Of a stretch of 64,000 nucleotides of DNA, positions 1 to 64,000 are shown in pieces. The notes under the pieces are model-generated. The model worked only from the letters and a program-made list of their open reading frames with translations, had not been told where the DNA came from and did no database searches. Position 1 is the stretch's first letter, and every line of letters starts with the position of its first letter. Source of the DNA: Planctomycetota bacterium (lineage in GTDB: Bacteria; Planctomycetota; Phycisphaerae; UBA1845; UTPLA1); assembly GCA_003576905.1 (NCBI GenBank), contig QEVG01000005.1, positions 1 through 64,000 of the forward strand. The letters are read 5' to 3'. The translations under genes and the position numbers were made by a program.

Positions 1-205
<205 letters not shown>

Positions 206-351
206 GGGGATTACCTAGACGAGTTCGACGCTCGCTTCGGCGGGCCTCGCTCGATAAGGTCAGCACAATCTCGGTCGCGCAAAACGCGATTGGGTGAGGC
301 CGAAAGGCCATGCCCCGACGATCTCTGTTACTTTTTATATTCCATCGGATT

Positions 352-391
352 TGCCCAATGCGCCCCGGGTGCGTCGGGCATTTTCGTTTTT
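352..391 (+). terminator. Intrinsic terminator after 16S rRNA
   Basis: A GC-rich hairpin (left arm 352-363 starting TGCCC, right arm 369-380 ending GGGCA, one mismatch and two G-U pairs, loop about 5 nt) is followed by TTTTCGTTTTT at 381-391. It sits between the 16S gene and the DUF971 gene, which implies that the 16S transcript ends here rather than continuing into a spacer and 23S. Confidence 0.75.
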
Positions 392-468
392 ACTCCCCTC
401 GCGGCGCGCGCCGCGCGTTTCAAAGGCCCCTGTCAGTTCGTCGCTCGGCTTGCTATTCTGACCACGTG

Positions 469-831
469 ATGTTCACTCCGCCCACTGCGATAAACGTCAT
501 CCGTGCCGATCGAGTCGTTGAGGTCACCTGGACGCCCGGCCACCTCGCGCGATATCCGATTCGGCTGTTGCGGCTCCGTTGCGCCTGCGCTCAGTGCGTC
601 AATGAGCTCACCGGGGAGCCGATTCTGGATCCCGCGACGGTTCCCGACAGCATCGGCATCGTCGCGCTTCAGGCCGTCGGCAAATATGCCGTGCGCTTCA
701 CCTATTCCGACGGGCATGACACTGGCATCATGACGTGGCAGCGCCTGGCGGAACTGTGCCCCTGCCCGGCGTGCCGGACGCAGGCGGAAAAATCCTTTGC
801 GACGATGCCGTGTCCGCCCCGCGGTCAGTAG
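469..831 (+). CDS. DUF971 domain protein
   Basis: A protein of 120 residues with the DUF971 fold (gamma-butyrobetaine hydroxylase N-terminal-like), a small domain often found alone or attached to Mrp/ApbC Fe-S carriers. Visible hallmarks are a CxCAxCVNE segment (about residues 39-47), the central GNYAV-like stretch (here VGKYAVRFTYSDGHDTGI) and a C-terminal LCPCPAC cluster; the cysteines suggest metal or Fe-S binding. I chose ATG 469 because the in-frame extension to 310 runs through the terminator and the 16S leader and has no family resemblance. The stop overlaps the convergent DUF1015 stop by 7 bp. The precise biochemical role of stand-alone DUF971 proteins is not established. Confidence 0.8.
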   Translation: MFTPPTAINVIRADRVVEVTWTPGHLARYPIRLLRLRCACAQCVNELTGEPILDPATVPDSIGIVALQAVGKYAVRFTYSDGHDTGIMTWQRLAELCPCPACRTQAEKSFATMPCPPRGQ

Positions 832-2117
832 AGCGGGTTGATGACCATTCCGGTGGCGAGCTTCGGGTAGAAATAGGTCGACTTCTGGGGCATCAGCTCG
901 CCGGCCGTGCAGATGGCGCGAAGCTGCTGCATCGTCGTGGCGGGCATCAGGCAGGCTATCCCCGCGCTTACCGAGGCGTCGTTTACCGCCTCAATCAGCG
1001 ATTTGTGATAGTGAATCACCGGGGCCGTCCCGCCGCAGAACTTTTTCGCGATCACTTCGTCGATGATGTACCGGTGCAAGACCGCGTATGGCAGCTTGCG
1101 CCACGCCGGCCTTCTGCTCGGCTCATAGCGGGCGAGTAAATCCTCGTCGCGCGGGGCAATCAACACGCAGACATCGGGCCCGCCGAAATAGAGCGCCATG
1201 GCCCCGGCTCCCCCGGTGGCGAGCAGGGCGGCGAGTTCGTCGGCGTCCTTGGGCCTGCGGGTGGGCGTCCAGTTGAAGGCGTCGGCAAGTGCCGGGCGTA
1301 GGGCATCGGCCGTCGCCTGCGGCACGCCCGCGATGGTGCGGTAGTACGGGGCGATGGTCGCGCCGGGGTCTTCCATGCCGCCCAGCACCGCCAGGACGAA
1401 GTTGATGGGGTCGTTCACGGTCGGTTCGCCCATCTCGTCCACCTGCGCCTGCCGGTACATCAGGGCCGTGCCGTACCGGTGGTGCCCGTCGGCGATGAAG
1501 ATCGGCTTGTCAGCAAGTCGGTCGCGCACCTGTCGAATCACGGCCGGATCCGTCACGACCCAGAGCTGATTCTGCACGCCGTCGAGCATCCCGGACTGGT
1601 CGGGCGCCTGCCCGGCGATGGCGGCGTCGAAGTTCCCGGCCACTGCGTTGTCGGGGTCGGGGTATAACCCGAAGATGGGGCTGATGTTGCATCGTGTCGC
1701 GGCGGTCAGTTTCAGCCGGTCTTCCTTGGGACCGCCGAAGGTCTGCTCATGCGCAAAGACCTGCCCCTTGCCGAATTCCTCCAGCCGGAGCCGCGCGAAG
1801 AATTTCTTGCGCACGAGGGTCTTGGCCCCCAGCTTGTACGTCTGATGATAAACGTAAAAGGCCGGCGTCTCGTCGCGCGCGAGGGAGCGAATGTCCAGCC
1901 AGCTTGTCAGTTCACCCGCGGCACGCTGATAGGCCTCGTCGGGCCCGGCGGTTTTGGGGGGCATGTGCGGCAGGTCTATCGCGACGATGTTGTGGTCGTC
2001 CTTGCGGAGAAGGGCGGCCTTGTCGGATTCATCAAGGATGTCATAGGGTGGCGCGATGAGATTGCTCAACTCGCGCTCGGTGTAACGGATCGCGGTAAAT
2101 GGTTCGATGCGGGCCAT
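825..2117 (-). CDS. DUF1015 family protein
   Basis: A 430-residue member of the DUF1015 family (COG4198), widespread in bacteria and often near serine or lipid metabolism genes, but of unproven function. The start is typical: MARIEPFTAIRYTE followed by IAPPYDILDESDKA. Other family signatures are the IADGHHRYGTAL segment in the middle and the KSLIEAVNDA region near the C-terminus. The open frame extends 41 residues further upstream to 2240, but that extension is non-homologous and antisense to the aldolase leader; ATG 2117 has an AAGGGG ribosome-binding site. It is divergently arranged with the class II aldolase gene, so the shared upstream region about 2118-2296 probably carries both promoters. 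Confidence 0.85.
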   Translation of the reverse strand: MARIEPFTAIRYTERELSNLIAPPYDILDESDKAALLRKDDHNIVAIDLPHMPPKTAGPDEAYQRAAGELTSWLDIRSLARDETPAFYVYHQTYKLGAKTLVRKKFFARLRLEEFGKGQVFAHEQTFGGPKEDRLKLTAATRCNISPIFGLYPDPDNAVAGNFDAAIAGQAPDQSGMLDGVQNQLWVVTDPAVIRQVRDRLADKPIFIADGHHRYGTALMYRQAQVDEMGEPTVNDPINFVLAVLGGMEDPGATIAPYYRTIAGVPQATADALRPALADAFNWTPTRRPKDADELAALLATGGAGAMALYFGGPDVCVLIAPRDEDLLARYEPSRRPAWRKLPYAVLHRYIIDEVIAKKFCGGTAPVIHYHKSLIEAVNDASVSAGIACLMPATTMQQLRAICTAGELMPQKSTYFYPKLATGMVINPLY

Positions 2118-2296
2118 GGAGACGCACCCCTTGAAGACGGAGTCAACGTGCGGAGTTCCTGTTGCGTTCGGAATGATCGGCCTTTGGCGCGTCATTGTCC
2201 AGTGGGCCGGATCGCCGCGCGATAAGGCGGCGGTCCGCACCGCCTTCCGATGTCGGGAGCATTCCTGTATCGTGTAGCAACAACACGAGAGGCGGC

Positions 2297-3019
2297 ATGG
2301 ACAGCGACTGGAACCTGCGGCGCGAATTGTGCGAGATCGGGCGGCTCGTCTATGAGAAGGGCCTGGTCGGGGGCACCGACGGCAATATCTCCGCGCGCGT
2401 CCTGGGCGATCGCCTGCTCATCTCGCCGAGCGGCTCCTGCCTCGGCATGCTCGAACCGGCCGATCTGGTTCTGATCGATCAAGCCGGCCGCGTCATCACG
2501 GGTCGCGGCAAGCCATCGAGCGAACGCTGGATGCATATTGCCGCATACGCCGAACGCCCGGACGTGATGGCGGCGATTCATGCCCATCCTCCGGCGACGG
2601 TCGCGTTTACCGTGGCCGGGATCGAGATGGACCCGTGCGCCCTGCCGGAAGTGATCCTGGCGTTTGGCCGCGTTCCGGTCACCGCGTACGCGACGCCGGC
2701 GACGACCGAGGGGGCCGTCGTCGTGCGCGAGCTCATCCGCCGCCACGACGCGCTGGTGCTCGATCGGCACGGTTCGATCACCGTAGGCAAGAGCCTCCGC
2801 GACGCCTTCTTCAAGCTGGAGAAGCTCGAACACGGCGCGCAGACCATGCTCATGGCCCACCAGCTCGGCCAGACCCGCAGGCTGCCGCCGGAGGAAATCG
2901 CCAAGCTCGGCGCGCTGCGCGAAGCGATGGGCATCGGCCCGGCCGACGAGATCGCGTCGGCCTGCCTCCCGCCGGGCACGCGGATTCCGCGGACCGGGCC
3001 GTCGGGCGAGCGCTATTAG
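2297..3019 (+). CDS. Class II aldolase/adducin family protein
   Basis: A 240-residue zinc-dependent class II aldolase (FucA/AraD superfamily), which cleaves or epimerises phosphorylated sugars such as L-fuculose-1-phosphate. Visible residues: GNIS at 29-32 (phosphate binding), the KPSSERWMH block with the catalytic Glu at 76, zinc ligands H95 and H97 in IHAHPP, and the third histidine at 158 in DRHGS. ATG 2297 was chosen because family homology begins with WNLRRELCEIGRLVYEKGL; the in-frame extension to 2195 is unsupported and overlaps the divergent promoter region. The cyclodeaminase gene follows 69 bp later on the same strand. The substrate cannot be read from sequence. Confidence 0.85.
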   Translation: MDSDWNLRRELCEIGRLVYEKGLVGGTDGNISARVLGDRLLISPSGSCLGMLEPADLVLIDQAGRVITGRGKPSSERWMHIAAYAERPDVMAAIHAHPPATVAFTVAGIEMDPCALPEVILAFGRVPVTAYATPATTEGAVVVRELIRRHDALVLDRHGSITVGKSLRDAFFKLEKLEHGAQTMLMAHQLGQTRRLPPEEIAKLGALREAMGIGPADEIASACLPPGTRIPRTGPSGERY

Positions 3020-3088
3020 GCTGCGCTTTGCGGCACGTCGAAAGCGATCGCGCGGGATGCGCCGCACGCGTGACACCGGGGTGAATCG

Positions 3089-3700
3089 ATGAATCAGAAT
3101 CGGCGTTGCATGCAGGATTTTCTGACGGACCTGGCCTCGCGGGCGGCCACGCCCGGCGGGGGAAGCGCCAGCGCGCTCGTCGGCGCGGTCGCGGCGGCAC
3201 TGTGCGGGATGGTCGGCCGGTTGAATGACAGGAAGGATGGCTCGCCGGGCACGCTGCACGGCATTATCGCGCCCGCCGATGCCCTTGTCGCTCGGCTTCA
3301 GTCGCTGATTGACGAGGACATCGCCGCGTTTAACGAGTTGTCCGCGTCATGGAAACTGGCGGACGACGCGCCCGATGCACGGAGCGTCAAGGACGCGGCC
3401 GTTCTGCGGGCGACCGAGTCGCCGCTGCGCATCATGGCATGTGCCGTCGAGGTAATGCGTCTCGCGATCGATGGGCTGGAGAAATCCAAGAAGAACTGCC
3501 TCTCCGACGCCGGCGTCGCGGGCATCTGCGCTCACGCCGCGCTTGAGGGGGCAAGGCTGAACGTGATGATCAACCTGCCTGGCATTCGCGATGAAGCCCG
3601 GCAACAAAGTCTCGCGAACACCGCCGCTGAACATCGATCGCGGGCCATCGAATTGCGCCGGCGCATCGACGCACTGATCGACGCCAACTACGCCCCCTAG
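3089..3700 (+). CDS. Cyclodeaminase/cyclohydrolase family protein (FTCD_C)
   Basis: A 203-residue all-helical protein of the formiminotransferase-cyclodeaminase C-terminal family, which includes methenyltetrahydrofolate cyclohydrolase FchA and the cyclodeaminase of histidine degradation. The diagnostic glycine-rich motif TPGGGSASA lies at residues 21-29 followed by a hydrophobic helix, and the family's SDAGVAG(I)CAHAALEGARLNV block is at about 140-160. Length matches stand-alone members (about 200). It probably acts in one-carbon folate metabolism in the cytoplasm. The start has GGGG 8 bp upstream. No formiminotransferase or other folate gene is adjacent, so the exact reaction is open. Confidence 0.85.
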   Translation: MNQNRRCMQDFLTDLASRAATPGGGSASALVGAVAAALCGMVGRLNDRKDGSPGTLHGIIAPADALVARLQSLIDEDIAAFNELSASWKLADDAPDARSVKDAAVLRATESPLRIMACAVEVMRLAIDGLEKSKKNCLSDAGVAGICAHAALEGARLNVMINLPGIRDEARQQSLANTAAEHRSRAIELRRRIDALIDANYAP

Positions 3701-3747
3701 CATGTCCGCCGTAGCTTCCTGTGTCGGGGGCGGCGCGCGAGGCCGGC

Positions 3748-5661
3748 CTAATCCATGCTTGTGCGGACATCACGAACGGACTGCCCGCCCTCAAGTTGTC
3801 GGGCCCGATCAAGAATCTTCTCGCCTTCCTCCGTGCGTCCCGCCATGCGAAACACGCTGCCGACGTTCCAGTGAACCGCCGCCACGTTCGGGAATTTGCG
3901 AAGGGCCTCTTCGGCCACGGGCACGGCGACTGTCAGGTTCCGGGTCTGGATATAGATCGACAGGAGGTTCACATACGACGCCGGGTTGTCCGGGCGGAGG
4001 GCGCGGGAGCGTTCCAACACGACGGCCGCCTCGTCAAACCGCTTTATTTCTGAGAGTGCGCGGCCCATGTTGTTGAGGGCCGAGATGTGGTTTGGCTCTC
4101 TCGCGAGGACTTTTTCATAAAGGTCGATCGCTCGTTCAAACTGCTTTTCGTCCAGTTCGATGTTGCCAAGATTGAAGAGCGACGTGAGGTTGTCCGGCTG
4201 CTGGCGGAGGGCACGCTCCAGGTGTACACGGGCATTGGCGTTGTCGCCGGCCTCGCGGTAGTGCGTAGCGGTGATCGTGTTGAAAATGACCGAGTCCGGG
4301 CTTGATTTCAGCGTGACCGCCGCGAGAACACGGTTGTCGTGCCAGTCCCGGTTGCGCACCCAGGTCCGCGCTGAAAAGGCAACGATGATGACGCCCACGA
4401 CGGGCCAGAAGGCGGCGCGCGTTCGCCTCGCGCCGTGGAGCATCGTGAGCAGGGCGGCCGCGGCGAGCAGAAACCCCGCCGAAGGTGTGTAGAGCAGCCG
4501 CTCCGCCTTCATGACGCCGATCGGTCGGGCGATGTTCGAGACGGGAAAGAGGGCGACGAGAAAGGCGCCGATTCCCCAGGCGATCGCCGGCCGCCGGCGC
4601 CAGGTGTACGCAATGAGCACAATCATGCCTGCGAGTGCCGCGAGTGCCAGGACGACGCCCGGCTCGGTGATGCTCCGGGCGATGGGAACGTCGGTCACCC
4701 AGTAATCGGCGGAAAGTCGGATGGGGGCGATCAGCAGGATGACGTATTCAAGGCACACGCGCAGGGCGGTCATCACGCGCTCGGCGGTGCTGACGTTCAC
4801 GAAGCCCACGTTCTGGGTGACTGACCGGATGGCCTGGGTCCGCAGGAACAGGAATAGCGCCGCGACGGCCGCGAAGCCGACAAAGGCGAAGATGGCCCGG
4901 GGCCGCCCGCGCAAAAGAGCCCGACGCCCCGGGACAAGGGCTTCGAAAAGTATAATGAACGCGGGCGCGATGATTCCGATCTCTTTCGAGAAAAGGCCGA
5001 AGCCGTAGCCGAGGACGGACAACCAAAGCCACGCCCACGCCCGCGGCGCCGGCGTTTCCATCGCGGGCCGTGTCGCGCGTTCATACCCGATGCAACAGGC
5101 GAGCGTGCCGATAAGGGCCATGATTTCAGCGCGGCCGACGATTCCGGCGACCACTTCTGTGTGGATGGGATGGACGGCAAAGAGAATCGCGGCGATGAAC
5201 GCCGTCCGCGCGCCCTCGAATGCACCGGCCACGAACACATAGAGAAGGACCGATGCGACGGCGTGCAACAGGACATTGACGATGTGATAGCCCGTGGGAT
5301 CGAGTTTGTGCGCCGCATGGTTCAGGGCATAGCTGAGAATCGTCAGCGGGCGATAAAGGCTTTTGTCGGGGTTCTTCGGATTCTCGCCCCAGTAGTTCGT
5401 CGTGAAGAACTTCGGCACGTTGCCGAGATCGGTAATCAGCTCGTTTTCTTTGATGATTGGAATGTCGTCAAGCGTAAAATCGGCGGAGAGGGTATTGAGA
5501 TACACGGCTGCGGCAATGCCCCCGACGAGAAGCGCGCGCAGAAAGTGCAGCCGTCCGGGGCCGCCGGCTCCCGGCGCAAGGGGTGCAGGGCCGGTGTCTC
5601 TCCTCCGGGGCCGATTACCAGTGTCTTTATCGGATTTTCTGCGCCCTCTGGGTTGTGCCAT
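3748..5661 (-). CDS. TMTC-like membrane protein with C-terminal TPRs
   Basis: A polytopic membrane protein of 637 residues with about ten hydrophobic segments followed by tetratricopeptide repeats (roughly the last 170 residues). The first lumenal/periplasmic region has the DFTLDDIPII acid motif typical of GT-C glycosyltransferases. The AVHPIHTEVVAGIVGRAE segment is the signature of the DUF1736/TMTC family, whose animal members are O-mannosyltransferases. The TPR part shows the repeating pattern LFNLGNIELDEKQFERAID and ALNNMGRALSEIKRFDEAA. I infer a protein glycosyltransferase in the cytoplasmic membrane. The start is uncertain: ATG 5661 begins a basic cytoplasmic N-terminus, and ATG 5742 would add 27 residues. 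It is convergent with the cyclodeaminase gene. Confidence 0.75.
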   Translation of the reverse strand: MAQPRGRRKSDKDTGNRPRRRDTGPAPLAPGAGGPGRLHFLRALLVGGIAAAVYLNTLSADFTLDDIPIIKENELITDLGNVPKFFTTNYWGENPKNPDKSLYRPLTILSYALNHAAHKLDPTGYHIVNVLLHAVASVLLYVFVAGAFEGARTAFIAAILFAVHPIHTEVVAGIVGRAEIMALIGTLACCIGYERATRPAMETPAPRAWAWLWLSVLGYGFGLFSKEIGIIAPAFIILFEALVPGRRALLRGRPRAIFAFVGFAAVAALFLFLRTQAIRSVTQNVGFVNVSTAERVMTALRVCLEYVILLIAPIRLSADYWVTDVPIARSITEPGVVLALAALAGMIVLIAYTWRRRPAIAWGIGAFLVALFPVSNIARPIGVMKAERLLYTPSAGFLLAAAALLTMLHGARRTRAAFWPVVGVIIVAFSARTWVRNRDWHDNRVLAAVTLKSSPDSVIFNTITATHYREAGDNANARVHLERALRQQPDNLTSLFNLGNIELDEKQFERAIDLYEKVLAREPNHISALNNMGRALSEIKRFDEAAVVLERSRALRPDNPASYVNLLSIYIQTRNLTVAVPVAEEALRKFPNVAAVHWNVGSVFRMAGRTEEGEKILDRARQLEGGQSVRDVRTSMD

Positions 5662-5825
5662 GCGGCCATGATATCTTGCATGCTTGTGTCGGGCCAAAGC
5701 GTGTGGGCGAGCGCCCTCCCCGGGAGCGGTCCTGGGGACCATTTCCTGTTAGAATCATCGAATGTCGAGCCGGTGAGGTCGCCGGCCGTCCGTCGTTCTG
5801 ACGCGTGGCCCGCTGGAAGTTTCGG

Positions 5826-7091
5826 ATGGCGCTTCGGGTCAAATGCCGCTGCGGAAAGATGTTTCAGGTCTCGGCCAGACTCGCGGACAAGAAGATCGCG
5901 TGCGCAAGCTGCGGCTGGTCGTTCACCATTCCAAGGGCGCGGTTTGACACGGCGCAAGGTCGCTCCGCCGGGGACGGGCCCTCGCCCGCGCCGAGCCGGC
6001 CCGCATCGGCTCAAACGCCACCGGAGCCCGCGCGCGTTTCCTCGCCCGCACCGGTCGCTCCGGGCCCGTCACCGCTCAGCGCTCTTGATAACGAACCGGC
6101 GCAGCTCGACCTGGATTCGGCGATTGCCGATCTCTCCGGCACGCTGCCGGAGATTCCCAGCCCGCCAGCCGCCGCCGACGGCTTTGAATTGAAACTCGCC
6201 GATGACGACCCGCCGTCGGGGCCGAGCCCGGCGCGCGTCGAGTCGCAGGGTCAAACCGACGACACCACGGGAGTGGAATACGCGCGGGACCCGCTGGCCC
6301 GGCCCGGCCCCCGCGGATCGGGGAAGGACGTGATTCAGGGGCCGGCCCGAGGCTTCTGGACGGATGCGTTTCAAAGCTTCGTGTATCCATTTCGCACCGG
6401 CGCAAACGTCATCACGTTTATCATGATCTGCGTCGCCTCGGCCCTGCGCATTCCGCTGAGCATGCTCGGTTGCTACGCGCTGATCCCCATCTTCATTATC
6501 TTCGGATGGATCGCTTCGCTGTATCTCTCCGTCGTGCAGGAGACCGCCTCCGGGTCCGACGACCTGCCGGGCATCAAGATGGAGGACGGCTTCATCGATG
6601 ACATCGTCAAGCCCGCTCTGAAATACCTCGGCGCGTTCGCCGTTTCGATGGGCCCGGCCCTTGCCTATGTAATCCTGATGGCCGCCAATGTTCTGCCCGA
6701 GGCACTGGTATCGGGCGCCGCGTTGTTGGCGTGGCTTGCCGGCGGGATCTTTCTTTGGCCCGTGTTCGTACTGCTCTTCGCGTTCAACGCGCTGGACATG
6801 ATCTATCGCATCGACCTGATCTTCACGACCATCTTCCGGACACTGGGCGCGTACGTCTCAATCTGGCTCATGCTGCTACTGGTCGGGTTTACGTGGCTCC
6901 TTCCGCTGATTGCAGTGATCGCGGCGGCCATCAACCTGAACATCCCGATCCCCACCCTCGACTTTGGCTCCAGTATGGCCATCGAGGCTGCGTTCGACGT
7001 GCTCGACGTGTACTTGACCATTGTCTCGATGCGCCTGATCGGACTGTATTACCTCCACTTCAAACGCCGATTCACGCTCGTCTTCGAGTGA
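5826..7091 (+). CDS. Zinc-ribbon membrane protein
   Basis: A 421-residue protein with three parts. Residues 1-32 hold a zinc ribbon (CRCGK then CASCGW). Residues about 45-165 form a low-complexity linker rich in proline, alanine and aspartate. The remainder carries about six transmembrane helices in a DUF4013-like arrangement, including paired amphipathic segments around DGFIDDIVKPALKYLGAFAVS. The N-terminal ribbon plus membrane domain is common among planctomycete hypothetical proteins, but no function is known. ATG 5826 has GGATGG context; GTG 5805 is an alternative adding seven residues. The gene is divergent from the TMTC-like gene, and the MFS transporter follows 129 bp later. Confidence 0.75.
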   Translation: MALRVKCRCGKMFQVSARLADKKIACASCGWSFTIPRARFDTAQGRSAGDGPSPAPSRPASAQTPPEPARVSSPAPVAPGPSPLSALDNEPAQLDLDSAIADLSGTLPEIPSPPAAADGFELKLADDDPPSGPSPARVESQGQTDDTTGVEYARDPLARPGPRGSGKDVIQGPARGFWTDAFQSFVYPFRTGANVITFIMICVASALRIPLSMLGCYALIPIFIIFGWIASLYLSVVQETASGSDDLPGIKMEDGFIDDIVKPALKYLGAFAVSMGPALAYVILMAANVLPEALVSGAALLAWLAGGIFLWPVFVLLFAFNALDMIYRIDLIFTTIFRTLGAYVSIWLMLLLVGFTWLLPLIAVIAAAINLNIPIPTLDFGSSMAIEAAFDVLDVYLTIVSMRLIGLYYLHFKRRFTLVFE

Positions 7092-7220
7092 GCCGCGCCG
7101 GGGCCGCCGCGGTTCCGGCTGCCTCTGCCGGGCACGAGGTCGCGTGTCAGTGTCCGCGGTACCTGCTATACTCCCGCGTTTTCCCGGGCGGACGGAACCG
7201 CTCGAGGGGGCGTCATTCCG

Positions 7221-8630
7221 ATGGACTTCCTTCGTATCCGCCAGCTTCCGTTCATGGCCCGGCGGAACTACCTCATTGAGATGCAGCACCTTCTCGTCTG
7301 GGGTCTGTTCGCGGGTCTCGTGGAGGGAACGGTTTCGGCGGTGGTGGTCAGCAAGACCTTCGGAGGAAGCAACTTCCTCATCACGGTCGTACAGGCCACG
7401 CCCGCGTTTGCGAATCTGGTCAGTCTGGTCTGGGGCGCGCTGATTGTCGGCCGGGCCAAGATGCCGATCTTCTTTTCCCTGGCCGCGGCAAGTGTTTCGG
7501 CGACGCTGACAATCGCAATGACGCCCGACTCGCAGCTGGGTGGGTGGATTTTCGCGATCCAGATCTGCCTCGCCCGCGTGTTCATGTCCGGCGTCGTCAC
7601 CACGCGCGCCAGCCTGTGGAAGAGCAATTACCCGAGGAGCCATCGCGGGCGGATCACTGCCGGGCTGCAAATCGTCCGCACGCTTGTCAGCCTGCCGATC
7701 ATCCTGGGCTGCGGGGCGCTCTTTGATTTCGACCACCTCGCCTACCGCTGGTTCTATCCCGGGGTCGCCTGCATCGGCGCGGTCGGGCTCCTGGTATTCC
7801 GGCGCGTCCACGTGCGCGGCGAACGCAGGGCCCTGGCCGAGCGCAGCGCCATCGCCAACGGAAACGACGAGGACACCATCGCCGAGGCGGGAGTCGTAGC
7901 GCCGTTCTCGATGGTCGCCCTTGTTTCGCCGTGGCAGATCATCGGGCGCATGCGCGAGGCGCTGCGGCAGGATCCCCGCTTCGCAAGGTACTGCACCGCC
8001 CAGATGTGCCTGGGAAGCGCAAACCTGATGGTCATGCCCGTCAACACGATCGTCCTGACGAAGGTTCTGCACCTGTCGTACACGTCGAGCAACGGTCTGC
8101 TGGACGTTGTCCCGCGCATGGTGACGCTGATCATGCTGCCGATCTGGGCCCGGCTCTTCGACCGGGTGGGGGTGCTGCGCTTTCGCGTGGTGAATTCTGT
8201 GTGCTGGGCCGGTTCGATTTTGTTCTGCGGTGTGGGGGCGATGTTCGCGATGCTGTACGACGGGGGCGGGTGGATCCTGGGGCCGGCACTTGCCGCATAC
8301 GGCATCGGCCGCGTGGCCGACGGGATGGCTCAGAGCGGCGGGGCGATCGCCTGGAACATCGGACACCTGCATTTCGCCGAAGACGACAAAGCGGAGCTGT
8401 ACATGGGAATTCACGTGTCGCTCACGGGGTTTCGTGGACTGATCGCTCCCTTTCTGGGGTCGTTCCTGTACGAGATCATGGATTGGGGAGTTTTCGCGGT
8501 AGCGCTGGCCGTCTCCATCGCCGGGCTGCGACTTTTCAAGCAACTGGCGAAGGAAGAAAAGCTGGCGCGCAAGGCCGCGGCGAAATCGACTGCGTCCGTC
8601 TCCGCGCCGGTATCTGGACGCATGGGTTGA
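7221..8630 (+). CDS. MFS transporter
   Basis: A 469-residue integral membrane protein with roughly twelve hydrophobic helices in two halves separated by a cytoplasmic loop around residues 195-240. Topology and spacing fit the major facilitator superfamily, and the first helix begins after a short cytoplasmic leader (RQLPFMARRNYL). The second half shows the MFS-like pattern GVLRFRVVNSVCWAGSILFC and ends with a lysine/alanine-rich tail (EEKLARKAAAKS). The substrate cannot be inferred. The esterase gene begins 36 bp downstream on the same strand, so the two may be cotranscribed. Confidence 0.8.
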   Translation: MDFLRIRQLPFMARRNYLIEMQHLLVWGLFAGLVEGTVSAVVVSKTFGGSNFLITVVQATPAFANLVSLVWGALIVGRAKMPIFFSLAAASVSATLTIAMTPDSQLGGWIFAIQICLARVFMSGVVTTRASLWKSNYPRSHRGRITAGLQIVRTLVSLPIILGCGALFDFDHLAYRWFYPGVACIGAVGLLVFRRVHVRGERRALAERSAIANGNDEDTIAEAGVVAPFSMVALVSPWQIIGRMREALRQDPRFARYCTAQMCLGSANLMVMPVNTIVLTKVLHLSYTSSNGLLDVVPRMVTLIMLPIWARLFDRVGVLRFRVVNSVCWAGSILFCGVGAMFAMLYDGGGWILGPALAAYGIGRVADGMAQSGGAIAWNIGHLHFAEDDKAELYMGIHVSLTGFRGLIAPFLGSFLYEIMDWGVFAVALAVSIAGLRLFKQLAKEEKLARKAAAKSTASVSAPVSGRMG

Positions 8631-8666
8631 TTCGGGCCCGCGCGGCCCTCGATTCGGGAGTGATAC

Positions 8667-9893
8667 ATGACCAAGAAATCCGTCGCCTGGATCGTGCTCG
8701 CATTCGCGTTTGCTCCGTCTGAAGTAGGGGCAGGCGAAGTCGACGTGGAATTCATTGTCGAAGCGCCGAGGGATACGCCAAAGGATGCCGTCCTGCACAT
8801 TTCCGGCGGTGCTCCGGCACTCGGAAACTGGTCCGGAAGCGGCGTCAAGCTTCGACGCCAGGACGACGGAACGTGGCGCGGAAGGGTCAAGCTTCCTGAC
8901 GCACAATCGGTCGAATTCAAGATTACGCGGGGCGACTGGCGGAGCGTCGAGAAGGACGCCACCGGCGGTGAAATCGCCAACCGAAAGTTCACAGCGGCCA
9001 GTGGCCTGACCGTCCGCGCCAAAGTGGCGCGCTGGGCCGAAGAAGGCAAACACGCCGATCGCGCCGCTGCCCGGCCCCCGGCGAAATCCACGGAAACGGG
9101 GGACATTCGTTTGCATGAGGCGTTCGAATCCAGGCACCTTGGAAACCGGCGCGACATCCTCGTTTATCTTCCTCCGGATTATGACAAGAGGAAGGACCGA
9201 TACCCCGTGCTGTACATGCACGACGGGCAGAACGTCTTTGACGCGGCAACATCTTTTCTTGGGATCGAGTGGAAGGCGGACGAGCATGCCGAGCGCTTGA
9301 TCCACGATGGCCGAATCGCCCCGATGATCATAGTTGCCATTGCCAATACGCCGGACCGGATGAACGAGTACACGATGGTTCGTGACAAGAGCCGCGGAGC
9401 CGGCGGACGCGGCGGCGCCTACGCGAAGTTTCTAGTCGAAGAGGTCAAGCCGTTCATCGACAGGACCTATCGCACGAATCCCGGTCGTGAGCACACCGGC
9501 GTGGCCGGCTCGTCACTGGGGGGTCTGATCTCCCTCGAGATCTGCCGACGATATCCGGAGGTGTTCTCGCACTGCGGCGTTATTTCTCCTGCATTGATGT
9601 GGAACGACGACGCAATCCTCAGGGAACTCGAATCGTCGGACAACGCCTGGATGAAGCGCGTGAAGTTCTGGGTGGATATGGGTACCGCCGAAGGGCGTCA
9701 GATAGAGTCCTTCAACGCGGCCGTGAAGCGCACCCGGCGACTTGTGGAGATTCTTGACAAGGCCGGGCTCTCCCGCGGCCGCGATTATGAATACATGGAG
9801 GTTGAAGGTGGCCAGCACAACGAAGCGGCGTGGGCGGCCCGCTTCGACAGGGTGCTGCTCTTTCTCTACGCGATCGACGAATCGAGCGAATGA
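8667..9893 (+). CDS. Secreted esterase with N-terminal starch-binding-like domain
   Basis: A 408-residue exported protein. Residues 1-23 are a signal peptide. Residues about 25-120 resemble a CBM20-type beta-sandwich (PALGNW, then GTWRGRVKLP and EFKITRGDW). Residues 145-405 form an alpha/beta hydrolase of the esterase D / enterochelin esterase type, with the Fes-like run DILVYLPPDYD and RYPVLYMHDGQNVFD. The nucleophile elbow GSSLGG places Ser at 283 and the catalytic His is at 384 in GGQHNEAAW. It likely hydrolyses an acyl ester on a glycan or siderophore in the periplasm or outside. The same CBM-esterase architecture is known in other bacteria; the substrate is not deducible. Confidence 0.85.
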   Translation: MTKKSVAWIVLAFAFAPSEVGAGEVDVEFIVEAPRDTPKDAVLHISGGAPALGNWSGSGVKLRRQDDGTWRGRVKLPDAQSVEFKITRGDWRSVEKDATGGEIANRKFTAASGLTVRAKVARWAEEGKHADRAAARPPAKSTETGDIRLHEAFESRHLGNRRDILVYLPPDYDKRKDRYPVLYMHDGQNVFDAATSFLGIEWKADEHAERLIHDGRIAPMIIVAIANTPDRMNEYTMVRDKSRGAGGRGGAYAKFLVEEVKPFIDRTYRTNPGREHTGVAGSSLGGLISLEICRRYPEVFSHCGVISPALMWNDDAILRELESSDNAWMKRVKFWVDMGTAEGRQIESFNAAVKRTRRLVEILDKAGLSRGRDYEYMEVEGGQHNEAAWAARFDRVLLFLYAIDESSE

Positions 9894-10020
9894 GGACTGG
9901 CGGGCCCCGCGCGGCGAGCCGCCGCCTCGCGAAGGTGGCCGTGCGAGGCTATAATCGCACCGTTGCCGCCGCGCGAAGGCGCGGAGGCCGGCCGGCGCTC
10001 GAATACATCGGAATCAGAAC

Positions 10021-11253
10021 TTGATCTTCATTCCAATACGTACGGATACGCCGCTTCGCCGCCTGCCGGTGGTCAACTACCTGCTGATCGTGCTGAACGT
10101 ATCGATTTTCCTGGCGCTCGACGTGTTCGCGCCCCGCACGATTGACGGGGGCCTGTCCGATTTCAAGCGGCGGTACATGCTGGACCCCGAAAACCTCACC
10201 GTCGCGCAGTTCTTCAGCTACCAGTTCCTGCACGGCGACATCCTGCATCTCCTGGGCAACATGCTGTTTCTTTGGGTCTTCGGCAATTCCGTCAACGCCA
10301 AGATGGGCCACGCGGCCTATCTCTTTTTCTACCTCGCCTGCGGCGTCTTTGCGGGAGTCGCCTTTGCCACCGGCGACACCAACCCGTGTCTGGGTGCGAG
10401 CGGCTCCATCGCAGGAATCACCACCGCGTTTCTCGTTCTTTTTCCGCGCAGCAGCATTACGGTCTTCTACTGGTTCATCTGGTTTGTCGGCGCGGCCCAG
10501 TTTCAGGCCATGCTCCTGATCGTGCTGAAGATCATCCTCTGGGACAACATCCTGGCCCCGCGCCTGTCGCCGGGCATCGACTACGTTTCCGTGGCCTATT
10601 CGGCGCACATCGCGGGCTACATTTTCGGATTCGTCTGGTGCGCGTTCATGCTCCTCGTCCGGGCGCTGCCGCGCGATCAATACGACATCGTCGCACTCGC
10701 CAAGCGCTACTACCAGCGGCAGCAGTACCGCGCGATGATGGCCGATCCGGAGACGCGGGCCCAGATGACCTATGGCCGCGTGGCCCGCCCGGTGTCGGCC
10801 GTGACCGGCGAGGTGATCGAAGAGCCGGAGAGCCGCCCGGTCAGCGTGATCGTCGATCTGCGCGGCGAGATCGCGGACCTGATCGACCTTCGGGATTATG
10901 AGGGTGCGGCCGCGAAGTACGCGGAGCTCCTGTCGAAGGACGCGGAACAGATCCTGCCCCGCAAGCAGCTTCTCGACGTCGCGAACCACCTTATGCGGAC
11001 CAATCGGCATGCCGAAGCCGCCGCGGCCTATGAAAAATTCGTCAAGCACTACTCGAACGACGCGGAGATTGAGCAGGTGCAGCTTGTGCTCGGGATTATC
11101 TATGCAAGGTACCTTGGCCAGTACGACAGGGCGCAGCAGTGCCTGCGCGACAGCCTGACACGGCTCTCGAATCCCGATCTTGTTCAGCAGGCCAACAACC
11201 TGCTCGAAACCGTGACCGCCGCGCTGGGACCCCGGCCGGATCCCGTGGTCTGA
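10021..11253 (+). CDS. Rhomboid-family intramembrane serine protease with TPR tail
   Basis: A 410-residue protein. Residues 1-220 form a rhomboid protease: the N-terminal IPIRTDTPLRRLPVVNYLL, the HLLGNMLFLWVFG segment with Asn80, the catalytic Ser127 in GASGS and His196 in YSAHIAGY, giving an intact Ser-His dyad. Residues about 275-405 are helical repeats of TPR type (YEGAAAKYAELL, HAEAAAAYEKFVKHY). It cleaves transmembrane substrates within the membrane, and the TPR tail presumably binds a partner in the cytoplasm. The start is TTG 10021, chosen because homology begins at its second residue and no upstream ATG is in frame. The next gene is a small membrane protein 96 bp downstream. Confidence 0.88.
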   Translation: MIFIPIRTDTPLRRLPVVNYLLIVLNVSIFLALDVFAPRTIDGGLSDFKRRYMLDPENLTVAQFFSYQFLHGDILHLLGNMLFLWVFGNSVNAKMGHAAYLFFYLACGVFAGVAFATGDTNPCLGASGSIAGITTAFLVLFPRSSITVFYWFIWFVGAAQFQAMLLIVLKIILWDNILAPRLSPGIDYVSVAYSAHIAGYIFGFVWCAFMLLVRALPRDQYDIVALAKRYYQRQQYRAMMADPETRAQMTYGRVARPVSAVTGEVIEEPESRPVSVIVDLRGEIADLIDLRDYEGAAAKYAELLSKDAEQILPRKQLLDVANHLMRTNRHAEAAAAYEKFVKHYSNDAEIEQVQLVLGIIYARYLGQYDRAQQCLRDSLTRLSNPDLVQQANNLLETVTAALGPRPDPVV

Positions 11254-11349
11254 ACGGGTCCTTCCCGCGCGCCTGCGCTCAACCCTTCGCGGTCGGGTTG
11301 CGGGCTGCGGCCACGCGACGTCAAATGCGCAAGTCCTCTGGAGGCCGCG

Positions 11350-11913
11350 ATGGACCATCGCTACCGATTCATCGCTTCGCAGTCGCTTTTTGCCGGCGCA
11401 CTCCTCACGATCTACGGCTGGTTCTTGTCGGCCAGGGGGATCAGTCCGAGTGACGCATACAACACGATTGTCGACGTGTTCTACTGGACGCTGCGCGTAG
11501 GGGGGCCGCTTATGCTCCTCGCGGGGGCCGCGTGCTTCGCCGGCCTGCGCCCGGGCATATTCATCGACGCGGCCGCCGCTGGAATCTGCGGCGTGATGAT
11601 GCTCGTATACGCTCTGGCCGGCGTCTTCACCGGCGTTGGAATTGGTGTGAACAACCTGCTGGCCCTGGTCTTCGGCGTTCTGTTTCTATCTTCCGCGAGG
11701 CGTTCGATGGAATACTACCTGTCTTCGCGCCGTGCGCATGCCAACGTTGAGGCACGCCCGGCGCGCGAAGCCAGACCGGTGTCCGAAGCGGTTCACCCCG
11801 CGAGTGTTCGCCCCGCGAGCCTGCCGGCCGAGGGTGAGCCGCCGCCGGCGGAGGGATATCTGGCGGCACTGGCAAGGGAAAACGAAGATCCGCCGAGTGC
11901 CGCGCACAAGTAG
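11350..11913 (+). CDS. Small membrane protein
   Basis: A 187-residue protein of unknown function. It has four hydrophobic segments in the first 120 residues (around 12-28, 45-70, 73-92 and 95-112), then a soluble tail rich in Ala, Arg, Pro and Glu ending at residue 187. It lies between the rhomboid gene and the ThiF-like gene on the same strand. No family is recognised. A longer shadow frame on the minus strand is rejected because this one has a clear transmembrane pattern. Confidence 0.6.
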   Translation: MDHRYRFIASQSLFAGALLTIYGWFLSARGISPSDAYNTIVDVFYWTLRVGGPLMLLAGAACFAGLRPGIFIDAAAAGICGVMMLVYALAGVFTGVGIGVNNLLALVFGVLFLSSARRSMEYYLSSRRAHANVEARPAREARPVSEAVHPASVRPASLPAEGEPPPAEGYLAALARENEDPPSAAHK

Positions 11914-11984
11914 GAAGTGCGAGACTCCCTCGTCCTCGGCGTCGATCCCGGCGCCGTTTCGGGAGTGACACAACGTTAACACTA

Positions 11985-13064
11985 ATGGCCATGCCCGACA
12001 GGAATCAAACGCAAGTTCCGCTGGAAGGCGATCCGCTTGCGCGGTACAGCCGGCAGATCGTGTTCGGCAAGATCGGCGCAGAGGGGCAGGAGAAGCTGCG
12101 TGAGGCCCGGGTTACGCTGATCGGCTGCGGGGCGCTCGGCACGGTGATCGCCGACACACTGGTTCGCGCCGGCATCGGCTTCCTGCGCATCGTCGATCGC
12201 GATTACGTCGAGCTTAACAACCTTCAGCGGCAGGTGCTCTTCGATGAGCGGGACGTCGCCGAGGGCGCGCCCAAGGCGGCGGCCGCCGCCGAGAAGCTGG
12301 CGAGGATCAACTCGCAGGTCGCGGTGGAAGCCGTCGTGGCCGACGCCCACAGCGGGACGATCGAAACGTATTCCGATGGCGCGTCGCTCCTGCTCGACGG
12401 GACGGACAACTTCGAGACCCGATTCCTCATCAACGACGTCGCCGTCAAGCACGGTCTTCCCTGGGTCTATGGCGCCTGCGTCGGCGTGACCGGCATGGTG
12501 ATGCCGATCATCCCTGGAAAAACTCCGTGTCTGCGCTGCATCTGGGAGCAGCCTCCGCCCCCCGGCTTGAGTCCGACGTGCGACACCGCAGGGGTTCTGG
12601 CGCCCGTGGTTCACCTCGTGGCGAGTTTGCAGTGCATGGAGGCGCTTAAGATTCTGATGGGCCGCGTCGACGAGCTGAATCGCCGGCTCGTTCAGATCGA
12701 TGCGTGGTCCGGTTGTTTTGACTCTTTCGACATGCAGGACGCGCTCGCCGCCGGTGCGTGTCCATGCTGCTCGCGTCGACAGTTTGACTATCTCGATGCC
12801 CGATCGGGCGGGCGGACCGCGGCGCTGTGCGGACGCGACGCCGTGCAGATCGGGGGCGGCCACGAGGCGACGATCGACTTACCGGGCGTTGCGGCCAAAC
12901 TTGCGCCCGTGGCAAAGTCTCCGCCGCAAGTCAACCGATACCTACTTCGATGCAAGGTGGAACGCTATGAAATCACGCTGTTCAGGGACGGTCGGGCGAT
13001 CATCAAGGGGACCAGCGAGCCGGACGAGGCCCGTTCGGTCTATGCGCGGTATGTCGGGTCCTAG
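11985..13064 (+). CDS. ThiF/MoeB/E1-like adenylyltransferase
   Basis: A 359-residue E1-like enzyme that adenylates the C-terminus of a ubiquitin-like sulfur carrier (ThiS or MoaD type). Visible elements: the start RYSRQIVFGKIGAEGQEKL; the nucleotide-binding VTLIGCGALGTVIAD; IVDRDYVELNNLQRQ; the DGTDNFETRFLINDVA block; a zinc site formed by CLRC (about 178-181) and CPCC (about 257-260); and CDTAGVLAPVV, which holds the candidate catalytic cysteine. The last 80 residues form a small extra domain unlike rhodanese. The length and Zn site fit MoeB-type proteins. No carrier gene is adjacent, so thiamine, molybdopterin or another thiolation pathway cannot be decided. Its end overlaps the lipoprotein gene by 14 bp. 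Confidence 0.88.
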   Translation: MAMPDRNQTQVPLEGDPLARYSRQIVFGKIGAEGQEKLREARVTLIGCGALGTVIADTLVRAGIGFLRIVDRDYVELNNLQRQVLFDERDVAEGAPKAAAAAEKLARINSQVAVEAVVADAHSGTIETYSDGASLLLDGTDNFETRFLINDVAVKHGLPWVYGACVGVTGMVMPIIPGKTPCLRCIWEQPPPPGLSPTCDTAGVLAPVVHLVASLQCMEALKILMGRVDELNRRLVQIDAWSGCFDSFDMQDALAAGACPCCSRRQFDYLDARSGGRTAALCGRDAVQIGGGHEATIDLPGVAAKLAPVAKSPPQVNRYLLRCKVERYEITLFRDGRAIIKGTSEPDEARSVYARYVGS

Positions 13065-13410
13065 CCTGACGGCCCGCGTGGTGCTGGGCGCCGGGCTGAT
13101 GGTCGCCGTTTCCGGGTGCACCGAGTTCTCGCATTTCGGGCAGGTCAGCAACCGAATGACGTCGGCCCCGGTCAATAACGTCAAGATCGAACAACAGCAG
13201 GAGGATGGTTCCTGGAAGACGATCGGCTACAGCGACGGCAAAGGCGCCTGGAACATCTTCAAGATGCAGATATCGGGGGGCGGCCGTGTTCGCATGACCA
13301 AGGCGGGCTACGCGCCGCACGTCATGGACGAGAGCGATTTTCTCTCGCAGCATGTCATTCTCATGACACCCATCGAGGAAGAGGAATGGGGCGAGGGCGT
13401 ATCCGACTGA
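13051..13410 (+). CDS. Small lipoprotein
   Basis: A 119-residue predicted lipoprotein. The signal sequence ends at a lipobox VSGC with the lipidated Cys at residue 23 (counting from ATG 13051; ATG 13042 is an alternative adding three residues). The mature part contains a possible carboxypeptidase-regulatory-like beta sandwich (VNNVKIEQQQEDGSWKTIGY, then GRVRMTKAGYAPHVM) and an acidic end. Function unknown. It overlaps the end of the ThiF-like gene, which suggests translational coupling. The longer open frame beginning at 12700 is mostly antiparallel noise inside the ThiF gene. Confidence 0.7.
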   Translation: MSGPSLTARVVLGAGLMVAVSGCTEFSHFGQVSNRMTSAPVNNVKIEQQQEDGSWKTIGYSDGKGAWNIFKMQISGGGRVRMTKAGYAPHVMDESDFLSQHVILMTPIEEEEWGEGVSD

Positions 13411-13459
13411 CGCCGGGGGCGACCCGGCCGGCGGACCTTCGGGGGGGCAGGCTGTGCAC

Positions 13460-13660
13460 ATGCAGGATCTCGGCTGGATTATCAACGCGTCCTTTCTGGC
13501 GGGGGGCGCATTCACCTTTCTCCGACTGACGGCGAGTGCCCGGCGGGGGGCAGTGGCCACGAAACTGGCCGAGAAGCTTGCGAAAGAAGCGAAGAAACAC
13601 CCGCGCGCACCGAAACAGCGGGCGAAGTCGGACGTTGTTCTTACCCGCGACCCCAATTGA
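13460..13660 (+). CDS. Hypothetical small protein
   Basis: A 66-residue frame with one hydrophobic segment near the N-terminus (WIINASFLAGGAFTFLRL) followed by a strongly basic tail (KLAEKLAKEAKKHPRAPKQR). It is on the strand of its neighbours, with a GTG alternative two codons upstream. No family is recognised. The competing minus-strand frames here have low-complexity, shadow-like composition. Support is limited to context and the membrane-anchor pattern. Confidence 0.35.
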   Translation: MQDLGWIINASFLAGGAFTFLRLTASARRGAVATKLAEKLAKEAKKHPRAPKQRAKSDVVLTRDPN

Positions 13661-13859
13661 CGAAGGCTCGGCGGTCTGCTGCCGTGCGTCGGCCGGACAC
13701 GCGCTCCGCGAGCATGTGCGCGTGTGCAAGCTCATTCTCTCAAGGGTGTTATGTCGTTTTCTGATTGACGGACACATGGCGGCAAGCTAGACTTAGGTGA
13801 ATCAGATCTTGGGGCGAAGGAGAAAGTTCGGATTCCCGCCCCGTTTTTCGAGATGACCT

Positions 13860-14906
13860 ATGGCCGACGTACCCCAACGCTTTGAGCACGTTCGCAGGTC
13901 GTCGCTGCTGGCCGGCATCCTGGCCCTTGGCGGCGTGGCAGGATTGGTAATCGCGACCGTCTACTACGTCTTCGCGGATGCCAAAGACGAGCGTTTCGTG
14001 ACAATCCTTCTCGGCGTCAGCGTGGTGTCCGGGGCCCTCTTCATGGCCTCGCTCTACCTTTTCCTCAGCGGCGTGGTTGAAGTCCTCGTCAAGGTCGAAG
14101 GCACGACATACCGCATGTATGACACCCTGCGGGACTTGCATCTGGCCTACCTCGCGGCGAACAAGCACCTCGACGTCATCGCAGAAAATGTCCAGCTCTC
14201 CGACGGGGTCCGCGCGCTGATGAATCGCGATCGCGAGCGGACGGCTCTCCGACTGGCGATCAACGAAGAGATCATTCGCGGCGATATCGAAGCCGCCTAT
14301 GCCCTGGTCGAGCAACTCGAAGACCGTCACGGCTACAAGATCGAGGCCGCCCGCATGCGTCAGGAGGTGGATGCGACGTGTCAGCGGCTGAACAACCACA
14401 AGGTCCATGAGGCCGTTGAACAGGTGCGGACCCTGCTTGATGCCCAGCAGTGGGACAACGCCCGGAGGGCCATGGACCGCCTGCTTTCAAATCATCCGAA
14501 CAATCCCGAAGTACGAGACCTCCCGCGCCTGTTCACCGTGCGGCGCGGCGAGCACAAGCGGCGCCTCCTGAAGGAATGGGACGATGCCGTCCGGCGAAAC
14601 GACGTCGACCGCGGCATTACCATTCTCAAGGAATTGGACCAGTACCTGACCCGAAACGAAGCCGCCGCGCTCGAGGAGTCGGCCCGCGGCGTGTTCCGGA
14701 CCAAGCTGCACAACCTCGGTTTGCAGTTTTCGTTTGCCGTTTCGGAGCATAGCTGGCGTGAGGCGCTCGATGTCGGCAGACAGATTGTCCAAGAGTTTCC
14801 AAACTCGCGCATGGCCCAGGAGGTCCGCGACCGGCTCCACGTGCTCGAAAAGCGGGCGGAGGAGACGGCCGGCGAGCCGGAGGCCGTCGGGGCCTCGAAA
14901 GCCTGA
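13860..14906 (+). CDS. Membrane-anchored helical-repeat protein
   Basis: A 348-residue protein with two transmembrane helices near the N-terminus (about 16-39 and 47-70), then a long alpha-helical cytoplasmic region of TPR-like repeats (HEAVEQVRTLLDAQQWDNARRAMDRLLSNHPNN; WREALDVGRQIVQEFPNSRMAQEVRDRL). Family not recognised. The repeat part suggests protein-protein interaction at the membrane. The next gene is 194 bp away. Confidence 0.65.
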   Translation: MADVPQRFEHVRRSSLLAGILALGGVAGLVIATVYYVFADAKDERFVTILLGVSVVSGALFMASLYLFLSGVVEVLVKVEGTTYRMYDTLRDLHLAYLAANKHLDVIAENVQLSDGVRALMNRDRERTALRLAINEEIIRGDIEAAYALVEQLEDRHGYKIEAARMRQEVDATCQRLNNHKVHEAVEQVRTLLDAQQWDNARRAMDRLLSNHPNNPEVRDLPRLFTVRRGEHKRRLLKEWDDAVRRNDVDRGITILKELDQYLTRNEAAALEESARGVFRTKLHNLGLQFSFAVSEHSWREALDVGRQIVQEFPNSRMAQEVRDRLHVLEKRAEETAGEPEAVGASKA

Positions 14907-15100
14907 ATGGAGTAAAGTCCGATATACTAAGATCGCCGTGGCTGGGGGTTGGCGCCGAAATCGTAACCTCGAACTTGGGCACGCGGCGCGGTACATTCGA
15001 GAATCACAGAGCATTGCGGCCACGGAACTCGGCCCTTGCCAGTCGGAGCGGCGGATGACGCCGCCCGGAATTCGAAATCTCGGTTGCCTGGAGGTCACGG

Positions 15101-16231
15101 ATGATGTTGCTGGGTACCCATTCCGTTCGTTTCATTCGCCTCACCGTCTCGGTTGTCTTGTTCGCGGTCCTGCTGACGGTCCTCTCGAACATGGGCTGCA
15201 ATCAGGAGGGCTACCCCTACGAAAACACCTGGCACATCCAGGGCAAGGCGCCGTCGCACGCTCCGAAGCCGTCTACCTTCGCGTACCGATACCCGGACGT
15301 TGCGCCGGTGCTAGACGCTCCCGGTATGCAGGACTTCGTGTCCAAGTACCGGCATCACGTCGTCGTACTGGACTTCTGGGCTTCGTGGTCGCGGCAGAAC
15401 CGGGAAGAGCTGGAGATGCTCGCACGGTTACAGAGCGACCTGCGCGACCAGGGCTTTCAGGTCATCGCCTGCAATCTCGACGGGGAAGCTGAATGGGCGC
15501 GGACGACAGTTCCCATTCTGCACGGCGCGGGCGGCAACTTCCCGTGCGTGATCATTCCGCCTGATGCCAAAGCGGAAATCCGGTCGTGGCTCGCCCCCGA
15601 CTGGGACTACGACATTCCCGCGAGGTTCGTGATCAACCGTTCCGGCCGCGTCGTCATGCAGGCCTACGCCGACACGCCGCTCTCGGCGGTCGAGCAGCAG
15701 GTGCGGGACCTTGTGCGCGGCGGCCCGGGCAGAGACGACGGCCAGATCGCCTCGAACGAAATCGGGGTTCGGCTGAAGCTCATCAACGTCGCCGCCGGGC
15801 AGGGAGAGTCGATCGGCCAAGCCGTGGCGATGTCCAGCGATCCGGATGAACTCGCCGAGCGCGCGGCCGACCTGATTGCAGGGCAGCTTGACCGCTCTCG
15901 AAATCCTCGCATTGCGATCTGTCCGTTTTCGCCGATGCCCGGCAAAGCGCCGGCGGGGCCTCTGGGCGTCGAGCTCGCCAATCGCGTTTCAACGAAGCTG
16001 AAGGACAAGGGCTTTTTTGATCAGATCGAACCGGCCCGGGCGGAGTCGATGGTGGAGTCGTCCGGACAGTCGGTGGTGAAGATCGAGTACGATCCCTCGG
16101 TGGCCCAGGGACGCCTCTCGGCGGATTACCTCGTCATCGGCTGGCTGCGGGGCGACGTCGGCGCGGCCGACTCCAACGCCTCGCTGGCGGGCACGACGGA
16201 CGAAGAGCAGATGTCGATTGCCGACGAATGA
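15101..16231 (+). CDS. Lipoprotein: thioredoxin-fold domain lacking cysteines plus FlgO/LpoB-like domain
   Basis: A 376-residue exported protein. A signal sequence ends at Cys33 (context NMGC, a weak lipobox). Residues about 70-215 have the TlpA/thioredoxin pattern: VVVLDFWASWSRQNREEL, the cis-Pro-like loop region FPCVIIPPD and a C-terminal IPARFVINRSGRVVMQAY. The active-site CxxC is replaced by S97-R-Q-N100, so no disulfide chemistry is possible there. Residues about 240-355 resemble the FlgO/LpoB group (RIAICPFSPMPG, LGVELANRVSTKLKDKGFF, ADYLVIGWLRG). I infer a scaffold or binding role in the periplasm. The combination of domains is not one I know. Confidence 0.7.
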   Translation: MMLLGTHSVRFIRLTVSVVLFAVLLTVLSNMGCNQEGYPYENTWHIQGKAPSHAPKPSTFAYRYPDVAPVLDAPGMQDFVSKYRHHVVVLDFWASWSRQNREELEMLARLQSDLRDQGFQVIACNLDGEAEWARTTVPILHGAGGNFPCVIIPPDAKAEIRSWLAPDWDYDIPARFVINRSGRVVMQAYADTPLSAVEQQVRDLVRGGPGRDDGQIASNEIGVRLKLINVAAGQGESIGQAVAMSSDPDELAERAADLIAGQLDRSRNPRIAICPFSPMPGKAPAGPLGVELANRVSTKLKDKGFFDQIEPARAESMVESSGQSVVKIEYDPSVAQGRLSADYLVIGWLRGDVGAADSNASLAGTTDEEQMSIADE

Positions 16232-16289
16232 CGCGCGGGCGCTTGCCTCGTCCGTCATGGCCATGATGCGTATCGCGCCGGCGAGTCGA

Positions 16290-17825
16290 TCAGACCGCGT
16301 GCGCCGGGGGCGGCATGTCCGCGTGGATCTTCTGCTGCTGTGACTGCTCGCCGTCGTACGAGAAGAGCACCATCTCGTCGTTGATCAGCGCCTGGAGGTG
16401 GACGGGGCGCCGCCAGATTCGCTGCACGTTCTTAAGCGTCTCCACGGCGTACTTGATGTCCAGATCGACGCCGTGGTGCTTGTGGCCCAGGTACAGTTCT
16501 CCGCGATTGGAGTAGTTCCCGTCGAGGACGTACAGGTACGGCTGGGCGTGATTGGTGAGCATGAAGAGCAGCTGCTGCTTGATTTTCTCATAGTCACGGC
16601 TTACGACGACCATTCGCCGCGTGCTCGGGTCGTAGCGGTAGTGGTACATGCGAAAGCGATCGACAAAGTCCTGCGTAAGGAATTCGTCGATGAACATGAC
16701 GTCGTTGTAGATCCGCCGGACCTCGAAGACCTTTTCCATTCCCTTGCCTAGCTTGGTGTCCCACTTGCGCTTCTCCTCCATGGAGCGGCACTCGTCGTAT
16801 TCCTTGCCGAAGCGGCCCTTGTTCCATCGCTCCTCGATGTCGCGGAAGAGCTCCACGCCGATCTTATACGGGTTGATTTGTCCCGGCGGCATGTGCACGG
16901 TGCCGCTGTGATGATCGGCGTAGGTGATCAGCTCGTCATCCTTGAGAATGCGCGTCGTCATGAGCCGGCTGTGCCAGAACGTGGCCCAGCCCTCGTTCAT
17001 GATCTTGGTCTGGCCCTGCGGCGCGAAGTAGTACGCTTCTTCGCGGATCATGGACAGGATGTCCGCTTCCCAGTCCTCGAGCGGGGCGTTTTCAAGCATG
17101 AATTGGAGCACGTCGCGGACGGGCTCCGGCGGGTGCTTGTGCCGCTTCTTTTCGCGCTGGGCGAGGAGATTCTGTCTCTGCTTGCTGGTGGCGGCCGGCG
17201 GGTTGATCCACGCCTCCATGTAGGGCTTGCTCTTGTACCGTACGATGTCTCTTTCAACTTCGCGCTCGGGCGCGACGGATCGCGTGGGTTCGTCACGCGG
17301 CGCCCCGCGCTGCATGAACGGCTGGTGCGGATCGATCAGGTTGTCCAGCGAGGCGCAGATGTCAATGAAGCGCTCGACGCGGTCGTAGCCGTACCGGTCG
17401 ATGTGCCGGCGGATGCGCGTGGCGTGGTTCGCCATTTCGTCCATCATCTTCCGGTTGGTCTTGCTGAACCAGTAGTTGTTCTTGAAGAAATCGCAGTGGG
17501 CATAGACGTGGGCCATTACGAGCTTCTGGTCCACGAGGGCGTTGTCGCTGAGCAGGTAGGCGTAACACGGGTCGTTGTTGATCACCATCTCGTAGATCTT
17601 GCCCAGCCCGTAGACGTGCTGCTTGCGAAGCCGCTCGTACTCCATGCCAAAGCGCCAGTGCGGATACCGCTGCGGAAACCCGCCGTACGCGGCGATCTCC
17701 TGCATCGTGTCGAAATCCACCATCTCGAACCGGGTCTCGAAGAAGTCGAGCCCCTTTTCGGCGGCGATATCGGCGATTTCCTTCGCGTATCGAACCAGTT
17801 CGGGTCGGAGCGGTACGGAACCCAT
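16290..17825 (-). CDS. spoVR: SpoVR family protein
   Basis: A 511-residue member of the SpoVR/YcgB family, required for spore cortex formation in Bacillus and part of a stress-related kinase group in other bacteria. The conserved regions are evident: [19 protein letters not shown], the [23 protein letters not shown] block, [20 protein letters not shown]-like helices and the tyrosine-rich C-terminal part ([14 protein letters not shown]). It forms an operon with the upstream YeaH-like gene (12 bp gap). The biochemical activity is unknown. In many genomes the third member is the PrkA kinase (YeaG), which is not seen in this window. Confidence 0.93.
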
Positions 17826-17837
17826 CGACTGCCCTCA

Positions 17838-18938
17838 TCACTTTCCGGCGGTGAAGAACGCCTTGAGTGAATCGTAGATGTCATCCTTGGTATTGACCCG
17901 GCTGGTGACCACGTTCTCCTGGTCGTCGAGATGTTCATGAATGACGTTGATGAAATTGCCGCTGCCGTAGGCGCTGGCCACCTGGCAGTAGCCGAACATG
18001 TTGATATACGGAAGCATCGCTTCCTTCAGCATCCGGCAGCATTCGCGCGAATCGCTCTCGCTCGAATTGTCGCCGTCCGAAAAATGAAACATGTAGATGT
18101 TCCATTCCGACGGGTTGTAGTGCGTTTCAATCACCGCCCGTGCGAGCTTGAACGCGCTTGAGATCTTCGTGCCCCCGTCCTCCCGCACGGTGAAAAACGT
18201 CTGGCGATTTACCTCGGCCGCCCGGACGTCATGCACGATGTAGCGGCTCTCGATCCCCTCGTAGTTCCGCCGGAGCCACGCGTCGATCCAGAACGCTTCC
18301 AGACGCACCAGCTCCTTCTGTTCGTCTCCCATGGAGCCGGACACGTCCATCATGTAGATGATCACGGCGTTCGATTGCGGCTTCAGAACCGTCTTCCAGC
18401 TTCGATACCGACGGTCGGCGCGGACCGGAACGATGATCGGGTTATCCGGGTCGTAGGCCCCGGCCATGATCTGCCGGCGAAGCGCCGCGCGGAAGGTCCG
18501 CTTGAAGTGCCGGAGCGATTCCGGGCCCGTCGAGCGAATGCCGCTGTATCGATCCTTCTCGCTTGTAATCGTATGGGAGCCTTTCGGCTTGATGCGCGGC
18601 AGCTTCAGCTCCTCGCCGAGGATGTCCGCCAGCTCGTCCAGCGAGACTTCGACCTCCATGATGTGCTGACCCGGCTGCGTTCCGCCCGGTCCGGCGTCGC
18701 CTTCGGCGCCGTCGACCGGGTCCCCCGCCTGGGCCTCGCCGGCCCCGACGCCGCCGTCGTTGTTGTCGCCGTAGCGAAAATGGGGCAGCTCAATGCCGCG
18801 GACGGGAATGCTGATGAGGTGCTTGCCCTCCTTGCCGATCAGCTCGCCCCGGGTGAGGAACTTCCGCAAGTCGTCGCGGATCTTGCCCTTGACGATCTGG
18901 CGGAAGCGCTGATGGTCTTTGTTGATCTTCAGAAACAT
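17838..18938 (-). CDS. yeaH: DUF444/YeaH-like vWA protein
   Basis: A 366-residue protein of the UPF0229/YeaH family. The N-terminal basic region (QIVKGKIRDDLRKF) is followed by a glycine-rich loop (about 55-90) and a von Willebrand A domain with the MIDAS motif DVSGSMG at about 200-206, then DGGTKISSAFKLA and FSDGDNSSES. The family acts with PrkA and SpoVR in stationary-phase and nitrogen-stress responses. It is the first gene of a two-gene operon with spoVR, and a TATAAT-containing promoter lies upstream at 18972-18977 on the minus strand. Confidence 0.92.
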   Translation of the reverse strand: MFLKINKDHQRFRQIVKGKIRDDLRKFLTRGELIGKEGKHLISIPVRGIELPHFRYGDNNDGGVGAGEAQAGDPVDGAEGDAGPGGTQPGQHIMEVEVSLDELADILGEELKLPRIKPKGSHTITSEKDRYSGIRSTGPESLRHFKRTFRAALRRQIMAGAYDPDNPIIVPVRADRRYRSWKTVLKPQSNAVIIYMMDVSGSMGDEQKELVRLEAFWIDAWLRRNYEGIESRYIVHDVRAAEVNRQTFFTVREDGGTKISSAFKLARAVIETHYNPSEWNIYMFHFSDGDNSSESDSRECCRMLKEAMLPYINMFGYCQVASAYGSGNFINVIHEHLDDQENVVTSRVNTKDDIYDSLKAFFTAGK

Positions 18939-18971
18939 CGGGCCTTTCTCATGTCGTTGCCGACTTGCTGC

Positions 18972-19002
18972 ATTATACGGTGCATTCGGCGTTGTCGGCC
19001 AA
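18972..19002 (-). promoter_or_regulatory. Candidate sigma-70-type promoter for yeaH-spoVR
   Basis: On the minus strand a perfect TATAAT (plus-strand ATTATA at 18972-18977) lies 34 bp upstream of the yeaH start, with TTGGCC 19 bp further upstream (GGCCAA at 18997-19002). The spacing is slightly long and the -35 box imperfect. No experimental start is known. Confidence 0.35.
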
Positions 19003-19229
19003 CGGGCCCGTCAAGGGGCAACCGGCCGCGCGAAAAATCGCACCGGCCCTCCGCACGGGGGACATGCCCTTGTGCATTCATCGGGCGAAAACCGCCACCG
19101 GGCAGGCAGGATATCGGACAGCGTCGGCCTCGTCTAAAGGTCGATTGCGCGTGACAATGGTCTCGGCCGAGAGGGCTTCCTGAAGGCTACCGAGAAGCCT
19201 TCAAGGACCCGTACACAGGCGGACGAATC

Positions 19230-19892
19230 ATGGCGATCAAAGTAGTGGCCTACGACGTGCACGACACGCTGGCGCGCTGGCCCGAGAACAGGGTTCGCCC
19301 CATCGAGGTTCAGCGGTTGCTGGGACGCTACGGCGTGGAGATCAGCTACCTGGCGTTCGAGGCCGGGCGGCAGGCCGTCCTCTTTTTCGACAGTGTGACA
19401 CGGTCGATCGCGGGGTGGATGGACTTCCTGGCGCTGGTGTTTGCCCGGATGAGTGTTCCGGTGCCGATGGACCTGATCGCGGAGGCGGCGCACCTGTATG
19501 AGTCACGTACGCGCATGGAAGCATTTCCGGATGCAATTCCGGCGCTTCGGACGGCGCGCGAGGCGGGACGCGTCACCTGCGCTTTTACGACCCTGCCGAA
19601 GTTCATGGTGGCGTGCGGCGCGGGCGACGTACTCGCGGGGCTGGACCACTATTTCGATGCCGCCGCTACGGGATACGCCAAGGGACACCCGCGCTTTTAT
19701 TCGCGGATCGCGGAATTGCTGAATGTCGATCCCGGCGAAATCCTGTGCGTCGGCGATGACCCGATCTGCGATGTGCATCTCCCGCGAGAAGCGCGCTGGC
19801 AGGCAGTGCTGCTGAACCGGCGTCCTGCCCGCGCGGAGGACGCAATCGGGAGCGTCTCTTCCCTTGGTGAGCTTGCAGCCCATTGGCGGTAG
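19230..19892 (+). CDS. HAD-superfamily protein
   Basis: A 220-residue protein with the haloacid dehalogenase fold. Motif I is AYDVHDTL: the nucleophile Asp9 is present but the usual second Asp is His11. Motif II lies in CAFTTL, motif III corresponds to the lysine in YAKGHPRFY, and motif IV is VGDDPICDV. The helical cap is between about residues 20 and 100. Replacement of the acid/base residue argues against ordinary phosphatase chemistry; dehalogenases carry Tyr or other residues there. It is divergent from the yeaH-spoVR operon and convergent with accC. Substrate unknown. Confidence 0.75.
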   Translation: MAIKVVAYDVHDTLARWPENRVRPIEVQRLLGRYGVEISYLAFEAGRQAVLFFDSVTRSIAGWMDFLALVFARMSVPVPMDLIAEAAHLYESRTRMEAFPDAIPALRTAREAGRVTCAFTTLPKFMVACGAGDVLAGLDHYFDAAATGYAKGHPRFYSRIAELLNVDPGEILCVGDDPICDVHLPREARWQAVLLNRRPARAEDAIGSVSSLGELAAHWR

Positions 19893-19920
19893 CGATCAAC
19901 CGCCGCCCGGGGCGATGGCA

Positions 19921-21372
19921 TTATTTCTGCTGCATCATCCGTTCGATGAACCCCGTGTCGATGTTGGAGTTCATGAAGTCCGAGTGCTCGAAGATCTGCT
20001 TCAGCAGCGGGATTGTCGTCTTGACTGGCTCGATGTGAAACTCTTCCAGGCATCGCCGCATGCGCCGGATCGCCTCTTCACGGTCCTTCGCGTGCACAAT
20101 CAGCTTTCCGACCAGCGAATCGTAATACGGGCTGATCGTGTAGCCCGCGCACGCGTGCGAATCGAACCGGACGCCGTAACCGCCGGGAGGGCGAAACTCC
20201 GCGATCTTTCCGGGGCATGGCCGAAACCCATGCTGCGGATCCTCGGCGTTGATGCGCACTTCGATCGCCGCGCCGTTTCGCGGAATGTCCTTCTGCCGGA
20301 GAGTGAGCTTCTCGCCCGCCGCGATCCGGATCATCCACTTGATCAGGTCGATGCCCGTGACCAGCTCCGTGACGGGGTGCTCGACCTGGATGCGTGTGTT
20401 GACTTCGAGAAAATAGAACGCCCCGCTCTTGTCGACGATGAACTCGACGGTGCCGGCGGAGTAGTAGCCGGCCGCCTCTACGAGCCGCACGGCGGACTTG
20501 CAAAGCTCTTCGCGCGTCTTGTCGCTGATGGCCGGAGAGGGCGATTCTTCCACCAGTTTCTGGTGGCGGCGCTGGAGCGTGCAATCCCGCTCCCAGAGGT
20601 GGATCGTGTTGCCGTGCTGGTCGGCCAGCACCTGAACCTCGACGTGCCGGGGTTGCTCGACGAGCTTCTCAATATAGACGCGCCCGTCCTTGAAGGCGTT
20701 TTCCGCCTCGGTCCGGGCGTTGCGAATCTGCGTCCGCAGCGTGGCCTCGTTGTGCGCGATCCGCATGCCGCGCCCGCCTCCGCCCGCCGCGGCCTTGATC
20801 ATGACCGGGTACCCGATCTCCGCCGCGAGTCGGACCGCCTCGTCGTCCTCGTCAACGACCCCCTCGCTGCCGGGCACGGTCTTGACGCGGGATTTCTTGG
20901 CCAGCTTTTTTGCCGCCGCCTTGTCGCCCAGAAGTCGGATTGTGTCCGCGGCGGGGCCGATGAACTCAATCTTGCTGGCCCGGCACTGTTCGGCAAACGT
21001 CGCGTTCTCGGCGAGGAAGCCGTAGCCGGGGTGGATCGCATCGACATTTGCCACTTCCGCGGCCGCGATGATCCGGTCGGCCCGAAGATAACTCTGGGCC
21101 GGGGCCGGCGGGCCGATGCACACTGCTTCGTCTGCCAGCTTAAGATAGGGCGCGTCGCGGTCCGCCTCGGAAAAAACGGCCACGGTCCCGATTCCCAGCT
21201 CCCGGCATGCCCGAAAGATTCGAAGTGCGATTTCTCCCCGGTTGGCGACGAGAATCTTCGAGAACATTCGCTTCATTACCGGCTGGCGTGCGTTTTTGAG
21301 AGACAGGGCATCACCTATGCGATTTGCCAGCGTTGATTTCGGCTGTTTTCCCGACTGCTTGTCTGAGGCCAT
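19921..21372 (-). CDS. accC: Biotin carboxylase subunit of acetyl-CoA carboxylase
   Basis: A 483-residue ATP-grasp enzyme that carboxylates the biotin on AccB using ATP and bicarbonate in fatty-acid synthesis. Visible motifs: [29 protein letters not shown], the glycine-rich ATP loop [12 protein letters not shown], the [16 protein letters not shown] region and the catalytic [16 protein letters not shown]. Family proteins usually start at [12 protein letters not shown] (here Met36, 21267). I keep ATG 21372 because it overlaps the accB stop as TGATG, which implies coupling; the result is an unusual basic N-terminal extension of about 35 residues. Length is otherwise typical (about 450). Confidence 0.93.
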
Positions 21373-21836
21373 CAGGCAACCCGTACCGTCATGAGCACCT
21401 GGCCGAACTCCACGGGCCGGCCGGACTGAACCTCTATGGACTCAATCGTGCCGGAAATCTCGGCCTTGATCTCATTGAAGACCTTCATCGCCTCGATGAT
21501 GCAGACCACCGTGTCGGGATTAACACGGTCGCCGACCTTCACGAAGGCCGGAGATTCAGGATCCGGAGTTGCGTAGAACGTGCCGACCATGGGTGACGTG
21601 ATCTTCGCCAGGCCGGTGTCCGCGGTCGGCGCGGAAGGGGGGGCCGACGGTGGCGGAGCGACCGGTGCGGGGGCCGGGCTGTGATGAGTCATCGCGACGA
21701 CCGGCGCGGCCAAACCGCCCGCGCCCAGGGCCCCGCGACGAAGAAGGATCCTTTTTTCGCCGTCACGGATAATTATCTCTGACAGGTCGTGCTCGACCAT
21801 GAGGTCGGTCAGGGTCTTTATCTCTTCGATGTCCAT
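21372..21836 (-). CDS. accB: Biotin carboxyl carrier protein of acetyl-CoA carboxylase
   Basis: A 154-residue BCCP. The N-terminal segment [22 protein letters not shown] is followed by a proline/alanine-rich linker (about 50-75) and the biotinyl domain starting [10 protein letters not shown]. The biotinylation site is Lys118 in EAMKVFNEI, a small departure from the common EAMKLMNEI. It is translationally coupled to accC. The upstream order efp, hydrolase, accB, accC follows the widespread efp-accBC linkage with one gene inserted. Confidence 0.95.
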
Positions 21837-22060
21837 TCAGCCTGCTTTCAGTTTGCGGTCTCTGATTTGGACCACCCCCGCGCCAGGGCGGCGGACCGTT
21901 CAACGGGTGGCAGCCCGGACCCGCTCAAAGTGCAACGGCGGGGCGGCAACCTGACAGGGCGGCGATTCTAAGTCAGGCGATCAAAGCGGGTCAAGGATTG
22001 CGCGCAGGCTTCGCATTTAAATGGATTTAGAGAAAGCGGGGCGGCACGAAGCCGCGCGCA

Positions 22061-22888
22061 TCAGCGGTTCGACCGGGCATCGGCGACAGCAAACAGGGGA
22101 GCGATGACCTGTGAAATAAATGCCCGCGACGACGAACTGGTGTGGTTTCCCAGGTAGCCGTAGCGCACCCAGGCGGCGTGCCACCGCATCTCAACGAACC
22201 GGGGCGGATGATAATGCCAACCGATCCAACCGGCGGAGGGGGAAAACACGCGGTCAGACGTGCCAAACAGGAGCGTACCGATGCCCAGAAAGATGTAGTC
22301 GGCCGGGCCTCCGACGGACACCAGACTCCCGGCACACCGCGACGCGGCCCGGCTGATGTCGTAACCCGGCGAAACCGATGGTGCGAGCAGCACGGCCGTA
22401 TGGACCTTGGCCTCGTCCGGGAGCTTTTCGAGCGCGCGAAGTGTCACCCAGCTGCCGCCGGACTGGGCGAGGATGCTAACCGGCGCGCCAGGGTATACGC
22501 GCTGGTGTTCCAGAATCATGGCAGCGAGGTTATCGGCCTGTCGTTCCTTGTGTCTGTTGTGAATGAGATTGATCAGCGAGCGAACGAAGGGGATGCCGGT
22601 ATTCCAATCAAATCGCACTACCGCACCCCGATACCGGGATTTGAGAACGCCCACGGCCATCGAGTAATTGAAGAAGCTGGGGCCTTCAATCCCACCGACG
22701 ATCAGGGCCAGGCCGCGGCGGCGTCGCCGGGGGCTCTGTGCCCGGCCGGGGAGACGCGGCCGCCAAAATATGCTCGAGACCTTGGCGAATACCCCCATGA
22801 ACAGATCGACGACGCCGCCCAGAACGGCGAAGGCGATGGTGAAAAGCGCGACGGGCCTGCCGGGGCGTGTAGTCGGGTCAATGGCCAT
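22061..22888 (-). CDS. Predicted alpha/beta hydrolase with N-terminal membrane anchor
   Basis: A 275-residue protein with a hydrophobic N-terminal segment (about 12-38) and an alpha/beta-hydrolase-like body. The nucleophile elbow is seen as ILAQSGGSWV, giving a Ser in a QSGGS context; an acidic position and a histidine near the end (GYLGNHTSSSSRAF) could complete a triad. It lies between efp and accB in the same direction, at 83 bp from efp and about 220 bp from accB. Substrate unknown. Confidence 0.65.
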   Translation of the reverse strand: MAIDPTTRPGRPVALFTIAFAVLGGVVDLFMGVFAKVSSIFWRPRLPGRAQSPRRRRRGLALIVGGIEGPSFFNYSMAVGVLKSRYRGAVVRFDWNTGIPFVRSLINLIHNRHKERQADNLAAMILEHQRVYPGAPVSILAQSGGSWVTLRALEKLPDEAKVHTAVLLAPSVSPGYDISRAASRCAGSLVSVGGPADYIFLGIGTLLFGTSDRVFSPSAGWIGWHYHPPRFVEMRWHAAWVRYGYLGNHTSSSSRAFISQVIAPLFAVADARSNR

Positions 22889-22971
22889 ATGGAGTGGTAA
22901 TTGACGGACGAACTACCGATTATTCCGCAAGGCTCGGTCGCGACGCTGCGCAGGGATTGCGGGAGCCGAAG

Positions 22972-23529
22972 TCAGGCCCGCTCGATGTACTCGCCGGTGC
23001 GCGTATCGATACGAACGACTTCGCCGTTGGTAATGAACGGCGGCACGCGGACCTTCATGCCGGTTTCGAGGGTGACTTCCTTGCTCTGGTTTGTCGCCGT
23101 GGCGCCCTTCACGACCGGGGGGGCGTCGGTGACGGTCAGCTCGACGACGTTGGGAAGTTCCACGGCGATGACCTGGCCGTCCATGAGCTTGGCCATGACG
23201 CGCTCATTGCCCTTCAGGTAGTTGTCGGCGTCGGGCATGATTTCCTTCGATGCATGGATCTGTTCGTAGTTGTTGACGTCCATAAGGACGAAGTCGTCGC
23301 CTTCTTTGTACAGGTACTCGAAGGGGCGGTCCTCGACGTGCGGGGCTTCGAAGTCCTCGTCCATGTTGAACCGGTTGTCTATGATCTGCCCGGTCTTGAA
23401 GTTCTTGAGCTTGATTTGCATGTAGCTTCGCCAGTTTCCCTTGGCGACGCGGGTGGATTCGTGGACGATCCAGAGCTTGCCCTCCCAGAGGACGGCCTGA
23501 CCTTTTCGAATGTCGATGGCTTTCGGCAT
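22972..23529 (-). CDS. efp: Elongation factor P (EF-P/EfpL-like)
   Basis: A 185-residue three-domain EF-P, which rescues ribosomes stalled at polyproline. The N-terminus MPKAIDIRKGQAVLWEGKL and the central FVLMDVNNYEQIHAS and ELPNVVELTVTDAPP blocks are typical, and the last OB domain ends TGEYIERA. In the tip loop the usual PGKGxxF is replaced by KGNWRSY: alignment from the following KL pair puts Asn32 where E. coli Lys34 sits. The usual lysine or rhamnosyl-arginine modification would therefore be impossible, unless Lys30 or Arg34 serves instead. It belongs to an efp-accBC neighbourhood. Confidence 0.93.
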   Translation of the reverse strand: MPKAIDIRKGQAVLWEGKLWIVHESTRVAKGNWRSYMQIKLKNFKTGQIIDNRFNMDEDFEAPHVEDRPFEYLYKEGDDFVLMDVNNYEQIHASKEIMPDADNYLKGNERVMAKLMDGQVIAVELPNVVELTVTDAPPVVKGATATNQSKEVTLETGMKVRVPPFITNGEVVRIDTRTGEYIERA

Positions 23530-23712
23530 GCGGACGGATCCTGGTGTTGCGGAATCGACAAAATTGCGGCGGTGGGACTGCCGTCAGACCCTGCCAGAAG
23601 CGTGAACCTGCCGCGTTTGAGAGCCCTGTAGTGTCCCACGGCGTGCAGGGTCTGTCAACCCGGGCCCGTTCCAAACACAGGTCGGAATTGTAGGAGGGCC
23701 CGGCCCGAATGG

Positions 23713-24180
23713 ATGTTATATTCCTGTTTGGGGGCGTTCGTTGAGGATTTGGCGGTGATGTTCGCTGAGATCGGAAAATTCGTGGGGGCCAAGGTCGCCA
23801 CGGCGGTGATATTCCTGGCCGTCGCCGCGGGCGGAATCTGGTGCTACCAGAATCCCGAATCGGTGAAGGCCTTCGGCGTCGTCGTCAAGCACACACTGAT
23901 CTGGCTGGTCGTCGCGGCCGCGCTGCCGTGGTCGAGCTACCTCTTCATGCGCCCGCTGATGGCGCGCCAGGCGAAGATGCAGTCGGCGTACGGCGCGGCG
24001 ATGGTCAGCCTCGGCGTGATCGCCGCGTTCTGGCTGGTCGACGTCCTGCTCGCGCTCTGGCTCGCCGACTGGAGCATCGCCGGCGGCTTCACGTGGTTCG
24101 TCGTCATTCTTGGTTTCATCGCCGCCGCGGCCTATAATTTTGTCATCTGCGAATCGCTCGCCAGGCATGTGAGTGCCTGA
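23713..24180 (+). CDS. Four-helix membrane protein
   Basis: A 155-residue protein with four predicted transmembrane helices (about 28-46, 58-76, 96-118 and 124-145 from ATG 23713; ATG 23758 is an alternative that drops 15 residues). Function unknown. It is 59 bp upstream of the kinase gene and on the same strand, so it may be the first gene of the membrane-remodelling operon. The lack of an SD at 23713 makes the start provisional. Confidence 0.55.
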   Translation: MLYSCLGAFVEDLAVMFAEIGKFVGAKVATAVIFLAVAAGGIWCYQNPESVKAFGVVVKHTLIWLVVAAALPWSSYLFMRPLMARQAKMQSAYGAAMVSLGVIAAFWLVDVLLALWLADWSIAGGFTWFVVILGFIAAAAYNFVICESLARHVSA

Positions 24181-24239
24181 CCTCGCCCGTGAGTGCCTGG
24201 CGACGGGCACCAATCCGGGGGCGTGACGAGAGGGTCATC

Positions 24240-25310
24240 ATGAACGCGCCGCAGGTCGGCGACCGCATCAGCGAATACATTCTGATCGAGCTGCTGGGCG
24301 CCGGCAGCTTCGGCCAGGTGTGGAAGGCTCGTCACCACGTCTGGCAGGACGAGTTCGTCGCCATCAAGGTCCCCACCGATTCCCAGTTCGTGCGAAATCT
24401 CCAAAAGGAAGGCTGCACGATTCACGGCCTGCGTCACCGGAACATTGTCCGTGCCATTGGCCTCGACCCTTACGGTCCGATCCCCTATCTCGTTATGGAA
24501 TTCGTCGACGGACTTTCCCTTGCGGCGTGGGTCAGCCGATTTGCCAGGGGGTTGCCAGTACAGGCGGCCCAGCGGATTCTCATCGGCATTCTTCATGCCC
24601 TGGATCACGCCCACTCCAGCGGCGTGATTCATCGCGACATCAAGCCGGCCAATATCCTCATCGCCGGCGGCGCGGACCGCCCGATCGATTCCGTCGGCGT
24701 TGATGACGTGAAGGTCACGGACTTCGGCCTCGGGCTCGCCGGCCAGATCACCGCCAACAGCATTCTGCAGTCCGGCAGTCTTGTCGCCGAGGACGGCAGG
24801 AGCATTTCCGGCACTCTTGCCTACATGTCTCCCGAGCAGCGCGACGGCGGCACCGCCGACGCACGAAGCGACCTGTATTCCGTGGGAATCGTACTTTTCG
24901 AAATGCTCACCGGCGAGCGCCCCAGCGGGAGCGACATGCCGTCTCATTTACGCGAAGGGCTTCCATCCTGGGTTGATCCCGTGTTCGCCCGACTCTACAC
25001 GCGGCGCGATCGGCGGTTTGCCAGCGCGGCCGACGTCATTCGAGCGATTGAGCCGGCCGCGGCGCGCGGCGTCGTCGCCCCCACGCCCCCGCCGATTCCC
25101 GAATCATACGCCGCGCCGCGGCGCCGTCCCGACGCTCGCGCGTGCCCCTCGTGCCATGAGCCGACCGAGCCCGGAGACAATTTCTGCATCCTGTGCGGCG
25201 CGCAATTGGTGGGGGAGATTCGGCGATGTCCAAGCTGCGGCGGCTACCCGGATTCGGGCGACCAGTTCTGTATCCACTGCGGCTTCGCGCTGACTGCCAG
25301 GATGGGGTGA
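24240..25310 (+). CDS. Ser/Thr protein kinase with two C-terminal zinc ribbons
   Basis: A 356-residue protein. Residues 12-275 form an intact Hanks-type kinase: glycine loop LGAGSFGQVW (19-28), ATP-anchoring Lys43 in VAIKV, catalytic HRDIKPAN (Asp133), DFG at 161-163 and GTLAYMSPEQ. Residues about 307-352 hold two zinc ribbons of the same spacing, CPSCHEP...CILCG and CPSCGGY...CIHCG (double-zinc-ribbon type). No transmembrane helix or PASTA repeat is seen, so it is cytoplasmic. ATG 24240 was chosen over the 51-bp extension because the kinase homology begins right after it. I infer that it regulates the following ESCRT-like genes. Confidence 0.9.
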   Translation: MNAPQVGDRISEYILIELLGAGSFGQVWKARHHVWQDEFVAIKVPTDSQFVRNLQKEGCTIHGLRHRNIVRAIGLDPYGPIPYLVMEFVDGLSLAAWVSRFARGLPVQAAQRILIGILHALDHAHSSGVIHRDIKPANILIAGGADRPIDSVGVDDVKVTDFGLGLAGQITANSILQSGSLVAEDGRSISGTLAYMSPEQRDGGTADARSDLYSVGIVLFEMLTGERPSGSDMPSHLREGLPSWVDPVFARLYTRRDRRFASAADVIRAIEPAAARGVVAPTPPPIPESYAAPRRRPDARACPSCHEPTEPGDNFCILCGAQLVGEIRRCPSCGGYPDSGDQFCIHCGFALTARMG

Positions 25311-25314
25311 CGCC

Positions 25315-25575
25315 ATGTTCTTCTTCTGGACGCCCGGCATCCCGCTCATCGTGTCGATTCTTTTCGCGCTGGCCTCGGTGTTCGTGTTTTATTGTTTTTA
25401 CCGAGCCCTCCGCGGGAGTTTCTGGGATGCCCAGCTCCCCCAGCCGGGCGCCATGGACCGTTTTGACGACGACGCCCCCGGTCATCCCTGGCGATGCGCA
25501 AATAAAAGGTGCCGGAGCATGAATCCAGCTCATGCGAGGTATTGCAGGTTGTGCGGTTCGGCGCGTGCCGATTAG
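25315..25575 (+). CDS. Single-TM zinc-ribbon protein
   Basis: An 86-residue protein with one N-terminal transmembrane helix (about 6-30) and a C-terminal zinc ribbon of the form C-x4-C-x11-C-x2-CG (residues 60-81). The ribbon resembles those in the kinase next door and in the protein at 27733-28533, so the three may share a partner or ligand. It starts 4 bp after the kinase stop. Function unknown; it may tether the machinery to the membrane. Confidence 0.65.
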   Translation: MFFFWTPGIPLIVSILFALASVFVFYCFYRALRGSFWDAQLPQPGAMDRFDDDAPGHPWRCANKRCRSMNPAHARYCRLCGSARAD

Positions 25576-25633
25576 CGGCGCGCGAGCCGGCCGGACGGGC
25601 TGTGGCGCCGGAGCGGCCCCGACGGGAGATAGA

Positions 25634-27034
25634 ATGAACGAGTCCGCGATGAAAGCGAAGGAGCTTGAGACCGCGTATCTCGCCGGTGTTCAGCAGAACA
25701 TCAAGGATGCCGGGGTGCGCGCGGCGGGCAGGCACACGCAATACACCGAGATTGACTCGGGCGAGCGCGTCCGCGCCGCCATGATTGATCAGCGGCTGCA
25801 CGACCGGAGACTCGCGGCGGAGCTGCCGCAGGGCCGCGGCTTTGTCATTCGTTCCTTTACCCGGCGGCTCTTCTTCTGGAAAAAGCTCCAGAGCGTGACC
25901 GTGGCGAGTGTTCTGGCTCCGCCGGAGCCGCTTTTGCGCGGCGAAGCAGCGCCGCCTCCCGTGACACTTTCGCAACTCGGGACGCACGTTCGAAGCCTGC
26001 TCAATGATCCGCGCGCCCCGCACGTGATCGGCATTTGCAGCCCGAGCGGCTTTGAGGAAAGCGTGTATCGGGCCCCGCTCGACATTCCCAATGTAACGCT
26101 GGTCCTCGTCGAGCCGGCGCCGGGCGGCGGTTGGAAAGTGTCGTCGCCGGGGCGATCAGTCGACGAGCGGATCCTGAAGCTGTTTAACCCCGAAAACGTG
26201 GCCCAGAAGCTCGACCGGGTGCGCCGCGAGATCGAGGAGCGACGCACGGATTTGTTGACGGGGGGCCTGTCGGCGGCGAGCATGGCGGCTCGGCTGGCGC
26301 TTCCGGTCAAGCTGGTGCAGCAAGCCTTCGAGGCGGTGGCCAAGGGCGATCCGGAGCTGCGCGTGTCGAAGCGCAGCGGCGACTGGCTCCTGTTTCGCGG
26401 AGCGGCGGTCTTTTCGGGCGAGGAGGATGTGTCGATGCTGGACTGGATACGAAATCTCTTCTCGCGCGAGGGCGACGAGGCGCGAAAGATCAATGTGCTC
26501 TCCGAGCGCCGGGCCGCCCTGTCCGACCGTCTGAATCGCATGTACGACGACATCGGCAAGCTGGAGAAAAAGGAGGCGCAGCTCCTCGACGAAGGCAAGG
26601 CGGCGGCCTCCAACGTGGTGAAGCGCCGGATTGCCGCGCAGATTTCCCATTTGCGAAGCGATATCGGCCGCTGCAATACGAGCGCGGCCCTGCTGTCCAA
26701 GCAGATCAACATCATCAGCACGCACATTCACAATCTTCAGCTTGCCCAAACCGGAAGCATCGCACAGCTGCCCAGCAGCGAAGAACTGACCGAGGCGGCC
26801 GTGAACGCCGAGGAGATGCTTGAACAACTCGCCGCCAGCGACGAACTCGTCACCGGGCTCGAGGTCAGCATGGCCCAGACGGCCATGTCGGAGGAAGAGG
26901 CGGCCATCCTCAAGGAACTGGAAGGGGCACAGGCGCCGGCGGCGACGGGCACGCGCGAAGCGACGCCGCCCGTGCCGCAGACGGCTCGCAGCGAGCCGGC
27001 GCCGCGCGAGCGGAGCGGCCCCCAGGCGGAGTAA
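25634..27034 (+). CDS. Winged-helix plus ESCRT-III/Snf7-like coiled-coil protein
   Basis: A 466-residue protein with several parts: an N-terminal unrecognised domain (about 1-200), a winged-helix-like segment (about 205-258, GGLSAASMAARLALPVKL... to GDWLLFRGA), then a helical Snf7-like region (about 268-430). The latter starts with an amphipathic MLDWIRNLFSREG, continues through a basic coiled coil LEKKEAQLLDEGKAAAS, VVKRRIAAQISHL and LSKQINIISTHIHNLQL, and ends with an acidic helix EEEAAILKELEGA that resembles a MIT-interacting motif. The winged helix followed by an Snf7 core is reminiscent of eukaryotic CHMP7. ATG 25634 was chosen over the 25532 extension, which overlaps the previous gene. 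I infer an ESCRT-III-type membrane-remodelling subunit. Confidence 0.6.
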   Translation: MNESAMKAKELETAYLAGVQQNIKDAGVRAAGRHTQYTEIDSGERVRAAMIDQRLHDRRLAAELPQGRGFVIRSFTRRLFFWKKLQSVTVASVLAPPEPLLRGEAAPPPVTLSQLGTHVRSLLNDPRAPHVIGICSPSGFEESVYRAPLDIPNVTLVLVEPAPGGGWKVSSPGRSVDERILKLFNPENVAQKLDRVRREIEERRTDLLTGGLSAASMAARLALPVKLVQQAFEAVAKGDPELRVSKRSGDWLLFRGAAVFSGEEDVSMLDWIRNLFSREGDEARKINVLSERRAALSDRLNRMYDDIGKLEKKEAQLLDEGKAAASNVVKRRIAAQISHLRSDIGRCNTSAALLSKQINIISTHIHNLQLAQTGSIAQLPSSEELTEAAVNAEEMLEQLAASDELVTGLEVSMAQTAMSEEEAAILKELEGAQAPAATGTREATPPVPQTARSEPAPRERSGPQAE

Positions 27035-27167
27035 ACGGTGGGGCGGGCTTTTCCGCCCTTCACGCAAAGTCCGGCAGCGAGTCCTTTATCGAAATGTCCC
27101 GCGTTCTTGAGGTCCTGGCAGTTTGACTTTCTGACGTTCAGGCGTTTCGCCTTTTCGACGGTTCCCT

Positions 27168-27689
27168 ATGGCCCTGTTCGACTGGCTGACAAAACGGAGC
27201 AAGCCTCTCTCGCAGATGACGCGGCAGGAACTTCGCCGCCAGGAGCTTCTCCTGGCGCGTGACCGCGATCAACTGCTCAAGCGGATCAACGAATCCGCCG
27301 CCCTGAAGACCACCGAGCAGCTCATGATGGCGCGGCAGCTCAACATCCGCACGAAGGAGTACCTCACGGTCACGCGGATGCGCATGCTGCGCGAAAACGC
27401 CGACAAGGCAAAGGCAATGGGCTCGAAGCTCGGAATGATCGGCGAAAAGGACCTGATCGCCCTGGAGAAGATGATCGAAAACGACAACATCACCGCCGAG
27501 ATGTACCAGGACCGGCTCGACAGCATGCTGCAGGTCGGCAGCGAAGAGGGCGAGTCTCTCCTTACGCCCGGCAGCAAGCAGGTGCTCGATATCTGGGAGC
27601 AGATGGACACCGGCCTGATTGCCGATGCCGGTCAGGCCTTTGACGAGGCCGATCGGCGGGTCCGTGAGCGGCACAAGGCCAGCGAGTAA
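27168..27689 (+). CDS. ESCRT-III/Snf7-like helical protein
   Basis: A 173-residue almost entirely helical protein. It has a short amphipathic start (MALFDWLTKRSK), then two long basic/hydrophobic coiled-coil helices (about 15-80: QELRRQELLLARDRDQLLKRI, RTKEYLTVTRMRMLREN), a turn with IGEKDLIALEKM and a more acidic C-terminal half ending in DEADRRVRERH. The basic-then-acidic distribution and the amphipathic N-terminus match ESCRT-III proteins, although overall identity to any named member cannot be judged by eye. It lies between the CHMP7-like and Vps2-like genes on the same strand. Confidence 0.55.
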   Translation: MALFDWLTKRSKPLSQMTRQELRRQELLLARDRDQLLKRINESAALKTTEQLMMARQLNIRTKEYLTVTRMRMLRENADKAKAMGSKLGMIGEKDLIALEKMIENDNITAEMYQDRLDSMLQVGSEEGESLLTPGSKQVLDIWEQMDTGLIADAGQAFDEADRRVRERHKASE

Positions 27690-27732
27690 CCGGCGTTCAG
27701 GGGTTCGTCGCGCTGGCCGTTGAGTTCATGTT

Positions 27733-28533
27733 ATGGCACTTGAATTCGCCATAGATCGGCCGAAGGATTCCGTGCGCAGGGCGATCTTTCAGTTCGCTGC
27801 GCGCCGTGCCTTTCGCGTGAGCGAGCCGTGGTACCTCGACGGTCTGCGCATCGAGTCCGTCTCCGACGCACCGCGCAGGCCGGCCGACGAGCCCGCCGAC
27901 ACGCTCTCCGGAATGCTTGACGCGGCCGCCGCCCTGCTTCGCGATCGGCCGAGGAACAGGACCTATGTGGATGTTGAGCTGCGCCGCAAGCGCGGCCAGA
28001 CAATCGTCTCGCTGAAGTTCGGAGATCGTGGGGCCGGCGCGGCGCTCGGCTCGGCGCTGGAGGCCTTCCTCCGCGACCATGCCGTGTACGACACCCGGTG
28101 CCCGGTGGTGTGCGAATGCTGCACGACGCCCGTGGTCAACGTTCGCGCGAGTTACTGCGGCCGGTGTGGCAGCCCCCTTCGCGCCGGGGCGGCTCCTCGG
28201 CCGATCGCGGTATCATCGAGTCTGGCCCCGGCCTCGGCGCTGCCGCCTTTGCCCGTCGCCTCGCCGCCGGTGAAGTCGCGCGTGGAATCAAGAGACCGTG
28301 CAGGCGCGCCCGCCGCCAAGCCGGGCGTGACTGTGGAGCGAGACGAAGCGGCGGGACCGGAAGCCGTTTCGGAAGCCGCGCCGTCGGACGCAATCGCTAC
28401 GGCCCCGACCGGTCCGCTCGAGGGGAAGCGACCGTTGACCCCGCCCGAGGCGGAGAATGGGGACGGCGTGGAGGAGTCACCCGCGTCCGTCCACAGGTCT
28501 CGGCGGGCCGGGCCGATGGTCGTGGAGGACTAG
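27733..28533 (+). CDS. Zinc-ribbon protein of the ESCRT-like operon
   Basis: A 266-residue protein. Residues 1-110 are a compact alpha/beta-looking domain of unknown family. Residues about 121-142 hold a zinc ribbon, CECC then CGRCG. From 150 on, the sequence is low-complexity, Ala/Pro/Glu-rich and probably disordered, ending in RRAGPMVVED. The ribbon has the same spacing class as those in the kinase and the 86-residue protein. No enzymatic motif is seen. Its position between two Snf7-like genes suggests an adaptor. Confidence 0.6.
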   Translation: MALEFAIDRPKDSVRRAIFQFAARRAFRVSEPWYLDGLRIESVSDAPRRPADEPADTLSGMLDAAAALLRDRPRNRTYVDVELRRKRGQTIVSLKFGDRGAGAALGSALEAFLRDHAVYDTRCPVVCECCTTPVVNVRASYCGRCGSPLRAGAAPRPIAVSSSLAPASALPPLPVASPPVKSRVESRDRAGAPAAKPGVTVERDEAAGPEAVSEAAPSDAIATAPTGPLEGKRPLTPPEAENGDGVEESPASVHRSRRAGPMVVED

Positions 28534-28627
28534 AGTCTGCGCCCGTGGATCGCGCCGCCTTGGCCGGGCGGCGTCTCTGTGCGGCGCGAGTGCGGCAGAT
28601 CGGCCGGAAACGTGCGAAGGAGTTGCC

Positions 28628-29236
28628 ATGAGTCTTTTTAAGAGCGAAGAAGAGCGCCGCATCGAGCGGGACATCAAGATCCGCCAGGGCATCCGCCGGA
28701 TCGAGAAGTCCATCTCCGAGCAGAACAAGTTTACCGACGAGTTCATCAAGAACGCCCGGCGGGCGAAGCAGATCGGCGACAATGCGCAGTACATCTTCAT
28801 CCGCAACTCGCTCAAGAAGACGGCGACGATCAAGAAGATGCTGGAGCGCCAGCTCCTCGCCGTGAAGAACGCCCTCATCATCAAGCGCCAGGCCGAGGCG
28901 TCAGCCGACTTCGCCGAGGCGATGGGCAACATGGCCCGTGAGATCGGGCGCATGTTCGGCCAGACCGACCTCGTCAAGACGCAGACCGACTGGGAAAAAG
29001 CCATGGCTCAGAGCCAGAGCATGGAAGAGCGCATGACGATGTTCCTGGAAACGGTCGAAGACATCGCCGCCAGCGACACCGCCCAAGTGCCCGCCGAGAT
29101 CGTCACCGAACAGGAAATCGACGCAATGATCGAAGCCGAAAGCGAAGCAGAACACGCCAAGGACGTGGACGAACTGGACGCCCTCCGGGCGGAGCTGAAC
29201 GCGGTGAAGAACGCGGGGCAGAAGGAGAGTAAGTAG
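28628..29236 (+). CDS. ESCRT-III-like protein resembling Vps2/CHMP2
   Basis: A 202-residue helical protein with the charge pattern of ESCRT-III. Residues 7-90 are strongly basic with a long helical hairpin (EEERRIERDIKIRQGIRRIE, then RRAKQIGDNAQYIFIRNSLKK, ERQLLAVKNALIIK). The middle carries FAEAMGNMAREIGRM and WEKAMAQSQSMEERM, very similar in pattern to the Vps2/CHMP2 core (AMxxMxxxM...FExxxxxMxxxxE). The C-terminal third is acidic and ends in an amphipathic ELDALRAELNAVK, a candidate MIT-interacting motif for the adjacent ATPase. A GGAG ribosome-binding site lies 8 bp upstream of ATG 28628; the longer frame from 28457 belongs to the previous gene's tail. I infer a membrane-remodelling filament subunit. 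Confidence 0.7.
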   Translation: MSLFKSEEERRIERDIKIRQGIRRIEKSISEQNKFTDEFIKNARRAKQIGDNAQYIFIRNSLKKTATIKKMLERQLLAVKNALIIKRQAEASADFAEAMGNMAREIGRMFGQTDLVKTQTDWEKAMAQSQSMEERMTMFLETVEDIAASDTAQVPAEIVTEQEIDAMIEAESEAEHAKDVDELDALRAELNAVKNAGQKESK

Positions 29237-29331
29237 GATTCGGGTAATTGAGCGCCCAAGGGGCTATCCCGTGCAATAAACCATGAAGTGCTTTTTTCCA
29301 CTAACGAACAAAGCAGTTGAGGGTTTCAGTG

Positions 29332-29730
29332 ATGGGAGTCGCGACGGAAGTATTCTACCCCCCAATTCAACTAGATCGTAGCAAACGCTCTCAGGCTAGG
29401 AAGTGTTTGTATTCGGCAAGCACTTCCGGAAAGTTTGGACCTGGATCAAGAATAGAAGTCTACATCGAACCGGAAGTATGGCAGGGTTCTACTCCAGACG
29501 CTATAGATGTCATGGTATATAAGGGGGCAGCACCCGATTCGAAAGAATACTTTAGAATCTACGAACTCGCTGGAATGTATAAGTGCGAGGGGACCGCGTA
29601 CCGTTACGAAAAAGTTGCTGGTTCAGGAAGTAGACAGATAGGAAGCATCTACCTGCCGGAACGGATGTTCGGGCGCACATCACCGGAGCGTGTTTGGCTC
29701 GCCATTAAGTTGTGCCCCGAGCTACACTAA
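29332..29730 (+). CDS. Orphan gene of lower GC inside the operon
   Basis: A 132-residue frame with ordinary composition (predicted beta-rich, e.g. SRIEVYIEPEVW, YRYEKVAGSGSRQIGSIYLP). Its GC content is visibly lower (about half) than the surroundings (about 62%), and codon choice differs (AGA, ATA and TTA used). TTG 29317 is an alternative start adding five residues. It has no similarity that I recognise. It looks like a recent acquisition between the Vps2-like gene and the ATPase gene. Confidence 0.5.
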   Translation: MGVATEVFYPPIQLDRSKRSQARKCLYSASTSGKFGPGSRIEVYIEPEVWQGSTPDAIDVMVYKGAAPDSKEYFRIYELAGMYKCEGTAYRYEKVAGSGSRQIGSIYLPERMFGRTSPERVWLAIKLCPELH

Positions 29731-29842
29731 ACTTCATTGTGTTGGCCTTGCTTCCCTGCCCAGCTGGAAGAACCGTGCAAGGAGGGTGATCCTCACCTAA
29801 CGAGTTGGCCTAGTGTTTCCTCTTGTAATTCGCCATTGACCT

Positions 29843-30961
29843 ATGTCCGTCTCCTACGACACCTTCGAACGCCTCAAAGACCGCGGCCTCGCCGCCTACA
29901 AGAACGGCGACTACGCCGCGGCCAAGCCTTTCCTCATGCAGGCCGCAGACGCGATCATCAAGATCGCCGCGGAAACCACGGATGCAGGCCGCCGCCAGAG
30001 GCGAAAGGCCATGGCCGCCGAACTCATCGAGTTCGCCAGGCAGTGCGACATCAAGGGCGTCCAGCGCAAGGAGGACCGCCGCAAGGCCGCATCCGGCGAG
30101 GATGACGAAAATGGCGCCAATGCCCAGGACTGGATCGTCCGCGACAAGCCCAGCATCCGCTTCGCCGACATCGCCGGCCTGGAAGACGTCAAGCACGAAA
30201 TCCGCCTGAAGATGATCTACCCCTTCGCCCACCCTGAGCTCGCGGCGAAGTACGGAATCTCCTCCGGCGGCGGCCTGCTGCTTTACGGCCCGCCCGGCAC
30301 AGGCAAAACCATGATCGCCAAGGCGATCGCCTGCGAGATTGACGCGACGATGTTTGTCATCAGCCCGGCCCAGGTGCTGTCGAAGTGGGTCGGCGAGGCC
30401 GAGCAGAACATCCGCAAGCTCTTCACCGCTGCCAAGGCCGAAGAGCGCGCGATCATCTTTATCGACGAGATCGAGGCCCTCGTCCCCAGCCGCCGCGACA
30501 GCTCAAGCAGCGTCATGACCCGCGTCGTGCCCCAGATTCTTCAGGAGCTGGAAGGCTTCGACCGCGGGGCCAGTCGCCCGCTGCTCTTCGTTGGCGCGAC
30601 CAACGAACCCTGGAGCCTCGACGCGGCCGTCATGCGGCCGGGCAGGTTTGACTCAAAGGTGTATGTGCCGCTGCCCGACGAGCCGGCGCGGCATAAGCTC
30701 CTTGAGATTTACCTCGGCAAGCGGCCTGTTGCCGACGACGTGGATTTTGCCGAACTGGTCAAGGTCCTCGATGGGTACAGCGGTGCGGACATCAAGGCCG
30801 TGGCCGAGCGCGCGGCGACCCTGCCCTTCATGCGCGCCGTGGGCGGCGGCGAGGCCCGGCCCGTCACGCGCGACGACATCGAATCGGCCATCCGCGAGAC
30901 CCCGCCCTCCGTGAGGAAAAAGGACCTCATCCGTTTTGAAGAGTTCGCAAAGGAGAATTGA
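29843..30961 (+). CDS. Vps4-like AAA ATPase with N-terminal MIT-like domain
   Basis: A 372-residue protein. Residues about 5-70 form a three-helix MIT-like domain (LKDRGLAAYKNGDYAAAKPFL, then QAADAIIKIAAET). Residues 105-350 are an AAA module: FADIAGLEDVKHEI, Walker A GPPGTGKT (149-156), the pore loop SKWVGEAE with Trp182 as in Vps4, Walker B IIFIDEIEAL (Glu209) and arginine fingers MRPGRFD (265, 268). The C-terminal PPSVRKKDLIRFEEFAKEN resembles the final helix of Vps4/katanin/spastin. This places it in the meiotic clade of AAA proteins. It probably disassembles the filaments formed by the neighbouring Snf7-like proteins. Confidence 0.85.
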   Translation: MSVSYDTFERLKDRGLAAYKNGDYAAAKPFLMQAADAIIKIAAETTDAGRRQRRKAMAAELIEFARQCDIKGVQRKEDRRKAASGEDDENGANAQDWIVRDKPSIRFADIAGLEDVKHEIRLKMIYPFAHPELAAKYGISSGGGLLLYGPPGTGKTMIAKAIACEIDATMFVISPAQVLSKWVGEAEQNIRKLFTAAKAEERAIIFIDEIEALVPSRRDSSSSVMTRVVPQILQELEGFDRGASRPLLFVGATNEPWSLDAAVMRPGRFDSKVYVPLPDEPARHKLLEIYLGKRPVADDVDFAELVKVLDGYSGADIKAVAERAATLPFMRAVGGGEARPVTRDDIESAIRETPPSVRKKDLIRFEEFAKEN

Positions 30962-31115
30962 CGACCATCGGGAAGGCCGCGGCGCCACGCCCTGCGGGTG
31001 ACGCCGAGTGCGCCGGGGCTGCGGCAGTTTCCATTGAAGGGGGCCCGGATGTCGCCCACACCAATGCGCGGAGCGGCTCCAAACAGCACCGCGCCTACAA
31101 TCCGACGATGCACTC

Positions 31116-32927
31116 ATGAAATTTGACCTCAGTGTGTTTAGTCGTGATCCAGCACTCGTTGCGCAGTCCGTCGGCGCGCAGGAGGTCTTCTCCTTTCTCG
31201 CCCGCACGATCACCCTGCCGCACGGCTGCGCCGTCATGGCGTGGGCTACCGCGGGCCCGTCGCGCGTCATCCCTCAGGGGATGTCCCTCGAAGGCGAAGG
31301 CATCTCCAGGCTGCTGTTCGTTCGCACCTCCTCGTTCACCTTGGACTACGCCTTCCCGAAGCTCAACTCGCAAGACGGCTACGAGATCTCCGCACGAGTG
31401 GCCTGCGGAATGCAGGTGGTCGTCGAGCGCGCCGAGCTGGCCGCATTCTGTGACCGTGTGCTCGGAAGCGCCGCCTCGGTGACACTCGATCGCCTGCGCC
31501 AGTATTGCGAAGAAGCCGTATACGCCGCCGCGGAGTCCTTCGCGAAGGCCCGCCCCGCCGCGGAACTCCTCACGCCACGGGCCTGGGCCGAATTCGACGC
31601 GCACCTGGCCGAGTACTTCAAACCCCTCGGCTTCGCCTCCGGCCTCGCCCTCGCGGATGACACCCGAATCACCATCGACTCGGCGGACTTCGCCCGCGCC
31701 GCCGATGCGCGCAGGACCCAGCAGCTTCGTGAGCAGCGCATCGCGGAGGAGCGCCGACTGCGCGACATGGCGACCGACGCGCGGCGGCAGCATCTGGCCG
31801 AGCTGGCGGGCACCCTCGACAAGCTGCGCGACATGGCCGGCAAGGAGAAGGAAACGACCCTGCCCGACCTCATCCGCGCTCTGGACCCCTCACAGCGCGG
31901 CGGGCTTTATCATGCACTCCTCGCCCATCAGCCAGGCCGACGAAGCGCCGCCTCACTCCTCATCGTGGCGGGCGATGAACTGATCTGGATCGACCCCGCC
32001 TCTCCCGACAAGCCCGCCCGGCGTTTGTCGCTGACCTCCGAAATCGGCCCGTTGCGATCGGTCCGAACGGCAATGTGGGAAAGCCGCCCGGTGATCCTCG
32101 TCGGGGCGCGCAGCGGCGTGCACGTGCTTCAGACGGAGCAGGATCCCAGACAGGTGTTTGCCTTCGACGCCGGGCGAGAGCTTCGCGGCGGCGTCAATGC
32201 GGCGGCGATCATCGGCGAGGACCTCTTTGCAACACATTCCGAAGTGGGCCTGATCCACTGGCGACTCCGCCGGCCGGAGTCGTTCGAGCTGATCTGTGCA
32301 AAGACACTAAACGGCAGGAAGTCCGTGCGCGATGTCCAATCCGACGACGCAGGGAAGCTCTGGCTTGCTGCCGATCGGCAGGTCATCTGCGTGACGCCGG
32401 CTGGAAAAGCGCAGCCGTTCCCTGCCGGGCATGCGCTCGGCGCCGAACCGCCTTCCCTGCCGCCGCAGAATGCAGCGCATTCGGAGACCATCCTCGAAGC
32501 CCCGGCCGTCATCACAACGCTGACCGTCGCCGGCGGCCGCATCCTCGCGGGCATGGAGAATGGCCAGATCGCCTCGTGGCAGGCTGACGCTGCACTGCGC
32601 GAATCCATCCGCCCGGCCACAGGGCAGGCCGTGGAATCAATCACCTGGCTCGAAGGAGGCGGCGTGCCGCGACTGCTCGTCGCCGACCGGCGACCATACG
32701 TAGACATGATGGTGCTCGGCGATGTCTCAAGCACGAAGTACACGACAAACCAGCCGATCCGCTGGGCGCTGCCCGCGGGCGACTGGATCGTCGGCGTGAA
32801 CGACCGCCGCGATCAACTCGTGATCTGGCGCATCGAAGACCCGGCCGAACCCGCCTCGGTCATCTCCATCGGCCAGCTCTGCGGGCGTTCGGTGCAGGAC
32901 ATCGCAATCGCCTGCGGCGCCGCCTGA
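31116..32927 (+). CDS. Probable SPFH-domain protein with propeller-like C-terminus
   Basis: A 603-residue protein. Residues about 30-260 have the layout of SPFH/band-7 (stomatin, flotillin): a beta-rich start (SRVIPQGMSLEGEGI, LLFVRTSSFTLDYAFPKLNSQDGYEISARVACGM), helices with a coiled coil (RRTQQLREQRIAEERRLRDMA) and the C-terminal GLYHALLA stretch. Residues about 270-603 are beta-rich and repetitive like a WD40/PQQ propeller (LLIVAGDELIWID; VILVGARSGVHVL; ILAGMENGQIASW). No transmembrane helix is seen. It closes the cluster and may recruit the system to membrane microdomains. The SPFH call is tentative; the propeller is inferred from pattern only. Confidence 0.55.
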   Translation: MKFDLSVFSRDPALVAQSVGAQEVFSFLARTITLPHGCAVMAWATAGPSRVIPQGMSLEGEGISRLLFVRTSSFTLDYAFPKLNSQDGYEISARVACGMQVVVERAELAAFCDRVLGSAASVTLDRLRQYCEEAVYAAAESFAKARPAAELLTPRAWAEFDAHLAEYFKPLGFASGLALADDTRITIDSADFARAADARRTQQLREQRIAEERRLRDMATDARRQHLAELAGTLDKLRDMAGKEKETTLPDLIRALDPSQRGGLYHALLAHQPGRRSAASLLIVAGDELIWIDPASPDKPARRLSLTSEIGPLRSVRTAMWESRPVILVGARSGVHVLQTEQDPRQVFAFDAGRELRGGVNAAAIIGEDLFATHSEVGLIHWRLRRPESFELICAKTLNGRKSVRDVQSDDAGKLWLAADRQVICVTPAGKAQPFPAGHALGAEPPSLPPQNAAHSETILEAPAVITTLTVAGGRILAGMENGQIASWQADAALRESIRPATGQAVESITWLEGGGVPRLLVADRRPYVDMMVLGDVSSTKYTTNQPIRWALPAGDWIVGVNDRRDQLVIWRIEDPAEPASVISIGQLCGRSVQDIAIACGAA

Positions 32928-32937
32928 TCTGCCCAAC

Positions 32938-33180
32938 TCACTGGCTGATCTGCTTCATCTGAATCGCCATCGGTATCTCGCCATAAATGGGGAACCGACC
33001 GATTTCCTTCTTCGTGAAGAGGCGCTCCCCGTCGAGGTCGACGTTGAATATCCCCGCCTCGCCGACGATGAGTTCGGCACTGACCTTGTCCGCGCCGAAC
33101 TTCTCCTTCAACTCGGCCACCAGACCGGTGGCCTGCGGCTTGTAGTTTCACTGTCCGCAGTACGTAATCGTGATCTTCAT
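32938..33180 (-). CDS. SelW/Rdx-family selenoprotein (in-frame TGA = Sec)
   Basis: An 80-residue thioredoxin-like redox protein of the SelW/SelT/SelH (Rdx) family. From ATG 33178-33180 the frame reads MKITITYCGQ, then TGA at 33148-33150, then NYKPQATGLVAELKEKFGAD and a family-typical rest (GIFNVDLDGERLFTKKE, IGRFPIYGEIPMAI). The TGA therefore sits exactly at the Sec of the CxxU motif (residue 11). A GGAGGA ribosome-binding site lies 4 bp before the ATG. A perfect SECIS-like hairpin follows the TGA (33115-33133). Automatic callers would start this gene at GTG 33120 and lose its active site. It converges with the SPFH gene at a 10-bp gap. Confidence 0.88.
33115..33133 (-). promoter_or_regulatory. 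Bacterial SECIS element of the SelW-like gene
   Basis: On the minus strand 14 nt after the TGA starts a perfect 7-bp stem GGCCACC/GGTGGCC with the loop GGUCU, the loop sequence found in E. coli fdhF SECIS. The loop begins 21 nt after the TGA, within the usual 16-37 nt. In the coding frame it lies over codons for QATGLVA. Confidence 0.8.
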
Positions 33181-33235
33181 GACTTCCTCCGGAGTCTGTT
33201 TCATCGTTCTTGCGGGTATGAGGCCCGCGGGGTCT

Positions 33236-33472
33236 TCATTTGCGCTTCGACCGTTTGGCATGACCGTTCCGCACTTCGAGCCCGACGACCAGCAGCAAAT
33301 CGATTATGTCAAAGTCATTGCCCTCGCCGTGCACAACCGCCGTGCGGCCGGACTCTGAGTATGACATCATCTCCGGATGCCGAACACGCAGCCGGCTCCC
33401 GTCCGCCAGCTTCAGCGTAAAGGGCCGAAACGGCCGGGCCTGATGCACTTTCTTCAATTGCTCGACGGTCAT
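33236..33472 (-). CDS. Conserved hypothetical protein (MTVEQLKKVHQARPFRPF type)
   Basis: A 78-residue protein of a kind frequently seen in planctomycete genomes: the start TVEQLKKVHQARPFRPFTL is followed by LADGSRLRVRHPEMMSY and ends in a helix DIIDLLLVVGLEV. It has a beta-strand/helix pattern and a basic tail (AKRSKRK). Function unknown. It precedes the selenoprotein gene on the same strand by about 55 bp. Confidence 0.6.
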   Translation of the reverse strand: MTVEQLKKVHQARPFRPFTLKLADGSRLRVRHPEMMSYSESGRTAVVHGEGNDFDIIDLLLVVGLEVRNGHAKRSKRK

Positions 33473-33659
33473 CTCGGTGCTCCGGGTCCTCCGCCTGGCG
33501 CGGCATCATTTTCTGAAATCTTAGCATTGCCCCCCATTCCGGCAAATCGCCGCGCCCCGCCCCCGCTGGAACAATCGCACGACTACCCCGATAATGCCCC
33601 CGCTCCCGGATCTGCTTCCGCCGGACATTCGCTATCTGTTGGAGAGGGAAACCCAGACC

Positions 33660-34976
33660 ATGCGCGTCACCATCGTCGGCACCGGATACGTCGGTCTCGT
33701 CACGGGAGTCTGCCTCGCGGACACGGGCAATCATGTCATCGGATTGGATGTCGATGCCGGAAAGGTCGAGCGGCTCAACCGCGGCGAATGCACCATCTAC
33801 GAGCCGGGCCTGACCGATCTGCTCGTGGCCAATCTCGCCGCCGGGCGATTCCGCGCGACCACGAATCTCAAAGAGGCCGTTGAGCATGCGGAGATCATCT
33901 TCATCGCGATCGGCACACCGCCCAAGGCCGACGGCTCGGCCGACCTCTCCATGATCGAAAAGGCTGTTCAGGACATCGCCCGCGCCGTGAACAAGAAGAC
34001 CGTCATGGTCATGAAGTCCACCGTGCCGGTCGGCACCTGCCAGCGCGTCGAATCGCTCGTCACGCCGCTCGCGAGGCACCCGGTCATCGTGGTGAGCAAT
34101 CCCGAGTTCCTGAAGGAAGGCTCCGCGGTCGACGACTTCCAGCGCCCCGATCGCGTCGTCATCGGCAGCGAAGATGCCGACGCCGCCCGCATCATGCAGG
34201 AGCTCTACCAACCCTTCGTGCGCAATCGGCACCCCATTCTCGTCGTCCGCCGCGCCGCTTCCGAGATGATCAAGTACGCCGCCAACTGCTACCTCTCCAC
34301 GCGCATCAGCTTCATCAACCAGATCGCCAACATCTGCGAGGCCCTCGGCATTGATGTGGACGAAGTCCGCTCCGGCATCGGCTACGACGCCCGAATCGGC
34401 TCGCATTTCATGTACCCCGGCGCGGGATACGGCGGAAGCTGTTTTCCGAAGGATGTCCAGGCGATGTACCACGTCGCCAAGGCGGCGGGTGTAGAGGCCG
34501 ACCTGCTCAGCGCCGTCCACCAGGTCAACGAGCGACAGAAGAATTTGCTCGTGGAGCGTGTCAGGGCGCACTTCAAGGGCGACCTGACCGGCAGGACATT
34601 CGCCCTATGGGGCATCGCCTTTAAGCCCAAAACCGATGACATCCGCGAAGCCCCGGCACTACGCATCATCGACGGCCTGCTCGCCGCCGGAGCAAAGATC
34701 CGCGCCAGCGACCCCAAGGCCCTCGATCACCTGCGCCAGGAGTACGGTGCGAGGGTCGAGTACTTCACCGATGCCTACGCCGCCGTGAAGGGCGCCGACG
34801 CCCTCATCATCTGCACCGAATGGAACGAGTTTCGGTCGCCCGACTTCGACCGAATTCGCGAGTCGCTCAAGAAGCCGCTCATCTTCGATGGACGCAACCT
34901 CTACAGTTGCAGCCAGATGCAGGCGAGGGGGTTCACCTATTACTCGATCGGACGCCCCCGAGTGGACGGCCGCTGA
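33660..34976 (+). CDS. ugd: UDP-glucose 6-dehydrogenase
   Basis: A 438-residue NAD-dependent enzyme converting UDP-glucose to UDP-glucuronate for capsule or exopolysaccharide. It has the Rossmann start MRVTIVGTGYVGLVTGVCLA, GTPPKADGSADLS, the KSTVPVGT segment, the substrate-binding EMIKYAANCYLSTRISFINQ region and catalytic Cys261 in GGSCFPKD; the C-terminal domain begins FALWGIAFKPKTDDIREA. ATG 33660 starts exactly at the family N-terminus; the in-frame upstream extension to 33594 is not homologous. Intact length. Confidence 0.97.
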   Translation: MRVTIVGTGYVGLVTGVCLADTGNHVIGLDVDAGKVERLNRGECTIYEPGLTDLLVANLAAGRFRATTNLKEAVEHAEIIFIAIGTPPKADGSADLSMIEKAVQDIARAVNKKTVMVMKSTVPVGTCQRVESLVTPLARHPVIVVSNPEFLKEGSAVDDFQRPDRVVIGSEDADAARIMQELYQPFVRNRHPILVVRRAASEMIKYAANCYLSTRISFINQIANICEALGIDVDEVRSGIGYDARIGSHFMYPGAGYGGSCFPKDVQAMYHVAKAAGVEADLLSAVHQVNERQKNLLVERVRAHFKGDLTGRTFALWGIAFKPKTDDIREAPALRIIDGLLAAGAKIRASDPKALDHLRQEYGARVEYFTDAYAAVKGADALIICTEWNEFRSPDFDRIRESLKKPLIFDGRNLYSCSQMQARGFTYYSIGRPRVDGR

Positions 34977-35412
34977 TCGACGAGGCCGTCGCACCCGGGC
35001 GACAACCTGCGGCCCGGCCGAAAGCGGTGCGGTCGAACCCGTTGCGCGCTATTCGTCTCGACGCGATGTCCGATTGCATCACCTCCCCATTCTACGGCAC
35101 ACCATTACTCGCGGCCGTTGCTCGCGCTTGTCTCGGTATTGAGGCGCGGTCCCGCGCTGAAACCAGCGCCCGGATCCTCGTCCCATGCCAAGTGTAGAAG
35201 CGTCACAATTGCTGGCATTGCGCGAGTTGGATCAGATGATGGTTTTTTAACGCCCTTCACGAACGTATCATAGGACCCGATTGGGTTCCCTCCGTCGAGG
35301 CGGCGATATTCACGGACCCTTGCGCCGGCGTCCCGCCCCGACAAAAGAAACAGGAAACAGGATTCGCGAAACAGGATTCAGAACACAGGACCGGAGAAGG
35401 AGAAACAGGATC
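34977..35412 (+). other. Intergenic leader of the surface-protein gene
   Basis: No gene is seen in this 436-bp stretch. Its last 65 bp are purine-rich and carry a repeated octamer (see the repeat at 35348-35411). No clear promoter hexamers or terminator stand out. Confidence 0.4.
35348..35411 (+). repeat. Direct repeats of AAACAGGA upstream of a surface-protein start
   Basis: The octamer AAACAGGA occurs at 35348-35355, 35355-35362, 35369-35376 and 35403-35410, with a variant ACACAGGA at 35383-35390. The last copy lies just upstream of ATG 35413. They may be simple sequence expansions or serve as purine-rich ribosome-binding sites. Confidence 0.45.
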
Positions 35413-37821
35413 ATGGCCCGAGCAAGAAATTTCCGCAGGGATTCCCTGCCCATTGTGTTAGCAATGATCAGCATGCTTGCGGCGTCCGCGCCGTCGCGCG
35501 CGGCGGTGCTCCGGGTTACGAGCGCCGGCGACGACACCACATCGGGTGACGGACTCGTGACACTTCGCGAGGCCATCGTCGCCGCCAATCTCGACGCACC
35601 GACGGACCTGGGCGACCTGGCTGCCGGCGCCGATACGATCGTTTTCGACCTGCCGACGCCCGCCGTCCTTACGCTCTCCTCGATCCTCCCGAACATTGAC
35701 GGCGACGTAGAGATCATCGGTCCGGGCGCTGATCTCCTGACGATCAACGGCGACGGCGCTTCCGCGATTTTCTTCGTTAGTTCCGGACACGTGGCGATTC
35801 GCGACCTGACGCTCGCAGGGGGCCGCGCCAAAGGAGGAAACGGCGGCAACGTTCAATCCTCTGGCGCGGGCGGCGGCGCGGCGGGAATGGGCGGCGCGCT
35901 TTTCGTAAACGGCGGCCAGGTCTGCGTGCGCAACGTCTCTTTTGAAGCCAATTCCGCCGTCGGCGGAAACGGCGGCAGCGGAACTTCGGTCGGTGGATTC
36001 GGCGCGGGCGGCGGTGGCGGCGTCGGCGAGAACGGACAATCGCCCGACTTCACGGACGGCAACAGCTACGGAGGACGCGGCGGAAACGGCGGTTCGCTTG
36101 GCGGTCTGGGCGGAGCCGCCGGAACCGTCGGCTCGAGCGGCCTTGCCGGAAGCGGCGGTGAGGGCGCGGGCGGAGGCGGCGGCGGTACAGGCGTGGCGAC
36201 ACGCGGCGGTGCGGGCGGCTTCGGTGGCGGCGGCGGCGGTACCGGTGTCGCGAATGGCGGCTCAGGGTCAAGCCCCGCATACACCGGGGGTACCGGCGGA
36301 TTCGGCGGCGGCGGGGGAGGCGGCGGGTACAACATCAACGCGTCCGGCGCGGATCCGAATCCCGCGGGCGCGGGTGGCACGGCCGGTATGTTCGGCGGCA
36401 ACGGCGCGGCGGCGATCAAGACAACCACTCAGGTCGGCGGTGGCGGTGGTGGCGGTGGCGCGGGTCTCGGAGGTGCGATCTTCGTTCGCAACGGCATGCT
36501 TTCGATCGGCGGATGCAGGTTTGAATCCAATTCGGCCGTCGGCGGCATCGGCGGCCTGGGCGATCCCGACGTGGAATCTACACGGGGTCAGAACGGGCAG
36601 GGCAAGGGCGGCGCGATTTTCGTTCTCGACAGCGCGCTGGCCTACGACGCCGGCGGAAACGCCTTTTTGGGCAATTCGGCGGCGAACGACGCCGGACACG
36701 CGCTGGACAACGACAATACCTACGGTTCGCTGGCGCTCATCTCGGACTGCAACTGCAACTTCACCGACGACGCCCAGGACCTGGCCGGCATGACGAATGC
36801 CGACTGCAATACCAATGGCATTCTCGATGAGTGCGAGGTGCTTGCGGATTGCGATTCGGACGGCACGCCCGACGCCTGCGAGTCGGACGCGGACACAGAC
36901 GGGATTCCGGACGAATGCGACGGATGTCCAGCGGATCCAAACAAGTCGGCGCCGGGTACCTGCGGTTGTGGAACGCCGGATTCGGACAGCGATTCGGACG
37001 GCGTGCCGGACTGCAACGATGCCTGCCCCGGCAGCAATGACGCCGCGGACTGCGACACCGACGGCACGCCCGATGGATGCGAGCAGGACTGCAACGGCGA
37101 CGGTACGCCCGACGACTGCGAGGCTGATTGCAACGCAAACGGAACCGCCGACGTGTGCGAAGTCTTTGACGACTGCAACACCAATGGCATTCCCGACGAG
37201 TGCGAGGCCGACACCGACACCGACGGCGTCATTGATGATTGTGACGCGTGCCCCGGCGAGGATGATCGGCTCGACACGGACAGCGACGGAACGCCCGACT
37301 GCATCGACGATTGCCCGCTGGTCGGCGACAGCGACGGCGACGGAGTCCAGGACTGCCAGGATGATTGTCCGAACGATCCGAACAAGACCGAGCCGGGCGT
37401 CTGCGGCTGTGGCGGCGCCGATGCCGACCGCGATGGTGACGGAATGGCGGATTGCAACGACGGATGTCCGGACGATCCGGCCAAGACCAATCCGGGCGTG
37501 TGCGGTTGCGGCGTTGCCGATGCCGATGAAGATTCAGACGGCGTGGCCGACTGCAACGACGTCTGTCCGAACACCGCGCCGGGCGTCCCGGTCGATAAAC
37601 AGGGTCGCCCTACAGCGGACACGAACGGAGACTGCGAGGTGACCCGGCCCGAGGGCGGCCGCCCCGGAGCAATCCCTGCTCCTACCCAACCGCAGCCGGT
37701 CCCGCCGTGCGGAACCGGCGCGGGCACCGCGATGATGTCGGCGCTGGCCCTGCTTACGGGGACTCGATATCTCCGTCCGCGCCGGCGCGGGGTCGGTCGG
37801 GGGTCGCTTGCTCGTTCTTAG
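35413..37821 (+). CDS. Large secreted glycine-rich, calcium-repeat surface protein with sorting tail
   Basis: An 802-residue exported protein. A signal peptide occupies about 1-31. Residues 32-135 look like a right-handed beta-helix repeat start (VTLREAIVAANLDAPTD; LTINGDGASAIFF). Residues about 136-355 are an extreme glycine-rich tract (GGGGGG runs). Residues about 440-745 consist of thrombospondin type-3-like calcium repeats (DTDSDGTPDC, DGDGVQDCQDDCP). The C-terminus PPCGTGAGTAMM, a hydrophobic stretch and an RPRRRG tail resemble cell-surface sorting signals (Gly/Cys-CTERM type). It is probably an adhesin. ATG 35413 is preferred over 35281. A strong terminator follows. Confidence 0.85.
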   Translation: MARARNFRRDSLPIVLAMISMLAASAPSRAAVLRVTSAGDDTTSGDGLVTLREAIVAANLDAPTDLGDLAAGADTIVFDLPTPAVLTLSSILPNIDGDVEIIGPGADLLTINGDGASAIFFVSSGHVAIRDLTLAGGRAKGGNGGNVQSSGAGGGAAGMGGALFVNGGQVCVRNVSFEANSAVGGNGGSGTSVGGFGAGGGGGVGENGQSPDFTDGNSYGGRGGNGGSLGGLGGAAGTVGSSGLAGSGGEGAGGGGGGTGVATRGGAGGFGGGGGGTGVANGGSGSSPAYTGGTGGFGGGGGGGGYNINASGADPNPAGAGGTAGMFGGNGAAAIKTTTQVGGGGGGGGAGLGGAIFVRNGMLSIGGCRFESNSAVGGIGGLGDPDVESTRGQNGQGKGGAIFVLDSALAYDAGGNAFLGNSAANDAGHALDNDNTYGSLALISDCNCNFTDDAQDLAGMTNADCNTNGILDECEVLADCDSDGTPDACESDADTDGIPDECDGCPADPNKSAPGTCGCGTPDSDSDSDGVPDCNDACPGSNDAADCDTDGTPDGCEQDCNGDGTPDDCEADCNANGTADVCEVFDDCNTNGIPDECEADTDTDGVIDDCDACPGEDDRLDTDSDGTPDCIDDCPLVGDSDGDGVQDCQDDCPNDPNKTEPGVCGCGGADADRDGDGMADCNDGCPDDPAKTNPGVCGCGVADADEDSDGVADCNDVCPNTAPGVPVDKQGRPTADTNGDCEVTRPEGGRPGAIPAPTQPQPVPPCGTGAGTAMMSALALLTGTRYLRPRRRGVGRGSLARS

Positions 37822-37841
37822 ACCTGTAATGCGTCACTTCA

Positions 37842-37880
37842 CCAAGGCCCGTTCGTAGCCGCGAATGGGCCTTGGTTTTA
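37842..37880 (+). terminator. Intrinsic terminator of the surface-protein gene
   Basis: A stem of about 14 bp (CCAAGGCCCG TTCG / CGAA TGGGCCTTGG) with a loop TAGCCG is followed by TTTTA at 37876-37880, 20 bp after the stop at 37821. Confidence 0.85.
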
Positions 37881-37911
37881 CCCGGCTTCGCGGAAACAGG
37901 CGCAAAAGGAG

Positions 37912-38040
37912 AGCCTGTCGCAAGACAAGTGCCCAAGCCGTGGCGCTCGGATGAGGGCGAAGTCTTACGACAGGCTTCTGAAAGCGGCGGAGCCTGCATC
38001 CAATGCAACTCGTCCTTGATTGGCTCCGCCTGTGGTGCGC
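37912..38040. repeat. Two adjacent inverted repeats in an intergenic region
   Basis: Arms 37912-37926 (AGCCTGTCGCAAGAC) and 37962-37976 (GTCTTACGACAGGCT) form a 15-bp stem with one mismatch around a 35-nt loop. A second perfect 9-bp pair lies at 37986-37994 (GGCGGAGCC) and 38032-38040 (GGCTCCGCC). No gene is visible from 37881 to 38067. It could be a miniature mobile element or a structured RNA. Confidence 0.4.
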
Positions 38041-38067
38041 TCGGGTAAGCGCATCGTTCTGTTTCCC

Positions 38068-38691
38068 TTAGTTCTCCAGGTCTCGGACCCTCCCGCACCT
38101 GTCCGACGGACGCACGCGCTTCACCACTAGCGCCCCCGGCGCGAGGCCCCAGGCGAGGAGTTCACTCCGGGCCATTTCCCGAATGAGCCCGGACGTGACC
38201 ACGCGCAATCCACAGTTGAACAGAAGCTGCTCGACCCGCCCGGCGATCATCCGCGCGATCGGCACATCCAGATGGTGCTGCCGGCGCAGGTGCCGCACGA
38301 GCAGGCTCTTGCTCCAGCGGTGCTGGACAATCCGGCCGTCGGAGGGGCGGGCGCTGGCCACCATGAGCCGACGCCGCCGAAGCTCCCGACTCGCCGTATG
38401 CTCGCGGATCGCCAGGGAGGCGGTGCCGTGTCCGGTCTGCGACAGGACAAGCTCCACCAGCTCCGCGATGTGCCGGCTTGGCACCGGCGATCGTCGGAAC
38501 GAGGACGTCAGGTACTCGAATACCGCTTCCGCCAGCCCGCCCGCCGCGGACATGTCCAGTCCGCACGAATCGCCCGTGGCGGCCAGTCCGTTGCGAATGC
38601 AGTTCAGCATTTTGGCGATGGCAAACGGCTCGATGCTGCCATCGCGCTTGATGACGCGAATCTGGTCTTTCAAGGAAGTGGGCTCACTCAT
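38068..38691 (-). CDS. ATP-cone domain protein, NrdR partner
   Basis: A 207-residue protein with an ATP-cone at about 10-100 (IRVIKRDGSIEPFAIAKMLNCIRNGL and the helix SRHIAELVELVLSQTGHGTASLAIREH). The ATP-cone is the allosteric nucleotide-binding domain of NrdR and ribonucleotide reductases. The second half (about 110-207) is basic and unrecognised (LLVRHLRRQHHLDVPIAR, LFNCGLRVVTSGLIREMARSE). Its start overlaps the nrdR stop by 8 bp, implying coupled translation. I infer a nucleotide-sensing partner of NrdR. The frame's longer upstream extension to 38997 is antisense-like noise inside nrdR. Confidence 0.7.
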   Translation of the reverse strand: MSEPTSLKDQIRVIKRDGSIEPFAIAKMLNCIRNGLAATGDSCGLDMSAAGGLAEAVFEYLTSSFRRSPVPSRHIAELVELVLSQTGHGTASLAIREHTASRELRRRRLMVASARPSDGRIVQHRWSKSLLVRHLRRQHHLDVPIARMIAGRVEQLLFNCGLRVVTSGLIREMARSELLAWGLAPGALVVKRVRPSDRCGRVRDLEN

Positions 38692-39184
38692 TGAAAAGTT
38701 CCTGCTGCCCGGCGACGTCCTTTTTCTCCTGGTCGAGGAGGTCGCGGGCTTCTTCGATGAAGTCATCGACGAGCTGGAACTCGTGATAGAGGCTGGCAAA
38801 CCGCAGATAGGCGATCTTGTCGAGCTTGCGAAGTCGAACGGACACGGCGCTGCCGAGGTAGCGGCTGGGAACTTCCTTGTCGAAGTTGCGGAAGATGTCC
38901 TCTTCGACCTCGTCCACCAGCGCGTCAATCCTGTCGCTGGGGATCGGTCGCTTCCAGCACGCTCGCTCCAATCCGCCACGAAGCTTCGCCCTTTCATACG
39001 GGACTCTGGCGCCGTCCTTCTTCACTACGAGGAGCTTGTTCGTCTCCTCGATGCGCTCGTAAGTCGTGTATCGCTTGTTGCACGCCAGACACTGCCGTCG
39101 GCGGCGGATAACCGTGCCGCCTTCGGTCGCTCGAGAGTCGATGACCTTGTCCGTGCGTTGTTCTTTGCAGTACGGGCATTGCAT
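38684..39184 (-). CDS. nrdR: Transcriptional repressor NrdR
   Basis: A 166-residue NrdR. The zinc finger is MQCPYC...CLAC within residues 1-34, followed by TTYERIEETNKLLVVKKDG and an ATP-cone (ERAKLRGGLERACWKRPI). It represses ribonucleotide reductase genes by dATP/ATP sensing, binding NrdR boxes; none of those genes lies in this window. The C-terminus has a longer acidic tail (LDQEKKDVAGQQELFNE) than the typical 150 residues. ATG 39184 was chosen because the zinc finger starts there. The following ATP-cone gene overlaps its end. Confidence 0.95.
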   Translation of the reverse strand: MQCPYCKEQRTDKVIDSRATEGGTVIRRRRQCLACNKRYTTYERIEETNKLLVVKKDGARVPYERAKLRGGLERACWKRPIPSDRIDALVDEVEEDIFRNFDKEVPSRYLGSAVSVRLRKLDKIAYLRFASLYHEFQLVDDFIEEARDLLDQEKKDVAGQQELFNE

Positions 39185-39393
39185 TGTTCGCCACGGCCGA
39201 TGGGGCGCCCTGAACCCCAACATATTGTATGGCGCGGGAGCATACGTCCCAATAAAATGCGTGTCAAGAAAAAACTGCGCCGTTCCCGCTTCGGCCGAAG
39301 AGACTCTTGCCTTACACTCTCTCCCCCTTGGGAACCGCGTTGTGATTTTCGTCCACTGTCAGTGAGACGGAGTCGAAGAAAGGGTCATTCGCT

Positions 39394-40296
39394 GTGGGCG
39401 GCAGACTGGTCGAGCATCTCCTCGGCGACATCCGAATCTGCGGCTACAGCGTGGCCGGCGAGGAAACCGTCGTCGCCGCGCCCGAACTGAACGTCTGCTT
39501 CGACATCGGAAAGGCTCCCGGCGAGATTCTGAATATCGACCACGTGCTCCTTTCGCACGGGCACATGGATCATGCGGCGGGCCTGGCCTATTACCTCAGC
39601 CAGCGCAATTTCGTGGGCATTGCCCCGGGGTGCGTCCTCGCGCCCAAGGCACTCGTGCAACCCATCCGCGAACTGCTTCGCGTCTGGGGAATGATCGAGG
39701 GGCATGAAACCCCCGCCAGGATCGTCGGTCTGTCCGGGGGTGACCGTTACGAAATCCGGCGCGGACTCGTGGTCCATGCCTTCGAGGTGAACCACCGCGT
39801 TCCCGCGCTGGGCTTCGGCGTGGTTGATGTTCGGCACAAGCTCAAGCCGGAATACGCCGGGCTTTCCGGTCCCGAGCTCGTCGCGCTGAAGAAAAAGGGC
39901 GTCGAAATCGAACACAAGGTCGAAGTCCCGCTCGTCACTTTCTGCGGAGACACCGCTGAGGGCGCCTGGCAGAACCTGGAAGTCGTCCATAAGGCGAAGG
40001 TGCTCATCCTGGAGTGTTCCTTCTTCGAGGCCGACCACGTCAAGAGGGCACGCGCGGGCTATCACCTGCACGTTCGAGACGTCGCGAGAATCCTCGGCGA
40101 GATGGAGTGCGAGCATTTCGTCATCACCCATCTGTCCCGCCGGACCAGCCTCCGCGAAGCCAAGGCGACACTGACGAAACTGGTCTCACCGCAGGTCGCC
40201 GAGAAGATCACCTTTCTCATGGATCGCCGGAAGAACGCGCCCCCGCACTTGGACAGTCGTAAGCCGGAAGCGGTCCAGCCAATCCCGCCGCCATAG
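39394..40296 (+). CDS. RNase Z-like metallo-beta-lactamase hydrolase
   Basis: A 300-residue metallo-beta-lactamase-fold protein similar to RNase Z/ElaC. The metal-binding HGHMDH lies at about 55-60 and further histidines or aspartates are in FCGDTAEG, ITHLSRRTS and GYHLHVRD. RNase Z removes the 3' trailer of tRNA precursors; relatives include arylsulfatases. The start is GTG 39394 with GAAAGGG 10 bp before. Its C-terminus is a short basic/proline tail. RNase Z proper usually has a longer exosite loop, so the exact role is open. Confidence 0.8.
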   Translation: MGGRLVEHLLGDIRICGYSVAGEETVVAAPELNVCFDIGKAPGEILNIDHVLLSHGHMDHAAGLAYYLSQRNFVGIAPGCVLAPKALVQPIRELLRVWGMIEGHETPARIVGLSGGDRYEIRRGLVVHAFEVNHRVPALGFGVVDVRHKLKPEYAGLSGPELVALKKKGVEIEHKVEVPLVTFCGDTAEGAWQNLEVVHKAKVLILECSFFEADHVKRARAGYHLHVRDVARILGEMECEHFVITHLSRRTSLREAKATLTKLVSPQVAEKITFLMDRRKNAPPHLDSRKPEAVQPIPPP

Positions 40297-40421
40297 CCGT
40301 TCGCGCGAAAACGCCTGTTTGATCCGCAAATTTCGCAGATTCATGCCGGCAAGAATGTGCGGACCGAGATGAAGCGCCCGATGCCTCCTCGGGAGCGTCC
40401 ATCCACGACACAAACAACACC

Positions 40422-40452
40422 GGGCCGGACCCCATTGACTGAGGTCCGGTCC
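40422..40452. terminator. Palindromic hairpin between convergent genes
   Basis: A 10-bp stem GGGCCGGACC/GGTCCGGTCC (one G-U pair) with an 11-nt loop lies between the RNase Z-like gene (+) and the dockerin protein (-). No strong T-run follows, so it is at best a weak bidirectional terminator. The rest of 40297-40572 contains nothing recognisable. Confidence 0.4.
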
Positions 40453-40572
40453 GATGCAAGTGATTCAGAATGAATGGTGCAAGCACACCTTGGGTAGCAT
40501 GGACGTCCCGTCCGTGCGAAGCAACTGCTTTTCCGCCACGACACAATCAGACTGTACCAGTACCAAATCGGC

Positions 40573-43056
40573 TTACGGGCTCACGAACTCGACCGTCAGC
40601 CCCAGTTCCCGAATCTTCGCCACCATCGCCGCGAACTGCTCCGCGCCGGTCGTCTCGCAGTCACCGCCCCAGCACTGGGCCATCGACCATTCAAAGAACG
40701 CCTCCCACGCAGCCTCTTCGTCGAACTCGCCCCCGCCCATCATCGACTCGCCGCCACCACCCATGAGGCTCTCTTCCTCACACTCGTCGGGGATGCCGTT
40801 GGTATCGGCGTCTTCGCTGATCTCGGCAGTGATGTCGCACGCATCGGGTATCCCGTTCTCATTGCAATCATCACACGCCGGATCGCTCTCGCACTCGGCG
40901 ATGTCGCATTCGTCGGGAATGTCATTGTCATTGCAGTCCAGGCTTCCGAAGCCCGGCGGAAGCGCCAGATCGCACTCGTCCGGGTACTCATTCCCATTGC
41001 AATCGGGACTGACCCACTCGTCCTCGTCCGGGTCGGTCGGGTCCACATCGCAGTCGTCAGGCACCCCGTTGGTGTTGCAGTCATTCTCGCACTCGTCGGG
41101 CACAAGGTTGCCGTTACAATCGACACTGGCCTCGGTGAGCACGTCGATCTCGTCCATCGTGCCGTTGGTGTTGCAGTCCGGCTCGCATTCGTCGGGCACG
41201 CCGTTATCGTTCAGGTCTTCGCTGGTCTCGGCGATGATGTCGTCAAGGTCGGCGGTGCCGTTTTCGTTACAGTCCAGTCCGCGAAGACTCGGAGTAATCT
41301 CGCAAGTATTCACGCCCGCCAGCAGCGTGGCGACGAAGCAGGGGATGTCGTCAACGGTATGGGCGCCATCGCTATTGGTATCACGCGGGCAGAGTGAAAC
41401 GATGTCCAGACTAGAGTCATTTCCATCAAGGAGCAGAGTTACAAACGGTTGGATATCGAGGCCATCAACCTTGCAGTCGCCGGTAATATCGCCCTTGCGA
41501 CAGGGGTCGCAAAGCTCGGGATTCGTCTGGCAGATGTCGCAAGGCGGGAAGGATGATTGGGCATGGTCTGGCGGTAGAATGGTAACATAGACGCCCTTGA
41601 TTGCACCAAACCCTCCGACATCCACATAGGGTGACCAGGTCGCCACCACTTGATCTTGCGCTCCATATCCGAGGGTATGCTGCCCGCTTTCGGCGAGGAC
41701 GCGGACGTTGTTGGCCCCCGCTGTGGGCGTCGTCGCCCGATTGACGCGAAATTCGCTTCCACGAGGGTTGCACAAGCCGTCAAAGTATTGCGCGCGTATT
41801 TCTTCCCGGGCTTCCAAGATGTTCTGCGAATTCCATGCGATGATGAACCGCCCCTGCGCCCCGCTCGTAGCGGGACTGATTGAAACTGTCGGGTTGGCGT
41901 TGTCGGGGTCGAACAGTTCCACATCGTCGTCGCTGTTGACTCTGAAAATCCCAGTTCGCCCTTCTCCATTAGCTGGATTGGGATCGCGAAGGCGTTCTCC
42001 GGCCGGGGCGCTGTCATCAAACTTGAAATGACGTGCGTAAATGTGGAATGCGGACAAGCCCACACTGTCCTTCAAGCGAAAGCCTGCCCACGTGACGACG
42101 ATGTCGTCACCAACGAAAGCAACGGCCGGAGACTGCTGCGCCGTCCTGACGGGCAATTCCTCCACGATTGGATCTTCCAAGTCTGGGCTGTTCACCCATT
42201 GATCATTGTTTGGCCCTTCAAGCGTCTCGAGAATCTGACCCGCAGCATTGTATAAAGTCAGTGCGATATTCGTAGGAGGGTCACTCTCGTCGCGTTCAGC
42301 GTCCGCCCATGCCACCGCGAATACTCCGTCCTCGGTTCGTTGGGCAATACATGGCTGCCATTTGCCGGGATAACAATTTGAAGGAAAAGGTCCGCACGGC
42401 TCGATGAGATTCGGCGTCAGCCAGTTAACGGCCCAGTTCACACCATTGGGAAATGACGATCCTGTGACCACATATGCAGTTCTGCCGCCATCATCGGACA
42501 TGCCCACCGATGGTTCGTGATGAATCCCGTACGGATCAGGCGGATAGCCGGGGACCTGGGAGTCAGGCGGCACGCTCACTTCGGGAGGCACATCGCCAAA
42601 CTCAAATTCCGTTGTGAACGCCGTCGGGTCGCGGTAGTGAGTGTCCATCGATGTGCCGAGCCAGCCGATTCGCACGAGGCCGTCGAAACTCATGGCCACG
42701 GATGGCCGTTCGTGAAGTACCAGGTCGCCCGCTTGTTGGTCGACGCCAACGGCTTTCGGTCCCAACGCAAGCGGAGTCCCGTCAGCCTCGTACTGAAGCG
42801 TGACCACGTCCAGATTGTTGTATTGGCGGAAAGTCTCTTGATCCCATGCGACCACGAACCGCCCGCAGCCGTCAACGGCCACGGCGCTTTGCGTCCCGAC
42901 GGTCGTTGTAAGAAATTCTAGCGGTTCTGCAGGAGGTTGGTCCGGGCATTGGGCCTTGAGAACGGCCTCGGAACAGGGGATCGCAAAGATGAATGCAACG
43001 AAGGGCGAAACATGGCGTCGAACTCGGCGCGAGGAATCTTCCTGTAGAGAAAGCAT
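40573..43056 (-). CDS. Secreted protein with dockerin and calcium-repeat region
   Basis: An 827-residue exported protein. A signal peptide is likely within residues 1-35. Residues about 40-550 form a beta-rich body (propeller or sialidase-like: GRFVVAWDQ, PSVAMSFDG, VVTWAGFRL). A dockerin type I segment follows (GDITGDCKVDGLDIQPFV... DTNSDGAHTVDDIPCFVATLLAG), then many D-C-N-x-N-G-x-P-D-x-C calcium repeats (PDECEPDCNTNGTMDE). The C-terminus is an unusual acidic/Gly-rich region (MGGGGESMMGGGEFDEE). Dockerins here occur outside cellulosomes. The role is extracellular binding or scaffolding. A minus-strand intergenic region about 43057-43135 precedes it. Confidence 0.85.
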   Translation of the reverse strand: MLSLQEDSSRRVRRHVSPFVAFIFAIPCSEAVLKAQCPDQPPAEPLEFLTTTVGTQSAVAVDGCGRFVVAWDQETFRQYNNLDVVTLQYEADGTPLALGPKAVGVDQQAGDLVLHERPSVAMSFDGLVRIGWLGTSMDTHYRDPTAFTTEFEFGDVPPEVSVPPDSQVPGYPPDPYGIHHEPSVGMSDDGGRTAYVVTGSSFPNGVNWAVNWLTPNLIEPCGPFPSNCYPGKWQPCIAQRTEDGVFAVAWADAERDESDPPTNIALTLYNAAGQILETLEGPNNDQWVNSPDLEDPIVEELPVRTAQQSPAVAFVGDDIVVTWAGFRLKDSVGLSAFHIYARHFKFDDSAPAGERLRDPNPANGEGRTGIFRVNSDDDVELFDPDNANPTVSISPATSGAQGRFIIAWNSQNILEAREEIRAQYFDGLCNPRGSEFRVNRATTPTAGANNVRVLAESGQHTLGYGAQDQVVATWSPYVDVGGFGAIKGVYVTILPPDHAQSSFPPCDICQTNPELCDPCRKGDITGDCKVDGLDIQPFVTLLLDGNDSSLDIVSLCPRDTNSDGAHTVDDIPCFVATLLAGVNTCEITPSLRGLDCNENGTADLDDIIAETSEDLNDNGVPDECEPDCNTNGTMDEIDVLTEASVDCNGNLVPDECENDCNTNGVPDDCDVDPTDPDEDEWVSPDCNGNEYPDECDLALPPGFGSLDCNDNDIPDECDIAECESDPACDDCNENGIPDACDITAEISEDADTNGIPDECEEESLMGGGGESMMGGGEFDEEAAWEAFFEWSMAQCWGGDCETTGAEQFAAMVAKIRELGLTVEFVSP

Positions 43057-43135
43057 GGTGCATACTCCAATTGGATTGCGCTAAGAACGTGTGACTCGAA
43101 CGACCTGATCGGTTATTCAAGCGCCGATATGTCTG

Positions 43136-43885
43136 TCATGCGCGGCACCTCCTTGGCTCCCAGCTGCGTCGATTCATCACCAACCAAAAAACCAGAAGCA
43201 ACGACAAAGTTGCAGGTTCCGGTACACTCCACAATTGAAGGGCAAGACTATCAGATGTGAATTGCCAATCAGGAACATGATCATTGACGAAGGCGTGCCC
43301 CGCTTGCTGGCCCCCTGCTGTCTCCCATCGAAACCGCGTGCTGATGTCACCTATCTGAACAATTTCAAGCCAATACAGCGTATCGGCCTCAAATTGCAAC
43401 GGATTCGGCAAGTCGACCTGGTAGTAATACTCTCGCGGCGCTCCTCCCACGCCAATGATTTCGCCGGTGGCGGTTCGCGAGTGATTAGTAAACTCCGTTT
43501 CATACAGAATATTGTTGCTGTCGGGAAGCAGGTCGCCGGGCCGCGGAGCATAGGCCCTGATTCGCATTGTCTCCGTTCCCGTGGGCGGCGATGTCGGCGT
43601 TCCGGAGCCGCCGTAGAAACCCCACCATCCGATGCGGCGAATTGTCTCGGCGGAATCGAATCGAATGTTGTCCGCTTCGAGCTGCCAGCCGGTCAGGCCG
43701 AACTGATCGACAAACAGCGTGTCTGCCGCCGGTCCTCCTACACGGACCGGCGATTGCTCCAGCACGAGCCCCGCCCGACTGACTTCCGTCCATCCCAATG
43801 TCAAGACAAGGATCAAAAATGGAGTTCGACGCAATGTCACAAGGACTCCTGTCTGAAAACCCACGGGCAACCAATCCCTAGCCAC
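43136..43885 (-). CDS. PEP-CTERM sorted protein
   Basis: A 249-residue exported protein. An N-terminal hydrophobic segment (about 15-35) acts as signal peptide. The body is a beta-sandwich-like region (about 40-215). The C-terminus VPEPATLSLLLVFWLVMNRRS is a classic PEP-CTERM: the Pro-Glu-Pro motif, a transmembrane helix and a basic end. Proteins of this class are processed by an EpsH/exosortase and often exported with exopolysaccharide. The exosortase gene is not in this window. Confidence 0.88.
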   Translation of the reverse strand: MARDWLPVGFQTGVLVTLRRTPFLILVLTLGWTEVSRAGLVLEQSPVRVGGPAADTLFVDQFGLTGWQLEADNIRFDSAETIRRIGWWGFYGGSGTPTSPPTGTETMRIRAYAPRPGDLLPDSNNILYETEFTNHSRTATGEIIGVGGAPREYYYQVDLPNPLQFEADTLYWLEIVQIGDISTRFRWETAGGQQAGHAFVNDHVPDWQFTSDSLALQLWSVPEPATLSLLLVFWLVMNRRSWEPRRCRA

Positions 43886-44984
43886 CCGCCCACAATTAAG
43901 GCTTGAGAGGACATCGCCTCTACACCTCGCCGACCCAAAACCCCTTTATCCTACCCCACGTCCGCGAAAAAAGGCAAGGAATCCCATGGTCTTTCCCAAT
44001 CACATTCGATTCCTCAAGGCTGGCGTCGGCAATATGACACCCACTTAATGCTTTGCGTGCCAGGTCTCGCCCCCGTCGCACTACTTGACCGTGTATCAAG
44101 CAATTGTCATGCCATTGAGTCCGATACGTCACTACCCATTTGACATGCCGCCGTACCACTTACCGACCTGATTTCCGCCGGGACGATTCACCCCACGCGG
44201 AAAACGCGGCACCGAAAATCGACAAATCCGCAGGTGCCACAAGTACGACCCTGACACGCAATATCCGAAATCCCGTCGATATCGATGGTGTCACTTCCCC
44301 CGCACTCCCCAGCCGCATCCACCGCCGCCCCCGCTCACGCCGTCGCAATCAATCACCCACGCCCTCAATCCCCTGATCGCTGCATCCCAAACCCCTCTCC
44401 CAAAAAGAACGCGCACGATGAGCAAGTACTGATACGGCGGACCACCGCATCCACTCCGCCGCTCGGAACCGTGTCTGCCCAACCACAATCGAGCCACCTC
44501 GTCTTGACGTTTCTTGCGCACGGTGAGCAAGCCTGAGTACCGTCCTTCGAAAGAGGAAGGCACTTGCCTACGCCGGAAGCACGAACCGTTGGCCCAAGCC
44601 AGGAAACTCAGCTTCCTTCAGGCAAAAAAGTGCAACAGGGAGCGTCCGTTCAGCTTTCAGAATCGCCCAACGGGCCGACCTGTTCCGAGCAATTCCGGGC
44701 GATTCCGTGCAAATTGGAATAAGAAAATAAAAAGTGCCTGCCCGTTCAGCCACCATGGGGTTCCAACCCTGGGTTGCCGCGTCCCACCCCCTTTGTGGGC
44801 CTCCTCTTTTCGGCGTTTCCAGGTTCTGCCAAAGCCGATAAAATGCGGTGCCCTCGGCCGTTGGACACAGGCCCTGGGCCGCTTTCGATAACCCGCAAAT
44901 CTTGGAATAGTTAGCGTTAGCCGGCGGTTTCAGGAGGAGGAAGGTTCGACCGGCTTCGGCAACCGGTCGCGTTCGGAGTTGCCA
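43886..44984. other. Long intergenic region, no convincing gene
   Basis: This 1.1-kb stretch has mostly lower GC on its left half and no frame with convincing homology; the short frames on both strands are shadow-like. A hairpin CGACCGG/CCGGTCG (about 44947-44969) lies 16 bp upstream of the ECF sigma gene start and may affect its translation. No tRNA or CRISPR is seen. Confidence 0.55.
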
Positions 44985-45536
44985 ATGGACAGGAAGGCGG
45001 AGGCCCAGTTCAGAGAGCTGGTTCTCTGCCATGTAGACCTTGTCTATCGGATTGCCTTCAAACTCTCCGGAAATGCGCATGAGGCCGAGGATCTGACGCA
45101 GGAGACCTGTCTTCGAGCCTATCGGTCGTTTGATCAGTTCGAATTGCGGGACTACGGGGCCAAGCCCTGGCTGCTCAAGATTCTTTACAACGTATTCTTG
45201 AATAGTCGAAGCCAGACGTCGCGCGCGCCCTCGCTCCTTTCCGACCTCAGTCTGGACGACTTCGAGGCGGAGTTGTCGCGGGAGATGATCCCCTCCCTCA
45301 GCGACGGGCGGATGAACTGGGAGGGCTTCGACGAAGAGCTGAAGAAGGCGATCGATGCCCTGTCGCCCGATTATCGAGCCGTGCTTCTGCTGTGGGCCCT
45401 GGGTGACATGACCTACAAGGAGATCGGGCAGGTGCTCGGGTGTGCCATCGGGACGGTCATGAGCCGACTGCATCGGGCGAGACAACAGTTGAATGAACAG
45501 CTGGCGGACTATGCGGCGAGACGCGGCATCAGGTGA
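44985..45536 (+). CDS. ECF-family RNA polymerase sigma factor
   Basis: A 183-residue sigma-70 family ECF factor. Region 2 is seen as VDLVYRIAFKLSGNAHEAEDLTQETCLRAYRSF and region 4 as LKKAIDALSPDYRAVLLLWALGDMTYKEIGQVLGCAIGTVMSRLHRARQQL. It directs polymerase to specific promoters, under control of its anti-sigma factor. ATG 44985 has a GGAG 6 bp upstream; TTG 44979 is a weaker alternative. Its stop overlaps the anti-sigma region, implying translational coupling. Signal and regulon unknown. Confidence 0.92.
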   Translation: MDRKAEAQFRELVLCHVDLVYRIAFKLSGNAHEAEDLTQETCLRAYRSFDQFELRDYGAKPWLLKILYNVFLNSRSQTSRAPSLLSDLSLDDFEAELSREMIPSLSDGRMNWEGFDEELKKAIDALSPDYRAVLLLWALGDMTYKEIGQVLGCAIGTVMSRLHRARQQLNEQLADYAARRGIR

Positions 45537-45538
45537 GC

Positions 45539-46597
45539 ATGGAAAGTGATCTTATGAACTGTCGAGGTGTCCGGAAATTCCTGTACGCGTTCGCCGACGA
45601 CCAGTTGGGCGTCAAGGCCAACTGCGAAGTCCTCGACCATCTCAAGATGTGCCCGGCTTGCAGCCGCCTGGTCGAAGAGCACCAGACCCTCCGCCGGGCC
45701 ATCGGGCGGACACTCGCCGAGGTTCAGGTGCCGCACAGTCTTCATACCCGCGTCGCCGGGGCATTGTCGCCTGCGGCAGCGAGTCCATCCCGCCGCACGT
45801 TCGCATGGACGCTCCAGGCGCCTCGTCATCGAGCCACCGCAATTGCCGCGGCGCTTCTGCTCCTGGTAGGCGCCACGTGGATCGGTGCCAGCCTGCTCCG
45901 AAAGGCGCCGCTGCCCGCGGTGTCCCCGGTCGTCGTCGAGGGCGGCCAGATTGCCGCTTCGCTTGTGGCGGACATTCACGTTTCGCACGCATCCCTCGGC
46001 CCGGCGCATCACCGCTCCGATCTGCCGTCAACGCTTGCCGGGGTGGGACCGGCGATCTCCCGTCATTTTGAAGACCGGCTCGCCGTCGCCGTGCCCGATC
46101 TTTCTTCGTACGGGTACGTGTTTGAGTCGGCGAACTTCTGCGGCGTGCGAAAGGCCGACTGTACGGAAGGCGGCCATGTCATCTATGCGTCCACCGAGGA
46201 CCAGACTCGGCTGTCGTTCTTCGTGGTTCCGCGCTTCGATCGCTTCGACCGCTGCAACGGTCAGCGGAGCGTCGAGCCGGAGGCCTATCGCGAGTACGAA
46301 GTCGATCAGGCGTCTGGCGTCTCCCTCTCGGTCCTGGCATGGCACCGTGATGAGACGACTTTCGTCTGCGTGGGATCAGTCGACATCAATCGCATGAAGG
46401 CGATGGTCGGCGCGGTGCGGACGGCGATGGGTGACTTCGACGAGCGACTCAAGGTCGCCTGCGCGATGCTGCGGCGGATGCTCCCGCACGCCGCGCCCGC
46501 GCATACTCATTCAGAACCTTCCTGTAGTACGCCATGCTCGATGCAAGACCGCCGGGGCGGTTTCGTCGACGCCACAGACGCGCGTGTCGGCGCATGA
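45539..46597 (+). CDS. Anti-sigma factor with zinc-finger N-terminus
   Basis: A 352-residue transmembrane anti-sigma factor. The N-terminal domain has a HxxxCxxC zinc motif of ZAS type (DHLKMCPACSRLVEEH), followed by a transmembrane helix (about 105-120, IAAALLLLVGATWIGA) and a periplasmic sensory domain. It presumably sequesters the upstream ECF sigma factor and releases it on a periplasmic signal. GTG 45533 is an alternative start. Its last 149 bp overlap the end of the convergent GH20 gene in antisense; the true end is the weaker part of the call. Confidence 0.8.
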   Translation: MESDLMNCRGVRKFLYAFADDQLGVKANCEVLDHLKMCPACSRLVEEHQTLRRAIGRTLAEVQVPHSLHTRVAGALSPAAASPSRRTFAWTLQAPRHRATAIAAALLLLVGATWIGASLLRKAPLPAVSPVVVEGGQIAASLVADIHVSHASLGPAHHRSDLPSTLAGVGPAISRHFEDRLAVAVPDLSSYGYVFESANFCGVRKADCTEGGHVIYASTEDQTRLSFFVVPRFDRFDRCNGQRSVEPEAYREYEVDQASGVSLSVLAWHRDETTFVCVGSVDINRMKAMVGAVRTAMGDFDERLKVACAMLRRMLPHAAPAHTHSEPSCSTPCSMQDRRGGFVDATDARVGA

Positions 46598-48404
46598 TCT
46601 CGCGCATGTCCCGCGAAAGACTCTCCAGTTCCATCTCGTCATTGGCCTTTCCCCGTGTACGCAACGCGAAGGCCATTCGCCGGCACGCGTGACGCAGGAT
46701 CGCGAGCGTTTGACGAAGTTCCTCAACCCGGAGTCCCGAGAGGCCTCCGCCTTTCACGCGTGTGTTGAGTTCATGCTCGATCGCGTCGATGCGCCGGCGC
46801 ATCCGCCGCACTCCCGCCGCCGTCAGCCCGCCGATGTCGGGAATCTCGGCCAGGCTGCGCTCCATCGCGTCGAATAGCACCGTTCGGTTCTTCAGGCGCA
46901 CTCCCGACAATAAGTACACATCGCCCGCCTGCTGCCAGAGCGGACCCAGACCCTTTTCGTTGTCTGGCCATGCGTGCCGTTCAAGCTCCAGGCCGACGTC
47001 GATGCCGTGGTTGGTCTTCGCACACCACGATAGGGCCGCGCCGAACAGCAGCGGGCCTTCGCAGGCCGGTGCATACTGCCGGTGCCCGAGGTCTCCCCAG
47101 TCCGTTATCAGGTAGCCTCGCGCGCCGTATCGAAGCCCCGCCGCTGCGGCGCGAATCAGATTCTCCCGGGCATTCGTTGTCCGCCCGGAGAAACTGCACC
47201 AGCTCGACGTTCCGGGGCAGACGTAAAATGCGCGGCCGGTCGCCGCGACCCGCCGGCACTCCCGAGCGAACGGGTGCTCCGCTTCGTAGCCCCAGATCAG
47301 CGCGATGGCGTCGCGCGGCAGCCGCCGGATCAGCCTGGGATGCTTCAGGATGATGTCCGCCCAGAACATCATGGTGCGCCGGTGGCTTCGCACAAGTCGG
47401 TGAATCTTGAGGAGATAATCGAGATACACCGCGCCCGTTCCCCGCTTCAGGCACGACACTCTGCTGCGCCCCTGACCGAGTTCGAAGGTCTCATCGCAGC
47501 CGACGTTGAACAGCCTGCTCGAGTAATGGGGCAGGAGTTGACGATACAGGTCCGACATCAGCCGCAAAGACCCTGGATCGAGCGGGCAAAGGGTCGTGGG
47601 GTACTCGCGCACCGTTCCCCATGGCGTGCGCCAAGGCCGATCCGTCTCGGCGAGCCAGCGGTACGGCTCGTGCCGCAGCCACCGTTCCATGTGTCCGAAC
47701 GAGTTCTGATTGGGAACAAGTTCGATACCGCGATCGCGGCAATATCGATCAATCCGCCGGACCTCCGCCGCTGTCAGCGGCGAGGCATCCTTCCAGACGC
47801 TCCGGTGGCCGCGGTACGCAAAGGTATGTTCGGTATAGAGCTGAAGCTGGTTGATCCTCCAGTCCGCCAGTTGATCGATGATCCTCAACAACTCAGCCAT
47901 CTTCGGGACTTTGTCGCGGCTGATGTCCAGCATCACGCCGCGCACTGCGAAATCAGGCCAGTCCTCGATGTCCAGGGCGGCCACGCGCGCCACCCCCTTC
48001 GCCAGAACTTGGGACAGTACCGAAAAGCCGTAGCGAAGCCCCGCCTCGGTCACGGCGTGAAGTCGGATCTGCTCCGGCCTGACCGTGAGCCGAAAGCCTT
48101 GGGGGTGCGTCGCGCCGCGAGGAACGGTGCAGTCAATCACCAGATCCGCCTCACTGCGCGCGGCGGCTTCGTTTTCCCATTTCAGGCCGCCTCGCCCCAG
48201 TGCACCTCGCAGGAGTCGACGCGCGGCCTTGCGCATGGCTTGATCGGACGCGCGGACGAAAAAGCGCAGACGCTCCGGAACCCGGATATACCCTCGCGTC
48301 CGCCGGACTATCCGCGGCCGGGGAAAAAGGAAGTCGGGCGTGGCGGCCTGATCGGGCACGAGACGTGATCTGTTACGGTTCGTCAGATTCAATGCGGGCG
48401 ACAT
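46449..48404 (-). CDS. Glycoside hydrolase family 20 (beta-hexosaminidase-like)
   Basis: A 651-residue protein. The GH20b-like N-terminal domain is seen around 60-160 (LVIDCTVPRG, GLRYGFSVLSQ). The TIM barrel begins with RGVMLDISRDKVPKMAELL and shows the catalytic Asp-Glu pair D304-E305 in VGCDETFELGQG, plus LIWGYEAEHPF later. GH20 enzymes hydrolyse terminal N-acetylhexosamine residues. No signal peptide is apparent, so it may act inside the cell on imported glycans. Its end overlaps the anti-sigma gene by 149 bp; its start overlaps the lipoprotein stop by 32 bp. Confidence 0.85.
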   Translation of the reverse strand: MSPALNLTNRNRSRLVPDQAATPDFLFPRPRIVRRTRGYIRVPERLRFFVRASDQAMRKAARRLLRGALGRGGLKWENEAAARSEADLVIDCTVPRGATHPQGFRLTVRPEQIRLHAVTEAGLRYGFSVLSQVLAKGVARVAALDIEDWPDFAVRGVMLDISRDKVPKMAELLRIIDQLADWRINQLQLYTEHTFAYRGHRSVWKDASPLTAAEVRRIDRYCRDRGIELVPNQNSFGHMERWLRHEPYRWLAETDRPWRTPWGTVREYPTTLCPLDPGSLRLMSDLYRQLLPHYSSRLFNVGCDETFELGQGRSRVSCLKRGTGAVYLDYLLKIHRLVRSHRRTMMFWADIILKHPRLIRRLPRDAIALIWGYEAEHPFARECRRVAATGRAFYVCPGTSSWCSFSGRTTNARENLIRAAAAGLRYGARGYLITDWGDLGHRQYAPACEGPLLFGAALSWCAKTNHGIDVGLELERHAWPDNEKGLGPLWQQAGDVYLLSGVRLKNRTVLFDAMERSLAEIPDIGGLTAAGVRRMRRRIDAIEHELNTRVKGGGLSGLRVEELRQTLAILRHACRRMAFALRTRGKANDEMELESLSRDMREIMRRHARLWRRRNRPGGLASSMAYYRKVLNEYARARRAGASAAASRRRP

Positions 48405-49053
48405 TCAGCGACGCGTTCGTGGGATAGCCGGACGGCAGGTAACAGGCAACCGTGGCGGCAGCCAGGGTTTCGCCCCGCGTCTCATCGGTGGAAAGCAGCG
48501 CAAACTCACCGTTGGTCTCACCGAAAATCTTGCGAATCAGGCGAATGTCCACCGGCGGATGCTGGAGCACGTTGTCATATACCGTAAGTCGGCTGGTCCT
48601 TCCTTCATACACGAGGGTGATGCGCGATTCCGCCCTCCCGTCAAGCGAGCGATAGGAGACTGTCAGCCGGGGGCCGAGATGCGCCGTGAAGTTGTCCGTC
48701 GGCTGGCCGCGCGTTCGCCGAGCCTCAATAAGTGCATGAATGAAAGCGTTGATGATCGCCGCCTGGCTTGCAGCCACGCGGGCTTCAGCCCCGGAAGCGT
48801 TCGACGGATGCGGCGCCACTCCAGTTACCTTGAACGCCAACCGGCGAGGCAGTTCCCGCCCGCCCGCCGCGGATGATTCTCCGCTGCCGCGGGCTGCGCC
48901 GTTCTCAGTCGGGTCCACGCGGACGATAAAGGGCCGCTGTTTGCCTGGGCCATAGGGGGATTCGTTGGCGGGGTGACATCCGATTAGGGCAGTCGAGGAC
49001 ATCAGGAGCCCGCAAAGGGTATACCATGACAAGCTGGAAGCACCCGAACGCAT
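48373..49053 (-). CDS. Lipoprotein of unknown function
   Basis: A 226-residue lipoprotein. The signal sequence starts MRSGASSLSW and ends at a clear lipobox LIGC. The mature part is beta/alpha mixed with GAEARVAASQAAIINAFIHALIEARRTRG and RLTVSYRSLDGRAESRITLVYEG; no family is recognised. It lies upstream of GH20 in the same direction with a 32-bp overlap, suggesting cotranscription. ATG 49053 was chosen over 49137 because the signal sequence starts there. Confidence 0.7.
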   Translation of the reverse strand: MRSGASSLSWYTLCGLLMSSTALIGCHPANESPYGPGKQRPFIVRVDPTENGAARGSGESSAAGGRELPRRLAFKVTGVAPHPSNASGAEARVAASQAAIINAFIHALIEARRTRGQPTDNFTAHLGPRLTVSYRSLDGRAESRITLVYEGRTSRLTVYDNVLQHPPVDIRLIRKIFGETNGEFALLSTDETRGETLAAATVACYLPSGYPTNASLNVARIESDEP

Positions 49054-49430
49054 GGTCGCATCCTTTCGAACGCATGTCTGGGTCGTACGAAAACGCTTTC
49101 GGCGTTGAATTCTGCTTGTTGCCCGCGCGACCGTCAAGCGTACGCATGATGGCGACGCCGCTTCGTAAACATTTCCGCCTTATCATTTTGCACTCGCGCG
49201 CGTGCCTGCGGCGTCTGCCCGGCATCCGGCCCACCCGGAGACACTTGTTGCCCCAGAGCGTGCGGCGGTTTTTTGCGGCGTAAACTACGGGACTCGGTCC
49301 CGTTTTAGGCTTTGGCGAGCCATCGGACGTGGGAGGTCCCAGGCGCTCGCTTTCCATCCAGCAACCCGGGCCGACCGCCTTCAAGAAAAGTTTTCTGAAA
49401 TCCGCGCGAAAGACATTGCCTGTCTCCGAC
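49054..49430. other. Intergenic region between divergent lipoprotein and blaI genes
   Basis: No gene is seen in these 377 bp; frames on either strand are short and composition-driven. It should contain the lipoprotein/GH20 promoter. The right side continues into the operator-like repeats at 49431-49462. Confidence 0.4.
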
Positions 49431-49462
49431 GTTTGTAGTAGGATGACGACAGTTGTAGTAGG
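49431..49462 (+). promoter_or_regulatory. Tandem operator-like repeats upstream of blaI
   Basis: Two copies of TTGTAGTAGG lie at 49433-49442 and 49453-49462, exactly 20 bp apart, i.e. two helical turns on the same face. The core TGTAGTA is the half-site found in BlaI/MecI operators, here as a direct rather than inverted repeat. They lie 72 bp upstream of the blaI start and probably mediate autoregulation. Confidence 0.55.
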
Positions 49463-49533
49463 TTTTCGGCGAAGTCCCTCGCCGGCGGTCCTGGGGAGCC
49501 CGGCACGCCGGCCACGCGGCAGAAAATAACCAG

Positions 49534-49935
49534 ATGGTCCAGCGACAATACGAACTGGGTGATGCCGAGCTGGAGGTCCTCAAGGTCCTCTGGGACGAAG
49601 GTCCGGCCACCGTGCGACAGGTGCTTGCCGCCCTGCACGCCAATGGCCGCAAGCTCGCCTACACGACCGTGCTCACTTTTCTGACTCGGCTCGAGCAGAA
49701 GGGCGTGGTCCGCAGCGATAAGTCCGGCCTAGCCTATGTGTATCAGTCCGCGGTCTCACGGGACAAGATCACGCGGAGCCGGGTGCGCAGCCTCGTGGAA
49801 CAATTGTACGATGGAGCGGCGGGCGAGCTGGTGCTTCAGCTCATCAGGACGCAGCGCTTCACGCCGGAAGAAATCACCGAGCTTCAAAACCTGATAAATC
49901 GTCTGGACACCGACGACAGCTCGCCGTCGAAGTGA
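49534..49935 (+). CDS. blaI: BlaI/MecI/CopY family transcriptional repressor
   Basis: A 133-residue winged-helix repressor: YELGDAELEVLKVLWDEGPATVRQVLAAL, then KLAYTTVLTFLTRLEQKGVVRSDKSGLAYVYQS and a C-terminal dimerisation helix. It is paired with a BlaR1-type sensor 18 bp downstream, whose protease domain would inactivate it on signal. In Planctomycetota such pairs are numerous and need not involve beta-lactams. No RBS is visible but the start is fixed by homology. Confidence 0.95.
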   Translation: MVQRQYELGDAELEVLKVLWDEGPATVRQVLAALHANGRKLAYTTVLTFLTRLEQKGVVRSDKSGLAYVYQSAVSRDKITRSRVRSLVEQLYDGAAGELVLQLIRTQRFTPEEITELQNLINRLDTDDSSPSK

Positions 49936-49953
49936 TTCTCTCTGGGGCCTGAG

Positions 49954-52900
49954 ATGTTGACCTGGGCACTGCATTTCACGGACGGACTTTGGCGAAATGC
50001 CGTGGCGTTGGTGCCGCTTGTGCTCGTGGTTGCCGCCGTCTGCCGGGTTCTGCCATGCCGCCCGGCAACGCGACACGCGCTTTGGCTGTTCGTCCTTGCA
50101 TGGCTGGTCGTGCCGCCCTTCCTGCCGGCGCTTCAGCCGGACTTCAAGCCCTGGATCGCCGATGCGACGGATCCCGGCCCGTTGGATGCCGGCAAGATTG
50201 ATGGCCGTGCAACGCGATCTACCATTGTCCCGGTCACACGTGATGATCTCGCGTCGGAACGAAAAACCATCGCACCGACGCCGTTAATGGTTATGACCAA
50301 ACATCGCCGCGTTCCGGAGTCACGCGATTCCCGCTGCGAGGGCAGCCCGGCGTCTGCCGCGCGATACCAGACTCCCACTCCACCCTGGACAGTTGACCCG
50401 GCCTTGCTTCGTGCGCCGAAAAGGCTCGCCTCGGCGGCGGACGGGGTCGGGTCACTGTCCGCTCGGAGTGTGCTCTGGCTTCGCCGGTCAATCATCGAAC
50501 TGTTTACCCGGCTTGACCACGGCGGCGAAACGGCATGCCCCGGGAGTTCTTCGGTCCTCAGCGCAAAGGATTCGAGGGACGAATCGCTGCACGATTCGGT
50601 TGCTCCTCTGCACATTGAATTCGCCCTGCCCGGCGAACCCGCCGACCTCACACTCGCCGGGCGAATGACTCCGTCCCGCGCCGCGACCGCACCGACTGAA
50701 ATACCTGACGTTGGAGCGCCGGCGCCTGTCATCTCCGACGACGTTCTTCGCCGGGGCGCGGGCATTGTCGATTTCGCGGCGACGCCGATTCCGCACGAGC
50801 CTGCGCCGGCATCTCCCAGTGTGGAGTCCGACGGCCGATTCACATGGTGGATCGCCGAAACCACTCATCCCTGGATCGTCGGGCTTATTGAGATACGCGA
50901 TTCCTTTGGCCGGCTGCCATCGATTCCGGTCGGAGTCTGGCTTGGCGGAATCACCCTGCTCGCGCTCTGCCGAATTCTGCGTCTGTGGCGGGTTCAGTCG
51001 GTGATCCGCCGCTCACGGCCTGCGGGGCGGGAAATCGTCCACATGGTCGATCGTTGCGCCCGGCGGATCGGCCTTTCACGCCGACCCGAAACGCGGATCA
51101 CCGCCGATCGCCTGTCGCCGATGATCTGGTGCGGGCTGCGGGGGCGGCTCATTCTTCCGGTCGAGTTGTGGGGACAGCTCGACGACCTCGGTCGAGAGGC
51201 CGTCGTCCTTCATGAGCTGGCACACCTCAAGCGCCGGGATCATTGGGTCCTTTGGATGGAGAGTCTGATCGGGTGCCTCTACTGGTGGCATCCCGTGGTG
51301 TGGTGGGTGCGCCGGCGACTTCGCGAGGAAGCGGAGAATTGCTGCGACGCATGGGTTACGTGGCTGCTGCCGAAGGGGCGCAGGGCATACGCCGAAGCCC
51401 TCTTGGCCACGAAGCAGTTCGTAAGTGACAGCACGCCGACATCGGCGGTCGGAATCGGTGTAATCAGCGGTCGAGCCAGAAGATTCGCAAGGAGACTGAC
51501 CATGGTCATGACGCAACGATCCACTCCCCACATGTCCGTGTCCGGCATTGCACTCGCCCTCGCCGTCGGTGTGGCGGGCTGGCTATCGACGCCGGCGCAT
51601 TCCGGTGAAAAATCCCTTCGTTCCACTACGCCTGCGCCGTCGGCTCCAGCGGTTGCCACGGCCGTCGCGCCTGTGACCCCGGCACTCGTGCCGAGTGCCC
51701 CCGCCCCGGCTGCCATTCCGGCACAGCCTGTCCCGCCGGCGCCGCCCGCTCCTCCGGGTACACCAAATCTGGCCGCGCACCCGACGCCTCCCGCCCCGCC
51801 TGCGCCCCCCGCGCCCGCCCATGGAGAAGTGCCCGGTGTCGCCCCGAGGCCGCTCGCAGTCCGTCCCGGCCAGGCGGTGATGCCCGGCGTGTCGTTCCCT
51901 GCTGCCTCTCCTGTCACGGCGGGCGCGTTCATGGTCCCGTCCGTACAGGGTCCACCGGATGACCGTCAGCGCGCGGTTGAAGAGAGGCTTGAGCGTCTCG
52001 AACGCGTCCTCGAAAAGCTCGAATCGCGATTGGGCGGAGCGGGGGGCTCGCAGAATACGGCCCCGCGAGTAGAGAGCCCCCGCGCCCGCGGAGGTACCCC
52101 TCAGCCCGCCGGCGATATAGTCACCGAAAAGTACGAACTTTCGGGCATGAAGCTGGAGAAGCTTACCAAGCTCATGATCCGCGACGATGTGCCCATTCGC
52201 GTTCGGCCCGGCGACGGCTACATCGAAGTGCAGGCGACGCCGGAAGATCAGATGATCTTCAGAGCCTTCATCCGGATGATCGACTCCCGGGAGGATTCAC
52301 GAGCCTATCGCCTCTCGAAGGGGAAGCTCGATGACCTCTCCGACCTCATGGTGCTCGACGATGTGCCGGTCTTTGTGAGCCCGGGCGAGAAGGAGATACG
52401 CGTGCAGGGCAACGGTGCGGTCCAGGCCGTGTTTGAGGCATTCGTGAAAATGATCGATCCGAGCGCCGAGGCCATGAGCATGCGGCGGGGCGGTGACGCG
52501 GAGCGAAAGGTCATCGCCGAGCGCGAATTGGTCAAGCAGATGTCGTCCGACAAGGTCAAGCGCCGTCAGGCTTGGGCGAACCTCGACGCCAGGCAAGCGC
52601 AGGAAATCGCGGAAGTCGCCCGAAGGAAGGCCCAGGAAAAGGTCGCTCAGGAATTGCATAAGGCAAAGATCGTTCAGCGGGGAGGGCTCAACAAGGCTGC
52701 GCGGGAGCGGGAGAATGCGCTTCAGAAGGCTGCGGAGGCCATGAAGCAGTACAAGCTTCACCGCTCGAAACACGATTCCAGGGAACTTCGCACGAAGATC
52801 CGTAATGCCGAGCGTGAAGCAGAGCGCCTCGAAAAAGAGGCCGAGCGGCTGGAAAAGGAGGCCGACAAGCTGCGCGACAAGGCCGACTCGCTCCGAAGCA

Positions 52901-53181
52901 AGGCCGAGGCCACAAGTGACGCATCACAGGTGGCGTCGCTGGAGGCCGAGGCCCGGCAACTGGAGGCTTCGGCGGCCGACATCGAGGCCGGCATGGAGTC
53001 GCTTTTTGCCCAGGTTGATCAGTTCCAAACGCTGGCTGCCGAACTGGAAGCCATGGCCGAACAGGTCGAGGAATCGGCTGACGCCGGCAATGAAATCAAT
53101 ATGGAGATCGACATCGACGTAGACGACGACGGCGAAGAGGGCGAAGACGAGGACGAGACCGACGAGTCCGGCACGGAGTAA
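49954..53181 (+). CDS. BlaR1-family M56 metallopeptidase sensor with long coiled-coil tail
   Basis: A 1075-residue membrane protein. The first TMs are at about 10-60; the M56 peptidase motif HELAH (H420-H424) is followed by WWHPVVWWVRRRLREEAE, as in BlaR1/MecR1. After a further TM (about 525-548) the outer region is very long: Pro/Ala-rich (about 550-660), two repeats of a small domain (KYELSGMKLEKLTKLMIRDD; YRLSKGKLDDLSDLMVLDD) and a highly charged coiled coil (about 880-1075, EREAERLEKEAERLEKEADK) ending acidic. The classical penicillin-binding domain is absent, so the sensed signal is not beta-lactam by sequence. It forms an operon with blaI. Confidence 0.85.
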   Translation: MLTWALHFTDGLWRNAVALVPLVLVVAAVCRVLPCRPATRHALWLFVLAWLVVPPFLPALQPDFKPWIADATDPGPLDAGKIDGRATRSTIVPVTRDDLASERKTIAPTPLMVMTKHRRVPESRDSRCEGSPASAARYQTPTPPWTVDPALLRAPKRLASAADGVGSLSARSVLWLRRSIIELFTRLDHGGETACPGSSSVLSAKDSRDESLHDSVAPLHIEFALPGEPADLTLAGRMTPSRAATAPTEIPDVGAPAPVISDDVLRRGAGIVDFAATPIPHEPAPASPSVESDGRFTWWIAETTHPWIVGLIEIRDSFGRLPSIPVGVWLGGITLLALCRILRLWRVQSVIRRSRPAGREIVHMVDRCARRIGLSRRPETRITADRLSPMIWCGLRGRLILPVELWGQLDDLGREAVVLHELAHLKRRDHWVLWMESLIGCLYWWHPVVWWVRRRLREEAENCCDAWVTWLLPKGRRAYAEALLATKQFVSDSTPTSAVGIGVISGRARRFARRLTMVMTQRSTPHMSVSGIALALAVGVAGWLSTPAHSGEKSLRSTTPAPSAPAVATAVAPVTPALVPSAPAPAAIPAQPVPPAPPAPPGTPNLAAHPTPPAPPAPPAPAHGEVPGVAPRPLAVRPGQAVMPGVSFPAASPVTAGAFMVPSVQGPPDDRQRAVEERLERLERVLEKLESRLGGAGGSQNTAPRVESPRARGGTPQPAGDIVTEKYELSGMKLEKLTKLMIRDDVPIRVRPGDGYIEVQATPEDQMIFRAFIRMIDSREDSRAYRLSKGKLDDLSDLMVLDDVPVFVSPGEKEIRVQGNGAVQAVFEAFVKMIDPSAEAMSMRRGGDAERKVIAERELVKQMSSDKVKRRQAWANLDARQAQEIAEVARRKAQEKVAQELHKAKIVQRGGLNKAARERENALQKAAEAMKQYKLHRSKHDSRELRTKIRNAEREAERLEKEAERLEKEADKLRDKADSLRSKAEATSDASQVASLEAEARQLEASAADIEAGMESLFAQVDQFQTLAAELEAMAEQVEESADAGNEINMEIDIDVDDDGEEGEDEDETDESGTE

Positions 53182-53579
53182 GAGTTGGACAGACCGGGTG
53201 TCTCCCCCCGGGGGCTCGCGCCTTCAGTAGCGCGCACGGCGCAGGAGTCTGACTCCTATCGCCGCGGCGAAGCGCGTTCCGGATTGACGCCGAGACCCGT
53301 CATTCGGGGTGTGCCGGTGCCGACACACGCGACGCTGCCGGGCGTGCCGCGTCCATGAGGTTCGCAGCGCTCCGCGCAGTGCCACTGGAGCTTTCGCGCG
53401 GAAGATGATCGTGTTGTCGGCCGCGTGACACCCGCAGGTGGCGCGCGTGGTGCGGAGCGACACTCGCGTTGTTGCCCAAAAAAATCTCGATCTTCTCCGA
53501 TCCACCGGCGGACACTTTGCGTACCTTCGTTGGAGCGCGAACGATCCGCCCGGGCAGGGATGACACCGGAGGCCGCGAC
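53182..53579 (+). other. Intergenic region before the Tol-like operon
   Basis: No gene is supported in these 398 bp. Frames here are short or antisense, and no clear terminator or promoter stands out. An A-rich run (CCCAAAAAAATC) is seen near 53474. An in-frame extension of the next gene to 53469 is possible but lacks a signal peptide. Confidence 0.4.
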
Positions 53580-56500
53580 ATGCTGCTGCGACGATTCGTT
53601 CTGGCCATCATCTCGTGGTCGATACAGTTCTCGGTAGGGGGGCCTCCACCCGCGATGGCCCAGTCGCCTGACGCCGAATCCGCTGCGGACCTTCGCGCGT
53701 ATTACGCCGGCAACGGCCTCCTGCAGCGTGGGATGTTCGACCTGGCCGAAAAGGAGTATCGCGATTTCCTCGACCGCCACACCTCGCACGAAAAATCGCC
53801 GATGGCGCGATACGGCCTGGCCGTTTGTCTGCTGCGATCGGGCCGGTACGCCGACGCGCTCCACGAACTCGACGCCATCGCCCCCGGCGCCGGTTTTCCG
53901 TTCGCCGTCGAAGTCCAGGTGATGCGGGGACAGTGCCAACTATTCTTGAAGCAATTCAGGGAATCGGCCGAGACCCTGCTTCGCGTCGTTGAGGAACACG
54001 CCGATCACAAGCTCGCACCGGATGCGTGCGTTCAGCTCGCCGAGGCGCTTTACCACTCCGGACAGACGGAAAAGGCCGTCGAGGCCGTCTCTGATTTTCA
54101 GGGCCGCTGGCCGGATCACCCTCTGCGCCCCCGGGCATTATTCTTTCGAGGCCTGGCGCGTGTCGCGCTCAGAGATGACAAACTTGCCCGCGACGACTTT
54201 GCGGCCGTACTGAAGGCGGAACCGGAGGGCCCGCTTTCAGCGCAGGCCGGCCTGCTGTTGGCTCAGTGCGCCCACCGCTCCGGCGATCTTGACGCCGCCG
54301 CCAGGCAATACGAGCGAGCCCTGTCTTCCAGGCAGAGCGCCGACCGTGAAGCCGCGTTGTTCGGGATGGCCGTCCTTCGCATTCAGCAGCAGAGATTCGC
54401 AGACGCTGCAAAGCTGCTCGACGAATGCCTCGCCGAGTTTCCTTCCGGCGCAAACGTCGTGTCCGCCGCCGTTCATCGCGGGCGCGCCGCCCTCGAACTC
54501 GGCGACGTGGATCGCGCCGTTGAGTATCTGACAGACGCTCAGAAAAAAGGCGCGCCCGCCGACGAGTCAGCCTACTGGCTTGCGAAGTGCTTTGCCCGGA
54601 AAGGCGATCATGCCCGCGCTGCCGACGCGCTCCGTGCGGCCATCAGGAAGTCGCCGGAGAGCAGGCTCTGCCCCGAATTGCGTTTTGACCTCGCCGTGGC
54701 GCTCTATCGGGCAGGCGATTTGGCTGGTGCAAACGGCATTCTGGCCGAATGGGCTTCCGGCGACGAATCACACTCCCTCACGCCCGATGTCCTTCATCTA
54801 CTCGCGGTCGTTCGACACCGGCAGGCGGATTATGACAAGAGCAGGGAAGCCTGTCGGGCCTTTCTCGATCGCTTCGGGTCGCATCGCCTCGCCGACTCGG
54901 TGGCCTTTCTCGCTGCGGAAAACCTGTTTCTGAGCGGGCAGTATGCACAGGCGGCGGAGGATTTCGAGCGTTTTCTGAGAGCGCACGATGACTCGGCGGA
55001 TGCCGTAAAGGCCCGGTATCGGCTGGGCATGGCGCGGCATCGGCTCGGAGAAAACGACGCCGCTGCGAAGCTGCTCGCGCCGATCTGCGAGCAAGCCCAG
55101 TCGGAAGACGCTTACCGCCCGGCCCTTCTGGCCATGGCCGACATTCTGGTTTCCCGCGGCGAGTGGAAGCCCGCGGAGGATTACCTGAACGACTATTTGA
55201 AAGGCGATACTCAGCCTCCGTTGGCGGACGATGCACTGCTCAAACTTGCGGTGGCCCGGCAGCGTCAGGGGCGACACGAACAGGCCGTCGAGACCTTGGA
55301 TGAACTGCTTACGCGCTTCCCGAGCAGTCCCCATGCCTTGCAGGCGATATTCGAACGCGGGCAATGCCGGGCAGCCCTTTCGAAATGGGACGAGGCGAAA
55401 GCGGATTTTGAGGAAGTGCTCGCAAAGGGTGCGGATAGCCGCTTTGCCCCGCACGCCCTGAACCACCTCGGCAGCATTGCCCTGGCGCGCGGCGACGCCG
55501 AGTCCGCCGCGAAGTACTTCAGCCGCGTGACTGAAGCGGGTGCGGACGACTCGGTCGCCGCGCAGGCTCTCTACGCCCGCGCGGCCGCCTTGATGAACGC
55601 CGGCGATTTCCAGTCCGCCTTGGAGGCCTGGGATGTATTTATCGCCCGCGGCGGCGACGATCCGCGAATCGACTCAGCCCGGGCGAATAGTGCCATATGT
55701 CTGTCGCGTCTGGATCGCTTCCGCGATGCCGTCTCGGCGATGAAGAAGCTGGACGCCGCCCGGCTCGATTCGGACCTCCACGCGGCCCTCGATTATGAAC
55801 GCGCATGGTGTCTGAAATCCCTCGGAAAGAAGGACGCCGCCGCCGCTGTCTATCGCGACCTGATCGCCGCGTCGGACAAGGCCCGGCCCCATTTTCAGGC
55901 CATGCTTGAACTGGCCGCACTCGATGCCGAGGCGAAACGGTACGACGACGCGGCGCGCCTGCTTGCCCGTGTGCGCCAGGCCGCTTCGTCGAACGACCCG
56001 TCGAACCTTGTGAACCAGGCGACCTATCGCCTCGCCGTGTGCGAATTCGAGCGCGGCCGCTTCGCCGAGGCGGCCGATCTCTTTGAGCAGTTCATCAAGA
56101 CCGGACCGCGCGACGCGGAATGCGTCTCCGCCCATGCCATGTGCGGCGAAGCCCTCTTCCGGATCGGGCGGCACGGCGCCGCCGCGGGGCACCTCTACGA
56201 AGTCGCCGATGCCGGCGCGAAGTCTCCGGCGTATGGCCCGTCGCTTCTGCGGCTCGGTGAATGCCTCGCGGCGCTCCAGCGCTGGACGAAGAGTGAGGAG
56301 GTATTTCGAAAGTACCTGGAACTGTACGAAGCGTCAGAGGGCTGGCATCAGGCGGCCTTCGGCGCGGCCTGGGCCGTCGAAAACCAGGGCCGGCACGCGG
56401 AGGCGATCGAGCGGTATCGCCGCATCGTGGACCGCCACAAGGGCCCTACCGCCGCGCGCGCCCAGTTTCAGATCGGCGAGTGTCTGTTCGCGCTGAAACA

Positions 56501-56732
56501 GTATGACGAAGCCGCCCGCGAGCTGCTGAAGGTCGACATCCTCTACGCCTGCCCCGAATGGAGCGCCGCGGCGCTCTACGAGGCCGGGAGGTGTTTCGAG
56601 AAGCTGTCCAAGCTCGTCGAGGCGCGGCGGCAGTACAAGCTGATCGCGGAAAAGTATGCCGACACCCACTGGGCGAAACTCGCGGCGGAGCGCCTTTCCG
56701 ACATTTCCGTCGCCGGCATGCCCGGTCGGTAG
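53580..56732 (+). CDS. Large periplasmic TPR protein (Tol-operon associated)
   Basis: A 1050-residue exported protein. A signal peptide ends about residue 27 (PAMAQ). The rest consists of at least 20 tetratricopeptide-type repeats (LAEKEYRDFLDRH; YALAVCLLRSGRYADALHELD; LLKLAVARQRQGRHEQAVETLDELL). It resembles an extended YbgF/CpoB-type protein. It is the first gene of a plus-strand operon: the ExbB-like gene follows 33 bp later. ATG 53580 is preferred over 53469 because the signal peptide begins there. Scaffolding at the envelope is inferred. Confidence 0.8.
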   Translation: MLLRRFVLAIISWSIQFSVGGPPPAMAQSPDAESAADLRAYYAGNGLLQRGMFDLAEKEYRDFLDRHTSHEKSPMARYGLAVCLLRSGRYADALHELDAIAPGAGFPFAVEVQVMRGQCQLFLKQFRESAETLLRVVEEHADHKLAPDACVQLAEALYHSGQTEKAVEAVSDFQGRWPDHPLRPRALFFRGLARVALRDDKLARDDFAAVLKAEPEGPLSAQAGLLLAQCAHRSGDLDAAARQYERALSSRQSADREAALFGMAVLRIQQQRFADAAKLLDECLAEFPSGANVVSAAVHRGRAALELGDVDRAVEYLTDAQKKGAPADESAYWLAKCFARKGDHARAADALRAAIRKSPESRLCPELRFDLAVALYRAGDLAGANGILAEWASGDESHSLTPDVLHLLAVVRHRQADYDKSREACRAFLDRFGSHRLADSVAFLAAENLFLSGQYAQAAEDFERFLRAHDDSADAVKARYRLGMARHRLGENDAAAKLLAPICEQAQSEDAYRPALLAMADILVSRGEWKPAEDYLNDYLKGDTQPPLADDALLKLAVARQRQGRHEQAVETLDELLTRFPSSPHALQAIFERGQCRAALSKWDEAKADFEEVLAKGADSRFAPHALNHLGSIALARGDAESAAKYFSRVTEAGADDSVAAQALYARAAALMNAGDFQSALEAWDVFIARGGDDPRIDSARANSAICLSRLDRFRDAVSAMKKLDAARLDSDLHAALDYERAWCLKSLGKKDAAAAVYRDLIAASDKARPHFQAMLELAALDAEAKRYDDAARLLARVRQAASSNDPSNLVNQATYRLAVCEFERGRFAEAADLFEQFIKTGPRDAECVSAHAMCGEALFRIGRHGAAAGHLYEVADAGAKSPAYGPSLLRLGECLAALQRWTKSEEVFRKYLELYEASEGWHQAAFGAAWAVENQGRHAEAIERYRRIVDRHKGPTAARAQFQIGECLFALKQYDEAARELLKVDILYACPEWSAAALYEAGRCFEKLSKLVEARRQYKLIAEKYADTHWAKLAAERLSDISVAGMPGR

Positions 56733-56765
56733 GCGTCGTTCGCTGCGGACTCTGAAGCAGGAGCC

Positions 56766-57545
56766 ATGAACGTGACACTCAATCCGACTGAATGCGCCCT
56801 GTCATTGCTCGCCCAGGCGACCGGGCAGTCGCCGGAGGCCGGTACCGCCGCCGCCGTGCAGTCCGTCTGGGACTTCGCCGTAAAGGGCGGCCCGGTGATG
56901 ATTCCCATCGGCCTCTGTTCCCTGGTCGCCCTCACCGTGATCATCGAACGCGTCGCCAGCCTGCGCCGGTCGAAGATCATTCCCGCTGAATTCATGCCCG
57001 GCCTGAAGGCGATCCTTCAGGACGTCGAAGAGGATCGCGACAAGGCCCTCGCCTACTGCGAGAAGGATGCCAGCCCGATGGCCCGGATTGCCGAGGCCGG
57101 CATCCGAAAGCTCGGACGCTCCGTCGAAGTCGTCGAGAAGTACGTCCAGGACGCCGGAGAGCGCGAAGTCATTAAGCTCCGAAAGCACATGCGCCTGCTT
57201 TCCGTCATCGCCTCGATTTCCACCCTTCTCGGCCTCCTCGGCACGATCACCGGAATGATCACCGCCTTTCAGACCGTCGCGGCCTCGGCCGAAGCCATGG
57301 GCAAGACCGAGCTGCTCGCCAAGGGCATCTACGAGGCCATGATCACCACCGCCGCCGGGCTTATGGTCGCGATTCCTGTCGTGCTGGCCTACCAGTGGCT
57401 TCTCTCTCGCATCGAGCATTTTGTCGGCGAGATGGATCGCACCGCCGTCGAGTTCATCGAAGAGTTCGCCGAGACCGACCGGGGCGTCGACGGTCCGCGC
57501 GTCGAGTCCGCTCGCATCCCGTTCGAAGCCGCGGTTGGGGGTTGA
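56766..57545 (+). CDS. MotA/TolQ/ExbB proton channel family protein
   Basis: A 259-residue inner-membrane channel subunit with three TM helices (about 40-62, 135-160 and 185-210). The first is preceded by WDFAVKGGPVMIPIG and followed by IERVASLRRSK. The conserved segment LLGLLGTITGMITAFQTVAASAEA is diagnostic, as is LLAKGIYEAMITTAAGLMVAIPVVLAYQ. With the ExbD-like protein (3 bp downstream) it uses proton flow to power the fused TonB-like protein of the next gene. Confidence 0.93.
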   Translation: MNVTLNPTECALSLLAQATGQSPEAGTAAAVQSVWDFAVKGGPVMIPIGLCSLVALTVIIERVASLRRSKIIPAEFMPGLKAILQDVEEDRDKALAYCEKDASPMARIAEAGIRKLGRSVEVVEKYVQDAGEREVIKLRKHMRLLSVIASISTLLGLLGTITGMITAFQTVAASAEAMGKTELLAKGIYEAMITTAAGLMVAIPVVLAYQWLLSRIEHFVGEMDRTAVEFIEEFAETDRGVDGPRVESARIPFEAAVGG

Positions 57546-57548
57546 CGC

Positions 57549-57965
57549 ATGCTACTCAAGGCCGACAGCAGCACCGATGCCTCGCCACTCGATCTGACGC
57601 CGATGATCGACATGATGTTCCTCCTGCTTATCTTTTTCCTCGTGGCCACGACCTTTCAGCAGACCGAGCGGGAGATGAAAATTGCCTTGCCGTTTGCCGA
57701 GGCTGCCGGGCCCATCAGCGCCACCCTTCGAGAGATCATCGTGAACGTCGACGCCGAGGGCCGGATCATCCTCGCCGGCCGGCGCGTGGAGCCGGAGGAC
57801 TTCCGCCGGACGATTCAGGAAGCCGTCGCCGCCCATCCCGAACAGAAAGTCAGCGTCCGCGGCGACCGCTCCACGGACTACGGGAACGTCGTGCGCGTCC
57901 TCGACATCTGCAAGGCCGCCGGCATTCAGGAACCCTACCTCGATACCGTTCTCGAAGGTCGATAG
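57549..57965 (+). CDS. ExbD/TolR family protein
   Basis: A 138-residue protein with one TM helix (about 18-36). The TM carries the conserved proton-path Asp at position 21 (LDLTPMIDMMFLLLIFFLV). The periplasmic domain shows EIIVNVDAEGRIILAGRRV and VSVRGDRSTDYGNVVRVLDICKAAGI. It partners the ExbB-like protein; 9 bp separate it from the next gene. Confidence 0.94.
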   Translation: MLLKADSSTDASPLDLTPMIDMMFLLLIFFLVATTFQQTEREMKIALPFAEAAGPISATLREIIVNVDAEGRIILAGRRVEPEDFRRTIQEAVAAHPEQKVSVRGDRSTDYGNVVRVLDICKAAGIQEPYLDTVLEGR

Positions 57966-57974
57966 GACATCGAC

Positions 57975-60900
57975 GTGAAGCGGATCTGCATCATCGCTTG
58001 TGTCGTATTCTCGCTCGGCGGAGCCGGCCTCCTGGCCTACATCGGCTGGCCGAGATCCCAGGCGTATTACAGCGATGCCGACACCATTCGCGAGCCTGCC
58101 GCGGTCGCCACGATCCGCGAGATTCTTTGGAAGCCGCCCGCCGCGCTCCCCGACATCATCAATACGCCCGTCGACGACTATGAGCCGCGCCTGACCGCCG
58201 ACGGGAACGTAATGTATTTCGTGCGCGGAAAGCCCGGTCACAATGCGGATATCTTCTTCTGCCGCCGAACGCCGAACGGCTGGTCCGCTCCCGAGCCGCT
58301 GGCCCCCGTGAACAGCGACGACGACGATCTGGGACCGGAGCTTTCTCCGGATGGGTCCGCGCTTTATTTTTACAGCGATCGCCCCGGCGGCCTCGGCGGC
58401 TACGATCTCTGGGTCGCGCACCTTGGCGACAACGGCTGGCAGACGCCGATTAATCTCGGCTCGCACGTCAACTCGGACTACAACGACTACGGTCCGGCCC
58501 TGTCGTCCGACGGCCGGTCGCTCGTTTTCGCTTCGAATCGCCCGCGCGACCCGCGCGCCGTCGCCGGGCCTCGCGAAGCCTGGCAGGCGACTCTCCGCGA
58601 AGACCCCTATCGGCACGATTACGATCTCTACGTCGCTTCCCTGAGTGACGCCGGTTTGTCACAAGCCTCGCCCCTGGCGATGCTGAACACCCCGCACAAT
58701 GACGGGTCGCCTGCCTTCAGCCCGGCCGGCGATTTCCTCTATTTCGCCTCCGACCGGCCCGGCGGCGCGGGTGGATACGACCTCTACCGCGCGCGGCGCG
58801 TCCGCGGCGATTTCGAAGCCCCCGTCAGCCTTGGCGGCGCGGTCAACACTGTCGCGAACGAACTGGATCCCGCTCTGGAAATGGGAGGCTATGCGCTTCA
58901 TTTCAGTTCTGATCGCCCGAAATCCGCGGCTGTGCCGCTGCAATCATCGGCCGGCCCGGACTACGACATTTACCGTACCGTCTCTCGCGAGGTCTTCCGC
59001 GAGATTGAAGTTCAGCACGCCCGCATCGACTGGGCCGCATTGTGGGCCCAGATCGGCCCGAACCTGCTGATGGCTATCCTGGCCTTGCTGCTTATTGCGC
59101 TGCTCCTCGCCTTGCTCAGGGATTTCAGGCAGCGCCGGCTCAGTTTGCTGGCCCGGTGCCTGCTCGCTTCGCTCCTGGTTCACCTGCTGCTGATGCTCCT
59201 GTTCAACGTCGTCGAAGTCACCACGTCGCTCGCTTCAGCCTTTCGCCGTTCCAGCCGCATTCAGGTATCTCTTGCGTCGCCGGCCATGGCGGGCGAACTG
59301 GCCGCGCAGGTCCGCGGTGAACTGACGGCGGTGGACATGCCGCCCGCCGAAGCGCCGCCGCTCGATCGTCAGGAATTCTCGGTCGATTTGGCGCGGGAAA
59401 CACCTCTCGCCGAAGTTCGCGTGGAGCCCGTCGCCGAGTCCGCCCGCGAAGCGCCGTCCTACGAAGCCGTTCCGGCTGAATCGAGAGTCGTGGCGACAGA
59501 CGCACCGCCGCCTTCCGCCGTCGATTCCTCGCCGCCATCGCGCCCGTTTGAAGTGGATGCGCCGATCGATGTCGCCCGACTCGAAGCGGACGAAGCCCGC
59601 GTGCAGATTGTCCCGCGTCCGGAAGACCTTGTTTCCGTCGAACGAGAAACCACCCCGTATCCGACGACCCAGCCCGCCACCGATCTGCGGCCCGTTGAGA
59701 TACAGCCGGAGACCTCAAATGCTGCCGCCCTGACTGATGCACAGCCGCGATGGACTGATCCCCGCGTAGCCGAGGCGCCGAGCCGACCGGTGGAGAACGT
59801 CTTTTCTATTCCTGACGCCGGCGCCCCGCCGGAGAACACCGGTTTGGTACTGGATGTTCCCCAGGACGCGCCACGGGAAGCGCGCGGGCAGATCGAGACA
59901 GAGTTGGCGATTCCCGAATCGAACGCCGCGGTGAATGTCCACCCGGGCTCCCGCGCCGCACTTCCCCCGGCTGCACCGCTGGAAAATCTCCCGATGGCCG
60001 TGCTTACACCTTCTCGAAGCGAGCCCGTCCGGGATGCATCGAGCATGGTAGATTCGACAGCCTCCGCCCCCGCCGAGTTCACTGCTCCCCCCAATCTCGC
60101 CGCGCTAAGTACGAATCCACCAGTCAGCCCCGATATCTTTGATTCGCCAATGCTGGAAGTGTCCCTTCCGGCCGCAGAATATGCGGTAGCCCCCTCTGAC
60201 GAGCGTGAGCCGCAAGTGCACATTCCCGACGGACTGTCGCCGCTTTCAGTAAAACGTACCGCCCCGGTGATTGGCGTTCAGTCCGTTGCGCCGAAGGTCG
60301 TGAGCATGGCGCCGAATTTCTCAGACACGACCGGCGATGACCGCCGCTCAATGGTCGATACTTCAGCGGCGGCCTCCACGATTGCGCCCGAGGCTCACCC
60401 GCCAAACGAAGCGCCGGGCAATGCCGCGCTTCCTGAATCGCTCGGCGCGGTAGACATCGATCTCGGCCTCCCCAGCGAAATCGCCGCGCCGGCAAGGCTC
60501 GCGGACGGCGCGATCGGAATCATCCGCGGCCGCGTCACCGATGCGGCCACGAAACAGCCTCTCGCCTCCACGAAGATTCAGCTCGATCTCGCTGACCACG
60601 ACCCCGTCATCGCCGTCACCGACGATGAGGGCAACTACGCACTCCATGCCCCGCAGGTGCCGGATCATTTCGCCCTGACGGCCACGCGCTCAGGCTATCT
60701 TCCGCAGGCCCGGAACGTCCCGGCCGGCCGTCTGAGGGGCCGTGTTCTCGACGTTGATTTCGACCTTCAGCCGGTCAGCGAGTTCGTCATCGCGATTGAG
60801 AAGGACCCGGTCGTACACCACCTCGGCAACGACCTTTTCGAAGGGCGAATAAACAGCCAGTTTCAGCGCGAGAGTGAAGGGACGCGATTCCGCGCATCAT

Positions 60901-61223
60901 TTGAACTGTCCGCCGAGCAGCTTGCGCCGAAGTTCAGAACCGCCCGCGTTGAGCTTCTCGCCAAGGGTGTGCAGTGCCCGCACCAGATTCGCATCAATTC
61001 GCGCCGCCTGCCTCGGCGGCTTGGAAACTCTCCGCCCGACGGCAGCTTCGGCCGCTTCACCGCCGACTTCGACGCCTCGATCCTGCGGCCGGGCCGAAAC
61101 ACCTTCACCCTCCGCAACGTGACCTGCCGCGAGGACATCGACGACTTCGAGTTCGTGAATGTTCAAATACGGCTGATTCCGGAGTCCGCGCCGTCCCGCC
61201 AGGCCTCGCCAAGGGACGAATGA
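57975..61223 (+). CDS. PD40-propeller and TonB-like fusion protein
   Basis: A 1082-residue protein starting at GTG. After a signal-anchor (about 1-23) come PD40/WD40-type TolB repeats (about 45-335: LGPELSPDGSALYFYSDRPGG, YGPALSSDGRSLVFASNRP, DGSPAFSPAGDFLYFASDRPGG). Two TM helices follow (about 358-382, 392-415); the second contains S399-x3-H403 with LLVHLLLMLL, the motif by which TonB/TolA engage ExbB/TolQ. A long Pro/Ala/Glu-rich periplasmic linker runs to about 850, then a carboxypeptidase-regulatory-like domain (IIRGRVTDAATKQPLASTKI). It likely transmits proton-motive energy to the outer membrane. The last 61 bp overlap a convergent gene. Confidence 0.85.
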   Translation: MKRICIIACVVFSLGGAGLLAYIGWPRSQAYYSDADTIREPAAVATIREILWKPPAALPDIINTPVDDYEPRLTADGNVMYFVRGKPGHNADIFFCRRTPNGWSAPEPLAPVNSDDDDLGPELSPDGSALYFYSDRPGGLGGYDLWVAHLGDNGWQTPINLGSHVNSDYNDYGPALSSDGRSLVFASNRPRDPRAVAGPREAWQATLREDPYRHDYDLYVASLSDAGLSQASPLAMLNTPHNDGSPAFSPAGDFLYFASDRPGGAGGYDLYRARRVRGDFEAPVSLGGAVNTVANELDPALEMGGYALHFSSDRPKSAAVPLQSSAGPDYDIYRTVSREVFREIEVQHARIDWAALWAQIGPNLLMAILALLLIALLLALLRDFRQRRLSLLARCLLASLLVHLLLMLLFNVVEVTTSLASAFRRSSRIQVSLASPAMAGELAAQVRGELTAVDMPPAEAPPLDRQEFSVDLARETPLAEVRVEPVAESAREAPSYEAVPAESRVVATDAPPPSAVDSSPPSRPFEVDAPIDVARLEADEARVQIVPRPEDLVSVERETTPYPTTQPATDLRPVEIQPETSNAAALTDAQPRWTDPRVAEAPSRPVENVFSIPDAGAPPENTGLVLDVPQDAPREARGQIETELAIPESNAAVNVHPGSRAALPPAAPLENLPMAVLTPSRSEPVRDASSMVDSTASAPAEFTAPPNLAALSTNPPVSPDIFDSPMLEVSLPAAEYAVAPSDEREPQVHIPDGLSPLSVKRTAPVIGVQSVAPKVVSMAPNFSDTTGDDRRSMVDTSAAASTIAPEAHPPNEAPGNAALPESLGAVDIDLGLPSEIAAPARLADGAIGIIRGRVTDAATKQPLASTKIQLDLADHDPVIAVTDDEGNYALHAPQVPDHFALTATRSGYLPQARNVPAGRLRGRVLDVDFDLQPVSEFVIAIEKDPVVHHLGNDLFEGRINSQFQRESEGTRFRASFELSAEQLAPKFRTARVELLAKGVQCPHQIRINSRRLPRRLGNSPPDGSFGRFTADFDASILRPGRNTFTLRNVTCREDIDDFEFVNVQIRLIPESAPSRQASPRDE

Positions 61224-62137
61224 CTCCGCCTATTCAACAGGTTGATCGATCCGAAGAAGACAAGCAGCCCGACCGAACCGGCAATTGCCTCGGGAATCGT
61301 CAAATCGTGAAATGTCTTTCCGAAGCCGTTATCTTTCCAATAGGTACGCGACGGACCCTGCCGGCGCACGACAAACCTCGGCTTCGGGCCGATGGAGGGC
61401 GGATCAAGCGTCATCTGCCCCCTCAGGGTCAGGACCGTGCAGACGACAGCCACCATCAGCACGAGCCAGACTGGCGGCAACTTGAGAATGTTCGCAGTAA
61501 GCGGTTGGCGCAGCCGCGGCCGAACGAGCACGTTGCCGCCCGCCAGCCAGATCATCACGCAACCCAGCCCCGCGCCGATTTGATTGTAGAACATGTCGTT
61601 GAAGTCAAGGTGTACCGGCCACGGGTTGTACACGTAGAACTGTACGACCTCGTCTACAAACCCGATGAAAGTCGCGTAAAAAACGGTTCGCCAGTGACAC
61701 CGTGCGAGAGGAAAGATGAGCATTGCCAGTATGGCATACTGAGGATAATGAACGACTTCCACGTCGGTGTAGAAAAGCCATTTCCACGATCCCGCCATAA
61801 GGCCGAAGGTGAGCGCCAGGAAAACGCACTTTATGGCCCGGTCCGGTGGTCGCGTCAAAGCTCGCCACAAGAAGCGCGCAAAGAAGACCACAAGCACGAC
61901 CATTCCCGCGTGAACCCAGGTGTTCACCCGGTCCCGCGTAAACGTGCCGTACCAGCCGCGCACGGTCTGCTGAATCCATTCATGGCTGAAGATGATCAAG
62001 AGGGAGTACGCCGCTACGAGACTGCCCGCCACAACGCGGTGACCTGCCAGCCATTCCAGAACCCGGAGGGCCGTAGGTGCCGCCGGCGCGTACTGCGCTG
62101 AAGCCACATTGCCGTCCGCCGTGTCCGATTGCGACAT
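61163..62137 (-). CDS. VanZ-like membrane protein
   Basis: A 324-residue membrane protein with eight or nine TMs. The VanZ-like segment is seen as FIGFVDEVVQFYVYN then HLDFNDMFYNQIGAGLG, where VanZ carries DExxQ and a later Asp/Asn-Gly pattern. The family includes a teicoplanin-resistance protein and many phosphotransbutyrylase-type membrane proteins. ATG 62137 was chosen over 62383 because the upstream residues are low-complexity and antisense to the next gene's leader. Its end overlaps the TonB-like gene by 61 bp in antisense. Confidence 0.7.
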   Translation of the reverse strand: MSQSDTADGNVASAQYAPAAPTALRVLEWLAGHRVVAGSLVAAYSLLIIFSHEWIQQTVRGWYGTFTRDRVNTWVHAGMVVLVVFFARFLWRALTRPPDRAIKCVFLALTFGLMAGSWKWLFYTDVEVVHYPQYAILAMLIFPLARCHWRTVFYATFIGFVDEVVQFYVYNPWPVHLDFNDMFYNQIGAGLGCVMIWLAGGNVLVRPRLRQPLTANILKLPPVWLVLMVAVVCTVLTLRGQMTLDPPSIGPKPRFVVRRQGPSRTYWKDNGFGKTFHDLTIPEAIAGSVGLLVFFGSINLLNRRSHSSLGEAWRDGADSGISRI

Positions 62138-62402
62138 TCCGCCAGAGTACAGAATGTGCCCCGCCACCCGCAACCGCAGTTTCCAAGAAGAGAGGACCTT
62201 GGCCGGGCACGGCATGGTCCCCGTCCGCGAAAGCACGGCCCGCCGATGCCGTTCTCCCTTTTTGAGCCGTCGCCCTCGTGCAGGACGGTCCTCGCCCTCG
62301 TGGCCCGGCGGCGCGCGACTCGTCGTATTCGGCAGGGGTACTCGCGCCGGGCCGATCGTTTCGTTCACAGGTTTCAAGGCCAATCGAGAAGGAGCAGCCC
62401 GG

Positions 62403-63785
62403 ATGTACGCGTTATCCCGATTCTCTCGTCAGTTCAGCGCCGCGGCTGCGGCGTCTGTATTTCTCTTCGCGGGACTCTCTCCCGCCTCGGGCGACGAACT
62501 CCGCCGCCGCGGCATGGTCGGCGTAATGCTTGCTCCGGTCCCGCAGCCCGAGGGCGCGGAGGGCGAGGCCCCGAAAGGCGCGCTCATTCAGAGCGTCGTG
62601 CCGGGCGGGGCCGCGGAGAAGGCCGGCCTCAAGGGTGGCGACATTGTGATCCGGATCGGCGAGACCGATCTCGCGGCGGTGCCCGACTTCATGACGGGCA
62701 TGCGCAAGTACTTCGCCGGCGACAAGGTGCCCTTCACGGTCAAGCGCGGTGAGGAAGTAATCAAGGTTGAAATCACGCCGATCGAGCGCCCGCGCGAAAC
62801 TTCGACTGAGTACGACGTGATCTACGAACATGTGGAGGTCAACGGGCTGAAGCTCCGGTCCTACATTACGCGCCCGAAGGCCGAAGGAAAGCGGCCCGCC
62901 TTTCTTATCATCCCGAGTCCAACCCCCTCGCCGGTGGAACTCGGTCCGCAGATGGCCAACCACCCCTACAAAAAGCTCATCGACGGCCTCACCAAGGCAG
63001 GTTTCGTGACAATGCGCGTGGACCGCATTGGCGTCGGCGACAGCGAGGGAGGCAATCCCAATGACACCACTCTGGCGATGGACGGTGACACGTTCCGCTC
63101 CGCCGCGAAGAAGCTCCGCACATACGACTACGTCGACCCGGACCGCGTGTTCATCTACGCCATGGGAATGGGAAGCGCCATCACTCCGCTCGCCGCGGCG
63201 GATTCGGGCGTGCGCGGCGTCGCGCTGTACGGCAGCACCATCGCCCGCGCGCCGTCCGTCAGCCTGTCCGAGGCATTGAACCGAATGTGGACCCTGCACA
63301 ATCCCGATGACGAGAAGATCGACGCGAATACGAAGCTGCTGGCCCAGTACGTCGCCCTGTGCGAAAAGGGGGAAAAACCGGGCGAGGCGATGAACAAGTG
63401 CAAGGGCCTGCGAGAAGCCCTATCTCCCTTCGGCCCGCAGGGCGATGACAACGTCCTTGGCATTCCGCTTAAGTACTTCATGGACATCGCGGGAATGGAC
63501 TATGCAAAGGCCTGGGGCCGCGTCAGTGCCGATGTTCTGGCTCTCTGGGGCGAGGCCGATTACCAGGCCAATCGCGGCGACACCGAGTTCATCGCCGAGG
63601 CCGTCAACAAGGGCGGCGCCGGCAAGGCTGTCTTCAAGTCCGTCCCGCAGTGCGACCACGTTTGCAACAAGGCCGACGACCCCGAAGACAGCTTCCTCTC
63701 CGGCTATGGCGCGGGCGAGTTCAACCCCGTCATCATCGAGACGCTCGCCGCATGGGTCGAAAAGGCGGGCAACAAGAAGGCCTAG
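62403..63785 (+). CDS. PDZ-domain alpha/beta-hydrolase-fold protein
   Basis: A 460-residue exported protein. Signal peptide about 1-27. Residues about 30-125 are a PDZ domain (MVGVMLAP, GALIQSVVPGGAAEKAGLKGGDIVIRIGE). Residues about 140-455 are an alpha/beta hydrolase with VEVNGLKLRSYITRPK, FVTMRVDRIGVGDSEG and VLALWGEADY; the final His is in QCDHVCN. The nucleophile elbow reads YAMGMGSA: Gly255 is at the expected Ser position, so catalysis is doubtful. A periplasmic chaperone-like or binding role is possible. ATG 62403 was chosen for the signal peptide. Confidence 0.8.
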   Translation: MYALSRFSRQFSAAAAASVFLFAGLSPASGDELRRRGMVGVMLAPVPQPEGAEGEAPKGALIQSVVPGGAAEKAGLKGGDIVIRIGETDLAAVPDFMTGMRKYFAGDKVPFTVKRGEEVIKVEITPIERPRETSTEYDVIYEHVEVNGLKLRSYITRPKAEGKRPAFLIIPSPTPSPVELGPQMANHPYKKLIDGLTKAGFVTMRVDRIGVGDSEGGNPNDTTLAMDGDTFRSAAKKLRTYDYVDPDRVFIYAMGMGSAITPLAAADSGVRGVALYGSTIARAPSVSLSEALNRMWTLHNPDDEKIDANTKLLAQYVALCEKGEKPGEAMNKCKGLREALSPFGPQGDDNVLGIPLKYFMDIAGMDYAKAWGRVSADVLALWGEADYQANRGDTEFIAEAVNKGGAGKAVFKSVPQCDHVCNKADDPEDSFLSGYGAGEFNPVIIETLAAWVEKAGNKKA

Positions 63786-63825
63786 ATTGCACGCAACTGT
63801 GGCCGGGGCTCCTGAGATTCGGCGG

Positions 63826-64000
63826 CTATCTGTTCACCGCCCCCGTCGGCGCGCCGCCGCGTGACTCAAGCCGCGCGAGCTGACGGCGGATCATGGCCAG
63901 CTTTGATGGGTCCTTTTTCATCGCGTCGGCCTCCGCCGCTTTGAAGTGCCGATAGGCCGCTTCGCGCTGCCCGCGCTTCAGAAAGAGCCGGCCCAGGTTG
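63826..64000 (-). CDS. TPR protein, 3' end (partial)
   Basis: The minus strand from the right edge reads NLGRLFLKRGQREAAYRHFK, then AAEADAMKKDPSKL and a basic tail RRQLARLES, ending at TAG 63826-63828. The first part is a typical tetratricopeptide repeat (N-L-G-x-L-F...A-x-x-H-F-x-x-A). The gene continues beyond the window, so its overall function cannot be named. Confidence 0.7.
   Translation of the reverse strand, partial: NLGRLFLKRGQREAAYRHFKAAEADAMKKDPSKLAMIRRQLARLESRGGAPTGAVNR

Follow-up and report, generated by a model that had tools for sequence, protein, structure and literature searches.

Archaea and human cells use the ESCRT machinery for bending and cutting membranes. In eukaryotes and Asgard archaea, ESCRT-III proteins (CHMP2A/CHMP3, Snf7 and ESCRT-IIIB) are accompanied by Vps4, and their helix order, the reversal of charge along the chain and the MIT-AAA partner recur in the operon described here. 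CHMP7 has an N-terminal winged-helix part fused to an ESCRT-III core, which resembles the layout of one of our proteins, E3a. PspA and Vipp1 (IM30) are bacterial members of the same superfamily, for which an SPFH partner is known, as in our operon. The archaeal main-clade ESCRT (Makarova et al. 2024, PMC10936438), compared here through a plasmid of Thermococcus peptonophilus, is also similar; its loci encode Snf7-family, small helical, and coiled-coil, globular and winged-helix proteins together with a Ser/Thr kinase and a MIT-AAA ATPase. Bacteria lack such an ESCRT-related gene combination according to the same 2024 survey. A survey of PSP systems (PMC11237479) noted that Vps4 has been transferred to bacteria and that Snf7 and AAA genes are neighbours in some of them. 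It reported that a TPR/6TM gene takes the place of snf7 where Vps4 has been transferred, and its main text does not mention planctomycetes (0 occurrences).

We analysed a window of 64,000 nucleotides, meaning the whole stretch examined, from an uncultured Planctomycetota bacterium (Phycisphaerae; UBA1845; UTPLA1; assembly GCA_003576905.1, contig QEVG01000005.1, positions 1-64,000, forward strand). A preliminary description had reported nine plus-strand genes at 24240-32927, and the set was recovered at about these coordinates; the products are kinase, zinc-ribbon, helical, AAA ATPase, unknown and SPFH/propeller proteins. The features, including a conserved membrane-protein gene upstream of the nine, are as follows.

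about 23758..24180, plus strand: multi-TM membrane protein, conserved (ORF open from 23713, start set from homologs)
24240..25310, plus strand: Ser/Thr kinase with C-terminal double zinc ribbon, P0001 (Pkinase 8.4e-37, DZR 2.4e-8)
25315..25575, plus strand: 86-aa protein with hydrophobic N-terminal segment and zinc ribbon, P0009
25634..27034, plus strand: E3a (P0002), with N-terminal alpha/beta domain, winged helix, probable ESCRT-III core and Pro-rich tail
27168..27689, plus strand: E3b (P0003), probable ESCRT-III-type helical protein
27733..28533, plus strand: zinc-ribbon protein, P0004
28628..29236, plus strand: E3c (P0005), highly conserved ESCRT-III (Snf7-family) protein
29332..29730, plus strand: P0006, 132 aa, kind unknown (no Pfam or NCBIfam match)
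29843..30961, plus strand: MIT-AAA ATPase (P0007), ESCRT-associated, in its own clade beside Vps4 and Cdc48
31116..32927, plus strand: probable SPFH protein with beta-propeller-like C-terminal part, P0008

The operon differs from each known system. Compared with the archaeal main clade, its host is a bacterium, the winged helix and the ESCRT-III core are fused in E3a, SPFH-propeller, zinc-ribbon and TM proteins are added, no PP2C phosphatase is found among the genes, and the ATPase of the Phycisphaerae version belongs to another clade. Unlike eukaryotic and Asgard ESCRT-III systems, the operon has a kinase, and no ESCRT-0, ESCRT-I or ubiquitin parts were seen in it; identity in the ESCRT-III rows of the E3c Foldseek search, outside Vipp1, was about 10-19%. 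In contrast to PspA/Vipp1, it has a dedicated MIT-AAA ATPase, a kinase and Snf7-type sequence. The N-domain of E3a also differs from that of CHMP7 in being an alpha/beta domain plus one winged helix.

Conservation and Distribution of the Operon

Relatives' loci were obtained from a scan of named genomes, and 80 of 125 were kept; by their titles, 78 belong to planctomycete groups, one to a "bacterium" and one to Alphaproteobacteria. The gene order was kept in 41 of the 80, so the lack of neighbourhood conservation that would have refuted the ESCRT proposal was absent. Nineteen loci showed kinase, E3a, E3b and E3c without the ATPase within the fetched stretch. These comparisons showed a conserved operon in which E3a, E3b and E3c are joined by the MIT-AAA ATPase, the Ser/Thr kinase, the probable SPFH protein and the multi-TM protein.

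E3c was matched in 98 of 150 genomes searched (source genome counted), and with the synteny of the operon this goes far beyond a chance resemblance. The ATPase (>550 bits) and E3b were found in all 10 E3c-positive genomes picked and in none of 12 E3c-negative ones (completeness at least 97%); thus, E3c, E3b and the ATPase were present or absent together in the high-completeness genomes tested. Since several near-complete genomes of one family in the same order were without the operon, it is dispensable.

Outside Planctomycetota, occurrence was probed only via plasmid records, where the single match was a Chloroflexota. Plasmid searches with the Thermococcus and Chlorohelix relatives of E3c found only themselves, and nine pattern matches in viral contigs included no E3c relative.

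E3c Is a Member of the Snf7/ESCRT-III Family

The preliminary description had taken three helical proteins, encoded from 25634, 27168 and 28628, for ESCRT-III members. This was borne out for the protein at 28628, E3c, and remained only probable for the other two, for which the Snf7 cut-off was unmet. E3c belongs to the Snf7/ESCRT-III family on three grounds, namely Pfam Snf7 matches in its homologs, some of them over the cut-off, its structure model, and a homolog encoded in an archaeal Vps4-type locus.

P0005 itself matched Snf7 with an E-value of 0.23 (11.5-13.4 bits, under the curated cut-off of 27.3 bits). When 29 members of the E3c family were compared with Pfam, Snf7 was matched at E ≤ 10 by 21 of them (best 2.7e-6), and the runner-up family by 3. 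We also searched for Snf7 in the whole genomes of 55 E3c-bearing planctomycetes outside the class Phycisphaerae and in 14 control genomes, Sulfolobus included. Snf7 was matched at E ≤ 0.1 in 45 of the 55 genomes, with E3c as the top match in 41 of these 45, and the curated cut-off (27.3 bits) was exceeded in four, every time at E3c; it was exceeded in none of the 14 controls, Sulfolobus among them. Note that weak Snf7 matches alone mean little, since 5 of the 14 control genomes, two of them ordinary bacteria, also matched at E ≤ 0.1.

The AF2 model of E3c was of moderate confidence (pLDDT 75.8, pTM 0.49), with helices at 7-49, 52-109, 115-152 and 161-199 that correspond to alpha1, fused alpha2/3, alpha4 and alpha5. 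In a Foldseek search with this model, ranks 1-13 were all of the ESCRT-III superfamily, which accounted for 15 of the 16 top rows (best CHMP2A-CHMP3, E 7.5e-3, prob 1.00), and the unrelated fold that would have refuted the assignment did not lead; no match was under E 0.001. VIA-align gave Z scores of 9-10 and placed seryl-tRNA synthetase and calmodulin-channel rows alongside ESCRT-III, so that ESCRT-III was not separated from other helical hairpins. Profiles of E3c and E3b found no ESCRT-III chain among PDB sequences, and hhalign gave no significant alignment of E3c with E3b or with E3a.

The third ground comes from the Thermococcus peptonophilus plasmid NZ_CP014751.1, which bears an archaeal Vps4-type locus with relatives of E3a, E3b and E3c. 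E3c matched a protein of this locus with 29% identity (E 1e-13; HMM 1.4e-18), and E3b matched a 198-aa protein at 1.9e-8. The N-domain and winged helix of E3a matched a 607-aa protein at 1.1e-12, which we infer to be arCOG09748 from the description in PMC10936438. The E3a core matched a 201-aa protein at 4.9e-5 with one profile and at 0.74 with a deeper E3a profile. Judged by sequence comparison, E3a, E3b and E3c thus each showed homologs in the archaeal Vps4-type locus. Haloarchaeal helical proteins beside Vps4 gave no match (best 0.081).

E3a and E3b Are Probable ESCRT-III Members

E3a and E3b are probably ESCRT-III members, given their relatives in the Thermococcus locus and, for E3a, the structure model. 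E3a has a winged helix at about 189-255, a core at about 268-430 and a Pro-rich tail closing in a conserved tetrapeptide. In its AF2 model (pLDDT 83.2), the core helices lie at 282-323, 327-372, 382-413 and 420-430, and the core hairpin aligned with CHMP2A/3, CHMP1B, Asgard ESCRT-IIIB, CdvB2 and Vipp1, with CT398 ranking first. Winged-helix proteins led the Foldseek matches of E3a, and the first ESCRT-III row was rank 22 (E 0.24). Snf7 was matched weakly by 11 of 71 members of the E3a family (best 0.011; cut-off unmet) and by none of 19 members of the E3b family. E3b and the E3a core were related by hhalign (prob 79%). In other planctomycete families, 5 of 20 loci encode the N-terminal part and the core of E3a as two distinct genes. 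A suspected likeness of the alpha/beta N-domain to Mrr-like nucleases was dropped, as no such family was in the best 25 of 120 Pfam families.

The basic N-terminal and acidic C-terminal halves noted earlier for the three helical proteins were confirmed, with net charges of +2/-12 for the E3a core (residues 264-430), +9/-10 for E3b and +9/-14 for E3c. A conserved C-terminal helix, L-R-A-E-L-x-x-[LV]-K, is spaced like MIM1 but carries Glu at the position of the MIM1 Arg; it is only a putative MIT-binding helix. The E3b gene lacks 26 residues that are present in 18 of 18 aligned relatives.

The ATPase of the Operon Is Not Part of the Archaeal Vps4 Clade

P0007 has Walker motifs and, as read directly, the pore-loop sequence SKWVGE, and it matched AAA (2.1e-39) and Vps4_C (3.2e-6); Vps4_C was matched in 13 of 13 family members. 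Placing it by family models failed because CdvC (229.9 bits over 17-368), CDC48 (230.5 bits over 101-371) and PAN tied, and for its lid region the p97 D2 score exceeded that of yeast Vps4. Therefore, we built an unrooted tree of 43 ATPases, with five archaeal Vps4-type and no eukaryotic sequences, Cdc48 being in and FtsH out. The P0007 type formed a group of its own, apart from the archaeal Vps4 clade. Archaeal Vps4 was joined by only two others, a second type of planctomycete ATPase and that of Chlorohelix, with a support of 100. The second planctomycete ATPase also matched the ATPase of the Thermococcus locus over MIT and AAA (2.1e-104). This true Vps4 adjoins E3c in other planctomycetes, and in the Chloroflexota bacterium (Chlorohelix) a true Vps4 and an E3c relative share one plasmid, which suggests that the ATPase was swapped within a living ESCRT system.

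For the N-terminus, we used a profile of 21 ATPase N-termini of both types. Vps4/SKD1 MIT chains were matched over about 10-69 of 75 positions (E 0.0047-0.29), and one designed minibinder over 14-72 at 0.0013; TPR repeat arrays summed to better E-values than MIT chains. Pfam reported weak TPR matches and no MIT for P0007. As Vps4 MIT was matched over most of the length and TPR chains over shorter pieces, the case that would have told against the ESCRT proposal, a TPR instead of a MIT N-terminus, did not arise. In PMC10936438, Vps4-family membership is judged by a MIT domain or by ESCRT genes in the neighbourhood; P0007 meets the former, and its adjoining ESCRT-III genes meet the latter. Hence, of the earlier claim of a MIT-AAA ATPase with Vps4-type pore loop, the MIT-like N-terminus and the pore loop SKWVGE stood, but P0007 did not fall in the archaeal Vps4 clade.

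Function of the Operon and Alternative Explanations

We conclude that the operon very probably is a bacterial ESCRT system that most likely buds or repairs the inner membrane, where filaments, membrane binding and scission are inferred only. The E3c, E3b and E3a core proteins would be kept inactive in the cytosol and recruited to the inner membrane via the winged helix and N-domain of E3a, a step in which the SPFH scaffold and the TM protein would also take part. Copolymer filaments may then form through the basic alpha1-alpha2 hairpins and N-terminal MGLFKS-type ends, with timing set by the kinase and its zinc ribbons. The ATPase MIT domain is expected to dock on the acidic C-terminal helices and to thread subunits out, which would reshape the filament and constrict or cut the membrane neck. 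The likeliest output would be inner-membrane budding or repair, in vesicle formation or envelope stress, with phosphorylation-controlled cargo as proposed for the archaeal main-clade ESCRT.

A role as the division machine of FtsZ-less planctomycetes, in which an ESCRT-III copolymer would cut the cell as the Sulfolobus Cdv proteins do, appears unlikely as the main explanation; the operon may be used in cell division, but this has weaker support than budding or repair. FtsZ was not detected at E ≤ 1e-20 in any high-quality genome, whether of the 150 relatives searched (96 such genomes) or of a phylum sample (217), whereas 13 of 14 controls matched; FtsZ-free division in Planctomycetota is called poorly understood in PMC12283558, and PMC6952346 states that Phycisphaerae division resembles binary fission. 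However, E3c, E3b and the P0007-type ATPase were all missing from 97-99% complete genomes in the same order and from seven class members tested (98-100% complete), and the related set in Thermococcus is plasmid-borne. FtsZ is thus missing whether or not the operon is present, since the operon-free relatives lack it too, and a division role is no more than possible; a simple replacement of FtsZ by the operon found no support in the co-occurrence test. Less probable still is a PspA/Vipp1-like envelope stress module, in which the helical proteins, as ordinary bacterial ESCRT-III cousins, would cover damaged membrane with the ATPase as a bystander. Vipp1 and PspA-family structures were among the matches, an SPFH protein is a known partner of PspA (PMC10936438), and PspA_IM30 was matched nowhere in the source genome at E ≤ 1, which leaves the PspA niche free. 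Nevertheless, sequence matches pointed to Snf7, with PspA_IM30 not in the best 25 of 60 families for the 29 E3c members, CHMP2A/3, Asgard ESCRT-IIIB and Snf7 ranked above Vipp1 in Foldseek, the ATPase accompanied E3c in all 10 E3c-positive genomes tested, and the archaeal relatives lie in a Vps4-type locus.

We give the least credence to a kinase-controlled protein quality-control complex of ordinary coiled coils and a Cdc48-like AAA unfoldase without membrane action. The near-equal CDC48 and CdvC scores of P0007 (230.5 and 229.9 bits), the many unrelated folds matched by helical hairpins in VIA-align and the weak TPR signal at the ATPase N-terminus are compatible with it, whereas Snf7 above the curated cut-off at E3c, the homology of E3a, E3b, E3c and the second ATPase to the archaeal Vps4-type locus, and the SPFH and TM partners are not what it predicts. 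Within the ESCRT reading, it remains a tentative and rather doubtful extension that Planctomycetota and at least one Chloroflexota have in common with archaea an ESCRT machine made of an ESCRT-III copolymer gated by a kinase and of one or two MIT-AAA ATPases. Such a machine would bud or sever the bacterial inner membrane and, in part of the phylum, either stand in for the absent FtsZ machinery or work beside it. If this is true, ESCRT extends beyond archaea and eukaryotes. The 2024 survey is contradicted by a bacterial gene set that is conserved and whose E3a, E3b and E3c have relatives in an archaeal locus; the operon also bears on the age of ESCRT and its movement between domains, and it gives a phylum that lacks FtsZ a force generator open to testing.

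Kinase, Zinc-Ribbon, SPFH and Membrane Proteins

The kinase described earlier as intact indeed keeps the HRDIKPAN and DFG motifs in P0001, as read directly from the sequence, and its gene was found in 68 of the 80 relatives' loci. The kinase is also one of the three proposed zinc-ribbon proteins, with PF12773 at its C-terminus (2.4e-8), and the others, at 25315-25575 and 27733-28533, were likewise verified. Of 20 fetched loci, 5 encode BLAST homologs of P0009, and 3 carry a P0004-like gene in the same position. P0006 had no BLASTP match in 20 loci, nor among the genes called in the 80 relatives' loci.

The assignment of the 31116 protein as a probable SPFH protein was weak on P0008 alone (Band_7 E 0.12, 12.9 bits, curated cut-off 23.6) but gained support from homologs, as Band_7 was matched at E ≤ 1 in 8 of 25 (best 1.1e-5); a few homologs had weak WD40/propeller matches. 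P0008-type genes were found in 49 of the 80 loci. The multi-TM gene lies directly upstream of the kinase, and BLASTP homologs of the 23758 copy were found in 41 of the 80 loci, in 40 of these 41 just upstream of the kinase and on its strand; the cluster of multi-TM genes spanned 44 loci.

Operon organization and conservation

The preliminary description had placed nine plus-strand genes at 24240-32927, and all of them were present. The genome carrying them is 4.7 Mb, and its nearest named relatives are metagenome genomes titled mostly Phycisphaerae or Planctomycetota. The genes, with a candidate tenth, are as follows.

~23758-24180: multi-TM protein, tenth gene, with relatives in 41 of 80 E3c-centred loci
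from 24240, plus strand: kinase with zinc ribbons, first of the nine genes
between the kinase and E3a, plus strand: small membrane/zinc-ribbon protein
25634, plus strand: E3a, with an alpha/beta N-domain, winged helix and core
27168-27689, plus strand: E3b
between E3b and E3c, plus strand: zinc-ribbon protein
28628, plus strand: E3c
29332-29730, plus strand: 132-aa unknown protein, between E3c and the ATPase
29843, plus strand: MIT-AAA ATPase (P0007)
31116 to 32927, plus strand: SPFH/propeller protein, last gene

Relatives of the multi-TM gene lay directly upstream of the kinase in 40 of the 41 loci holding one, and this gene seems to be a tenth operon member. The 132-aa gene had no match in Pfam or NCBIfam, nor by BLASTP among the genes called in the 80 relatives' loci.

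Of 150 genomes searched, 98 gave a match to E3c, among them 65 of the 96 of high quality; in a sample of 392 genomes from the phylum, 56 did. The window's own genome is included in both counts. In the 80 named loci centred on E3c, the partners were E3b (76 loci), E3a (73), the kinase (68), the ATPase (54) and the SPFH gene (49). The gene neighbourhood was conserved: all six genes were found on one strand in the order kinase-E3a-E3b-E3c-ATPase-SPFH in 41 of these loci. Note that the other 39 include an uncounted share possibly just interrupted by contig ends. A further 20 loci were taken from other families of the phylum, and there E3c often had one or two ATPases of the MIT-AAA kind beside it; the window-type ATPase (>300 bits) and a second type (157-188 bits) were each detected in 13 loci, and both together in 9 (among L197-L216). 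E3a was split into separate genes for its N part and core in 5 of the 20 loci, and the N part alone was recognised in most of the rest.

Co-occurrence was examined in 37 genomes, 10 of which have E3c (six from the order of the window's genome and four from its class; hand-picked). The window-type ATPase (>550 bits) and E3b were present in all 10, and in none of the 12 E3c-negative genomes that were at least 97% complete (five order, seven class). The 15 other E3c-negative genomes (55-93% complete) were mixed: nine had neither ATPase nor E3b, G056 and G106 had the ATPase alone, G022 and G084 had E3b alone, and G088 and G108 had both. A P0007-like ATPase (305 bits, 18-370) was also seen at G147:C95:2700-3743, in a member of the class where neither E3c nor E3b was matched. 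The operon further occurs in a record titled Alphaproteobacteria (IP29b_bin.190; L124), a title that looks wrong because a contig agreeing with it in length and position sits in a genome of the window's order (G023).

E3c as an ESCRT-III protein, E3a and E3b as probable ones

Membership of the E3c family in ESCRT-III, proposed earlier for the 28628 protein, is secure. The window's E3c alone matched Snf7 only at E 0.23; 21 of 29 diverse family members matched it at E<=10 (best 2.7e-6), and the runner-up family matched only 3 of the 29. We scanned 55 E3c-bearing genomes outside the class, together with 14 control genomes. Snf7 matches at E<=0.1 were obtained in 45 of the 55, with E3c as the best match in 41 of these, and in all 35 genomes whose best match reached E<=0.01 that match was E3c. 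The curated Pfam cut-off for Snf7 was exceeded in 4 of the 55 genomes, each time by E3c, and in none of the 14 controls, Sulfolobus included; matches at E<=0.1 occurred in 5 controls, two being ordinary bacteria. The AlphaFold2 model of E3c (pLDDT 75.8, pTM 0.49) has helices at 7-49, 52-109, 115-152 and 161-199. Foldseek ranked CHMP2A-CHMP3 first (E 7.5e-3, probability 1.00), followed by Asgard ESCRT-IIIB, Snf7 and Vipp1; the ESCRT-III superfamily filled 15 of the first 16 rows, but no row fell below E 0.001. VIA-align on this model was non-discriminating. In the window's own genome, E3c was the second of two Snf7 matches at E<=10; the top one, at 52777-53037 within a ~1,080-aa open frame, was weak (E 0.09) and covered model residues 3-85 only.

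For the 25634 and 27168 proteins, the same proposal is probable. In the E3a model (pLDDT 83.2), which comprises the alpha/beta N-domain, a winged helix at ~189-255 and the core, the core hairpin aligns with CHMP2A/3, CHMP1B, Asgard ESCRT-IIIB, CdvB2 and Vipp1, the top rank being Chlamydia CT398. Snf7 matched weakly in the E3a family (11 of 71 members, best 0.011), where some coiled-coil families match more members, and not at all in the E3b family. In Foldseek, winged helices lead for E3a, and the first ESCRT-III row is rank 22 (E 0.24). E3b and the E3a core are related by hhalign (probability 79%), and both are probably ESCRT-III members. At the C-terminal end of the E3a family, a disordered Pro-rich linker leads into a conserved tetrapeptide of the P-x-[AMLV]-[EGSN] type, which is perhaps a binding motif. 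An in-frame deletion in the helix 1-2 region leaves the window's E3b without 26 residues that are present in 18 of 18 aligned relatives.

Relatives on plasmids

Translated searching of plasmid records with a planctomycete E3c returned a single record, plasmid NZ_CP128401.1 of Candidatus Chlorohelix allophototropha (Chloroflexota), whose source is described as a single colony from a non-axenic enrichment. Its protein is 23.6% identical to planctomycete E3c over 14-191 and is matched by the E3c profile at 2.3e-25. This circular plasmid also encodes a MIT-AAA ATPase, kinases, a PP2C phosphatase and, two genes ahead of the ATPase, an E3b relative (4.7e-13). The kinases are many and of the Ser/Thr type; FHA proteins and propellers are also encoded on the record (L217, L222-L224), and its ATPase is Vps4-type.

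With P0007 as query, such a search reached a plasmid of the archaeon Thermococcus peptonophilus, on which several hypothetical proteins are encoded besides a kinase, a MIT-AAA ATPase and a PP2C phosphatase. With profile E-values set for 5000 sequences, its 607-aa protein was matched by the E3a N-domain and winged-helix profile (1.1e-12), its 198-aa protein by E3b (two profiles, 1.9e-8 and 8.4e-8) and its 188-aa protein by E3c (1.4e-18). The 188-aa protein also matched Snf7 (4.2e-4) and, in a single BLASTP comparison, P0005, the window's E3c (29% identity, 186 columns, E 1e-13). A 201-aa protein matched the E3a core with one profile (4.9e-5), and a deeper profile did not go below 0.7. Leaving out these four proteins and one from Chlorohelix, no open frame in the seven plasmid stretches scored better than 0.27 against the profiles of E3a, E3b and E3c, and haloarchaeal proteins adjoining Vps4 were unmatched (best 0.081).

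Affiliation of the ATPase

A tree of 43 sequences placed the Chlorohelix ATPase and the second planctomycete type with five archaeal Vps4-type proteins (support 100), with archaeal (96) and bacterial (97) members each together. The window-type ATPase came out as a third group, next to those of Cdc48 and Vps4. The best match to a second-type query was 9.1e-48 in 150 genomes and, in the window's own genome, P0007 itself (3.2e-42); a true Vps4 therefore seems to be missing from the class, which would have the window type only. An N-terminal profile of both ATPase types matched the MIT domains of Vps4 over most of their length, in line with the MIT domain claimed earlier, but weakly (best E 0.0047), whereas TPR arrays gave piecewise matches summing to better E-values, and Pfam did not call MIT at this N-terminus. 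Thus P0007 works like Vps4, as had been suggested, by architecture and context, but that it belongs to the Vps4 lineage by descent has not been shown.

Possible function

No ESCRT system in planctomycetes was reported in the open-access titles and abstract beginnings among the matches listed (subscription journals and preprints excluded). Parts of the bacterial-ESCRT idea are already known, since PMC11237479 notes transfers of Vps4 to bacteria without snf7 as well as some bacterial Snf7-AAA neighbourhoods.

Beyond the E3c family, the operon and the co-occurrence, which were shown here, the inferred mechanism would involve recruitment of components, copolymer formation, MIT docking and membrane scission. 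PspA was not found in the window's own genome. That the operon serves as a division machine is suggested by the lack of FtsZ in these organisms, FtsZ being detected at E<=1e-20 in only 2 of the 150 genomes searched and 3 of the 392 from the phylum sample (0 of 96 and 0 of 217 in the high-quality subsets). However, FtsZ absence does not track operon presence; we therefore regard division as unlikely and prefer, by inference, budding or repair under kinase control.
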